Assembly: GCA_015662905.1 (NCBI GenBank) | Contig: DQTE01000034.1 | Location: 1-39,648 of the forward strand | Reading direction: 5' to 3' | DNA from: Crocinitomix sp. | Lineage (GTDB): Bacteria > Bacteroidota > Bacteroidia > Flavobacteriales_D > Crocinitomicaceae | DNA: 39,648 nt | In this document: positions 1 through 39,648 of the stretch, one piece after another | How positions within the stretch are numbered: position 1 is the stretch's first letter | Layout of the letters: every line of letters starts with the position of its first letter | The notes under the pieces: model-generated | The model's database searches: none | Seen by the model: the letters and a program-made list of their open reading frames with translations, nothing else | What the model was told of the DNA's origin: nothing | Made by a program: the position numbers and the translations under genes

Positions 1-220
1 CAAAATGTACGTTAGAACTTTACTATGTAAAATCACGAACACCAATAAAAAAATAAAAAGGACAGTGAGTAATTGGTGTAGCGCAGGTTTGAGACACGCA
101 AACATAGCATTAGTTATGATGAGTATCGAAAAACGAGCCTGCCTTTGTCTGCAGACAGGCATTCCCAATAATGGCGTGAAGTTTGGCTTTGCAGTAGAAG
201 AGATACTTGCAGATTTAAGG
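1..220. repeat. MITE-like inverted-repeat element, copy 1 (left end outside window)
   Basis: This stretch is nearly identical to 27958-28140 over its first ~105 bases and again over its last ~60 bases. Its right end at 203-220 matches the 18-bp terminal repeat of the complete copy (27873-28140) with one G-to-A change. The middle (about 108-165) differs: here it is roughly 37 bp longer and holds a 12-bp palindrome around a CTGCAG core. The left terminal repeat would lie before base 1. The end falls 55 bp upstream of the alpha-2-macroglobulin gene start, so the element borders that gene's promoter region. It contains no transposase. The reading frame at 5-232 is part of the repeat and is not called a gene. 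Confidence 0.75.
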
Positions 221-252
221 TCTAATAAATGAACCTAGCTTATACTTATTTG

Positions 253-260
253 TACATTTG
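253..260 (+). promoter_or_regulatory. candidate -7 box (TACATTTG) for the alpha-2-macroglobulin gene
   Basis: TACATTTG fits the Bacteroidota -7 consensus TAnnTTTG and lies 15 bases before the ATG at 276. No clear TTG -33 element sits at the expected distance, so this is a weak call. Confidence 0.35.
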
Positions 261-275
261 TAAAAATATCGCTTT

Positions 276-3200
276 ATGAAAACTAATTTTATAGTCTCAA
301 CATTAATAGTTTTAGTATTAAGTTTAAATATAAACGCTCAAACATATTATAAAAAAAAATGGGCAAAAGTAGATTCCTTAGAAAACAAAGGACTTTACAA
401 TATGGCATTGACAGAGGTAAACAAAATTTTTGATGATGCCATTAAAAAGAAAAGACATAATCAAGTAATTAAGTCTGTTTTTTATGAATTAAAATACAAT
501 TCTTATTTAAAAGAAGATGACTATGTATTAGGTATTTACAAATTAGAAAATCTAACTAAAGATGCGCCATCACCTTCTAAGGAAATTTTACATTCTTTAA
601 CAGCTGAAGTATATTGGTGGTATTACAATGCTAATTCGTGGAAATTTACACAACGTACACAAATAGAATCTAAGGTTAAATTAAATGATATTAGAACTTG
701 GGATTTAAAACGAATTGCTAAAAAAGTAATTTATCACTATAAAAAATCAATTGAGAACACTGGGGTTTCTCAAACAATTCCATTGAAAAAATTTAATGAA
801 ATTATTGTAAACACGTCAGACACAAAAGATTATATACCTACGTTGTATGATTTTTTGGCACATAGAGTGATAGATTTCTTTTCCTCAAACACATTTAACG
901 TGCCAGGACCTGCCACTACGTTTACATTAAATCACTCAGAATATTTTTCAACAAACACAAAATTTTTAAACTTAAAAACATCAACTAATGATTCATTAAA
1001 CACACGGTTTTATGCTGTTATGGCTTATAAATTATTAACCGATTTTCATTTACGTCACCAACATCAATCTGCTTTGTTAATGCTTGAGTTTAAGCGTCTA
1101 AAATTTGCAAAAAATAATGTCGTATTACCCAATAAAAATGATTTATATCTAAAAGCTTTAGAAAGAATGACTAAAGTTTATCCTAATAACAAATACATTT
1201 CGGAAGTTTGGTACGCCATAGCTCAAATTTATAATGAAATAGGAAATAAATATATTACACCTGATGAACAATACAGATGGGAAAAGAAAAAAGCACTTTT
1301 GATTTGTAAAAGGACTATTAAAAATTTTCCCGGTTCTTTTGGTGCAAAACAATGTAAAGGATTAATCAATCAAATACAAAAAAAAGCGTATGATTTATCA
1401 GTTGAAAATGTTTTTCAACCAAACCAAAACAATTTAGTTAAAATAAACTATAAAAATATTGACAACGCATACGTTAAGATTATTAAAATTGATAAACTTG
1501 AGGCATTTAAAAAGCTACGAAAACAACATCAAAAAATAGCTTTTATCAATAAATCTAATGCCGTGTTTAGTAAAAATATAGATTTAATAAACGAAGGTGA
1601 TTATCAAAACCATCACTTTGAATTTATTTTGCCTTCTTTAGATAAAGGTCTTTATTTAATAGCATCAACTACACAAGCACCTTTTTCAAACTCAAAACCA
1701 TTGGTTTATACTTTAGTAACAGTAACAAATTTAACATACCAAATTTTAAATAAAGAAGATGAAGCGCAAATTTTAGTTACAGATAGAATAAGTGGCGAAC
1801 CAGTAGAACAAGCTAAAGTTTCGATTAAATATAAAGAATACAACAGAAAAACAGGGAAATATATTGAAAAAATCCTTGGAATATTTACAACTGATAAAGA
1901 TGGAATTGTTAACGTTAAACACAGTTTAGATAATAGATATTATTTAAAATATTATTGTAAGATAGAAAAAGATGAAGATGTATATAATGAGGGAGCATTT
2001 TACTTAAACAAAAGTTATGGTAATTCACCAAAAACAAAGGTTACCACGTCTTTTTTTACAGATAGAAAAATTTACAGACCCGGACAAACTATATATTTTA
2101 AAGGTATTGTTAAGGAATCAACAGGAAATAAACACAGTTTAAAAAAGAATTATAAAACCACAGTGTATTTTTATGATGTAAACAGACAAGAAATAGCAAA
2201 AGTAGATGTTGAAACAAATGAATTTGGTTCTTTTTCGGGACAGTTCATAGCACCTATAGGTGTCCTAACTGGTAGTATGTCTATTATGTGTAAAACAGGA
2301 AGCACATATTTCAGAGTAGAAGAATATAAAAGACCAAAGTTTAGTACATACTTTAAACCAATATCAAAAGAATATCAAGTTAATGACAGTGTTACTGTAA
2401 CAGGTATAGCAAAAGCTTTTGCAGGCAACTTTATAGATGGCGCAGAAGTGTCATACAGAATAAGCCGAACAACTAAACAAAATAGATGGTATAGAGGTTG
2501 GTGGTGGAGACCAACCAACACCGAAAAAGAAATTGATTTTGGAACGGTTACTACCAACGAAAAGGGAGAATATAACATTACCTTTAAAGCCATCCAAGAC
2601 CAAACAAAAGACCCAAAAACACTACCAGTTTTTATTTATACCATTTACGCTGATGTAACAGACATTAACGGAGAAACACATTCAACAATCATAAAGGTGT
2701 CTGTAGGCTATCATTCATTATTATTAGCTAATAATTTACAAAATGAAATATCAAATCAACAAAAAAGCAATATATTTAGAGTTTTAACCACAAACCTTAA
2801 TAATCAACCTGTTTTTGCAAAAGGAAACCTAAAAATTCACAAACTTAAAACCCCTAAAAGATCCTATAGAGAACGTTTGTGGCGTCCAGCAGAATACAAC
2901 AATTTTACTGAATCAGAATTTAGACAAAAGCTACCTTTTGATGCCTATCAAAATGAAAATAACTATCGCACTTGGGAAAAAGAACAATTGGTTTTTGAAC
3001 AATCTTTTAATACAAGCATTACCGACAGTATTTTATTGTTAGATTTTAACAAATGGAAAACAGGATATTATGTTTATGAAGCAACAGCAAAAGATAAAAA
3101 TGGCATAGAAGTTAAGGATATAAAATACTTTTTAGTTTACAATGATAACGCTAAAAAACCATCAACTAATGAAGTGTTTAAACTTAAACCTTTAAATGTC

Positions 3201-6200
3201 AGTGTACAACCAGGTGAAAAAGCCAAATTTTTATTATCTACAGCAGAAAAATCTCTAAGTGTGTTTATGAGTATTGAACACAAAGGTAAAATTGAAAAAC
3301 AAGAATGGATAACACTTTCAAATGAACAAAAAATGATAGAAATTCCTGTGGAGGAAAAACACAGAGGTAATTTTTCAGTATCCTTTTCGGCAATGAAACA
3401 TAACCGCTCTTACGTATCTAATCAAACGATAAAGGTGCCGTATAAAAACAAACAATTAAACTTAGTATTTTCTACATTCAGAAATAAACTATTACCAGGC
3501 CAAGCTGAAGAATGGATACTTACCATAAAAAACGCAGAAGGTAACCCAGAAATGGCTGAACTTTTAGCCACTTTATATGATGCATCATTAGATGAGCTTT
3601 ATACACCTAATAATTTTTATATGGCCATTTATCAAATATACAATCGTACTTTAAGGTGGAGTTCTTTTAAAGGTATGGGGGCAAAAAACGTTAAAAACAC
3701 TAATTATTCTTGGGATAGAAAAACGGTAAGTTACCCACGTAGAACTTATCCAAAGTTTAATTATTATGGATATTCAACCTATTATTACGGTAGGGTTTTT
3801 GAAAGATATGATAATAAAGTAAATGTAGAATCACTCATTATGGAAGAATCCTCTGTTGCTGTGAAAACAAAGTCAGAAGATGTTAAAACAGCGCAAAATG
3901 GTATGGATGCCAAAACTGAATTAGATTTAAAAGATAAGGACAGCGATGAAGAAAGTAATCAACAACCCCAACCAACAAACAGTTCACCTTTAACTCAAAT
4001 AAAAGCGCGCTCTAATTTTAACGAAACGGCTTTCTTTTATCCTCAATTATTAACAGATTCCGAAGGAAACATAAAAATTAAGTTTACCATACCAGAAAGT
4101 TTAACCAAATGGAGATTTTTAGGTTTAGCCCATACACAAGATTTAAAAATAGGAACCATAACAGAAGAAGTGATTACGCAAAAAGATTTAATGGTGCAAC
4201 CAAATGTTCCACGTTTTTTAAGAGAAGGAGATAAAATTACCTTATCTTCTAAAATTGTAAATGTGTCAAAAAAAGATTTACAAGGAAAAGTATTATTACA
4301 ACTTATAGACCCTTTTACAGAGGAAGTAATAGACACAAAATTTAACCTAACAAATAATGAACAGAATTTTGATGTAAAAGCAAGTAGAAGTACCTCTGTC
4401 AGTTGGACTTTTGATGTGCCCTATCAATTAAGTACGGTAAAATATAAAATTGTAGCACAAGCAGGTAACTTTTCTGATGGGGAGGAAAATGTTTTACCTA
4501 TCTTAACAAATAGAATGTTGGTGACAGAGAGTCTTCCTCTACCAATTAGAGGAAAGGAAAATAAAACGTTTAGGTTTGTTAAACTAATTAATGAAAACAA
4601 TAACAGTACAACCTTAGTTCATCACAGATACACCCTCGAATTTACTTCAAACCCAGCTTGGTATGCAGTTCAGGCAATGCCTTATATGATGGAGTATCCG
4701 TATGAATGTTCAGAACAAGTGTTTACGCGTTATTATTCAAACACCATTGCTTCACACATAATGAACAGTAACCCAAAAATTAAACAAGTTATTGAAGATT
4801 GGGGTAAAAACTCACCAGAGGCATTTTTATCTAACTTACAAAAAAATCAAGAGCTTAAAAGTTTGTTGTTAGAAGAAACCCCTTGGGTGCTTAATGCAAA
4901 ATCAGAAGAGGAAACGAAAAAAAATCTATCCATCTTATTAGATATGAATAGAATGTCTAAAGAATTAGATAAAGCGCTTAGTATTATTATAAAAAGACAA
5001 AGTCCAAATGGCGGTTGGCCTTGGTTTTCAGGAATGAAAGAAAGCCGTTACATTACCCAACACATTATTACCGGAATGGGACATTTAGACCACTTGGGAA
5101 TTAAAGAAGTTAGAGAAAACAAACAGACGTGGCAAATGATTAAAAAAGGCGTTAAATTTTTAGATAATGAATTAGTCAAAGATTTTCAATACATTAAAAA
5201 AAGAGACAAGGATTACTTAAAACATTTTTATTTGAGTTATACCCAAATACAATATATGTATATGCGCTCTTATTTTCCTAAAATTAGAATGGATAAACAA
5301 ACACAACAAGCCTTAGCCTTTTTTAAAAATCAGGCAAAACAAAATTGGCTAAAATTCAACATTTATGCGGAAGGAATGATAGCTTTAGCTGCACACCGTT
5401 TTGAAATGAAAGAATTAGCCACTGACATTGTTAAATCTTTAAAAGACAGAGCCATTTATTCTGATGAATTTGGAATGTACTGGAAAGGATTTAATGTTGG
5501 ATATTATTGGTATCAGGCACCAATAGAAACTCACGCATTAATGATAGAAATGTTTGATGAGGTTGCCAATGATGAAAAATCAGTGGAAGAATTAAAAATA
5601 TGGTTGTTAAAGCAAAAACAAACCACCCATTGGAAAACTACAAAACAAACCACAGCCTCTGTTTATGCTTTATTATTAAAAGGAACAGACCTATTAGCCA
5701 ATGATGAGTTTGTTCAAATAACAATAGGAAATAAAAAAATAAAATACGTAAATAAAACATCAGACGACCCTTACAAAGTAAACACACAAGCGGGCACAGG
5801 GTATTTTAAAACTGCTTGGGAGGGCGATAAAGTTAAACCAGAAATGGGAAAAATTACAGTATCTAAAACTACAAAAGGCGTAGCTTGGGGAGCTGTTTAT
5901 TGGCAATATTTTGAAGACTTAGATAAAATAACCTATCACGAAACACCTTTAAAACTCAACAAAGAATTATACCTATTAAAACATACACCAAAAGGAGAAA
6001 CGCTCACACAAATAACACATGATAACACCTTAAAAGTAGGTGATAAAATTAGAGTACGTATTGAATTACGCACAGATAGAAATTTGGAATATGTACATAT
6101 GAAAGATATGCGTGCCTCAGCTTTTGAACCTATAAATGTACTATCATCTTATAAATGGAGAGAAGGCTTAGGTTACTATGAGGCCACAAAAGACGCTTCT

Positions 6201-6365
6201 ACTAACTTCTTTTTTGATTACATTCCAAAAGGAACTTATGTATTTGAATATGATTTAAGAGTACAACACAAAGGTTATTTTTCTAACGGAATAACAACTA
6301 TTCAATGTATGTACGCCCCTGAATTTACAAGTCATAGTGAGGGAATTAGAGTAAAAGTAGAATAA
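276..6365 (+). CDS. secreted alpha-2-macroglobulin family protein with thioester motif
   Basis: A 2029-residue protein of the bacterial alpha-2-macroglobulin family, thought to trap attacking proteases at the cell surface or in the periplasm. Residues 1-21 form a signal peptide ending NAQ, with no lipobox cysteine. Residues ~25-380 are a helical, TPR-like region seen in Bacteroidota members. The MG2 segment starts near residue 592 (DRKIYRPGQTIYFKG). A Tyr/Arg- and then Asp/Glu/Gln-rich stretch at ~1150-1240 sits where a protease-cleavable bait region is expected. The A2M domain starts near 1246 (NETAFFYPQ). The thioester motif CSEQ is present with Cys1478, followed by the helical thioester domain (GGWPWFSGMKES near 1580). 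The gene ends only 4 bases from the convergent gene at 6370. E. coli-type family members often sit beside pbpC; no such partner is seen here. Family assignment is firm; the anti-protease role is inferred from the family. Confidence 0.93.
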   Translation: MKTNFIVSTLIVLVLSLNINAQTYYKKKWAKVDSLENKGLYNMALTEVNKIFDDAIKKKRHNQVIKSVFYELKYNSYLKEDDYVLGIYKLENLTKDAPSPSKEILHSLTAEVYWWYYNANSWKFTQRTQIESKVKLNDIRTWDLKRIAKKVIYHYKKSIENTGVSQTIPLKKFNEIIVNTSDTKDYIPTLYDFLAHRVIDFFSSNTFNVPGPATTFTLNHSEYFSTNTKFLNLKTSTNDSLNTRFYAVMAYKLLTDFHLRHQHQSALLMLEFKRLKFAKNNVVLPNKNDLYLKALERMTKVYPNNKYISEVWYAIAQIYNEIGNKYITPDEQYRWEKKKALLICKRTIKNFPGSFGAKQCKGLINQIQKKAYDLSVENVFQPNQNNLVKINYKNIDNAYVKIIKIDKLEAFKKLRKQHQKIAFINKSNAVFSKNIDLINEGDYQNHHFEFILPSLDKGLYLIASTTQAPFSNSKPLVYTLVTVTNLTYQILNKEDEAQILVTDRISGEPVEQAKVSIKYKEYNRKTGKYIEKILGIFTTDKDGIVNVKHSLDNRYYLKYYCKIEKDEDVYNEGAFYLNKSYGNSPKTKVTTSFFTDRKIYRPGQTIYFKGIVKESTGNKHSLKKNYKTTVYFYDVNRQEIAKVDVETNEFGSFSGQFIAPIGVLTGSMSIMCKTGSTYFRVEEYKRPKFSTYFKPISKEYQVNDSVTVTGIAKAFAGNFIDGAEVSYRISRTTKQNRWYRGWWWRPTNTEKEIDFGTVTTNEKGEYNITFKAIQDQTKDPKTLPVFIYTIYADVTDINGETHSTIIKVSVGYHSLLLANNLQNEISNQQKSNIFRVLTTNLNNQPVFAKGNLKIHKLKTPKRSYRERLWRPAEYNNFTESEFRQKLPFDAYQNENNYRTWEKEQLVFEQSFNTSITDSILLLDFNKWKTGYYVYEATAKDKNGIEVKDIKYFLVYNDNAKKPSTNEVFKLKPLNVSVQPGEKAKFLLSTAEKSLSVFMSIEHKGKIEKQEWITLSNEQKMIEIPVEEKHRGNFSVSFSAMKHNRSYVSNQTIKVPYKNKQLNLVFSTFRNKLLPGQAEEWILTIKNAEGNPEMAELLATLYDASLDELYTPNNFYMAIYQIYNRTLRWSSFKGMGAKNVKNTNYSWDRKTVSYPRRTYPKFNYYGYSTYYYGRVFERYDNKVNVESLIMEESSVAVKTKSEDVKTAQNGMDAKTELDLKDKDSDEESNQQPQPTNSSPLTQIKARSNFNETAFFYPQLLTDSEGNIKIKFTIPESLTKWRFLGLAHTQDLKIGTITEEVITQKDLMVQPNVPRFLREGDKITLSSKIVNVSKKDLQGKVLLQLIDPFTEEVIDTKFNLTNNEQNFDVKASRSTSVSWTFDVPYQLSTVKYKIVAQAGNFSDGEENVLPILTNRMLVTESLPLPIRGKENKTFRFVKLINENNNSTTLVHHRYTLEFTSNPAWYAVQAMPYMMEYPYECSEQVFTRYYSNTIASHIMNSNPKIKQVIEDWGKNSPEAFLSNLQKNQELKSLLLEETPWVLNAKSEEETKKNLSILLDMNRMSKELDKALSIIIKRQSPNGGWPWFSGMKESRYITQHIITGMGHLDHLGIKEVRENKQTWQMIKKGVKFLDNELVKDFQYIKKRDKDYLKHFYLSYTQIQYMYMRSYFPKIRMDKQTQQALAFFKNQAKQNWLKFNIYAEGMIALAAHRFEMKELATDIVKSLKDRAIYSDEFGMYWKGFNVGYYWYQAPIETHALMIEMFDEVANDEKSVEELKIWLLKQKQTTHWKTTKQTTASVYALLLKGTDLLANDEFVQITIGNKKIKYVNKTSDDPYKVNTQAGTGYFKTAWEGDKVKPEMGKITVSKTTKGVAWGAVYWQYFEDLDKITYHETPLKLNKELYLLKHTPKGETLTQITHDNTLKVGDKIRVRIELRTDRNLEYVHMKDMRASAFEPINVLSSYKWREGLGYYEATKDASTNFFFDYIPKGTYVFEYDLRVQHKGYFSNGITTIQCMYAPEFTSHSEGIRVKVE

Positions 6366-6369
6366 AAAA

Positions 6370-6675
6370 CTAACCTTTAAATTTATCCCAAATAGAACTT
6401 TTAGGTTTTCCCGTTTTACGGTCGTATTTTGTAAGAGTAGAACGCCAAGCAATTAAAGCAGGCAACCCAATTATGGTAATTAGCAATAACAACCACCCTT
6501 TTATTGTTAAATGAAAAGATTTTGATGAGGTAAATAATTCTTTTAAACTAAATTGTTTAGGATAGGTGTATTGACCATCTTTAATGGTTACATCAAAAAC
6601 TTTAGTGTTAGACAAAAAGAAGAGTAGAATAACCAATAAACTAACAACAACAAATATGATAATTGGTTTTTTCAT
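6370..6675 (-). CDS. small two-helix membrane protein, unknown function
   Basis: A 101-residue protein I do not recognise. It has an N-terminal hydrophobic segment (about residues 4-22), a polar loop of about 35 residues, a second hydrophobic segment (about 60-78), and a basic cytoplasmic-looking tail (RKTGKPKSSIWDKFKG). The layout suggests an inner-membrane protein with both termini on the same side. It lies downstream of the bacilliredoxin gene on the same strand, but a hairpin terminator (6691-6718) separates the two, so it probably has its own promoter or depends on read-through. It is convergent with the alpha-2-macroglobulin gene, leaving a 4-base gap. The call rests on the ATG start, hydrophobicity pattern and tight fit between neighbours. 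Confidence 0.75.
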   Translation of the reverse strand: MKKPIIIFVVVSLLVILLFFLSNTKVFDVTIKDGQYTYPKQFSLKELFTSSKSFHLTIKGWLLLLITIIGLPALIAWRSTLTKYDRKTGKPKSSIWDKFKG

Positions 6676-6690
6676 TATTTAGTAAAATAA

Positions 6691-6718
6691 AAAAAGACTG
6701 CTATAAGGCAGTCTTTTT
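6691..6718 (-). terminator. Rho-independent terminator after the bacilliredoxin gene
   Basis: An 11-bp stem (aaaaagactgc / gcagtcttttt) closes a 6-base loop. Read on the minus strand it lies 17 bases after the stop of the gene ending at 6736 and finishes in a U run. The A/T-flanked stem could also act on the plus strand. Confidence 0.8.
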
Positions 6719-6735
6719 GTGTAAATTATTTACGA

Positions 6736-7152
6736 CTAACAGTACTCGTCAAAAGCAGTAGTTAAGTTTTCGGCAATCATATCAGCCGTTCTCCCTTCAA
6801 TATGATGTCTTTCTAAAAAGTGTACTAAAGTACCATTTTTAAACAAACCAACCGAAGGAGATGAAGGAGGGTAGGGTAGGGTATATTTTCTAACTTGCGC
6901 CACAGCATCACCATCTACACCAGCAAAAACAGTTACAATTTTGTCAGGTATTGTTGAGTGCTGTACAGATTTAATTACACCAGGTCTCATACTACCAGCC
7001 GCGCAACCACAAACCGAGTTAATAACTACCAAAACAGTTTCTTCTTTTCCACTATTTAAAATATCATCTACCTCTTCAGGCGTTTTTAAAGGTGTAAAAC
7101 CTGCGGTTACTAATTCTTGCTCCATAGGAGCGGTTAATTCTATTGGATACAT
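6736..7152 (-). CDS. brxA: BrxA/BrxB-family bacilliredoxin (YphP/YqiW-like)
   Basis: A 138-residue thioredoxin-fold protein with the CGC motif typical of the YphP/YqiW bacilliredoxins ([12 protein letters not shown], Cys48 and Cys50). In Firmicutes these enzymes remove bacillithiol from protein thiols after oxidative stress. Many Bacteroidota make bacillithiol, so the same role is plausible. The conserved [13 protein letters not shown] segment and the ERHHIEGR motif near the C terminus fit the family, and the length is as expected. The start MYPIEL is the usual family start. It is followed by a hairpin terminator and probably forms a single-gene transcript. The symbol follows the family name; BrxA and BrxB cannot be told apart here. 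Confidence 0.9.
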
Positions 7153-7211
7153 ATCTATTTTTGTTTTAATCTTGAGTTACTAATTATTTAATAAGCGCAA
7201 AGTTAAGATTT

Positions 7212-7237
7212 ATATTTTTCATAACGTATGATATTTA
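7212..7237. repeat. 26-bp direct repeat, left copy (matches 10123-10148)
   Basis: 24 of 26 bases match 10123-10148, differing only at two adjacent positions (TA versus CG). Read on the minus strand it encodes NIIRYEKY followed by K-S-stop, against NITRYEKYL-stop at the true end of the oxidoreductase gene at 10117. Just upstream in the same minus-strand frame are the residues KLL, also found near the end of that protein. It may be a vestige of that gene's 3' end or a target/attachment duplication. Confidence 0.5.
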
Positions 7238-7599
7238 CTTTTTTAAACAACAATTTTGTATTTAAAATAGATGTGTTCTACCAACTATAATTCAAAATGA
7301 CCTAATAAATCATTTGTTTTCTCACCTCTTATCTTCATAAAATAGTTTTATAACTCGCTATAAAAACAATTTAATTTATTTTCAGGTTATTTGGAAACTC
7401 ATTTGGGATTATTCTGTCAAAATGGGTATTACAACAATATTTTACGTGCGTTAACTTCTTTTACAATAAACATCAATTATCAACTAAAATTACTAAATTA
7501 GTGGTCTAGGATTTTGGGAATACTACAAAAATGGCTCAATAAATCTTAAAAAACTAATAATAACTTGTTACATTTGTACAAGAAAAAAACCATAAATTT

Positions 7600-7622
7600 A
7601 CAACGTAAGTAATTTACGTTGT
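7600..7622. promoter_or_regulatory. palindrome ACGTAA-N5-TTACGT, possible operator
   Basis: Nine-base arms (acaacgtaa / ttacgttgt) around a 5-base centre. The 17-bp core at 7603-7619 matches, 14 of 17 positions, the palindrome at 29599-29615, with the same ACGTAA/TTACGT arms. It lies about 115 bp upstream of the FIST gene. No U run follows, so an operator fits better than a terminator. Confidence 0.4.
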
Positions 7623-7735
7623 GGTGCTAAAGGGGTTATCAGTTAAAATAAAATGTATGTACCTAGGGGGTGCAGAATTATAGGGAGCAGGATAAATTTT
7701 AAGGAAATTTTTAATTTAAACTTTTATAAATAAAA

Positions 7736-8869
7736 ATGATTACAACTAAACAATTAATTTGGAAAAACTCCAAAGAGGGATGGCAAACAAAAACAAATAA
7801 CACAATAAAACCTAAATTAGGATTAATTTTTACTTCAAGATTGATTTTTGAAAAAGATGGACTTAAAGCGATAGAAAATTTAAAAAAAAGTTACCCTAAC
7901 ACAACTTTTGTTACAGCTACATCAGCTGGAAACATTGTTGATACTGAAGTGCACTATAATGTAATAACACTAACACTTATAGAATTTGAAAAAACTGAAT
8001 TAGAAATAAAATCTTTTTCTATACCAAAAGATAAACACACTGATTTTGGCAAACAAATATCAGAATCTTTTGTCAAAGATAAATTAAAGCTACTTTTTCT
8101 GTTATCAACATCATCAATTAATGCAGGTCATTTAGTAAACGGAATAAATGAAGGATTTAACAAATCAGTAATAGTAACTGGGGGCGTAGCCGGAGATGGA
8201 GAAAGGTTTGAAAAAACCTTAGTTGGAATTGATAAAAAAGTAAAAACAGATAATGTAGTAGCTATTGGTTTATATAGCGATAGTCTAGAAGTTTCTTTTG
8301 GTTCTAAAGGTGGATGGGTTCCTTTTGGACCACCAAGAATAATAACAAAAGCAAAACAAAATGAACTATTCGAAATAGACGGAAAACCTGCGTTAAGTTT
8401 GTACAAAGAGTATTTAGGAAACAAAGCTAAAGACTTACCTTCTTCGGCTTTATTATTTCCAATTGGACTTATTGAAAATGAACAAAATGATTATGTTATT
8501 AGAGGAATACAAAACATAAACGAGAAGAATAATTCTATCATTCTATATAGTGATGTACAAGAAAATCAAGAAATAAGATTAATGAGAGCAAATCATACTG
8601 CTTTAATCGATGGAGCAGGAGAATCTGCACAGGATACTTTATCAACAGGTATAAAACCACAACTTTCTATTTTGGTAAGCTGTATTGCAAGACATTTAGT
8701 TTTAGGTCAACTTATTGAGGAAGAAATAGAAGAAATAAGAGATGTGGTAGGAGATAAGACAGATATTTGTGGATTTTATTCATATTCTGAGTTTTCACCA
8801 TTAAAAGGAGAAACATCTTGTGCGTTACACAACCAAACAATGACAATTACTTCTTTATCTGAAAAATAA
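7736..8869 (+). CDS. FIST-domain sensory protein
   Basis: A 377-residue soluble protein with the FIST_N (about residues 35-230) and FIST_C (about 235-365) arrangement. Recognisable signatures are FVTATSAGNI near residue 60, VTGGVAGDGERF near 150, and the C-terminal NHTALIDGAGESAQ and CGFYSYSEFSP segments. FIST domains are proposed small-ligand sensors, possibly for amino acids or other metabolites. There is no signal peptide or membrane segment, so sensing is cytoplasmic. The stop overlaps the kinase start (TAATG), and the kinase overlaps the receiver gene, so the three are almost certainly co-translated. The FIST protein probably supplies the input for the kinase, which has no recognisable sensor domain of its own. 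The ligand cannot be read from sequence. Confidence 0.88.
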   Translation: MITTKQLIWKNSKEGWQTKTNNTIKPKLGLIFTSRLIFEKDGLKAIENLKKSYPNTTFVTATSAGNIVDTEVHYNVITLTLIEFEKTELEIKSFSIPKDKHTDFGKQISESFVKDKLKLLFLLSTSSINAGHLVNGINEGFNKSVIVTGGVAGDGERFEKTLVGIDKKVKTDNVVAIGLYSDSLEVSFGSKGGWVPFGPPRIITKAKQNELFEIDGKPALSLYKEYLGNKAKDLPSSALLFPIGLIENEQNDYVIRGIQNINEKNNSIILYSDVQENQEIRLMRANHTALIDGAGESAQDTLSTGIKPQLSILVSCIARHLVLGQLIEEEIEEIRDVVGDKTDICGFYSYSEFSPLKGETSCALHNQTMTITSLSEK

Positions 8870-9759
8870 TGAGTTTGACTAATAAACCATTAACACGCTT
8901 ATTAGAAAGGCAATTAAAAAAAACCATTGGAATTGAAACCATAGACAATCCTAAACTCAAAGAGTTTATAAACTTGGTTAATGAAGCCTATATTTTTAAC
9001 AAAGAAGAAGCTGAATTATATAGGCTGGCTGAAGACATTTCATCTAAAGATTATACCGAATTAAATAATAAACTTCAGCAAAAAATTAGTTTTTTAGATA
9101 CATTTAATCACGGTTTAGCGCACGATATTAAAAACCACTCTACCAATATCATTGGTTTAGTAAATATGTTAAAAAAATACACCCAAAATGAAAATTGGAG
9201 AATGATAAAAAAAATCATAAACAATATAGATGATTCTTCTCGTCAACTAACCTCAATAGTTGAGGGGTTTTTATTTTTATCAAGAAATGAAACAGATAAA
9301 AAAGAAGAATACGAAATAATAAATCCAAAACAAATAATAAAATCCGTAAATAACGAAATAGAATATTTAAAACAAAGAAAAGAGGTTGATATTACTTATG
9401 ACATAGAGGAAATAGAATTTATAGAGCCCATAATAAAAATTATTTTTGTAAATCTTATTTCTAATTCTATTAAATATTCAAAAGAAAACAAAACAGCTAC
9501 AATATCAGTAAGACTTACCTCTGACAGACAAAATGTTTTTTTAACAGTAAAAGACAATGGAATAGGTATAGATTTAAAAGATACTAACAATAAATTATTT
9601 AACCTTTTTAACAATTCAAATGCCACAAAAGGATATGGTGTTGGTCTTTTCTTAGTTAAAAAAATAACAGACCTCTATCAGGGAACAATTAAAATTGATA
9701 GTGAACTAAATAAGGGTACAATAATTGATATTGTATTTAACAAAAAGATTGAATTATGA
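8869..9759 (+). CDS. soluble sensor histidine kinase
   Basis: A 296-residue histidine kinase. The H-box is GLAHDIKNH with His85 as the predicted phosphorylation site. The ATPase domain shows the N-box (NLISNSIKYSKEN, about residues 195-207), the G1 box DNGIGI and the G2 box GYGVGLFLVKK. The first ~80 residues are helical and charged with no PAS, GAF or transmembrane segment, so the kinase probably takes its signal from the FIST protein encoded immediately upstream (1-base overlap). It overlaps the receiver gene downstream by 4 bases (ATGA), which argues for fixed stoichiometry and a dedicated partner. Family assignment is secure; the FIST-to-kinase coupling is inferred from gene order. Confidence 0.92.
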   Translation: MSLTNKPLTRLLERQLKKTIGIETIDNPKLKEFINLVNEAYIFNKEEAELYRLAEDISSKDYTELNNKLQQKISFLDTFNHGLAHDIKNHSTNIIGLVNMLKKYTQNENWRMIKKIINNIDDSSRQLTSIVEGFLFLSRNETDKKEEYEIINPKQIIKSVNNEIEYLKQRKEVDITYDIEEIEFIEPIIKIIFVNLISNSIKYSKENKTATISVRLTSDRQNVFLTVKDNGIGIDLKDTNNKLFNLFNNSNATKGYGVGLFLVKKITDLYQGTIKIDSELNKGTIIDIVFNKKIEL

Positions 9760-10142
9760 CTCCAACATTAATTATATTAATAGATGATAACCCTATAACT
9801 TTATTCTATAATGAGGATGTGGTTAGAGAGGTTTTTAGTGAAGTTAAAATTATAACTTATGAATCGAGTACAACTTTTTTAGAAGACTTTCTTGCGTTGA
9901 AGTTTTCACAGGAAGAAATTCTTTTGTTTTTAGATATCAGTATGCCAGTGTATTCGGGGTTTGAATTATTAGAAGAAATAGAAGAAGAGATAGACGATTT
10001 AAATAAATTGAGTGTAATAATGCTTACTTCAAGTAAAATGAAATCTGATACAGAAAAAGCTACTCGATTTCCTATTATAATTAGTTATATAGAAAAACCA
10101 GTAACTAAGTTAAAAATTACAGATATTTTTCATAACGCGTGA
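9756..10142 (+). CDS. single-domain response regulator (CheY-like receiver)
   Basis: A 128-residue receiver with no output domain. The acidic pair is Asp10/Asp11, the phosphoacceptor is Asp60 (FLDISMPVYSG), the conserved Thr is in MLTSS, and the conserved Lys is in YIEKP. It overlaps the kinase gene by 4 bases and is its probable partner. Output must come through protein contact, since no DNA-binding or enzyme domain is present. Its last codons overlap by 26 bases, in antisense, the end of the oxidoreductase gene on the minus strand, so the two genes share their 3' ends. That shared stretch belongs to the 26-bp direct repeat flanking the cassette. Confidence 0.9.
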   Translation: MTPTLIILIDDNPITLFYNEDVVREVFSEVKIITYESSTTFLEDFLALKFSQEEILLFLDISMPVYSGFELLEEIEEEIDDLNKLSVIMLTSSKMKSDTEKATRFPIIISYIEKPVTKLKITDIFHNA

Positions 10143-11139
10143 TATTTATCTCTTTATCTATTTCTTCTTTGTTTACAATGTGTTTTAGTAATTTTTCCGA
10201 ATAATAAGGAGCAATCATTACGCCTTTTGTTCCTAATCCATTAAAAACGTGTAAACGCTTGTTCTCTGGATGTGTTCCTAACAAGGGACGTCTATCTTTA
10301 ACGGTTGGTCTTATGCCTGCTTGTTGAGACACTACAGAATATTCAAAATTAGCAAATTGATTCAGTTTATCAATGAGTTCATTTTTGCCTTCTTTGGTAC
10401 AAACAGGTGTTTTTAATGACCAGTTATAGGTAGCACCAATTTTGTACAAATCATCTTTTATATGCATAATAAACATATTTTTATTGATGATATCTTTAAA
10501 CTTTAATGCCTTTGTTTTTATGATTAGTGTATCACCGTGTGTAGGTTTTAAAGGTAAATAATTAAAAAAAGGATTGTTAACAATGTCGTAACCTTCACAA
10601 AAAATAATGTTTATATCTATTCTAGACACATTATAATCAAAAGAATGGTTGATGAATTTATGTCCTTTTTCTAAAAAAAACAATTTAGATTTTTTTAAAA
10701 ACTTAACTGTATCAAGGTTTCCAAATGTTTTAACCTCTCCATAACCATAAGGCGCATTAATACCATATATTTCAAAATTTGTGTTTGTGGGTAATAAATA
10801 AGCATTAAATCTATCATCAGATTGTTTAACCATCCAGTTGTTTTCATCCTCAAAAGAATTAAATATTTTAAAAATATGTTTTGGTGTTATAATGTTGTCT
10901 TTTAATGCCATTTCTACTTTTTTATAAAAATTTTCAGCATAAGGCATTAATTTGTCAGCTTGCCAACTTTTAGTCAACCGTTTAAAAACAATTGGATTAA
11001 CTATACCAGCAGCAGTGTTTGTAGAATAGTTTTTTGTAGAATCATACACCACAAAAGAGTGATTGTTAAAATATAACTGCCACGCCATATTTACCCCCGC
11101 TAAACCCCAACCTACAATTAAAAAATCTGGTGATTTCAT
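10117..11139 (-). CDS. FAD-dependent oxidoreductase (DAO family)
   Basis: A 340-residue protein of the D-amino-acid-oxidase-like family. The N terminus carries the FAD dinucleotide-binding motif (LIVGWGLAGVNMAWQL, residues 7-22), followed by the AAGIVNP segment common in this group. The C terminus has the second flavin-contact region (AGIRPTVKDRRPLLG and FNGLGTKGVMIAPYYSEKLL). The pattern also resembles the C-terminal oxidase domain of MnmC, which completes a tRNA wobble-uridine modification, but no methyltransferase domain is attached. The substrate is therefore left open. The C-terminal 26 bases overlap the receiver gene on the other strand. ComF is the next gene upstream on the same strand, 78 bp away. 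Confidence 0.85.
   Translation of the reverse strand: MKSPDFLIVGWGLAGVNMAWQLYFNNHSFVVYDSTKNYSTNTAAGIVNPIVFKRLTKSWQADKLMPYAENFYKKVEMALKDNIITPKHIFKIFNSFEDENNWMVKQSDDRFNAYLLPTNTNFEIYGINAPYGYGEVKTFGNLDTVKFLKKSKLFFLEKGHKFINHSFDYNVSRIDINIIFCEGYDIVNNPFFNYLPLKPTHGDTLIIKTKALKFKDIINKNMFIMHIKDDLYKIGATYNWSLKTPVCTKEGKNELIDKLNQFANFEYSVVSQQAGIRPTVKDRRPLLGTHPENKRLHVFNGLGTKGVMIAPYYSEKLLKHIVNKEEIDKEINITRYEKYL
10123..10148. repeat. 26-bp direct repeat, right copy (matches 7212-7237)
   Basis: This copy is at the same time the last codons of the oxidoreductase gene (minus strand, NITRYEKYL) and, up to 10142, the last codons of the receiver gene (plus strand, FHNA-stop). The matching copy at 7212-7237 lies about 2.9 kb away on the other side of the FIST/kinase/receiver block. 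Confidence 0.5.
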
Positions 11140-11217
11140 TTTACAACTTTAATGTCAAAAATAATACAATTTAATTGAGTGTGTGTTAAAAACAAAACGA
11201 TAAAAATTAAAAAATGA

Positions 11218-11916
11218 TTAAACTCTTGCTGCTAAAACTGCAACACTTACTTTACACCCTCTTACTTTTAAAATTTCTTGAACACAAGCCTCAATAGTAG
11301 CACCAGTAGTTAAAACATCATCAATTAGTAAAATGTGTTTGTTTATTAATAGTTTGGGTTTAACAACACTAAAAATAGAATTTACATTACCCCATCTATC
11401 AAATTTAGAAAAATTGGTTTGAGATTTGTTAAAAGAATTTCTTCTTAAAACTTGCTCATTTATTTTCACAGCTAAAATTTTTTGAATTCCTCTAGCAATT
11501 ACAGTGCTTTGATTGTACCCTCTTATTTTAAGTTTTTTAGGATGAAGAGGTACAGGAATTAAAAAATCAAAGGAGGCTTTATTTTTAATAGTATAACCTA
11601 ATTTTTCCCCAAAGTGCCCTGCCAACTTTGTCTTATCTTTGTATTTTAGTAAATGTAATATCCTTTGTGTTTGATTTCCTTTTTGATAGTTAAGCAATGC
11701 GTAAACTTTTTCAACATTAACTCTACCCCAAAATAGTTTTTGTAAAGATTCAATGGTATGTTTACTTTGGTTAATATAAGGTAAATCATAGCTGCAAGTT
11801 AAACATAAATAATTTTCATTATGTAGCAAATGTGTATCGCAAATCACGCAATTATTTGGATAAATAATATCAATGAATGAATTAGAAATAAATTTTATTT
11901 GAGATAATAAAGGCAT
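11218..11916 (-). CDS. comF: ComF-family phosphoribosyltransferase-like protein
   Basis: A 232-residue protein with the ComF layout. Four cysteines near the N terminus (Cys23, Cys26, Cys38, Cys41) form a likely zinc-binding knuckle. The type-I phosphoribosyltransferase signature HILLIDDVLTTGATI lies at about residues 194-208, with the FLIPVPLHPKKLKIRGYNQS segment before it. ComF is needed for DNA uptake in naturally competent bacteria and for a late step in handling incoming DNA; in many genomes it is kept without obvious competence genes nearby, as here. Length and domain order match the family. It is divergent from the iron-type operon, sharing a 151-bp promoter region. Confidence 0.9.
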   Translation of the reverse strand: MPLLSQIKFISNSFIDIIYPNNCVICDTHLLHNENYLCLTCSYDLPYINQSKHTIESLQKLFWGRVNVEKVYALLNYQKGNQTQRILHLLKYKDKTKLAGHFGEKLGYTIKNKASFDFLIPVPLHPKKLKIRGYNQSTVIARGIQKILAVKINEQVLRRNSFNKSQTNFSKFDRWGNVNSIFSVVKPKLLINKHILLIDDVLTTGATIEACVQEILKVRGCKVSVAVLAARV

Positions 11917-11995
11917 AATAGATTATTAAGCAATAGTTTAAAGATAATAAATAAAAGTGATTTTTATTAGTTTTATAATTTTTTTAACATTTTTT

Positions 11996-12014
11996 ATTTA
12001 AAATCAATCTAAAT
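11996..12014. promoter_or_regulatory. putative Fur-type operator 1 (9-1-9 inverted repeat)
   Basis: The 19-bp sequence has half-sites ATTTAAAAT and AATCTAAAT around a central C; 7 of 9 arm positions are complementary. It shares AATCAWTCTAAAT with box 2 at 12035-12053. The 9-1-9 geometry is that of Fur boxes, and the downstream genes are an imelysin/TonB-receptor set typical of iron regulation. Identification as Fur is inferred. Confidence 0.55.
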
Positions 12015-12018
12015 AACA

Positions 12019-12026
12019 GATATTTG
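12019..12026 (+). promoter_or_regulatory. candidate -7 box of the iron-type operon
   Basis: GATATTTG differs from TAnnTTTG at its first base. It lies between the two palindromic boxes, so a repressor bound at either would block it. No clear TTG element was found upstream. Confidence 0.35.
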
Positions 12027-12034
12027 CATCAACT

Positions 12035-12053
12035 ATTTATAATCATTCTAAAT
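12035..12053. promoter_or_regulatory. putative Fur-type operator 2 (9-1-9 inverted repeat)
   Basis: Half-sites ATTTATAAT and ATTCTAAAT around a central C; 8 of 9 arm positions are complementary. Its centre is 39 bp from that of box 1, and it ends 14 bases before the ATG at 12068. Confidence 0.6.
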
Positions 12054-12067
12054 AAAAAACAAATATT

Positions 12068-13284
12068 ATGATGCGATTAAAAACAACAATTGTTTTATTA
12101 AGTACAGTAGTATTAATTACAAACGCTTGAAAAAGAAAGGGTGTATGGATGAAAAAGCTACCAATTACTCTCAAGAAGCAAAAAAAGATGACGGAAGTTG
12201 CAAATACGACACTTTACTTTTAGTACCAACAACTTATGTGTTTACAAGAAACGGAAATAATACTGTAAGTTTTACAGGTCAAACTACGCGTATGGATATG
12301 CTTAGCGAGATGACAACGTTAATGAAAACAGCTAATATAGCTGGTGTATCTGTTTCTCAAACAGATTTACTAAATATGTATACCAATAATGGCTATACTT
12401 GGGTTGATGTTAATAATTTAGGATTGAATAATACCACCAAACAATTAAAAAACAAAACAGCTTTTGCAAATGCTAATGGCACAGCTGATGCAGGAATACA
12501 GGCAATGTTCGAAAGTTATATGATTTCGTTGGCAAACATTAGTTCCATAACCACTACAGGGGCAGAAAACGGAACGGCTGGAACGGCTGGTGTTTGGCCA
12601 AATGACGGTGTTAAAGGACCATATTTAATGGATGCAGACGGTAAAGAATATACTCAATTAATAGAAAAAGGGTTAATGTGTGTAGTTTTTATGAGTCAAA
12701 TTACAGTTAACTACCTGGAAAAAGTGAAAAATAGTGAAAACACCACTTTAGTATCTGGTGAATATTATACAGAAATGGAACATTTTTGGGATGAGGGTTA
12801 CGGCTATTTTACTGAAGCTATAGATTATCCAACAAGTGGTACAGATAGGTTTTGGGGTAAATATGCAAACAATATAGAACCTATCATTCAATCAGCATCT
12901 AAAATAAGTTTAGCTTTTAGAACAGGAAGAACAGCTATTGTCAATAAAGATTACTCTTTAAGAGATATGCAGGTAACAATAATTAGAGATGAATTAGAAA
13001 AAGTTTCTGCGGCAACCGCTATTCATTATTTGAATGTTGCAAAAACAAATATTACAAATAATACAACAAGAAACCACGCATTATCAGAAGCCTATGCATT
13101 TTTAGATGGCTTAAAATATGGCTACAATGCTATAAACGCAAAAGGAATGACATATTCGGAGATAAATACAGCTTTAGGTTATTTTGAAAACGATTTTAAC
13201 ATAGTTACATTAACTGATTTAGACAATGCAATTGATTTAATTGCCTCTAAAACAGGATTAACCAATGTAAAAAATGATTTATAA
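12068..13284 (+). CDS. DUF4856-like lipoprotein, frameshifted at the lipobox
   Basis: The main frame (readable from TTG at 12127, 385 residues) matches the DUF4856 proteins that accompany imelysin genes in Bacteroidota; their role is uncharacterised but linked to iron uptake by gene neighbourhood. It opens with KKKGCMDEKATNYSQEAKKD and then DGSCKY, a motif common near the start of Bacteroidota surface lipoproteins. A separate frame from ATG 12068 encodes a clear signal peptide (MMRLKTTIVLLSTVVLITNA) and stops at TGA 12128. Adding one base after TG at 12128-12129 would turn the stop into a Cys codon and join the two frames, giving ITNA-C-KKKGC. So a single-base deletion, or a sequencing error, falls exactly at the predicted lipidated cysteine. 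No homopolymer explains it beyond a run of five A. The stop overlaps the imelysin start (TAATG). Confidence 0.8.
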
Positions 13285-14405
13285 TGATGAAACAGAGTAT
13301 AAAAAAAATAGTAGAATTAATGATGTTTTTGGGTTTATTAATTCAATGTAAAGAAAAATCACCAGAAAACTCACCAGAAAAATACGATACAAAAACAATG
13401 GTAACTAGCATTACCAACAATTACATTATTCCTGCTTATCAAAATTATAAAACAAACACAACCAATTTATTGGATTTAATTAATATATTTATAAGTAATC
13501 CAACAGAAGTAAACCTGCAAAATTGTCAAAACCAATGGAAATCTACCGCTTTATCGTGGCAAGATGTGGCTATGTTAGATTTTGGACCAGCAAAAACAAT
13601 TAACTTAAGAGCTCAAACTAATATTTACCCAGTAGATACGACCTTAATAAAATCAAACATCTTATCAAATAGCTATGACTTACAACAACCTGAAAATTTT
13701 GATGCCAAAGGCCTTCAAACTTTGGATTACTTACTATTTATACCTGCAATGACAAACAATCAAATTGTAAATTATTATTCAACAAACTCTAATGCAAAAA
13801 CGTATTTATCAGCAATTTGTTCCGAACTAAAATCAAATGCTTTTACAGTTTTTAACCAATGGAACACAACTTATAAAACGTCATTTATAAATAACATTGA
13901 AAGTAACGCGGTTGGAACATCTGTTAGTGATATAGTAAATGCTTTAAGTTTGCACTTTGAAGCCTTTGTTAGAAAAGGAAAAGTAGGAATTCCATTAGGA
14001 GTATTTAATGGCATAACTCAACAAATTATGCCTGGTCACGTCGAAGCCTTTTATTCTGACTACTCTGTTGCTTTAGCATTACGTTCCATAGAAGCCTTTG
14101 ATAATTATATTAAAGGAAAAACATACAATTCTTTTACAAATGGTGAAGGATTAGATGATTATTTGAATTTTGTTAAGGCTAAAAATAACAATCAAGATTT
14201 ATCCATAGTTATTGAAAACAAACTAAATGAAATAAAAACGAATTTAAACGCGTTAGGAGGAAGTTTGAAAGACGCTATAACTACCAATAATTCTGCAGTG
14301 CAAACCTTATATCAATCTATGCAAGAACTAGTGCCTTTAATTAAGGTAGAAATGACGGCTAACTTAGGAGTGTTAATTGACTATCAAGACAGTGATGGAG
14401 ATTAA
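13284..14405 (+). CDS. imelysin-like lipoprotein (iron-regulated IPPA family)
   Basis: A 373-residue imelysin/peptidase-M75-like protein. The N terminus is a hydrophobic signal followed by QC (GLLIQCKEK), a plausible but atypical lipobox at Cys22. The characteristic GxHxxE site of the family is read here as GLQTLDYLLF: His is replaced by Gln and Glu by Asp. The second half carries the conserved MPGHVEAFYSDYSVALALRSIEAFDNY segment. Imelysin-like proteins are periplasmic or surface proteins tied to iron or haem uptake; protease activity is doubtful for many. The gene overlaps its upstream DUF4856 neighbour and its downstream TonB receptor by one base each, so the three are one transcript and probably one complex. 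A second ATG three bases downstream is an alternative start. Confidence 0.88.
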   Translation: MMKQSIKKIVELMMFLGLLIQCKEKSPENSPEKYDTKTMVTSITNNYIIPAYQNYKTNTTNLLDLINIFISNPTEVNLQNCQNQWKSTALSWQDVAMLDFGPAKTINLRAQTNIYPVDTTLIKSNILSNSYDLQQPENFDAKGLQTLDYLLFIPAMTNNQIVNYYSTNSNAKTYLSAICSELKSNAFTVFNQWNTTYKTSFINNIESNAVGTSVSDIVNALSLHFEAFVRKGKVGIPLGVFNGITQQIMPGHVEAFYSDYSVALALRSIEAFDNYIKGKTYNSFTNGEGLDDYLNFVKAKNNNQDLSIVIENKLNEIKTNLNALGGSLKDAITTNNSAVQTLYQSMQELVPLIKVEMTANLGVLIDYQDSDGD

Positions 14406-16825
14406 TGAAAAAAGTTTTATCAATACTATTTTTGTGTAATTCTTTTTTGTTGTTAGGACAAAAAAACGGAACTGTTACGGTTAATTTTATTGAAAAATCA
14501 ACAAAGTCAACCATTCCGTTTTTAAAAGTAAGATTGATTGAGGAAGGTACTTTTTATACGGCAGACATAAAAGGTAAACTAGAAATATCTAATTTACCTT
14601 ATGGTATGTATTCGGTTAAAATAGACAGTCTGCTCTATCAACCGTTTTTGTTTACATTTAAAGTAAATGCTTCTAATCAAAACTATACATTTAAAACCAA
14701 CCGTTTGGTTAAACAACTTAAAGAAGTGGAGGTAAGGGAAAACAACAATGTGGAAACCATACGAAAAATGCGTTCAATTGAAGGTGTTTTAATCAGTCAG
14801 GGCAAAAAAACAGAGGTAATTTCGGTAGATAAAATATCAGGAAGTAAAGCTTTGGGGTTGGGGCGTCAAGTATATTCAAGAATACCAGGATTAAATATAT
14901 GGGAGAGTGATGGAGCAGGCATACAACTTGGAATAGGAGGGCGCGGTTTAAGTCCTACAAGAACATCAAATTATAATACACGTCAAAATGGGTATGATAT
15001 TAGTGCAGACGCTTTAGGTTATCCGGAAAGTTACTACACACCACCAACAGAAGCAATCCAAGAAATTCAGCTGATAAGAGGCGCATCTTCTCTTCAGTTT
15101 GGAACACAATTTGGAGGGCTAATCAATTTTGTACTTAAAAAAGGGCACCAAAATAAAAAGGTAGAAATTTTGGGCAGACACACTGTAGGCTCATTTGGTT
15201 TAAACAGCTCGTTTTTAAGTATTGGCGGAAGTACACCAACGTTTAATTATTATGGCTACTATCAATATAAATTTGGTAATGATTGGCGTCCAAATTCAAA
15301 GTTTAAAGTACATAGTGGCGGACTATATATATATAAATATCTTAATGAGAAATTCAAAATAAGTTTAGACTTAACAAAGATGTATTACATTACTCAACAA
15401 CCCGGAGGATTAACAGATTTACAGTTTAATCAAAATCCATTACAATCTAATAGACAAAGAAATTGGTTTGAGGTAAACTGGAATTTAGGAGCCATTCAGA
15501 TTGATTATGAATTTAATGCCAGAACAAGGTTAAATTCAAGGTTTTTTGGTTTGTTGGCGTCACGTAAAGCTTTAGGTTTTTTAGGCCAAATTAACCGAGT
15601 TGATCCATTAGAAGAGCGCGATTTAATAAGTGGATATTTTAGAAATTTTGGAAATGAAACACGTTTTTTAAACGTTTACAATTTTAAAAAACAAACTTGG
15701 GCGTATGTTATTGGTTTTAGATATTACATTGGGTATAACAAAAGTCAACAAGGTTGGGCGCCAGATGGAAACTTACCTATATTTGAATACTTAAATCCTA
15801 CAAATTTAGAAGGCTCATCTTACGAATTTCCGAGTCAAAACGTAGCCTTGTTTGCTGAACATATTTTCAATATAAATAAAAAGTTTAGCATCACCCCAGG
15901 CATAAGGTATGAGATTATATTAACTACAGCAAACGGCACTTATCGCGTACAAATAGAAGATTTAGCGGGCAACATCATTTTTGACAGTACTTATTTAGAC
16001 CAAAAACAAAACCACCGTCAATTTGTTATTGCAGGAGTAGGTATTTTGTATAGGTTAAACGACAGTATAGAGTTTTACGCAAATGCAACACAAAATTACA
16101 GAAGTATCAATTTCACAGATATGCAAATACAAAACCCTAATTTTAAAATTGACCCTAATTTGGAGGATGAAAAAGGGTATAATTCGGATTTAGGAGTTAG
16201 AGGAAAGATTAAACATAAAATTTTCTATGACGTCTCCTTGTTTGCTTTATATTATAATAACAGAATAGGTACAACCATAGAAACCGACAGTATATTATAC
16301 AATACATATCAATACAGAACAAATATATCTGCGTCTATTACCACTGGAATTGAAGCTGTGGCAGAAATACAATTATGGAATTGGTTGACGAATGACTCTT
16401 CTAGCTTTGATTTAAGTTATTTTGTAAACGCATCTTATGTAAACGCAAGATATATTAACTCAAAAGAGCCTGCTTATGAGGGTAAATTTGTGGAGTTAGC
16501 ATCCCCTTTTAATCTAAAAACCGGTATTACAGCAAAATATAAATCAATTTCTACATCTATACAATATACTTATACACAACAACACTTTTCAGATGCTACA
16601 AACTCAGCTTATCAACCAAACGCCGTTAACGGCATCATACCAACCTACCAAATACTTGATTTTTCATTAAATTATAAATATAAAAAATGGTTACAGATAG
16701 AGGCTGGGATAAATAACGTAACAAACACAATCTATTTTACAAGACGAGCAACTGGATATCCAGGACCTGGAATAATACCTGCATCACCACGTAATTATTA
16801 TTTAACATTACAGTTTAAGTTTTAA
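14405..16825 (+). CDS. FecA-like TonB-dependent outer-membrane receptor
   Basis: An 806-residue outer-membrane receptor. Residues 1-18 are a signal peptide ending LLGQ. Residues ~22-105 form the carboxypeptidase-regulatory-like beta domain usual in Bacteroidota receptors. The plug follows (about 110-240), with the IGGRGLSPTRTSNYNTRQNG and IQEIQLIRGASSLQFGTQFG segments that resemble ferric-citrate (FecA-type) receptors. The rest is the 22-stranded barrel, ending in aromatic YYLTLQFKF as required for outer-membrane insertion. Position in an imelysin operon behind Fur-like boxes suggests an iron chelate substrate; which one is not visible. One-base overlap upstream, 2-base gap to the desaturase-like gene downstream. 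Confidence 0.92.
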   Translation: MKKVLSILFLCNSFLLLGQKNGTVTVNFIEKSTKSTIPFLKVRLIEEGTFYTADIKGKLEISNLPYGMYSVKIDSLLYQPFLFTFKVNASNQNYTFKTNRLVKQLKEVEVRENNNVETIRKMRSIEGVLISQGKKTEVISVDKISGSKALGLGRQVYSRIPGLNIWESDGAGIQLGIGGRGLSPTRTSNYNTRQNGYDISADALGYPESYYTPPTEAIQEIQLIRGASSLQFGTQFGGLINFVLKKGHQNKKVEILGRHTVGSFGLNSSFLSIGGSTPTFNYYGYYQYKFGNDWRPNSKFKVHSGGLYIYKYLNEKFKISLDLTKMYYITQQPGGLTDLQFNQNPLQSNRQRNWFEVNWNLGAIQIDYEFNARTRLNSRFFGLLASRKALGFLGQINRVDPLEERDLISGYFRNFGNETRFLNVYNFKKQTWAYVIGFRYYIGYNKSQQGWAPDGNLPIFEYLNPTNLEGSSYEFPSQNVALFAEHIFNINKKFSITPGIRYEIILTTANGTYRVQIEDLAGNIIFDSTYLDQKQNHRQFVIAGVGILYRLNDSIEFYANATQNYRSINFTDMQIQNPNFKIDPNLEDEKGYNSDLGVRGKIKHKIFYDVSLFALYYNNRIGTTIETDSILYNTYQYRTNISASITTGIEAVAEIQLWNWLTNDSSSFDLSYFVNASYVNARYINSKEPAYEGKFVELASPFNLKTGITAKYKSISTSIQYTYTQQHFSDATNSAYQPNAVNGIIPTYQILDFSLNYKYKKWLQIEAGINNVTNTIYFTRRATGYPGPGIIPASPRNYYLTLQFKF

Positions 16826-16827
16826 AA

Positions 16828-17793
16828 ATGACGTTAAATGATTTTTATATTAACACGTATAATTCACTTATTAGAGTAATAAACTACACTATTAATTCCG
16901 ACAAAAGAATTTTTTGGCTGTATTTGGTGTCGTCAATGTTATTGGCCTATTATGTTTATCATAAAACCAAGAAAAAATATTCTTTTTTAAAATACATTTT
17001 CAACAAAAAAGTATGGTTAAGTCAATCTTCTAAGGTAGATTACGCTTTAATCTTTATCAATAGCTTTGTAAAAGTATTTTTGTTAGGGTCATTTGTGTAT
17101 TATGGGTTAAAACTAGCTTATTATACAGATGAATACCTATCACACACCTTAGGTTTGTCAGACAATAATTTTTCGCATTTTCAAATAATGTTTGGTTTTA
17201 CAATTACTTTAACCATTTTAAAAGATTTAGGAACTTACCTTACACATTTAGCACAACATAAAATATCTTTTTTGTGGGAGTTTCACAAAGTTCACCATTC
17301 TGCTACTGTTTTAAACCCTATTACACAGTATAGAATTCATCCAGTTGAGCTTATTATTAATAATATTACAGCAACATTAATTTTTGGTATAACAATGGGT
17401 GTTTTTGATTACTTATCTAATCACCCCATTGATGAATTAGAGTTTTTAGGCGTTAATGTTTTTAGTTTTGCCTTTTTATTTTTCGGAGCAAATTTACGCC
17501 ATTCACACGTAAAATTAAAATACTTTAACAAATTAGAAAACATTTTTATCAGTCCTTTTCAACATCAAATTCACCACAGCAACAACCCTATCCATTTCGA
17601 TAAAAATTTAGGTGCAAAACTTGCTATTTGGGACTGGATGTTTGGAACTTTGGTTAAATCAGAATCAGTAGCAACTTTAAAATTTGGTTTGGGAAAAAAT
17701 GACGACATAAATTATACCACAATTTTTCAAAATTTGTATATGCCGTTTTTAAAAGTTAGCCAACACCTTACAAAGTGGTTCAAAAACAGGTAA
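16828..17793 (+). CDS. fatty-acid hydroxylase / sterol desaturase family membrane di-iron protein
   Basis: A 321-residue membrane protein with several hydrophobic segments and the histidine clusters of the fatty-acid-hydroxylase superfamily: HLAQH (His140, His144), HKVHH (His153, His156, His157), RHSHV, and HQIHH (His246, His249, His250). These bind a di-iron centre for O2-dependent hydroxylation or desaturation of a lipid substrate. It begins 2 bases after the TonB receptor stop, so it is translationally linked to the iron-type operon. An iron-dependent oxygenase made only under iron limitation would be surprising, so it may act on a siderophore or membrane lipid; that is speculation. Family call is firm, substrate unknown. 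Confidence 0.88.
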   Translation: MTLNDFYINTYNSLIRVINYTINSDKRIFWLYLVSSMLLAYYVYHKTKKKYSFLKYIFNKKVWLSQSSKVDYALIFINSFVKVFLLGSFVYYGLKLAYYTDEYLSHTLGLSDNNFSHFQIMFGFTITLTILKDLGTYLTHLAQHKISFLWEFHKVHHSATVLNPITQYRIHPVELIINNITATLIFGITMGVFDYLSNHPIDELEFLGVNVFSFAFLFFGANLRHSHVKLKYFNKLENIFISPFQHQIHHSNNPIHFDKNLGAKLAIWDWMFGTLVKSESVATLKFGLGKNDDINYTTIFQNLYMPFLKVSQHLTKWFKNR

Positions 17794-18191
17794 CAAAAAG
17801 GTTATTGTAATCTTTATATTTTATTAAAAAATTTCAACAAATAACAGTGTATAACTTTATTGTATATTTTACTTGTTTTATTCGTAAAAAAAATTGTAAA
17901 TTACGTCCCCACCTAAAGCGGTAGTTTTAAAAATTGTAATTTGTTAAGAAATTGTTAATCTTAAAATTTGTTTTGTTTATCGACAGGATTTATTCATAAA
18001 TAGCATTTTTTCTTAGCAGTTGATTTTAAAGGGATTTAGATATAGAACAAGAAACATTGTTAAAAACTATACAAGAGTTGTTAATTAATTTTAATTGTTA
18101 AATTAATAAAAAATGACAACTTTTGTAGTCCACTTTTAGGACAACTAAAAATAGATTTTACAAAAAAATAACATAAAAAAAAACATACATC
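17794..18191. other. 398-bp upstream region of the ribonucleotide reductase genes
   Basis: No gene is seen. The heptamer TTGTTAA occurs five times on the plus strand, at 17941, 17952, 18057, 18078 and 18095, with spacings of 11, 105, 21 and 17 bp. This cluster is a candidate binding region for a regulator of the reductase genes. Confidence 0.45.
18095..18125 (+). promoter_or_regulatory. candidate promoter of nrdB
   Basis: TTG at 18095-18097, a 20-base spacer, and AACTTTTG at 18118-18125 (one mismatch to TAnnTTTG). This would give an untranslated leader of about 60 bases. The TTG is part of the fifth TTGTTAA copy. Confidence 0.4.
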
Positions 18192-19169
18192 ATGGCGGAG
18201 CAAAACGAACCTATTTTGACTGAAAACCCAACCAGATTTGTGCTTTTTCCAATTGAGCATGATGATATTTGGCAAGCATATAAAACTCAACAAGCAATGA
18301 TTTGGACTGCTGAGGAAATTGATTTTCAGCAGGACACTACAGATTGGGAAAACAATTTGAGTGATGACGAAAGGTATTTTATTAAACACGTTCTAGCGTT
18401 TTTTGCAGCTTCTGATGGAATTGTAAATGAAAATTTAGCTGAAAACTTTGTTAAAGAAGTGCAATATACAGAAGCAAAATTCTTTTATGGTTTTCAAATT
18501 ATGATGGAAAATGTTCATTCAGAAACGTACTCGTTGATGATTGACACCTATATAAAAGACAGTAAAGAAAAAGATTATTTATTCAATGCTATTGATACAT
18601 TTCCCCCTGTTCGTAAAAAAGCAGATTGGGCATTGAACTGGATTGATAATGGAAGCTTTGCGCAAAGATTAATTGCATTTGCTGCCGTAGAAGGTATTTT
18701 CTTTTCGGGTTCTTTTTGTTCTATTTTTTGGTTAAAAAAACGTGGATTAATGCCAGGGTTAACGTTCTCTAATGAATTAATTTCAAGAGATGAAGGAATG
18801 CACATGGAATTTGCAGTGTTGTTATATACTAAGCATTTAAAAAATAAATTACCAAAAGAAGAAGTTCAAGAAATTATAACAACAGCAGTTGAAATAGAAA
18901 AAGAGTTTGTTACAGAATCTTTACCAGTAAGATTAATAGGTATGAATGCAGACTTAATGGCACAATATATTGAGTTTGTTGCAGATAGATTGTTAGTTGA
19001 GTTAGGAAACGACAAAGTATATAATGTAACAAACCCCTTTGACTTTATGGATATGATTAACCTACAAGGTAAAACAAACTTCTTTGAAAAAAGAGTAGGA
19101 GAATATCAAAAGGCAGGTGTGAAATCAGGCGGAGAAAATCAAACATTTTCTTTAGATGCCGATTTTTAA
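18192..19169 (+). CDS. nrdB: ribonucleoside-diphosphate reductase, small (beta) subunit, class Ia
   Basis: A 325-residue beta subunit supplying the tyrosyl radical for dNTP synthesis. The sequence is closer in pattern to eukaryotic R2 than to E. coli NrdB: the [28 protein letters not shown] and [10 protein letters not shown] segments align without gaps. All expected metal ligands are present (Asp75, Glu106, His109, Glu167, Glu201, His204) as is the radical tyrosine (Tyr113). The C-terminal tail FSLDADF is the peptide that docks in the alpha subunit. The start has no Shine-Dalgarno sequence, as is normal for the phylum. The alpha subunit follows after 64 bases, and the two probably form one operon ending at the terminator at 21663. 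Confidence 0.96.
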
Positions 19170-19220
19170 AAAAGTATAAAAGAATAAGAAAAAATAAGTA
19201 GTAGTAAACCCTAAAAAGCA

Positions 19221-19225
19221 AGGAG
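19221..19225 (+). promoter_or_regulatory. Shine-Dalgarno-like AGGAG before nrdA
   Basis: AGGAG lies 8 bases before the ATG at 19234. Such a site is uncommon among the genes in this window and fixes the start of nrdA at MYVVKRDG. Confidence 0.6.
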
Positions 19226-19233
19226 AAAAAAGT

Positions 19234-21597
19234 ATGTATGTAGTAAAAAGAGACGGAAGAAAAGAACCAGTGAAATTTGACAAAATCACAGCAAGAGTTA
19301 AAAAATTATGTTATGGACTTGACAAAATTGTTCAACCAGAAATGGTTGCAATGAAAGTAATTGAAGGATTGTATGATGGTGTTTCAACCATAGAATTAGA
19401 CAATTTAGCAGCAGAGGTGGCAGCATCTAAAACCATTGAACACCCGGATTATGCTTTATTGGCTTCAAGAATTTCCGTTTCTAACTTACATAAAAACACA
19501 AAAAAATCCTTTTCCGAAACTATAGATGATTTGTATAATTACATTGATCCTAAAACAGGAGAAAATGCCTCATTAATTGCTGAGGATGTATATCAAATCA
19601 TTAAAGATAACGCTGAATTTTTAGACGCTCAAATCATTTACGACAGAGATTATAAATATGATTATTTTGGATATAAAACGTTAGAAAGAGCATACTTACT
19701 AAAACTAAATAATAAAATTGTTGAACGTCCACAACACATGTTAATGCGTGTATCTATTGGCATTCACAAAAATGATTTAGAATCAGCAGTAAAAACATAT
19801 AATGCCATGTCAGAGGGTTGGTTTACACATGCAACACCAACGTTATTTAATGCAGGAACACCAAAACCTCAAATGTCTTCTTGCTTCTTGCTTACAATGA
19901 AAGAAGACAGTATTGAAGGAATTTATGACACCCTTAAACAATGTGCTAGAATTTCTCAATCTGCAGGAGGCATAGGCTTATCAATTCATGATATTAGAGC
20001 AAAAGGATCATACATAAAAGGTACTAACGGTACTTCAAATGGAATTGTTCCTATGTTAAAAGTTTTTAATGATACAGCTAGATATGTGGATCAAGGAGGA
20101 GGAAAACGTAAAGGGTCTTTTGCTATTTATATTGAACCTTGGCACTCTGATATATTAGATTTCTTAGATTTAAAGAAAAATACAGGAGTAGAAGAACAAA
20201 GAGCGAGAGATTTATTCTACGCCATGTGGATTCCAGATTTATTTATGAAAAGGGTTAAAGATAACGGAAACTGGACTTTAATGTGCCCGAATGAATGTCC
20301 AGGATTATCTGAATCTTATGGAGAAGAATTTGAAGCACTTTACACTAAATATGAAGCTGAAGGAAAAGGAAGAAAAACGATTAAAGCACAAGATATTTGG
20401 TTCAAAATATTAGAATCTCAAATTGAAACAGGTACACCTTACATGGTATATAAAGATGCGGCGAATAAAAAATCAAATCAACAAAATTTAGGTACAATTA
20501 AGTCATCTAACTTATGTACTGAAATTATAGAGTATTCTGCCCCGGACGAAACAGCTGTTTGTAATTTAGGATCTATAGCTTTACCAAAATATGTTGATGC
20601 GGAAAATAGAACTTTTGACCATGATAAATTATTTGAGATAGCATATCAATTGACAGTAAATCTTAATAAAGTTATAGACGTAAATTATTACCCAGTTGAA
20701 GAAGCTCGTAACTCAAATATGAGACATAGACCAATTGGTTTAGGTGTTCAAGGTTTGGCAGATGCTTTTATTTTAATGAGACACCCGTTTGATTCAGATG
20801 AAGCTAAACAATTAAATAAAGAGATTTTTGAAACCATTTATTATGCAGCTTGTACAGCTTCAAAAGATTTAGCAAAAAAAGAAGGTGCTTATTCTACATT
20901 TGAAGGTTCGCCAATGTCAAAAGGAGAATTTCAATTTGATATGTGGGGAGTGACACCGTCTGATAGATGGGAGTGGGACGTGTTAAGAGAAGAGATTAAA
21001 GAACACGGAATTAGAAACTCTCTATTAATGGCACCAATGCCAACAGCTTCAACGGCTCAGATTTTAGGAAATAATGAATGTTTTGAACCTTATACATCTA
21101 ATGTTTACACTAGACGTGTACTATCAGGAGAGTTTATTATTGTAAATAAACATTTATTAAAAGATTTGGTAAAATTAGGTCTTTGGGACAATGTAATGAA
21201 AAACAAATTAATGGTAGCTAATGGGTCTATTCAAAACATAGATGAAATTCCACAAGACATAAAAGACTTGTACAAAACAGCTTGGGAAATTTCTCAAAAA
21301 GTACTAATTGATATGTCTGCAGATAGAGGGGCTTATGTTTGTCAATCTCAGTCGCTTAATTTGTTTATGGAAAATGCCAACTTTGCTAAACTAACTTCAA
21401 TGCACTTTTACGGTTGGGAAGCAGGACTCAAAACGGGAATGTATTATTTAAGAACTAAGGCGGCAACAGATGCGGTTAAATTTACAATTGACAAATCTGC
21501 TATTGCTCAACCTAAAGCAAAAACAGAAGAGGAAAGAATGGCAGAAATAGCATGTTCATTAGATGATCCAGACAGCTGTGAAATGTGTAGTGGTTGA
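19234..21597 (+). CDS. nrdA: ribonucleoside-diphosphate reductase, large (alpha) subunit, class Ia
   Basis: A 787-residue catalytic subunit. Residues 1-90 are an ATP-cone ([16 protein letters not shown]), so dATP inhibition of overall activity is likely. The catalytic barrel has the active-site cysteines in [16 protein letters not shown] and [10 protein letters not shown], the [10 protein letters not shown] loop, and the [13 protein letters not shown] segment. The C-terminal tail ends with the thiol pair in SCEMC that re-reduces the active site. Like the small subunit, the wording follows the eukaryotic-type class Ia branch. Length is normal and no residue expected for activity is missing. 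It is the second gene of the operon. Confidence 0.96.
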
Positions 21598-21662
21598 TAC
21601 AAATAAACAGCAAACCATTCCTTTTTAAGGAACAAGCCCTTAATCGTTTTCGATTATATACT

Positions 21663-21694
21663 AAAAACCAACCTAATTTAGGTCGGTTTTTTTT
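21663..21694 (+). terminator. Rho-independent terminator after nrdA
   Basis: The stem aaaaaccaaccta / taggtcggtttttttt has one A-C mismatch, a 3-base loop and a run of eight T. It lies about 65 bases past the nrdA stop. A small hairpin (ttcctt/aaggaa) precedes it. Confidence 0.8.
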
Positions 21695-21724
21695 GTCTAA
21701 ATACTTTAAACATCAACTAATACC

Positions 21725-21732
21725 TATCTTTG
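21725..21732 (+). promoter_or_regulatory. -7 box (TATCTTTG) before the membrane GT-like gene
   Basis: An exact match to TAnnTTTG ending 9 bases before the ATG at 21742, downstream of the nrdA terminator. The very short distance suggests a leaderless or nearly leaderless mRNA. Confidence 0.5.
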
Positions 21733-21741
21733 TAAATTCTA

Positions 21742-23280
21742 ATGAAAAAAGGAATCAATTTTATAAAAACACATACACAAAAAACGTGGGTACAATTTAT
21801 ATTGTTTTCAGTCATTTTGTGGTTAATATTTGTTGATTTACACATAAACAGACATTTAACAGACATTATAATAGGACCACACAGTTGGAGAAAAAGTGAT
21901 ACCTACGCTCAAATCATGAACTATTATTACAATGGATTAAACTTTTTTGATCACTCTTATTATTACAACCTTTTTAATTCAAATGGCAAAGCTGTCGGTG
22001 AGTTTCCTCTCTTTTATTATTTCATAGCACTACAACTTAAAATTTTTGGTAATTATTCGATAATTGTAAAAATTAATTGGATAGTACTATCCTTTATAGG
22101 GTTATTTTCTCTTTTTAAAATAGTGTTTCATTTTCTTAAAACATTTTGGTTATCTGTGGTTGTTTCTACATCACTTTTTTTATCTCCCATATTTAGTTTT
22201 TATTTCATATCTTATCTCCCCGATTCAATTGCTTTAAATTTAATGTTTATTGGGGGATATTTGTTTTTAAAATCTACCTCAAAAAAAAGATTAATTACAG
22301 CCTTAATCATTATTGGTGTATCAGGGATGGTAAAACCCTTTTTTATGATTCCTTTTATTGCTTATGTTTTAATTTTAGTATTAAATAAAATTGTTATAAA
22401 AAACCAAAAACTACCTAAATTCAATGGGCTATATTTAATTCCTTTTGTAATGGTTGCAATATGGTATATATATGCTTTTTGGTATAATAGCTTAACCGAA
22501 TGTAAATGTTTTTTAACAAGTCCACAACCAATTTGGGATCTAAACGTAGAGGAATATCAAAAGGTTATTTTAAAAATTAACAATAGATGGTTTGATGAAT
22601 ACGTGAACCCTTTAGTTTTAAAAATTACGGAGATACTTTTAATTATAAATCTTTTATGGTGGTCAAAAAAGTATCGTTTATTTAATATATATTATATATT
22701 TTCAATAATTGGCTCTGCTCTCTTTATCCTTTTATTCTTTAAAATGTTCGAACAGCACGACTATTATATCTTTCCCATATTATTTTTAATTCCCTTAACT
22801 TTTGGGTTGTTTTTATATAAAATATTAACTTCCTTTAAAAACACAATGCTGGTTTATATACTCAGTATTTGCATGGTTTCATTTTCGTTTTCGCAGTTAA
22901 ATTATAGTTTGGAAAAAAACCAAAAAAGAAGAACAACGCCTTGGGTTAACGAAAAACACAAGTACATCAACTATATAGGCTTAGACCATTTTTTAGTTAA
23001 AAATAATGTACAACCTAATGATTTAATATTAACATTTTCTGATTATTCACCTACTTATGCTTTGTTGCTTTTAAATAGAAAAGGGTGGTCAGGTTACCAA
23101 ACCAAATATAAAAACTATTCTGTTGAAAAAATAATTGACATGGGGGCAACAATCCTTGTTATAAATTATGGTTTTAAGATGAATGAAAAAGATTCTATAC
23201 TCATTCAACCTTTTTTAAATTATCCTATAGATGATACAAACAACATCTATTTATATGATTTAAAACCGTACAAAAAATAA
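21742..23280 (+). CDS. multi-pass membrane protein, GT-C glycosyltransferase-like
   Basis: A 512-residue integral membrane protein with about ten hydrophobic segments. After the first membrane helix comes a luminal-type loop with HSWRKSDTYAQ and, further on, GEFPLFYYF, a layout like the ArnT/PMT (GT39-related) lipid-linked sugar transferases, where an acidic residue in this loop is catalytic. A soluble tail of ~110 residues (from about NEKHKYINYIG) ends the protein. No gene for a matching polyprenyl-phosphate sugar pathway is nearby. The acceptor and sugar are unknown, and a non-enzymatic membrane protein is possible. The ATG fits the -7 box just upstream; an overlapping frame at 21594-21836 is a shadow. 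Confidence 0.7.
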   Translation: MKKGINFIKTHTQKTWVQFILFSVILWLIFVDLHINRHLTDIIIGPHSWRKSDTYAQIMNYYYNGLNFFDHSYYYNLFNSNGKAVGEFPLFYYFIALQLKIFGNYSIIVKINWIVLSFIGLFSLFKIVFHFLKTFWLSVVVSTSLFLSPIFSFYFISYLPDSIALNLMFIGGYLFLKSTSKKRLITALIIIGVSGMVKPFFMIPFIAYVLILVLNKIVIKNQKLPKFNGLYLIPFVMVAIWYIYAFWYNSLTECKCFLTSPQPIWDLNVEEYQKVILKINNRWFDEYVNPLVLKITEILLIINLLWWSKKYRLFNIYYIFSIIGSALFILLFFKMFEQHDYYIFPILFLIPLTFGLFLYKILTSFKNTMLVYILSICMVSFSFSQLNYSLEKNQKRRTTPWVNEKHKYINYIGLDHFLVKNNVQPNDLILTFSDYSPTYALLLLNRKGWSGYQTKYKNYSVEKIIDMGATILVINYGFKMNEKDSILIQPFLNYPIDDTNNIYLYDLKPYKK

Positions 23281-23283
23281 GTT

Positions 23284-23291
23284 TATCTTTG
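23284..23291 (+). promoter_or_regulatory. -7 box (TATCTTTG) before the DUF3109 gene
   Basis: An exact TAnnTTTG match overlapping the region just after the preceding stop codon and ending 4 bases before the ATG at 23296, again suggesting a leaderless transcript. Confidence 0.45.
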
Positions 23292-23295
23292 CAAT

Positions 23296-23880
23296 ATGAT
23301 TATTGAAATAGGCGACATATTAGTGTCTGATGAGTTATTAGAAAAACATTTTATTTGCGATTTAAACGCTTGTAAAGGGGCGTGTTGTGTAGAGGGAGAT
23401 GATGGCGCACCATTAACAATGGAAGAGGTGTCCTTGATAGAAAATCATTTAGATGCTATTAAACCCTATATGAATAAAGACGCAGTTGAAATTGTGGAAC
23501 AAGAAGGGGTGTTTTACATGGATAGAACCAATGAACCCGTTACTCAGCTCGTCAATAAAAAAGATTGTGTATTTGTTACATTAGACGAAAAAGGGATTAC
23601 AAAATGTGGAATTGAATACGCTTTTAAAGATGGAAAAATTCCTTTTAATAAACCAATTTCTTGTCACCTTTATCCTATAAGAGTAGGATATTTTAAAACA
23701 TTTAAGTCTTTAAACTACGACCAATGGCAAATTTGCAATCCAGCTTGCAAGTTAGGAGAAGAACTAAGAATTCCTGTTTATAAATTTTTGAAAGAACCCA
23801 TAATAAGAGCCTTTGGTAAAGAGTTATATCATGAACTCGAAAAAGTAGAAAATCAAATTAAAAAAATAAAGAAGGTATAA
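23296..23880 (+). CDS. DUF3109 cysteine-cluster protein
   Basis: A 194-residue soluble protein of the DUF3109 family, widespread in Bacteroidota and of unknown function. The N terminus has a dense cysteine cluster (Cys21, Cys26, Cys30, Cys31 in ICDLNACKGACC), with further cysteines in KKDCVF, TKCGIEYAF, ISCHLYPIR and QICNPACKLG. The pattern resembles the YkgJ-type zinc/iron-binding proteins, so metal binding is likely. Length and cysteine spacing fit the family. It ends 4 bases before the convergent YjbR-like gene. Confidence 0.85.
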   Translation: MIIEIGDILVSDELLEKHFICDLNACKGACCVEGDDGAPLTMEEVSLIENHLDAIKPYMNKDAVEIVEQEGVFYMDRTNEPVTQLVNKKDCVFVTLDEKGITKCGIEYAFKDGKIPFNKPISCHLYPIRVGYFKTFKSLNYDQWQICNPACKLGEELRIPVYKFLKEPIIRAFGKELYHELEKVENQIKKIKKV

Positions 23881-23884
23881 TATT

Positions 23885-24232
23885 TTAATCCAAACCCTCT
23901 CTTTGTTTTTTGGTTAATCCTTTAACTACTAAGGTGTAACTTAAATCTATTAATGAGGTTAAAAGTTGAGGAGGAACATCAGAGTTTATACTCACAGTGT
24001 TCCAGTGTTTTTTATTCATGTGAAAACCGGGTGTAATACCAATATGTTTTTCTCTTAATTCAATAGCATACTCGGGGTTACACTTTAGATTAACTCCCGT
24101 ATAGTCATCTATATTACATAAGGCAAACATTTTGCCCATAACTTTAAAGACCAAAATCTTTTCATCAAAAGGAAAACTTTCTGTTACCCCTTTTTTGTTT
24201 AAACAATAATTTCTTAAAGTTTCAATATCCAT
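23885..24232 (-). CDS. MmcQ/YjbR family protein
   Basis: A 115-residue protein of the MmcQ/YjbR family (double-wing, CyaY-like fold, sometimes proposed to bind DNA). Family features visible are the opening DIETLRNYCLNKKGVTESFPF, the central KVMGKMFALCNID strand pair, and KHWNTVSI near the middle. The function is not established. It starts 6 bases after the mutS stop and so is the second gene of a mutS transcript. Confidence 0.85.
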   Translation of the reverse strand: MDIETLRNYCLNKKGVTESFPFDEKILVFKVMGKMFALCNIDDYTGVNLKCNPEYAIELREKHIGITPGFHMNKKHWNTVSINSDVPPQLLTSLIDLSYTLVVKGLTKKQREGLD

Positions 24233-24238
24233 TAGTAG

Positions 24239-26854
24239 TTATTTTGCACCTACGTATTTTTTTATTTCGTTGAGTTTCATAAGTGCTTCAACAGGAGTAA
24301 GTGTATTGATATCAATAGCCTCAATTTCTTCTTTAATTTGCATTAAAACAGGGTCGTCTAATTGAAAAAAACTAAGTTGCATATTATTATCATTAACAAG
24401 TTCTTTCATTTCCGACTTTAAATCACCACTGTGAGATTTTTCAAGTTTTTTTAATATCTGATTAGCCTTATCTAATACAGGCTTAGGCATACCTGCCATT
24501 TTGGCTACGTGAATACCAAAACTATGTTCAGACCCCCCCTTTACTAACTTACGCATAAACAAAATTTTATTGTTAATTTCTTTAACAGATACATTATAGT
24601 TTTTAATGCGTGAAAAAGTATTTGTCATCTCGTTTAGCTCATGATAATGAGTTGCAAACAAAGTTTTAGGGTGTGCTGTTTTGTTTTGGTGTAAATACTC
24701 GGTAATTGCCCAAGCAATTGAAATTCCATCATAGGTGCTTGTTCCACGACCGATTTCATCCAAAATAATTAAGCTACGTTCCGATAAGTTATTTAAAATA
24801 CTTGCCGTTTCATTCATTTCAACCATAAAAGTTGATTCACCACTAGAAATGTTATCAGAGGCACCAACCCTTGTAAACACTTTATCAACCACACCTAATG
24901 TTGCAAATTTAGCAGGAACATAACAACCCATTTGAGCCATTAACACAATAATTGCTGTTTGTCTTAATAATGCCGATTTACCAGACATGTTTGGGCCTGT
25001 TATCATTATAATTTGTTGACTGTCATTGTCCAAAAACAAATCATTTGCAATATATGTTTCTCCTGTAGGCAATTGCTTTTCAATAACTGGATGACGCCCA
25101 TCTTTTATATCTATAATAAGCGAATCATTTACTTTGGGTTTATGATAATCGTTTTCGATAGCTACATTAGAAAAAGCATGTAAACAATCTAATTTAGCTA
25201 ATACATTTGCATTGTTTTGAACGGTTGTAATATAGTCAGCCATTGATAATACCAAATCTGTATATAAAGAACCTTCAAGTTTAAGAATTTTTTCTTCAGC
25301 ACCTAAAATTTTTGATTCATATTCCTTTAACTCTTCGGTAATGTATCTTTCTGCATTTACTAAAGTTTGTTTTCTTATCCAGTCCTCAGGCACCTTATCT
25401 TTATGAGTGTTTCTTACTTCAATGTAATAACCGAACACATTATTAAACGCTACTTTTAAAGATGGAATGCCTGTACGTTCAATTTCACGTTGCTTAAAAT
25501 TTTCAATATAATCTTTGCCAGATTTTAAAATAGAGCGTAATTCGTCAAGCTCTGCATTTACATTATCTGCAATAATTTCTCCTTTACCTATAGCAATAGC
25601 AGGGTCTGGTTTTAATTCTTTTTCAATTCTTAAACGTAATTCGTCACAGGCATTTAACACGTCACCCAACTGTTTTAAAGGTTGGTGGCTTGAAGCTTCA
25701 CAAGCTTGTTTTATTGGTTTTATTGCGGTTAAAGCTCTTTTTAATTGTACAACTTCTTTAGGGTTAATTCTACCAGTGGCTACTTTTGAAATAATACGTT
25801 CTAAATCTCCTATTTCGTTCAACTGAAACTCAATAGTTTCTTTAAATTTTGGCTGATTTAAAAAATACTCAACAATATCTAAACGTTCTTGAATTAAAGA
25901 CACTTCTTTTAGAGGAAGAATCATCCAACGTTTTAACATTCTACTACCCAGAGGGGTTATGGTACAATCTAAAACATCAATTAAAGTGGTAGCGCCTTCA
26001 TTGGAAGAGTATAGTAATTCAAGATTTCTAACGGTAAAGCGGTCTAACCATACATATTTATTCTCATCTATTCTTGATATTTTTTTTATATGAGCTGTTT
26101 TGTCGTGTTGAGTTTCTGACAAATAGTGTAAAACAGCTGAGGCAGCAATAATAGCACTTTGCATTTTATCTATTCCAAAGCCCTTTAAAGATTTGACCTC
26201 AAAATGGTTTAACAAACGTTCTTCAGAATAATCGTAAGTAAACACCCAATCATCTAACTTGTAAGTATAAGCCTTGTCGCTAAACGATTCCGAATACAGT
26301 TTTTGTTTACTTTTTTCAAACAAAATTTCGGCTGGTTGAAACCCTTGAATAAGTTTATCAATATACTCCTGATTTCCTTCGGCAACTAAAAACTCTCCTG
26401 TTGACACATCTAAAAAAGAAACACCAATGTTTTGCTTGGTAAAGTGTAAAGCCGCCAAAAAATTATTTTTAGATCCTTCTAAAACCTTATCGTTATAAGA
26501 CACTCCAGGGGTAACCAACTCTGTAACTCCTCTTTTGACAATTTTTTTTGTCATTTTGGGGTCTTCTAGTTGATCGCAAATAGCAACTCGTAAACCTGCT
26601 CGTACTAATTTTGGCAAATAAGTGTCTAATGAATGGTGAGGAAAACCAGCTAACGCAATTTCAGCAGCCGTTCCGTTTTTACGTTTGGTTAAAACAATTC
26701 CTAAAATTTTTGAGGCTTGAACCGCATCTTCTCTAAAGGTTTCATAAAAATCTCCTACCCTAAATAACAACATGGCATCAGGGTATTTTGCTTTAATTTG
26801 GTTATATTGTTTCATCAGTGGTGTTTCTGCCACTTTTTTAACTGTTTTAGCCAC
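24239..26854 (-). CDS. mutS: DNA mismatch repair protein MutS
   Basis: An 871-residue MutS1 protein that recognises mismatches and small loops and starts methyl-independent or strand-directed repair with MutL. The mismatch-binding wedge has the Phe-X-Glu motif in RVGDFYETF (about residues 30-40). The connector, lever and clamp domains follow, and the ATPase has Walker [15 protein letters not shown] (about 618-631), Walker [17 protein letters not shown], and the FATHYHEL motif. The C-terminal helix-turn-helix/dimerisation region is present. Length is typical. It is transcribed away from the M14-like gene, from a 138-bp divergent region, with the YjbR-like gene behind it. Confidence 0.97.
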
Positions 26855-27010
26855 GGATAGTTGAATTTTTAAATGAACTAACGAATTTAAGCAAGTATTC
26901 TGTGTTGTACATCTATAACTCTCAATCTTTTATTAACACTTTTTTAAAAGTTATTAATAAGACATAAAAATAAAATACATATTTTTACTATCTTGTCAAT
27001 TATTATAATA

Positions 27011-27808
27011 ATGATAAAGACATTAATGATGAGTTTTTATAGTAGAAATCTTAGATTATTTTTAGTTTTGATGTTATTATCCAAACCACAATTAATGCTT
27101 GCTCAAAATAAACTCATTAAACTAGGTAAAACTCAAATTGAGTTAAAACAGGTTTTAATAAACAACAAGGATATTTTGTTTTTAAACATTCATCAGGATG
27201 AACAAACCAGTATAGATGCTATTCAAAGTTTTGCAAAAGTTATTCCACTTAATTTTGCTTATTTACACCATAAACAAACACGTAGGGTTGCATATCAAAT
27301 TGGCAAACACAATTTTACTGTTGACCCTAACCGAATTTTTACCAAACAAGGTAGAACTAACACTATAGAAACCAACTATAAGGTAACTATAAGGTCTAAA
27401 TTAATGGCTAAAAAATTAGCAAATGAAATAGTAAATTTAATTAAAAATTTCAAAGTTATTGTAACGCTACATAATAATACAGATGTAAATTATTCGATAA
27501 AAAGTTATTTAAAAGACGGAGAAGAAGCTCAAAATACGGCAGAGGTCTATGTAAATCCAAACATGGATGCAGATGATTTTATTTATACCACAGAAAAAAA
27601 GTTTTTTGATTACTTAAAACGTGCCAACTACAATGTAATTCTACAGGATAATAATAATTTTGTTAATGATGGCTCTTTATCAATATATTGCGGCATTAAT
27701 CAAATTCCCTATATCAATATAGAGGCTCAACTTGGGCATTATAACGAACAATTGGAACTTATAAAAATTGTTTATGAAATGTTGTCGCGCACCAGTTATG
27801 TTTTTTAA
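27011..27808 (+). CDS. putative secreted M14/AstE-like zinc hydrolase
   Basis: Not a family I can name with certainty, but the residue pattern resembles the zinc carboxypeptidase / succinylglutamate desuccinylase fold. Counting from this ATG: HQDE at His61-Glu64 (the HxxE zinc pair), DPNRIF with Arg108 (like the NR or DLNR substrate motif), TLHNN with His154 (third zinc ligand), and NIEAQLGH with Glu238 (catalytic Glu). A hydrophobic stretch ending LMLAQ indicates export. A TTG at 26993 opens the same frame six codons earlier, and ATGs also lie at 27026 and 27029; 27011 is chosen as the first ATG. Divergent from mutS and convergent with saccharopine dehydrogenase, with the MITE-like element between. 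Peptidase versus amidase or deacylase cannot be settled. Confidence 0.65.
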   Translation: MIKTLMMSFYSRNLRLFLVLMLLSKPQLMLAQNKLIKLGKTQIELKQVLINNKDILFLNIHQDEQTSIDAIQSFAKVIPLNFAYLHHKQTRRVAYQIGKHNFTVDPNRIFTKQGRTNTIETNYKVTIRSKLMAKKLANEIVNLIKNFKVIVTLHNNTDVNYSIKSYLKDGEEAQNTAEVYVNPNMDADDFIYTTEKKFFDYLKRANYNVILQDNNNFVNDGSLSIYCGINQIPYINIEAQLGHYNEQLELIKIVYEMLSRTSYVF

Positions 27809-27872
27809 GTTAACGCCTTTTAAAACAAAAACACCCAACTAGCTATCAAAGACATTGAGTTTTTTTAGTAAA

Positions 27873-28140
27873 CCTTAAATCCGCAAGTATGTTCGTAGCG
27901 AAATGCAAAGCATTCATAAACACCTTAAAAAGCAAATACAAATTTGTGCATAAAAGTCAAAATGTACGTTAAAACTTTACTATGTAAAATCACGAACACC
28001 AATAAAAAAATAAAAAAGATAGTGAGTAATTGGTGTGGCGCAGGTTTGAGACACGCAAACACCTGTATAAACGCAGACAGACATTCCCAATAATGGCGTG
28101 CAGCTTGGCTTTGCAGTAGAAGATACTTGCGGATTTAAGG
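27873..28140. mobile_element. MITE-like element, complete copy 2 (268 bp)
   Basis: The element is bounded by perfect 18-bp inverted repeats (27873-27890, ccttaaatccgcaagtat, and its complement at 28123-28140). GTAAA occurs directly outside both ends (27868-27872 and 28141-28145), as expected for a 5-bp target duplication. The interior has no transposase and contains several small hairpins (AATGC/GCATT, ACACCAAT/ATTGGTGT, GTTTG/CAAAC). From 27958 on it matches bases 1-220. It sits between two convergent genes, and its right end is only 7 bases from the stop codon of the gene at 28148. Confidence 0.75.
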
Positions 28141-28147
28141 GTAAACC

Positions 28148-29518
28148 CTAGATAGCACAAGTTTCGTTGTACAATACTGGAGGATTAATTTCTTTGTCCA
28201 CAAACTTAATGTTGTATTCTTGTAATTCTTTTAATATTGGTAAATATATTTCTTTTTGTATTGGAATGTGAACACCTTTAAGTGTAATTGTATTGTTTAA
28301 AATCATTTTAGCACAAATTGCTACAGGTAACCCTACTGTATTACTCATTGCTGTATAAGTTTGGTTTTCACCAATTGCTACCAAGGACGAATTTATTTCT
28401 TTATATTCTCCGTTCAGGGTATAGACAAATTTATGCCACATAACAATCATATCTTTATCGTTTGGCTCAAGTACCCATTTTTCTTCTACAATTTTTTGTA
28501 AAAATTGCGCAGGTGTAATATCCTCTTTCAAATCATACCCTTCATTTTCAAAAATGCCAAGCCAAACTAATTTGTCCCAAATAGGGTCATCTTGGTCAAT
28601 TCTTAATTGATATCTAAGTTTTAACTCAACAGAATCATAAGGGTGAAAAGGTAAAAAGGAATTGATAAAATCTCTTTTAGTCATGTTTTTACTGCCTTCT
28701 AAAATGTAAGAATCATCAGTAGCACCAAGTTGAACAAAAACATTCCATGCTTTAGAAAAACCCTTTCGTCTAAAAGTCCCTCTATAAATGGTTGGGATAT
28801 CATCTAAACCATAAATTTCTCTATATTTTAGGGAGTTTCTATTAGCATAGCCTTCAAATTCTCCGTAACCATCAATTTTTATGATTTCTGTGCGTCTAAA
28901 TAATTTATGATAGGGAATATATTTATATTTTCCTTCTTGAATAAATTTAGCAGCACCACCTTGTCCTGCAAGAACCACATTTCGTGGATTCCATGTTAAC
29001 TTATAATTCCATGGGTTGTTGTCCGATTCTGGGGCAACTAATCCTCCAGTAAAAGACTCAAAAATATGCATTTTCCCTCCTTTTTCTTCAATCTCGTCAA
29101 GAATTTTTTTTGCACTCATGTGATCTATACCTGGATCTACTCCTACTTCGTTCATAATTATAATGTCAGCCCGTTTAGCGTCATCATCCAAGCTTTCCAT
29201 TTCTTTTGACACATAAGAGGGTGTAATTATATTTGTTTTAAATTTAATACAATCTTTTGCTATTTCTATATGAAACCTTGCTGGCAACATAGAAACAACA
29301 AGGTCTGCCCACTCAATTAAAGGTTGTCTTTCTGCAGGGTTAAGTGCATTTAGTGTAAAACCTTCAGCATGTTTTGAGTTGCCAATTTTCGATATTGCTA
29401 AATCACCATCTCTATCACCTACCTTTATATACCAGTTTTCTTTTTCTGCGTTTTGTACAAAGTATCTAATCATTGAGGACGCAGATAATCCAGCGCCTAT
29501 TACAAGTATGTTTTTCAT
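28148..29518 (-). CDS. saccharopine dehydrogenase-like reductase
   Basis: A 456-residue NAD(P)-dependent enzyme of the saccharopine dehydrogenase family. The Rossmann motif VIGAGLSASS starts at residue 5. The catalytic-domain landmarks VGVDPGIDHMSA, GGLVAPESDNNPWNYKLTW and AGQGGAAKF resemble the glutamate-forming yeast LYS9 type. Such enzymes interconvert saccharopine and aminoadipate semialdehyde in lysine metabolism; in Bacteroidota a lysine-degradation role or a related carboxyalkyl-amine reaction is possible. No other lysine gene is adjacent. Divergent from the small genes at 29658. Confidence 0.87.
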   Translation of the reverse strand: MKNILVIGAGLSASSMIRYFVQNAEKENWYIKVGDRDGDLAISKIGNSKHAEGFTLNALNPAERQPLIEWADLVVSMLPARFHIEIAKDCIKFKTNIITPSYVSKEMESLDDDAKRADIIIMNEVGVDPGIDHMSAKKILDEIEEKGGKMHIFESFTGGLVAPESDNNPWNYKLTWNPRNVVLAGQGGAAKFIQEGKYKYIPYHKLFRRTEIIKIDGYGEFEGYANRNSLKYREIYGLDDIPTIYRGTFRRKGFSKAWNVFVQLGATDDSYILEGSKNMTKRDFINSFLPFHPYDSVELKLRYQLRIDQDDPIWDKLVWLGIFENEGYDLKEDITPAQFLQKIVEEKWVLEPNDKDMIVMWHKFVYTLNGEYKEINSSLVAIGENQTYTAMSNTVGLPVAICAKMILNNTITLKGVHIPIQKEIYLPILKELQEYNIKFVDKEINPPVLYNETCAI

Positions 29519-29598
29519 TATAAATACAGTTTATTTTGAATTGGTAAATTTATAGATAATCTTAATTAAAATCACAAAAACATAAATTATTTTTTACT

Positions 29599-29615
29599 AC
29601 GTAATTAGATTACGT
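29599..29615. promoter_or_regulatory. 17-bp palindrome ACGTAAT-tag-ATTACGT, possible operator
   Basis: Perfect 7-bp arms around a 3-base centre, 42 bp upstream of the ATG at 29658 in a 139-bp divergent intergenic region. The core resembles the palindrome at 7603-7619 at 14 of 17 positions. Confidence 0.5.
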
Positions 29616-29657
29616 TCTGACGGCGTAACATTGTACTATAATTTAAAAATATAAACT

Positions 29658-29972
29658 ATGAAAAAGTTATTATCAATTTACAAAAACATTAAAATTAAGC
29701 GAGTTACTTATGAAAAAGGAGATGAAACAGTAATGTTAGAATGTTGTTTAATTTTTGACACACATGAAATCGATACTACTTTGATTATAACGCACAGTGA
29801 CTTTAATCGATTATTATCTAAAATTATTTTAAACGGATATGACATTGACACAAATACTGTAAATACAATAAACTTTGGAGATGGAACAGAAATTGTGGAG
29901 TATAGTTTTAAAAACACGGTTGAAATAGACAAATTTAATTTTAATTATCATGTTAAACAAATTAGCGCATAA
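29658..29972 (+). CDS. hypothetical protein, 104 residues
   Basis: I do not recognise this protein. It is soluble, has no signal peptide or membrane segment, and alternates beta-strand-like stretches (KRVTYEKGDETVMLECCLIFD, TLIITHSDFNRLLSKIILNG, EIVEYSFKNTVEIDKFNFNYHV), which suggests a small alpha/beta fold. Two adjacent cysteines (Cys29, Cys30) are the only ones. It starts 42 bp after the palindrome at 29599-29615. The next gene most likely begins 4 bases after its stop, so the two form a small operon of unknown role. Confidence 0.7.
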   Translation: MKKLLSIYKNIKIKRVTYEKGDETVMLECCLIFDTHEIDTTLIITHSDFNRLLSKIILNGYDIDTNTVNTINFGDGTEIVEYSFKNTVEIDKFNFNYHVKQISA

Positions 29973-29976
29973 GGTT

Positions 29977-30330
29977 ATGAAGATATTTAAAGCAGACCCA
30001 ATTAATCAAATAAATGTTTTAGACACTATAGTAAAAGTAAATCAATTGACGTCTTTTGATATGATATATGTATATCACTTATTGAGCATTGGCACAACAG
30101 TAAAACTATATAAAACTAATATTAATTTACATGGAGATTATATGTTTGATGTTTACTTCAAAAAATTTAAAATAGGGGTTGTAAAAATTTCGGGAATTGG
30201 TAAACAATTGATAGGTGATTTAACAGAGGTTGAAGCCAAAATTTCTAGTTTGTCTAAAGAAAAATATTTACCATTAAAATCATTAGAATTAGTAATTAAA
30301 TCAAAAAACAGCCTAAAAATGGTAGGATAA
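29977..30330 (+). CDS. hypothetical protein, weakly HIRAN-like
   Basis: A protein of 117 residues from the ATG at 29977, which follows the previous stop by 4 bases; an ATG at 29950 would overlap the upstream gene by 23 bases and add 9 residues. The middle (IGTTVKLYKTNINLHGDYMF, then DVYFKKFKIGVVKI) recalls the HIRAN pattern, in which a Gly-hydrophobic-Leu strand is followed by a D..F.V.F....IG hairpin. HIRAN domains bind DNA 3' ends. The likeness is weak and no other domain helps. It ends with a basic tail. Confidence 0.65.
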   Translation: MKIFKADPINQINVLDTIVKVNQLTSFDMIYVYHLLSIGTTVKLYKTNINLHGDYMFDVYFKKFKIGVVKISGIGKQLIGDLTEVEAKISSLSKEKYLPLKSLELVIKSKNSLKMVG

Positions 30331-30355
30331 AGGCAACTTTAATGTGGAATATTCG

Positions 30356-30363
30356 TATATTTG
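30356..30363 (+). promoter_or_regulatory. candidate -7 box (TATATTTG) before the lipoprotein gene
   Basis: Fits TAnnTTTG and lies 38 bases before the ATG at 30402. No clear -33 TTG at the right distance. Confidence 0.35.
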
Positions 30364-30401
30364 ATAAAAAAAGTGTACTTTTATAAAAATATATTACGAA
30401 T

Positions 30402-31016
30402 ATGAAAAAATTATTTACTTTATTTGGAGGTGTGGTTTTTATTAGTTTTCTATCTTGTAACAATAAACATGAGATAGTTCCAGCACCTTTAAAAACAGCT
30501 GAGTTAGAATGTTCTTGTAAAGCAACTATTAATGGGTCTGTTTATGAATATACCGACACCTGCAATTACGACAATGAAAAAGTAATTAACACCTCAGGGT
30601 TATCTAGAGGGGTTTACTCAGCAATTGTAGAAAATGCAAGTATGACTGAGGGTATTGAGGTAAGTTTAAGAACTTTACAATGGTTAGATGATGGATCAAG
30701 TAATCCTACGGTAGAAGAATGGAAAGATTTTTTTAACAACAATACAAATCCAGCTTATTATATTGATGACGCACTAAACATTAATGGTATTAAAGTAGAA
30801 TGGACAGATGCAAACGGTGTAGTTTGGCATAGCGACACTACACAATACTGTGCAGGAATAGATTTCCTTTTTACTGAGTTCACTCATGATTCTGACCAAA
30901 CAGGAAACTACATGAAATTTAGAGCTGTTTTTAATTGTCCTTTAATAAAAAATGATAATTCAGACACTATTTGTTTAGAAAACGGCGTGATAAAGTCCTC
31001 TTTTAAAAGGGAATAA
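30402..31016 (+). CDS. lipoprotein of unknown function
   Basis: A 204-residue predicted lipoprotein. The signal MKKLFTLFGGVVFISFLSC has the lipobox FLSC with Cys19, followed by NNKHE, so surface export by the usual Bacteroidota signal (acidic residues after the cysteine) is not clear. The mature part contains CSCKATINGSVYEY near residues 37-50 and further cysteines at CNYDN, QYCAG, FNCPL and TICLENG. The even spacing hints at a disulfide-bonded beta fold. No homologous family is recognised. A strong terminator follows, so it is probably a single-gene transcript. Confidence 0.8.
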   Translation: MKKLFTLFGGVVFISFLSCNNKHEIVPAPLKTAELECSCKATINGSVYEYTDTCNYDNEKVINTSGLSRGVYSAIVENASMTEGIEVSLRTLQWLDDGSSNPTVEEWKDFFNNNTNPAYYIDDALNINGIKVEWTDANGVVWHSDTTQYCAGIDFLFTEFTHDSDQTGNYMKFRAVFNCPLIKNDNSDTICLENGVIKSSFKRE

Positions 31017-31027
31017 TATTAAAAAAT

Positions 31028-31059
31028 AAAAAAGGGAGATTATAAAACCTCCCTTTTTT
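31028..31059 (+). terminator. Rho-independent terminator after the lipoprotein gene
   Basis: A perfect 11-bp stem (aaaaaagggag / ctccctttttt) with a 10-base loop and a terminal T run, 12 bases after the stop at 31016. It sits just 21 bases before the next gene start, so that gene needs a promoter within or after it. Confidence 0.85.
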
Positions 31060-31079
31060 ATTACCTTCACAATATATCT

Positions 31080-31784
31080 ATGACTAAAAGACTTAGAATA
31101 GCCATTATTGGAAGTTATAATTTTGCTTACCACTCACACAATGCAACTAATCGTGCCCTACAAGCGGTAGAAAAAGTTTTAGAGCAGCCAATAGATATAT
31201 TTTGGTTAAATGAAACGGAATTTTGTGAAATTAAACCTGATAGCTTATACAGAAATTATGATGGTTTTCTGATAGCACCAGGACCTTATCACAAGCCTTT
31301 TTATTTTAATACTATTTTTAAAACTTTAGAATCTTTTGATAAACCCGTTCTTGGTACGGGTGAAGTATTTAAGTTGTTAATCAATTATTATTTTAGCAAA
31401 AAAGGTGTGGATTTAACCACAGAAAAAGTTATATCTGATAATTTGAATGATAGTAATCAATTTGCTCAAGTCAATTTAGATAAACTCTCTTCAGAATGTA
31501 AAAAATTATACATTAACAGGGGTGAAATAGAATATAGTTCATCAAGATACTCAATCCTTCCTCAGTACACCGATATATTAGCAGAGGATTTTGAGATAGC
31601 AGCAAGAAATCAATTTTTTGACCCTGAAATCATAAAACTAAAAGCTCATCCTTTTTTTATGTTTACAATGTTTTGTCCACAAATGAATTCTACAGAAGAT
31701 ATTCCACATCCAATTATAACCTATTTCATAAAAACAACCATTAGGATATTGGATATTAAAGAAACTGAATCAACAAACCAATAA
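31080..31784 (+). CDS. CTP-synthase glutaminase-domain-like protein lacking catalytic Cys
   Basis: A 234-residue stand-alone class-I glutamine-amidotransferase-like protein of the group named CTP synthase C-terminal region-related proteins. Landmarks are RIAIIGSYNFAYHSHNATNRAL at the N terminus, YDGFLIAPGPY (residues 60-70), KPVLGTGEVF (88-97) and HPFF (190-193). In the family the nucleophile lies in LGTCGGFQ; here that position is Gly94. The catalytic His190 is kept but the usual triad Glu after Pro is Gln201. Glutaminase activity is therefore unlikely, and a binding or regulatory role is more plausible. The gene ends one base before the convergent pdxA stop. Confidence 0.75.
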   Translation: MTKRLRIAIIGSYNFAYHSHNATNRALQAVEKVLEQPIDIFWLNETEFCEIKPDSLYRNYDGFLIAPGPYHKPFYFNTIFKTLESFDKPVLGTGEVFKLLINYYFSKKGVDLTTEKVISDNLNDSNQFAQVNLDKLSSECKKLYINRGEIEYSSSRYSILPQYTDILAEDFEIAARNQFFDPEIIKLKAHPFFMFTMFCPQMNSTEDIPHPIITYFIKTTIRILDIKETESTNQ

Positions 31785-31785
31785 A

Positions 31786-32838
31786 TTATTTTTTTCTTGT
31801 GTTTTGTGGTTGTAAAGGGTTAGCGTTTATCTCTTTATTTAGATTTCTCATTCTAAAAATATCACAGGCCAAAAAGTATGCGTTTCTAAAAGAACGCTCA
31901 GAAGCTATGCCTCTTCCTGCTATATCGAAAGCCGTACCGTGGTCAGGAGACGTTCTAACAATTGGTAATCCTGCAGTAAAATTAACACCTTCATCAAAAG
32001 AAATAGATTTAAAACCTGTTAACCCTTGGTCGTGATACATTGATAAAATTCCGTCAAAATTTTTTAAATTAGCTGACCCAAAAAATCCATCTGACGAATA
32101 AGACCCATAGACTAATTCCCCTTCATTAAATAATTTTTTTACAACAGGATTAATAATGTCTAGTTCTTCACTTCCTAAGGTACCTCTATCTCCTGCGTGA
32201 GGGTTTAACCCTAAAACCGCAACCCTTGGTTTTCTTATGGCAAAATCATTTCTTAAGGTTTTGATAAACAAACGTAGTTTTGATTCAACCCTTTCCTTTG
32301 TAATTAATTCGGGCACTTTTTTTAGGGGCACATGACCTGTTACAACAGCAACCCTTAATTCATCAGCTACCATTAACATTAAAACATTATCTGTGTTAGA
32401 TAAGTGTGCTAAATACTCTGTATGTCCAGGGAATTCAAAACCAGCAGCGGCTACACAATCTTTATTGATGGGCGCAGTAACAAGTACATCAATTTTGTTA
32501 GTTGTTAAATCATTGGTTGCGCACTCTAATGATTTTAAAGCATATTTTCCTCCTGTCGAATTTTGTTCCCCTAAACTAATTTTTACCTCCTCAGGCCAAC
32601 AATTAATTAAGTTAATTTTTTTTGGCTTGGCCTCATCAGCCGATTGTATGGGGAAAAAATTAAAATCGCTGTTGTTAATCGCTTTTTTGTGGTACGAAAT
32701 AGTTTTTGCCGAACCATAAATAATTGGAATTGAGTTGGCAAATACTTGTTGATTTCTCAATGTTTTAATTATTACCTCTAATCCAACACCATTTATGTCG
32801 CCAACCGTTATACCTACTTTAATTATTTTTTTTTGCAT
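31786..32838 (-). CDS. pdxA: 4-hydroxythreonine-4-phosphate dehydrogenase
   Basis: A 350-residue enzyme of the DXP-dependent vitamin B6 pathway, oxidising 4-phosphohydroxy-L-threonine before condensation by PdxJ. The three metal-binding histidines are seen in FPGHTEYLAHL, LGLNPHAGDRG and MYHDQGLTGFKS. The N-terminal GDINGVGLEVI and the SPDHGTAFDIAGRG signatures also fit. Its start overlaps the stop of the leucyl aminopeptidase gene by one base (TAATG), so both are on one minus-strand transcript. No other pyridoxine gene is present in the window. Confidence 0.95.
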   Translation of the reverse strand: MQKKIIKVGITVGDINGVGLEVIIKTLRNQQVFANSIPIIYGSAKTISYHKKAINNSDFNFFPIQSADEAKPKKINLINCWPEEVKISLGEQNSTGGKYALKSLECATNDLTTNKIDVLVTAPINKDCVAAAGFEFPGHTEYLAHLSNTDNVLMLMVADELRVAVVTGHVPLKKVPELITKERVESKLRLFIKTLRNDFAIRKPRVAVLGLNPHAGDRGTLGSEELDIINPVVKKLFNEGELVYGSYSSDGFFGSANLKNFDGILSMYHDQGLTGFKSISFDEGVNFTAGLPIVRTSPDHGTAFDIAGRGIASERSFRNAYFLACDIFRMRNLNKEINANPLQPQNTRKK

Positions 32839-34259
32839 TACTTAATTTTTTGAGATAAAAATTCAATTAATAACCTAACACCTGCACCTGTTCCACCAAG
32901 CCCTCTATATCCTTCCTTTTTATGAGTAAATGCTGGTCCAGCAATATCAATATGAATATAAGGATAATCGGTAAAGTGCTCTAAAAACTTTCCTGCAGTA
33001 ATGGTTCCAGCGTAAGGTCCTCCTAAGTTTTTTAAATCGGCTATTGTAGACTTTAAAAGTTCCTTGTAATCATCCCAAAAAGGGAAAAGTGCTACTCTAT
33101 CCCATGAGTTAAAACCCGCTTTTTCAAGTAATTTTAGCTCTTTTTGATTGGCATTTCCCATTGCTATACTTGCAGATGTTCCTATAGCAGCTACTGCTGC
33201 GCCTGTTAAAGTAGCTGCATCTATAACCAATTCTGGATTGAATTTTTTAGCATAAGCTAAGGCGTCTGCCAAAATCATTCTACCTTCGGCATCAGTGTTT
33301 AAAACCTCTACAGTTGTTCCGTCCATCATAGTTACCACATCTCCAGGAGCATACGCATTTCCACTAGGTCTATTGTCAGTTGCAGGAAGTAAAGTTATAA
33401 CATGTAAGGGTAATTTTTGTTGAGCAACTGCATATATTGTCGCTGCCATTGCCGCAGCTCCTCCCATGTCCGATTTCATAAAATCCATTGAGTTTGCGGT
33501 TGGTTTTAAACTTAACCCCCCTGTATCGTAAACCACGCCTTTGCCAACTAAAACAATTGGTTTGTTATTTTTAGCGTTTTTTGGTTTCCATTCTAAAATT
33601 GTAAATGTTGGAGGGTCTATTGACCCTTGATTAACAGCTAACAAACCGCCCATTTTTAAAGCTTTAATTTTAGCCTTACCCAATACGGTTACTTTTATTC
33701 CTGCTTTTTCACATTTTAATTTTACTTCATCAGCTAATTTTTGTGCCGTTAAATAAGATAAGGGTTCATTAACTAATTCTTTAGCCCAGTTTGTAGCTTC
33801 AACAACAGCATTAATTTTTTTTATATCAACATGACTGTTTGTAATATATAATGTTTTTAAAGTAAAACTTCTTTCTTTCTTATCTTTAAAATATTTTATA
33901 AACTGATAAGAGGAAAGCATTAAACCTTCAGAAAATAATTCAATGGCATCAATAGATTTTCCTTCAACTTGTAAAGAAGAAATTTCCTTTTTTAACAATT
34001 CAAAAACTTGGTGTCCGATTTGCCTAACCTTTTCTTTATTTTCGGCTTTTTTCAGTTGTTTATATTTAGCAAACAAAATGTAATTCCCATCTTTTATTAT
34101 ATATGAGAAGTCATTATTTTTTATTTTTTTTAACAAATAAGTTTGATTGCCTTTGTCTATTTTTAACTTTTTAATAGCATTATTAATAGACTTTTCGTCA
34201 AGCACATAAATTATATGATTAGCTTTAATTTGTTTATGATATTTTAATTGAGTGTTCAT
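32838..34259 (-). CDS. pepA: leucyl aminopeptidase (M17)
   Basis: A 473-residue cytosolic M17 aminopeptidase releasing N-terminal residues from peptides. The metal-binding catalytic domain has VGKGVVYDTGGLSLKP (Lys and first Asp), FMKSDMGGAAAM, and the family signature NTDAEGRMILADAL at about residues 320-333. The N-terminal ~160 residues are the less conserved macro-like domain. The C terminus keeps the THKKEGYRGLGGTGAGVR segment. It is the first gene of a two-gene transcript with pdxA. The symbol follows E. coli PepA; whether it also binds DNA, as PepA does, cannot be read here. Confidence 0.94.
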   Translation of the reverse strand: MNTQLKYHKQIKANHIIYVLDEKSINNAIKKLKIDKGNQTYLLKKIKNNDFSYIIKDGNYILFAKYKQLKKAENKEKVRQIGHQVFELLKKEISSLQVEGKSIDAIELFSEGLMLSSYQFIKYFKDKKERSFTLKTLYITNSHVDIKKINAVVEATNWAKELVNEPLSYLTAQKLADEVKLKCEKAGIKVTVLGKAKIKALKMGGLLAVNQGSIDPPTFTILEWKPKNAKNNKPIVLVGKGVVYDTGGLSLKPTANSMDFMKSDMGGAAAMAATIYAVAQQKLPLHVITLLPATDNRPSGNAYAPGDVVTMMDGTTVEVLNTDAEGRMILADALAYAKKFNPELVIDAATLTGAAVAAIGTSASIAMGNANQKELKLLEKAGFNSWDRVALFPFWDDYKELLKSTIADLKNLGGPYAGTITAGKFLEHFTDYPYIHIDIAGPAFTHKKEGYRGLGGTGAGVRLLIEFLSQKIK

Positions 34260-34340
34260 TTTTTATAAATTGTTAGTAAAGGCGATAAAGATAATTAAAT
34301 TTGGTTAACCCCTTTGTCTTAAATATTCACAATTTTTCTG

Positions 34341-34348
34341 TATTTTTG
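34341..34348 (+). promoter_or_regulatory. candidate -7 box (TATTTTTG) before the T9SS substrate gene
   Basis: Matches TAnnTTTG. A TTTG at 34313-34316 lies upstream but 24 bases away, more than the usual spacing. Leader length to the ATG at 34393 would be about 40 bases. Confidence 0.35.
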
Positions 34349-34392
34349 TTAATTCAACTAAACGATAAGATATTTTATCCGTTTACTTATAT

Positions 34393-36999
34393 ATGAAATT
34401 GAAAAAAGCATTAATTATACTATTCTGTTTGTTGATTTATTTCAACCACGCAACGGCTACTCATAATCGTTCGGGATCAATTACTTATAGACATATTTCT
34501 GGCAACACCTATGAGTTTACGGTTAAAACCTGCACAAAAACGTCAGCGGAAGCAGACAGGCCAGAACTTGAAATAAATTGGGGTGATGGTACTTCTGACA
34601 CGATAAACAGAATTAATATTGTTTTAATTACTACCTATGATGCTCAAGAGAATTATTATGTAGGCATACACACTTATACCGGTCCTGGTAACTTTATAGT
34701 TAGTGTTGAAGACCCTAATAGAAACAGTGGAGTATTAAATATTACAAATTCAGTAAATCAACCATTTTGTGTTCAAACTGAAATTGTAATTTCTCCTTTG
34801 TTAGGTACACCAAACAATTCTTTAATTATAGAGGATTGCCCTTGTCCTGAATTTGCTTGTTTAAATCAAATGTATTGCTACAACTTATCGGCTTACGACC
34901 CTGATGGAGACAGTTTGTCATACAGTTTGGTGCCCTGTAGAGGACAAGACTGCTTAGAAATGACACCTGGTATTTACAGTTATCCGCAAGAGGTAGGCGG
35001 CGGCGTTTTAACCATAGACTCCATAACTGGTACATTATGTTGGGACAGTCCTGTTTTACAAGGTGAGTATAACATTGCCATTAAAATTTCAGAATATAGG
35101 GCGGGTGTGTATATAGGCTCAGTTCTACAAGATATGCAATTGACTGTAAAAGTGTGCAATAATGATGCACCAATTATAGCTCCAAAAGCAGACACTTGTG
35201 TTTTTGTAGGAGATAACCTTGATATTGTGTTTTCTGCCACTGATACCCAAGACGCTGTAAGTATTTACGCTACCGGAGCAATTTTTAACCTAAACAACAA
35301 TCCAGCAACTTTTATTGAAGACACACAAAGTCCGACAGTAAATGGTCATTTTATATGGCAACCAGATTGTAGTCAAGCATCTTACAATCCTTATCCTTTA
35401 ATTATTCATGCTGTAGATTTGAATCCAAATATACAATTACAAGACCTAATGGATTGGAAGATTAGGGTTAACATTCCTCCTCTTCAAAACGTGTTAGTTA
35501 GCCCTTATGGCAGTGCATTTCAAATTACCTGGGATGCCCCAACAGTAAATTGTGATATAGACCAGTTTAATATATACCGCAGTACAGACTCTTCTTTATA
35601 TTCAAACGCTTGTTGTGATGTAGGTACAGCAGAGGCTATGGGTTATACTTTAATTGGTACATCAAATAATTTGTCTTATATAGATGATTCTCCTTTAGAA
35701 ATAGGAAATAAGTATTGTTATATGGTTACAGTAGTCAACACTAACGGTGTTGAAAGTTGTGTATCAAATCAAGATTGTAATTCTCTTAATTTTGAAGTTC
35801 CTGTAATGACAAATGTATCAGTATTTGAAACTGCTCTCGCATCAGGTAAAGACTCTGTTTATTGGTCGTGGCCAAAAGAATTAAACTTGACAAACTTTCC
35901 AGGGCCTTATTATTATCAATTATATAGAAGTGAGGGATATAGTGGTGGCACAGAATCTTTAGTATTTACCTCTAATACTGATGCTGTTATTTCAAATGTT
36001 GACACTTTTTTTTATGATATAAGTTTAAACACAATAGACTTTCCTTACACATACAGGGTAGAATTATATAGTAATAATCAACTTGTGGGCTCATCAAGTC
36101 CTGCTTCTTCAATATACTTAAACTTAATTCCTAATGACAATCAATTAACTTTGGTATGGGACGAACACATTCCTTGGATAAATTACACGTATGAAATTTA
36201 TAAAGAAACATTTGTTGGAAGTGGTGTTTTTAATTTAATAGGAACAACAAATACGCCTACTTACACTGATACCAACCTAATTAATCAAAAAACGTACTGT
36301 TACAAAATTAAAACCATAGGGCAATACACGCAAAGTGGGATTAGAAACCCAATAGAAAATTGGTCACAAATACAGTGTGGTGAACCGTATGACTACACCC
36401 CTCCTTGTGCACCTAGTTTATCTATTACAGGTAATTGTGATACAGAAGAAAACCTTATTACGTGGACAAATCCAAATAATAGTTGCGCAGATGATGTTGT
36501 GGCTTACAATCTTTATTTTGCACCATTTGAAGGAGACAGTTTAACTTTATTAACAAATTTTTCTTCTCAATTTGACACTATGTATATCCATAAAGATAGA
36601 GGAAGTATAGCGGGATGTTACTATGTAACTGCTATTGATTCAATGCCGTATTCAAACGAGGGACAACCGTCAAATATGGTATGTATTGATAATTGTAATG
36701 GATATTACGAATTACCTAATGTTTTTACTCCTGGAAACGATAATGTTAACGACTTGTATCATCCTTTTTTACCTTTTAAATTCGTTGAAAGTATAGATTT
36801 AAAAATCTATAACAGATGGGGTGAATTAGTTTATGAAACCACTGACCCACAAATTAATTGGGATGGAACATATTTAGACACGGGGAAATCATTATTAGAT
36901 GGTGTATATTTTTATGTTTGTACCGTCTATGAGATTAAATTAGCAGGATTAATAAGTAGGAGTTTTCAAGGGAATATAACCATTATAAATGACAAATAA
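34393..36999 (+). CDS. large secreted protein with type-B T9SS C-terminal sorting domain
   Basis: An 868-residue exported protein. Residues 1-22 form the signal peptide. The N-terminal part (HNRSGSITYRHISGNTYEFT and NWGDGTSD) is typical of Bacteroidota gliding/adhesin-like proteins with a PKD-like start. Fibronectin-III-like beta domains with YNLY, YQLYRSE and YEIYKET strands fill about residues 370-760. Residues ~771-868 are the gliding-motility-associated type-B C-terminal domain: NVFTPGNDNVNDLYHP, IYNRWGELVYE, NWDGTYLDTGKSLLDGVYFY, and the final FQGNITIIN strand. This domain sends the protein through the type IX secretion system. The rest of that system is outside the window. The riboflavin synthase gene starts directly at the stop codon (TAAATG). 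Confidence 0.9.
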   Translation: MKLKKALIILFCLLIYFNHATATHNRSGSITYRHISGNTYEFTVKTCTKTSAEADRPELEINWGDGTSDTINRINIVLITTYDAQENYYVGIHTYTGPGNFIVSVEDPNRNSGVLNITNSVNQPFCVQTEIVISPLLGTPNNSLIIEDCPCPEFACLNQMYCYNLSAYDPDGDSLSYSLVPCRGQDCLEMTPGIYSYPQEVGGGVLTIDSITGTLCWDSPVLQGEYNIAIKISEYRAGVYIGSVLQDMQLTVKVCNNDAPIIAPKADTCVFVGDNLDIVFSATDTQDAVSIYATGAIFNLNNNPATFIEDTQSPTVNGHFIWQPDCSQASYNPYPLIIHAVDLNPNIQLQDLMDWKIRVNIPPLQNVLVSPYGSAFQITWDAPTVNCDIDQFNIYRSTDSSLYSNACCDVGTAEAMGYTLIGTSNNLSYIDDSPLEIGNKYCYMVTVVNTNGVESCVSNQDCNSLNFEVPVMTNVSVFETALASGKDSVYWSWPKELNLTNFPGPYYYQLYRSEGYSGGTESLVFTSNTDAVISNVDTFFYDISLNTIDFPYTYRVELYSNNQLVGSSSPASSIYLNLIPNDNQLTLVWDEHIPWINYTYEIYKETFVGSGVFNLIGTTNTPTYTDTNLINQKTYCYKIKTIGQYTQSGIRNPIENWSQIQCGEPYDYTPPCAPSLSITGNCDTEENLITWTNPNNSCADDVVAYNLYFAPFEGDSLTLLTNFSSQFDTMYIHKDRGSIAGCYYVTAIDSMPYSNEGQPSNMVCIDNCNGYYELPNVFTPGNDNVNDLYHPFLPFKFVESIDLKIYNRWGELVYETTDPQINWDGTYLDTGKSLLDGVYFYVCTVYEIKLAGLISRSFQGNITIINDK

Positions 37000-37581
37000 A
37001 TGTTTACAGGAATTATAGAGGCCTTAGGTAAAGTAGAAGATATTAAAAAAGAAAATACAAATGTTCATTTTACATTGAGTTGTCCGTTTACTAAAGAATT
37101 AAAAATTGACCAATCGTTAGCACATAACGGAACTTGTCTAACAGTTATTAATATTGATGGCAATAAATATACGGTAACGGCCATTGAAGAAACTCTAAAA
37201 CGAACAAATTTAAGTGAGTTAAAGATAGGTGACAATGTTAATCTTGAGCGCTGTACGTTAATGGGGGGGAGATTGGATGGGCACATTGTACAAGGTCACG
37301 TTGACACTGTTGGCGTGTGTAAAGAAATTATAAAAAACAACGGAAGTACTGAATTTGTTTTTACGTATGATTATGATGAGGTAACTGTTCCAAAAGGCTC
37401 AATTACTGTTAATGGTGTAAGTTTAACGGTTGTACAATCTAGCAAAGGCTTGTTCTCTGTACACATTATTCCGTACACTATACAACATACAAACTTTAAA
37501 GACTTTAGAGTAGGGTCTAAAGTAAATTTGGAATTTGACATCATAGGTAAATATGTTAACCGGATACTACAACAACAATAA
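37000..37581 (+). CDS. ribE: riboflavin synthase, alpha subunit
   Basis: A 193-residue enzyme converting two 6,7-dimethyl-8-ribityllumazine molecules to riboflavin. The two lumazine-binding repeats are clear: MFTGIIEALGKVEDI, HNGTCLTVI and MGGRLDGHIVQGHVDTVG. The second repeat has VPKGSITVNGVSLTVV and NLEFDIIGKYVNRIL. The start MFTGII is the universal family start and follows the preceding stop with no gap, so translational coupling to the T9SS substrate gene is likely even though the functions are unrelated. Named ribE here (ribC or ribB in other naming schemes). Confidence 0.95.
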   Translation: MFTGIIEALGKVEDIKKENTNVHFTLSCPFTKELKIDQSLAHNGTCLTVINIDGNKYTVTAIEETLKRTNLSELKIGDNVNLERCTLMGGRLDGHIVQGHVDTVGVCKEIIKNNGSTEFVFTYDYDEVTVPKGSITVNGVSLTVVQSSKGLFSVHIIPYTIQHTNFKDFRVGSKVNLEFDIIGKYVNRILQQQ

Positions 37582-37625
37582 AACTTTTGGTACAATTTTT
37601 CGTACAAATCATGTAAAAACAATAA

Positions 37626-38741
37626 ATGAAAAAATTATCTATCATATTAATCATCTTTTTTAGCTATTTTTCTATAGCTCAAAACTCTATTGATACTACA
37701 CACCACGAATTGTCGCTACTTTTCATAGGTGATATTATGGGACACGGTCCTCAAATAGAATCTGCTTATGATGCTTCAACTAAAAGTTATAATTATAATT
37801 CTGTTTTTAAATACGTATCGCCACACATACAATCTTCTGATTTTTGCGTAGCAAACCTTGAGGTTACATTGGCAGGAAAACCCTATAAAGGATATCCTCA
37901 GTTTTCTTCGCCAGATGCATTAGCCTCTGCCGCCAAAAACGCAGGTATAGATATGTTGGTTACCTCAAATAATCATAGTTGTGATAGGGGTGATAAAGGT
38001 ATTGTTAGAACCATTAATGTTTTAGATTCTTTACAAATATTACATACAGGTACATTTAAAGATTCTTTTGACAGAAAAAAGAACAACCCTTTAATTATAG
38101 AAAAAAACTGCATAAGAGTTGCATTTTTAAATTACACCTACGGTACTAACGGGTTAAAAAATCATTATCCAACAATTGTAAACAGGTTAGACACGTCTTT
38201 AATTAGAGCTGATATAGCTTATGCTAAAACCTTAAATGTTGACAAAATAATTGTAGTGACTCACTGGGGCGCCGAGTATAAACTACAGCCGGTTAAATCT
38301 CAAATTGAAATGGGTAAATTTATTTTTGAGGCGGGGGCTGATATTATTGTTGGTTCGCATCCTCACGTTTTAGAAAAAATGATTTGGGAAAAAAGCACCA
38401 ACTCTCAAGGAGATAAGGTAATAATTTACTCTTTAGGTAACTATGTGTCTAATCAAAGAGCAAGATATAAAGACGGTGGAGCTATGCTTCAATTGGTACT
38501 ACAAAAAGAAAACGGCAAAACAAGCATTAAGTCTGCAGGATATTATTTAACTTGGGTTTACACACCAACCATTGAAGGCGTAAAAAAATATTACATATTA
38601 CCTGCGGCGTGGTATGAAAATAACCCTAGTTTTTTTAATAACAAAGATAGCTACCAAAAAATGAACCTCTTTTTGACTGATTCTAGAAAACTATTAGGAG
38701 AATACAATAAAAATATTACAGAAATAAAACCAAATCTCTAA
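37626..38741 (+). CDS. CapA-family (poly-gamma-glutamate synthesis-type) protein
   Basis: A 371-residue exported protein of the CapA/PGA_cap metallophosphatase-like family. Residues 1-19 form a signal peptide ending IAQ. Family landmarks are LLFIGDIMGHGPQI (residues 31-44, first metal-ligand Asp), FCVANLEVTLAGKP, VTSNNHSCDRGDKGI, VVTHWGAEY and VGSHPHVLEKM, which together supply the His/Asn/Asp metal set. Members take part in capsule or polymer synthesis or processing; a poly-gamma-glutamate product is not implied here, since no capBC-like genes are seen. The GH114-like gene follows after 10 bases, which points to a shared role in an extracellular polymer. Confidence 0.88.
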   Translation: MKKLSIILIIFFSYFSIAQNSIDTTHHELSLLFIGDIMGHGPQIESAYDASTKSYNYNSVFKYVSPHIQSSDFCVANLEVTLAGKPYKGYPQFSSPDALASAAKNAGIDMLVTSNNHSCDRGDKGIVRTINVLDSLQILHTGTFKDSFDRKKNNPLIIEKNCIRVAFLNYTYGTNGLKNHYPTIVNRLDTSLIRADIAYAKTLNVDKIIVVTHWGAEYKLQPVKSQIEMGKFIFEAGADIIVGSHPHVLEKMIWEKSTNSQGDKVIIYSLGNYVSNQRARYKDGGAMLQLVLQKENGKTSIKSAGYYLTWVYTPTIEGVKKYYILPAAWYENNPSFFNNKDSYQKMNLFLTDSRKLLGEYNKNITEIKPNL

Positions 38742-38751
38742 ATAATTTAAA

Positions 38752-39582
38752 ATGAAAGTAGTAAAAAACATCACCTTATTTTTATTGATATTTACTTTTA
38801 ATAATTGCAAAAAAGACATAATAGAAAAACCAATAGGTAACGCCCAAGCCAAAGAGGTGTGGAATTGTGCGTATCAAGAAAATTATGACCCCGACAAGAT
38901 AGATGACGTAATTGCTAACGCGACAAATGCTTATGTGTTGATAGATCCCTTTGAGGGAGATAATTACCAAAGAATTTCAGAAATAAAATCAAAAGGAAAT
39001 GAAGTTTGTGCTTACATAAGTATTGGTACAGGAGAAGATTGGAGAAGTGACTGGAATCAATTAAAACCTTATTGTGTTTCAAAACAGTGGAGCAAATGGA
39101 AGGGAGAGTATTTTATTGATGTTACCACAACAGGTCTAATAGATGTAATGAAAGCAAGAATTGATAAAATAGCTAATTGGGGCTGCGATTGGGTTGAATT
39201 TGATAATATGGATTGGGCTTTTGATGAAGAATCTCGAAAAAAATATAACATAAGAGCTAGCGAGCAAGACGCCATTAATTATTATAATGAGTTATGTGAT
39301 TATGTCCACTCTAAGGGAATGAAATGTCAAGCAAAAAACACTGTAAGAAATGCTCCGAATTTTGACGCACTTTTATGTGAATCTTTTAATAATGATAAAG
39401 ACTGGTGGAATCATGCAGAGGCACAAAGTTATCTAGATGCAGGAAAAATGGTGATTGTAAATCATTACAAAGAAAAACGACCCAATGCAACTTATCAAGA
39501 ATATATCAACTTGTATAATGCAGGAATTTCTTTTATTTGTGAAAGCAAAAAAGAAAAAAAATACATTCATTATAATGAATAA
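38752..39582 (+). CDS. GH114-like endo-alpha-1,4-polygalactosaminidase, lipoprotein
   Basis: A 276-residue protein of the GH114 / TM1410-like TIM-barrel family, which includes enzymes cutting alpha-1,4-linked galactosamine polymers. The N-terminal hydrophobic stretch ends TFNNCKKD, a probable lipoprotein site at Cys19 (the -1 Asn is unusual). Barrel landmarks are NAYVLIDPFEGD, VCAYISIGTGEDWRSDW, GEYFIDVT and WVEFDNMDWAF, the last carrying the candidate acidic catalytic residues, then AKNTVRNAP and LLCESFN. Some lineages use such enzymes in biofilm polysaccharide processing. Its 10-base spacing from the CapA-like gene supports a polymer-related pair. The gene ends in a perfect 16-bp palindrome (39565-39580). 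Confidence 0.85.
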   Translation: MKVVKNITLFLLIFTFNNCKKDIIEKPIGNAQAKEVWNCAYQENYDPDKIDDVIANATNAYVLIDPFEGDNYQRISEIKSKGNEVCAYISIGTGEDWRSDWNQLKPYCVSKQWSKWKGEYFIDVTTTGLIDVMKARIDKIANWGCDWVEFDNMDWAFDEESRKKYNIRASEQDAINYYNELCDYVHSKGMKCQAKNTVRNAPNFDALLCESFNNDKDWWNHAEAQSYLDAGKMVIVNHYKEKRPNATYQEYINLYNAGISFICESKKEKKYIHYNE

Positions 39583-39609
39583 AAAGGGTTTTTAGGGTAA
39601 TCCTTTTTA
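39580..39609 (+). terminator. probable Rho-independent terminator after the GH114-like gene
   Basis: The arms taaaaagg and ccttttta enclose a 14-base loop and end in a T run. The left arm overlaps the stop codon. The stem is short and AT-rich, so confidence is moderate. Confidence 0.55.
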
Positions 39610-39648
39610 AAGTACATTATCAAATTAGAATTTTAAAACAAGGTTACA

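Follow-up and report, generated by a model that had tools for sequence, protein, structure and literature searches.

To our knowledge, imelysins have long been linked to iron, but no mechanism has come with the link, and the vitamin K carboxylase of blood clotting has bacterial homologues for which we know of no settled function. Both families meet in the RAYM_09779-09794 genes of Riemerella anatipestifer, which encode a TonB receptor, a vitamin K-dependent gamma-carboxylase, an imelysin and a hypothetical protein (PMC5609570). The consecutive imelysin, carboxylase and receptor genes are induced by iron limitation and controlled by Fur, whose binding to the Riemerella Fur box, ATTTAGAATTATTCTAAAT, was established by EMSA (PMC5609570). 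Imelysins under Fur or iron regulation are also found in the IrpA/ICMP/LruB operons of Pseudomonas (PA4370-4373), Vibrio and Leptospira (PMC3143127, PMC13066512), and an imelysin-family protein is a periplasmic component of EfeUOB.

Here we describe a related operon from Crocinitomix sp., located in a 39.6 kb stretch of DNA that was analysed as a whole and is referred to below as the window. Like the Riemerella locus, it combines a receptor with an imelysin, is preceded by the same Fur box and has a predicted iron/Fur-regulated promoter; the Riemerella tags are consecutive, in the order of the carboxylase-type operons described below, and the hypothetical gene among them may be a DUF4856 gene. 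The difference lies in the fourth gene, a vitamin K-dependent gamma-carboxylase homologue (VKGC) in Riemerella and a membrane enzyme of the fatty acid hydroxylase superfamily (FAH) in the window. The IrpA/ICMP/LruB operons differ in carrying DHOR and a second imelysin and no DUF4856 gene, and FAH is unreported there. The window operon is not an EfeUOB system either, as it comprises four genes only, has neither the EfeU permease nor the EfeB peroxidase, and includes an outer-membrane receptor. We consider it fairly probable that the operon represents a Fur-controlled ferric-iron uptake system in which the alternation of FAH and VKGC reflects functional replacement.

Gene order and Fur boxes of the Crocinitomix operon

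The features of the locus are as follows (coordinates are those of the window).

11996..12014, no strand assigned: Fur box 1, ATTTAAAATCAATCTAAAT, 3 mismatches to the Riemerella Fur box
12035..12053, no strand assigned: Fur box 2, ATTTATAATCATTCTAAAT, 2 mismatches to the Riemerella Fur box
12068..12130, + strand: lipoprotein-type signal peptide of the DUF4856 gene, read from the sequence, out of frame with the remainder
12127..13284, + strand: DUF4856 protein (PF16148, E 4e-58)
13284..14405, + strand: imelysin-family lipoprotein (PF09375, E 3e-28), GxxxxD motif instead of GxHxxE
14405..16825, + strand: TonB-dependent receptor (PF00593 and PF07715; PF00593 E 3e-26)
16828..17793, + strand: FAH, fatty-acid-hydroxylase-superfamily membrane enzyme (PF04116, E 8e-21), all expected metal-site His conserved

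The DUF4856/imelysin and imelysin/receptor junctions are 1-base overlaps at 13284 and 14405, and a 2-base gap separates the end of the receptor gene (16825) from the start of FAH (16828); a ribonucleotide reductase small chain gene begins at 18192, 398 bases beyond FAH. Coordinates and Pfam matches thus bear out the four genes, order, overlaps and gap given in the initial annotation of this DNA, and its proposal of a tightly co-expressed, iron-type operon agrees with the two Fur boxes before the first gene and with conserved synteny. That annotation had also named an iron-independent promoter of the oxygenase gene itself as refuting its proposal; in the window, FAH follows the receptor after 2 bases, with no such promoter. 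Its description of the receptor as FecA-like is imprecise: the NCBIfam FecA model scores 89 bits against an equivalog cut-off of 1100, and identity as a FecA ferric citrate receptor was rejected. The imelysin passes the Pfam gathering score comfortably (99.7 bits versus 23.5), yet the canonical GxHxxE motif is absent from it, with G143-x4-D148 conserved in its place; the IPPA group has a GxxxxE variant of the motif (PMC3143127). Rfam searches at gathering scores returned no RNA elements in the window.

Fur boxes 1 and 2, scored against the R. anatipestifer consensus (PMC5609570), lie shortly upstream of the DUF4856 ATG at 12068 and are the sole sites with ≤3 mismatches in the 39.6 kb window. 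Counted by strand, they amount to 4 matches where 0.28 were expected, a number reached by none of 100 shuffles (0/100). The remaining sites with ≤2 mismatches in the assembly stand before nqrA, sdhC/sdhA, a SufS-like aminotransferase-V gene and the genes of a multihaem c-type cytochrome and of pyruvate:ferredoxin oxidoreductase. Most of these have to do with iron, haem or Fe-S clusters, which fits expectation for Fur. From its two promoter boxes, the window operon is predicted to be a member of the Fur regulon. The pattern recurs in relatives: among Bacteroidota FAH loci whose promoter is intact, nearly all have a box with ≤3 mismatches before DUF4856, while the other genes of these loci have a median best score of 6-7 mismatches. 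First genes in Gammaproteobacteria and Campylobacterota lie closer to the E. coli-type Fur box than the other genes of their loci do (mean 5.8 versus 7.6 mismatches; Mann-Whitney p 4e-14, with related loci being non-independent). Against a Fur-controlled system, 11 of 12 stand-alone FAH genes in Bacteroidota have no Fur box, the exception being locus L043.

The frameshift in the DUF4856 gene also weighs against the Fur-controlled system. The frame opened by ATG 12068 meets a TGA stop at 12128-12130, and the mature frame opens one frame over, at TTG 12127. Most homologues have a continuous frame here, running through a lipobox that ends in Cys, so that the window carries either a one-base assembly error or a real lesion, which leaves the other three operon genes untouched. 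We also considered whether DUF4856 is an imelysin relative. Matches by hhalign fell mainly over the N-terminal region, and structural comparison gave Z 5.8 for EfeM (7q1g, 152 aligned), 5.1 for Algp7 (3at7) and 4.9 for PIBO (3n8u), amid unrelated helical bundles that score up to 10.9; these signals of a relationship are weak.

FAH passes the PF04116 gathering score (75.3 bits versus 31) and displays the His-box pattern HxxxH, HxxHH, HxxHH together with further His. The ten metal-site residues (H140, 144, 153, 156, 157, 171, 225, 246, 249 and 250) are invariant in 48/48 homologues, and the structure model is confident (pLDDT 93), for which reasons FAH is probably a working enzyme. By the positive-inside rule, its metal-site His would face the cytoplasm. 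Sequence searches recovered no solved structure at E ≤ 1, and Foldseek nothing at E ≤ 0.001, which provides no evidence of a new fold; the top VIA-align row was Scs7p, a fatty acid 2-hydroxylase (4zr0), at a weak Z of 3.6 over 177 aligned residues. Scs7p and OlsE have the PF04116 superfamily and His-box architecture in common with FAH and differ in genomic setting. The label of OlsE ornithine lipid hydroxylase was rejected, the score of 47 bits being far under the NCBIfam equivalog cut-off of 475.

Linkage of FAH to imelysin operons across phyla

We scanned 84,980 species genomes with an FAH profile and took the best 80 loci. In 63/80, an imelysin or DUF4856 gene is no more than about 10 kb away from FAH, in most cases directly beside it. 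The linked loci are distributed over Bacteroidota, Gammaproteobacteria, Campylobacterota, SAR324 and Nitrospirota. Bacteroidota retain the order DUF4856-imelysin-receptor, and the position of FAH varies: it may follow or precede the three genes, lie among them or be divergent. Gammaproteobacteria (Pseudoalteromonas, Shewanella, Aliikangiella and others) have DUF4856-imelysin-receptor-FAH, and in a sample of a gammaproteobacterial order FAH follows the operon in 12/12 assessable cases. Campylobacterota, along with a few others, encode an imelysin, a DHOR di-haem enzyme, a second imelysin, FAH and a MauG/MbnH-like di-haem enzyme, which corresponds to the IrpA/ICMP/LruB layout with FAH added. SAR324 (L108) and Nitrospirota (L111) show further layout variants. 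Where FAH stands alone, 14/16 genomes encode the system's imelysin at another site; all 12 Bacteroidota with fully extended flanks are among these 14.

These data bear on whether FAH neighbours the operon by chance or as a hitchhiker, a reading suggested by its absence from the majority of operons in the window's order. The linkage of 63/80 best loci over five phyla and the 12/12 gammaproteobacterial operons speak against it; we rejected chance neighbourhood on the five-phylum linkage and regard this reading as highly improbable. The same linkage supports the earlier suggestion that the oxygenase truly belongs to a distinct system.

Alternation of FAH with a vitamin K-dependent carboxylase homologue

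In the window's order, DUF4856 occurs in 58/150 genomes, nearly always beside an imelysin, and FAH orthologues (E < 1e-90) in only 4/150, the next matches, at 1e-17, belonging to other PF04116 families. Inspection of 40 neighbourhoods showed that operons without FAH read DUF4856-imelysin-X-receptor, where X, of about 450 aa, is a VKGC (PF05090 2e-76; PF22777 lumenal domain 2e-50). It matches human GGCX at 4e-64, and an invariant Lys aligns with the second of the two Lys in the human KK pair, the catalytic base. With HTTM and lumenal domains and the aligned catalytic Lys present, VKGC is predicted to be a carboxylase. FAH and VKGC have no sequence or domain relation.

By genome, the order sample contains 4 with FAH only, 52 with VKGC only, 0 with both and 2 with neither (Fisher p 2.7e-6, uncorrected for relatedness). 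In the last two (G037 and G147), the operon fragment ends or breaks at the contig level, which leaves 56 assessable genomes. The initial annotation had held that absence of the oxygenase from most relatives would refute its proposal. Literally, that absence is found (52/56 without FAH), but VKGC is there instead in 52/52. FAH is therefore replaced rather than missing, since the VKGC homologue, related to GGCX and the bacterial HTTM proteins, fills its slot in most Flavobacteriales, normally inside the same operon. The concern over relatedness is partly answered by the imelysin tree, whose supported branches force at least 5-6 FAH/VKGC label changes, and by the finding of both states in a single genus, g3 (G019 versus G064 and G103). 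The wider Bacteroidota set shows several independent switches.

The exclusivity is not strict. Both enzymes share one operon in Tenacibaculum dicentrarchi and T. finnmarkense (three records), and three further genomes (those of L034, L036 and L050) combine a VKGC gene inside the operon with an FAH gene at another locus, making two small groups with both in the wider Bacteroidota set. Such co-occurrence led us to reject strict exclusivity, and it suggests that FAH and VKGC may differ in function. In nine Bacteroidota with FAH elsewhere, and in one gammaproteobacterium, the DUF4856-imelysin-receptor operon lacks VKGC, which fits FAH acting in trans. VKGC was not found in 28 non-Bacteroidota FAH genomes, in a search that included no positive control of its own. 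The single-protein VKGC query gave matches in other searches. A literature search mostly outside subscription journals returned neither an earlier report of FAH/VKGC replacement nor any work that connects imelysin to fatty acid hydroxylase, sterol desaturase, HTTM or DUF4856.

The repeated filling of one slot by FAH or VKGC suggests the same job in iron uptake. That the two are interchangeable parts of one iron-uptake machine, building or processing the same iron-handling group, seems to us to have somewhat less than an even chance. The FAH His are predicted to be cytoplasmic while the extra domain of VKGC is expected on the periplasmic face, which speaks against functional replacement, as does the presence of both enzymes in Tenacibaculum and the three other genomes.

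Probable cargo and possible chemistry of the system

Genes for FbpA-FbpB-FbpC adjoin the operon in several lineages of both the FAH and the VKGC type. The best matches of the neighbouring binding protein are solved ferric-ion binding proteins (E 1e-107 and 1e-95); an identity as a thiamine or phosphonate binding protein was discarded, the corresponding NCBIfam models being listed below their cut-offs only. Because of this FbpABC linkage and the iron/Fur regulation in Riemerella, the cargo is likely to be iron, probably ferric ion freed in the periplasm. Under such a scheme, the operon would be Fur-repressed, and its TonB receptor would bring an iron complex across the outer membrane. Two lipoproteins, imelysin and DUF4856, would take up or hold iron in the periplasm, and the FbpABC ferric-ion ABC transporter, encoded next door in several relatives, would move it inward. 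The fourth gene would supply a needed oxygen-dependent enzyme of the inner membrane, either FAH or the non-homologous HTTM/VKGC protein of most Flavobacteriales, the two most likely acting at the same step. Both could act on a substrate that is reachable from the membrane, be it a lipid, a quinol, a protein with a lipid anchor or a ligand imported with iron.

For that step we favour, with low confidence, an oxygen-dependent processing of the imported ligand or of a partner protein that lets iron bind or leave on its way inward. In the first version, FAH would oxidise an imported iron chelate or siderophore, freeing iron for FbpA. Since FbpA-type proteins bind ferric ion in its free form, the carrier must give up its iron in the periplasm, and the receptor makes a chelate plausible; the active-site face of FAH is nevertheless predicted to be cytoplasmic, and the FAH neighbourhoods contain no recurring ligand-catabolism genes next to the operon. 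As a specific chemistry, this is possible though rather doubtful.

Somewhat less likely, in our view, is that FAH or VKGC covalently alters the imelysin, DUF4856 or the receptor, creating or tuning an iron site. MauG-like MbnH, which makes a kynurenine copper ligand in MbnP, provides a precedent, VKGC enzymes carboxylate proteins, and the campylobacterial layout places DHOR and a MauG/MbnH-like di-haem enzyme beside imelysins and FAH. The best NCBIfam match of the latter enzyme is the MbnH family, at 155 bits under a cut-off of 363. However, we found no Glu columns that are conserved in VKGC-operon partners and lost in FAH-operon partners, as would be expected of carboxylation targets, and PF04116 enzymes as a rule act on lipids with cytoplasmic active sites.

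That tendency brings forward a reading we hold equally unlikely, in which FAH hydroxylates an ornithine-lipid or fatty-acid-type membrane lipid at low iron and uptake is merely co-regulated. Most PF04116 enzymes hydroxylate lipids, FAH has its best NCBIfam match in OlsE, and an OlsB/OlsF-type acyltransferase domain is present in 19/28 FAH genomes. The OlsE match is nonetheless sub-threshold, 9/28 FAH genomes, some of them incomplete, lack such an acyltransferase, and lipid remodelling leaves the imelysin linkage in five phyla and the alternation with VKGC unexplained. Because of this linkage and the 9/28 genomes without an ornithine-lipid-type acyltransferase, we prefer ligand or partner processing to bulk lipid remodelling.

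Direct handling of iron or electrons, with FAH and VKGC as quinol- or oxygen-linked membrane redox modules that control whether imelysin-bound iron is oxidised or reduced, appears distinctly less probable. VKGC oxidises quinol, and periplasmic di-haem redox enzymes stand beside the imelysins in the campylobacterial layout, but the window operon has no haem, flavin or ferredoxin partner, and the catalytic residues of FAH and VKGC suggest full oxygenase chemistry.

The operon links the question of imelysin mechanism with that of bacterial VKGC function. If true, the interchangeability would tie bacterial VKGC homologues to iron acquisition as a physiological role. The repeated swap between VKGC and PF04116 enzymes restricts the chemistry to reactions within reach of two unrelated membrane enzymes that use oxygen, and it lends itself to a clean genetic test by cross-complementation. 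More generally, the labels 'fatty acid hydroxylase' or 'sterol desaturase' in marine bacteria can conceal iron-uptake genes.

The N-terminus of the DUF4856 lipoprotein

Within the window, the signal peptide and the mature part of the DUF4856 lipoprotein lie in different reading frames (12068-12140), with one base fewer than in the lipobox of homologues, which reflects either a real lesion or an assembly error. Many DUF4856 lipoproteins (window 12127-12200 and homologues) open, immediately after the lipid-anchored Cys, with the motif GC(T/M)DxxAxNYxxxAxxDDGSCxY, an acidic, Cys-bridged short repeat.

The operon slot and stand-alone FAH genes

At locus L240, imelysin and receptor are separated by a 747-base gap (8404-9150) at the expected place of VKGC or FAH, possibly a remnant of a lost gene; the FAH of this genome is located elsewhere (L043), with its own Fur box upstream. 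VKGC-type operons in three further genomes carry multiple stops or frame breaks (G045:C1:360780-364534, G090:C52:20189-21533 and G054:C14:131425-133840), suggesting decay or assembly errors.

At L034 (9162-9906) and L036 (9172-9920), two stand-alone FAH genes share a distinct conserved neighborhood, downstream of a cupin gene and a gene for a 130-aa protein that lacks a Pfam match and that we read as globin-like. The window's own genome encodes a second PF04116 protein (G000:C279:7313-7726), which falls under the threshold used for relatives of the window FAH.

Unusual and bridging loci

Two loci, L089 (516-11038) and L100 (1599-12523), are a bridge between the two forms, as each contains the DUF4856-imelysin layout together with the one that has DHOR and a second imelysin. 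In L092 (7840-9956), from a high-GC gammaproteobacterial MAG, a weak, sub-cut-off HTTM match (643 aa) lies immediately 5' of FAH; this MAG has no detectable imelysin.

Fur boxes elsewhere in the genome

Across the window's genome (G000), good matches to the Riemerella anatipestifer Fur box precede genes for PFOR, a SufS-like protein, nqrA, a c-type cytochrome and sdhC (contigs C260, C61, C88, C218 and C306), which together are candidates for a Fur regulon made up of respiratory enzymes that use iron.

Follow-up and report, generated by a model that had tools for sequence, protein, structure and literature searches.

The Locus and Its Two Repeat Copies

The window analyzed here is a stretch of 39,648 nucleotides of Crocinitomix sp. 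DNA. Between two convergent genes, located at 26993-27808 (+) and 28148-29518 (-, with saccharopine dehydrogenase domains), it carries a 268-bp element with perfect 18-bp ends and the pentanucleotide GTAAA on each outer side (Table 1). Both the position between convergent genes and the exact reverse complementarity of the ends, bordered twice by GTAAA, agree with a preliminary description made from the sequence. No ORF of 90 aa or more is present within 27873-28140, nor is a transposase gene.

A second copy lies at the beginning of the window, just upstream of a gene (276-6365) that had been described as an alpha-2-macroglobulin gene and that has A2M, MG2 and bMG10 domains. The preliminary description had this copy occupying 1-220, with one altered base in its right end. 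The right end was recovered, with one mismatch. The assembled contig begins at position 1; the copy is truncated by this, and both its left end and its target duplication are invisible. The additional middle sequence attributed to this copy, when compared to that at 27873, is real: it includes the hairpin tip, in a diverged version, whereas the copy at 27873 no longer has it.

Table 1. Coordinates of the repeat features in the window.
Feature	Position	Strand	Evidence
Left 5-bp target duplication GTAAA	27868-27872	.	Sequence; among 44 copies, no repeat length but 5 bp is strongly enriched
Complete MITE copy, 268 bp	27873-28140	+	+ strand is the L-first orientation, the better-folding one in most copies
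Left 18-bp terminal inverted repeat CCTTAAATCCGCAAGTAT, IS1380-type end	27873-27890	+	78 genome matches at ≤2 mismatches, control 0; exact 18-mer beside IS1380 transposase genes in L202/L207, L198
Right 18-bp terminal inverted repeat	28123-28140	-	Exact reverse complement of left repeat
Right arm, 59 bp, common to MITEs of Bacteroidales and other Bacteroidota	28082-28140	-	Most copies in Bacteroidales M17, Dive100_bin10.60 and Maribacter SZUA-7 match it at about 87-95% identity
Right 5-bp target duplication GTAAA	28141-28145	.	Sequence
Second MITE copy, left side cut off by contig start	1-220	+	
Right terminal repeat of second copy, one mismatch	203-220	-	18-bp end search
Hairpin-tip region retained in second copy	77-142	+	Covariance model R1 positions 56-121, E 5.9e-5; missing from 27873 copy

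Copy Number, Genomic Distribution and Target-Site Duplications

The genome assembly comprises 2.97 Mb in 335 contigs. At least 58 pieces of the element were detected in it by BLAST (40 of 171 candidates scored), and a search for the 18-bp end allowing up to two mismatches gave 78 matches spread over 57 contigs, the reversed-pattern control giving 0. The repeat is hence a high-copy one, as had been suspected from the two copies in the window. As 41 of the 670 contig termini are located inside a copy, it is also one cause of the fragmentation of the assembly.

For further analysis, complete copies were paired from their ends: 13 in this genome, which are 97-324 bp long, and 31 from the loci of an exact 18-mer scan of a contig collection. 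A copy was excluded if its flank was shorter than 8 bases, if its ends stood more than 450 bp apart or if either end had more than four mismatches. All but one of the resulting 44 copies are located outside ORFs of 100 aa or more, and the sole copy inside is found in a 128-aa ORF that spans the element and is mostly made of it. The genes next to the 43 copies outside ORFs are convergent in 5 cases, divergent in 9, in tandem in 16 and of undetermined orientation in 13; with orientations so mixed, gene ends are not preferred.

Of the 44 complete copies, 24 lie between exact 5-bp direct repeats; in 2000 permutations of the right flanks, such copies numbered 1.59 on average and 7 at most. Further duplications, differing in sequence from GTAAA, are hence present at further copies, the two things whose absence would have spoken against the preliminary description. 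Repeats of 3, 4, 6, 7 or 8 bp are not enriched among the 44 copies; those of 2 bp are mildly so (13/44, permutation mean 7.2). Copies located elsewhere have the exact 5-bp duplication in 21 of 31 cases, and those of this genome in 3 of 13 (GTAAA, TAACA and TTTTA; p = 0.0135 for this genome alone). One copy, on contig C212, has perfect ends yet lacks the 5-bp duplication. The absence of an exact duplication from most copies of this genome would fit with their age, with recombination or with the two together. No clean empty site was found: the orthologous locus lacks the element in 14 of 14 relatives, but the adjacent gene differs too; synteny is broken, and the genomes searched included none of the same genus.

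IS1380 Elements With the Same Ends

A search for transposase genes bearing the same ends, also proposed as a check, found them, and they belong to the IS1380 family. The family that the preliminary description could not name is IS1380. When 299 genomes of the order were searched for IS1380, six matched, this genome included. Among 19 assemblies holding the 18-mer, 10 matched the model NF033539 (transpos_IS1380), five of them above its cut-off. One of the six matches in the order (L149) is a complete IS1380 of 1678 bp, with ends CCTTAAATCCGCAAGTTA...AGTTTTGCGGATTTAAGG and the duplication GTTAA; another (L151), also complete, is 1596 bp long and has related ends and the duplication TTGTA. A single related end is found near the IS1380 of L150, and none close to those of L152, L153 and L155. 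In a Flavobacteriales assembly (L118), an IS1380 fragment lies next to an exact 18-mer end; its gene, a 286-aa fragment, scores 138 bits against NF033539, under the 180-bit cut-off.

Fifteen of 23 IS1380 loci were inspected for their ends. Ends beginning CCTTAAATCCGCA(A/G), exact or with one mismatch, are located beside the transposase in L192, L193, L196, L197, L198, L201, L202, L207, L210, L212 and L213, and were not found at L191, L194, L195 and L208. Locus L195 is an intact IS1380 in the Bacteroidales M17 assembly; L192 has the ends without a clean 5-bp repeat, and L193 and L149 appear to be one and the same. The exact 18-mer of the window stands beside an IS1380 transposase in a Prevotellaceae assembly (L198) and in a Flavobacteriales assembly (L202 and L207).

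The many copies, the 5-bp repeats at 24 of 44 of them and the transposase genes with the same ends bear out the reading as a non-autonomous, high-copy, MITE-like transposon. We consider it very probable that the element is a MITE of IS1380 type, its ends being bound and moved by the transposase with a 5-bp staggered cut and its middle being altered by deletion and recombination. Mobilization by an IS1380 transposase, which we infer from sequence comparison, would start with binding of the CCTTAAATCCGCAA ends; the element would then be joined to AT-rich, mostly intergenic targets, where the staggered cut would leave the 5-bp duplication (GTAAA in the window). Insertion sequences of this family, such as IS1247 and ISEcp1, likewise end in short terminal inverted repeats and duplicate 5 bp of their target (PMC3281130), IS1247 being given there as 1672 bp long with IR 16/13 and DR 5 bp; complete IS1380 elements of related genomes have the same CCTTAAATCCGCAA ends. 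They differ from the MITE in being about 1.6-1.7 kb long and in having a transposase, whereas the MITE copies, of 97-324 bp here, are gene-less. An assembly-breaking repeat has in this way been given a family name and tied to IS1380.

Distribution Among Bacteroidota

In a sample of the phylum comprising 395 genomes, the 18-mer was found at up to one mismatch only in the genome of origin (0/394 others), and no convincing match to the body of the element was obtained. The element is therefore patchy. Weak body matches in nine other genomes were judged by eye to be unrelated, having mostly an AT-rich stretch in common; a 24-bp match in G312 corresponds to another part of the element. The AT-rich stretch, at 27988-28034 of the window, is of the type TCACGAACACC(A)AAAAA...GTGAGTAA; it accounts for weak BLAST matches to the element middle in several Bacteroidota genomes and recurs in L083, L084, L181-L185, L187 and L188.

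In the larger contig collection the exact 18-mer occurs in 63 stretches, which correspond to 24 assemblies as counted by record prefix; when 18 bases are looked for on both strands of 257 Gb, chance alone is estimated to give about 7 matches, and isolated single matches such as those in L146 and L121 may be of this kind. The MITEs share the left arm over a shorter stretch than the right arm. The near-identity of the arms across orders suggests, as far as sequence comparison goes, that IS1380 or its MITEs have spread horizontally. The plasmid and phage collections contained no match to the window element or to the G467 element described below, nor the plasmid collection any to the M17 copy. Among viral contigs, the exact 18-mer is present on one, where no second end was found.

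Elements with the same IS1380-type ends and unrelated middles were also observed (L098:5043-5203, L133:3754-3914, L128:2095-2235 and L085/L093/L120/L142). They belong to the EG16N_Bin3, Draconibacterium and TAG_MAG_00011 assemblies, and their occurrence indicates that several MITE bodies use these ends.

The Hairpin and Its Possible Selection as RNA

The 175-bp form of the MITE is a single long hairpin common to Flavobacteriales and Bacteroidales. Folding extends over the full length of the element, with z-scores of -5.3 and -4.3 for the two strands of the window copy; on the R-first strand, the M17 copy gives z -9.8 and the Maribacter copy z -6.2. Covariation was studied in two alignments, A4 (15 sequences) and A3 (18 sequences), both of them hand-picked subsets of the compact form that leave out this genome's larger copies. 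In A4, read L-first, 18 of 65 pairs are changed on both sides (shuffles: mean 6.1, 0 of 500; slid pairings: 3-7), and in A3, read R-first, 12 of 55 (shuffles: mean 3.4, 0 of 500; slid pairings: 2-6), numbers to be read with the caveat that related sequences can beat shuffles without any structure and that most rows come from one MAG.

The two strands are not equivalent. For 39 of the 44 copies, the other five not being orientable by BLAST, folding of both strands was compared, and the L-first strand folds better in 36, by a mean of 13 kcal/mol. Under a symmetric pairing rule, G.U exceeds A.C by 146 to 46 in the 26 foreign copies, and by 38 to 9 when one copy of each of six foreign types is taken. 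Pairing the opposite, R-first strand gave 17 A.C and 8 G.T column entries (cells 21 and 18), which is equivalent to a G.U excess on the L-first strand. The pattern resembles that of an RNA, which falls short of proving a transcript.

The alternative of a folded-RNA-encoding repeat, already mentioned in the preliminary description, gains support from the covariation and the strand asymmetry, which suggest selection on an RNA. We weigh tentatively, as a possibility with the odds against it, that the MITE is chiefly a mobile structured RNA: the hairpin would be transcribed from the L-first (window +) strand, and selection would act on it, perhaps in the role of a small RNA or of an element that governs mRNA processing or stability, the IS1380 ends serving only as its vehicle. 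This would add to the MITE reading rather than replace it. Several observations speak against it. The 13 copies of this genome show no G.U excess (61 to 79), the strands of the window copy differ by only 1.6 kcal/mol, the foreign copies come mostly from one MAG and so lack independence, and DNA-level events between the arms could also keep the stem pairs. No Rfam match was obtained on the element.

A further point in favor of the RNA comes from the tip of the hairpin. Covariance model R1 has 17 matches in this genome and, among the 395 phylum genomes, matches in only one other, G467, which belongs to another genus. The G467 genome contains five copies (L230, L232, L234, L235 and L236, near 1501-1660) of a palindromic MITE about 159 bp long. 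Its ends, TACSAATTAC, are unlike the IS1380-type ends, and its flanks repeat TAA or TTA in all five; it has no Rfam match either. When the tip of the L230 copy was compared to the M17_089 and FlavM2 copies, scores of 36 and 37 were obtained, against shuffle maxima of 26 and 29; scores against the Maribacter copy and two copies of the Crocinitomix genome did not rise above shuffles. The tip pattern TAGCNNTAGYTAYGGTGAGTA is present in 13 of 236 loci, some of them overlapping, from this Crocinitomix genome, M17, FlavM2 and G467, and was not found among viral contigs. It is conceivable, and we put it forward as a still more speculative proposal, that a conserved RNA hairpin is carried as cargo by MITEs across Bacteroidota and switches vehicle: the tip would be shared by IS1380-ended elements of Flavobacteriales and Bacteroidales and by an element of another genus with unrelated ends and a 3-bp TAA/TTA repeat, and the stem would be kept by compensatory changes and by changes that form G.U on one strand. 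Were this so, the repeat would be a mobile, selected RNA and more than a transposon relic; elements with a hairpin selected as RNA would be mobile regulators seeded across genomes.

IS1380 Remnants in the Crocinitomix Genome

The L149 transposase has eight matches in this genome, all of them partial, on contigs C109, C83, C295 (two), C119, C5 (two) and C167. Contig C109 starts with an IS1380 end (CCTTAAATCCGCAAAACTTT) and encodes 78 N-terminal residues at 79% identity, the fragment departing from the frame of the relative near the contig end. A fragment on C295 matches PF13701/NF033539 (IS1380) and has no such end nearby. On C119, an IS1380 remnant with both ends encloses a copy of the MITE, the two flanks of the nested site not forming a duplicated pair, and on C83 the left end of the MITE is joined to a 3' part of IS1380. 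The nested and the chimeric arrangement show that the MITE and IS1380 belong to a common pool within which parts are exchanged.

These remnants raise the question of whether the MITE is a simple internal-deletion derivative of the IS1380 of this genome, amplified from one deleted copy. Deleted derivatives do exist here: a copy on C295 passes directly from transposase residues 27-52 to residues 365-425. However, past about 14-16 bp the MITE arms bear no resemblance to the ends of this genome's IS1380. Given this subterminal difference, internal deletion alone does not turn this IS1380 into the MITE, and we hold an origin of this kind to be unlikely. A palindrome arisen by chance, or a non-mobile repeat of REP/BIME type, which the intergenic position and the palindromic sequence might bring to mind, is refuted by the 5-bp duplication statistics (24/44), fits neither the control of 0, nor the ends common to transposase-bearing elements, nor a length far above that of REP units, and has practically no probability left.

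For the IS1380-type MITE, the varying middle would result from internal deletions and from recombination, whether between copies or with remnants of IS1380. An intact IS1380 gene with these ends was not found in the MAG; movement in this genome has presumably stopped, or depends on a transposase copy that escaped assembly.

Relation to Known Elements

No IS1380-derived MITE in Bacteroidetes was found in the open-licence literature searched, and none is mentioned in the sections consulted of PMC3281130, PMC9330008 and PMC3542288. In a 2024 review on MITEs (PMC10969869), IS1380 and words beginning with Bacteroid or Flavobact are absent. The terminal sequences of the element appear in the open-licence literature only in an unrelated human-gene paper. 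Within this literature the repeat is a MITE family not described before, of a type already known, and its hairpin is suggestive of an RNA.

Beside the IS1380 family, the nearest counterparts are other mobile elements of bacteria. The MITE of Cardinium is also gene-less, present in high copy and found in a Bacteroidota genome, but it derives from IS982 and is reported from one strain only (PMC9769881), whereas the present one has relatives in several orders. Those of Porphyromonas gingivalis, including BrickBuilt, are likewise Bacteroidota MITEs with IS-type ends; they differ in having ends of IS5 type, internal tandem repeats and variable duplications (PMC4596501). ERIC and Correia/NEMIS elements are similarly mobile, intergenic and stem-loop-forming, with reported action on flanking mRNAs (PMC3116915, PMC10969869, PMC2229807). 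They occur in other bacteria, the 5-bp duplications of IS1380 type belong to the present MITE, and the likeness is one of description.

Annotated RNAs were observed at some of the loci collected. The Flavo-1 RNA (RF01705) matches L113:4654-4742, L113:4860-4958, L184:1166-1243, L187:1285-1351 and L188:1691-1757, all with scores above the gathering threshold except L113:4860-4958, which is below it; the two matches of L113 are within 400 bp of a MITE copy and not on it. Locus L181 (genome G617) contains a dense tRNA array, with 15 cmscan tRNA matches in 3 kb, and partial tmRNA-like and YrlA-like matches at its end.
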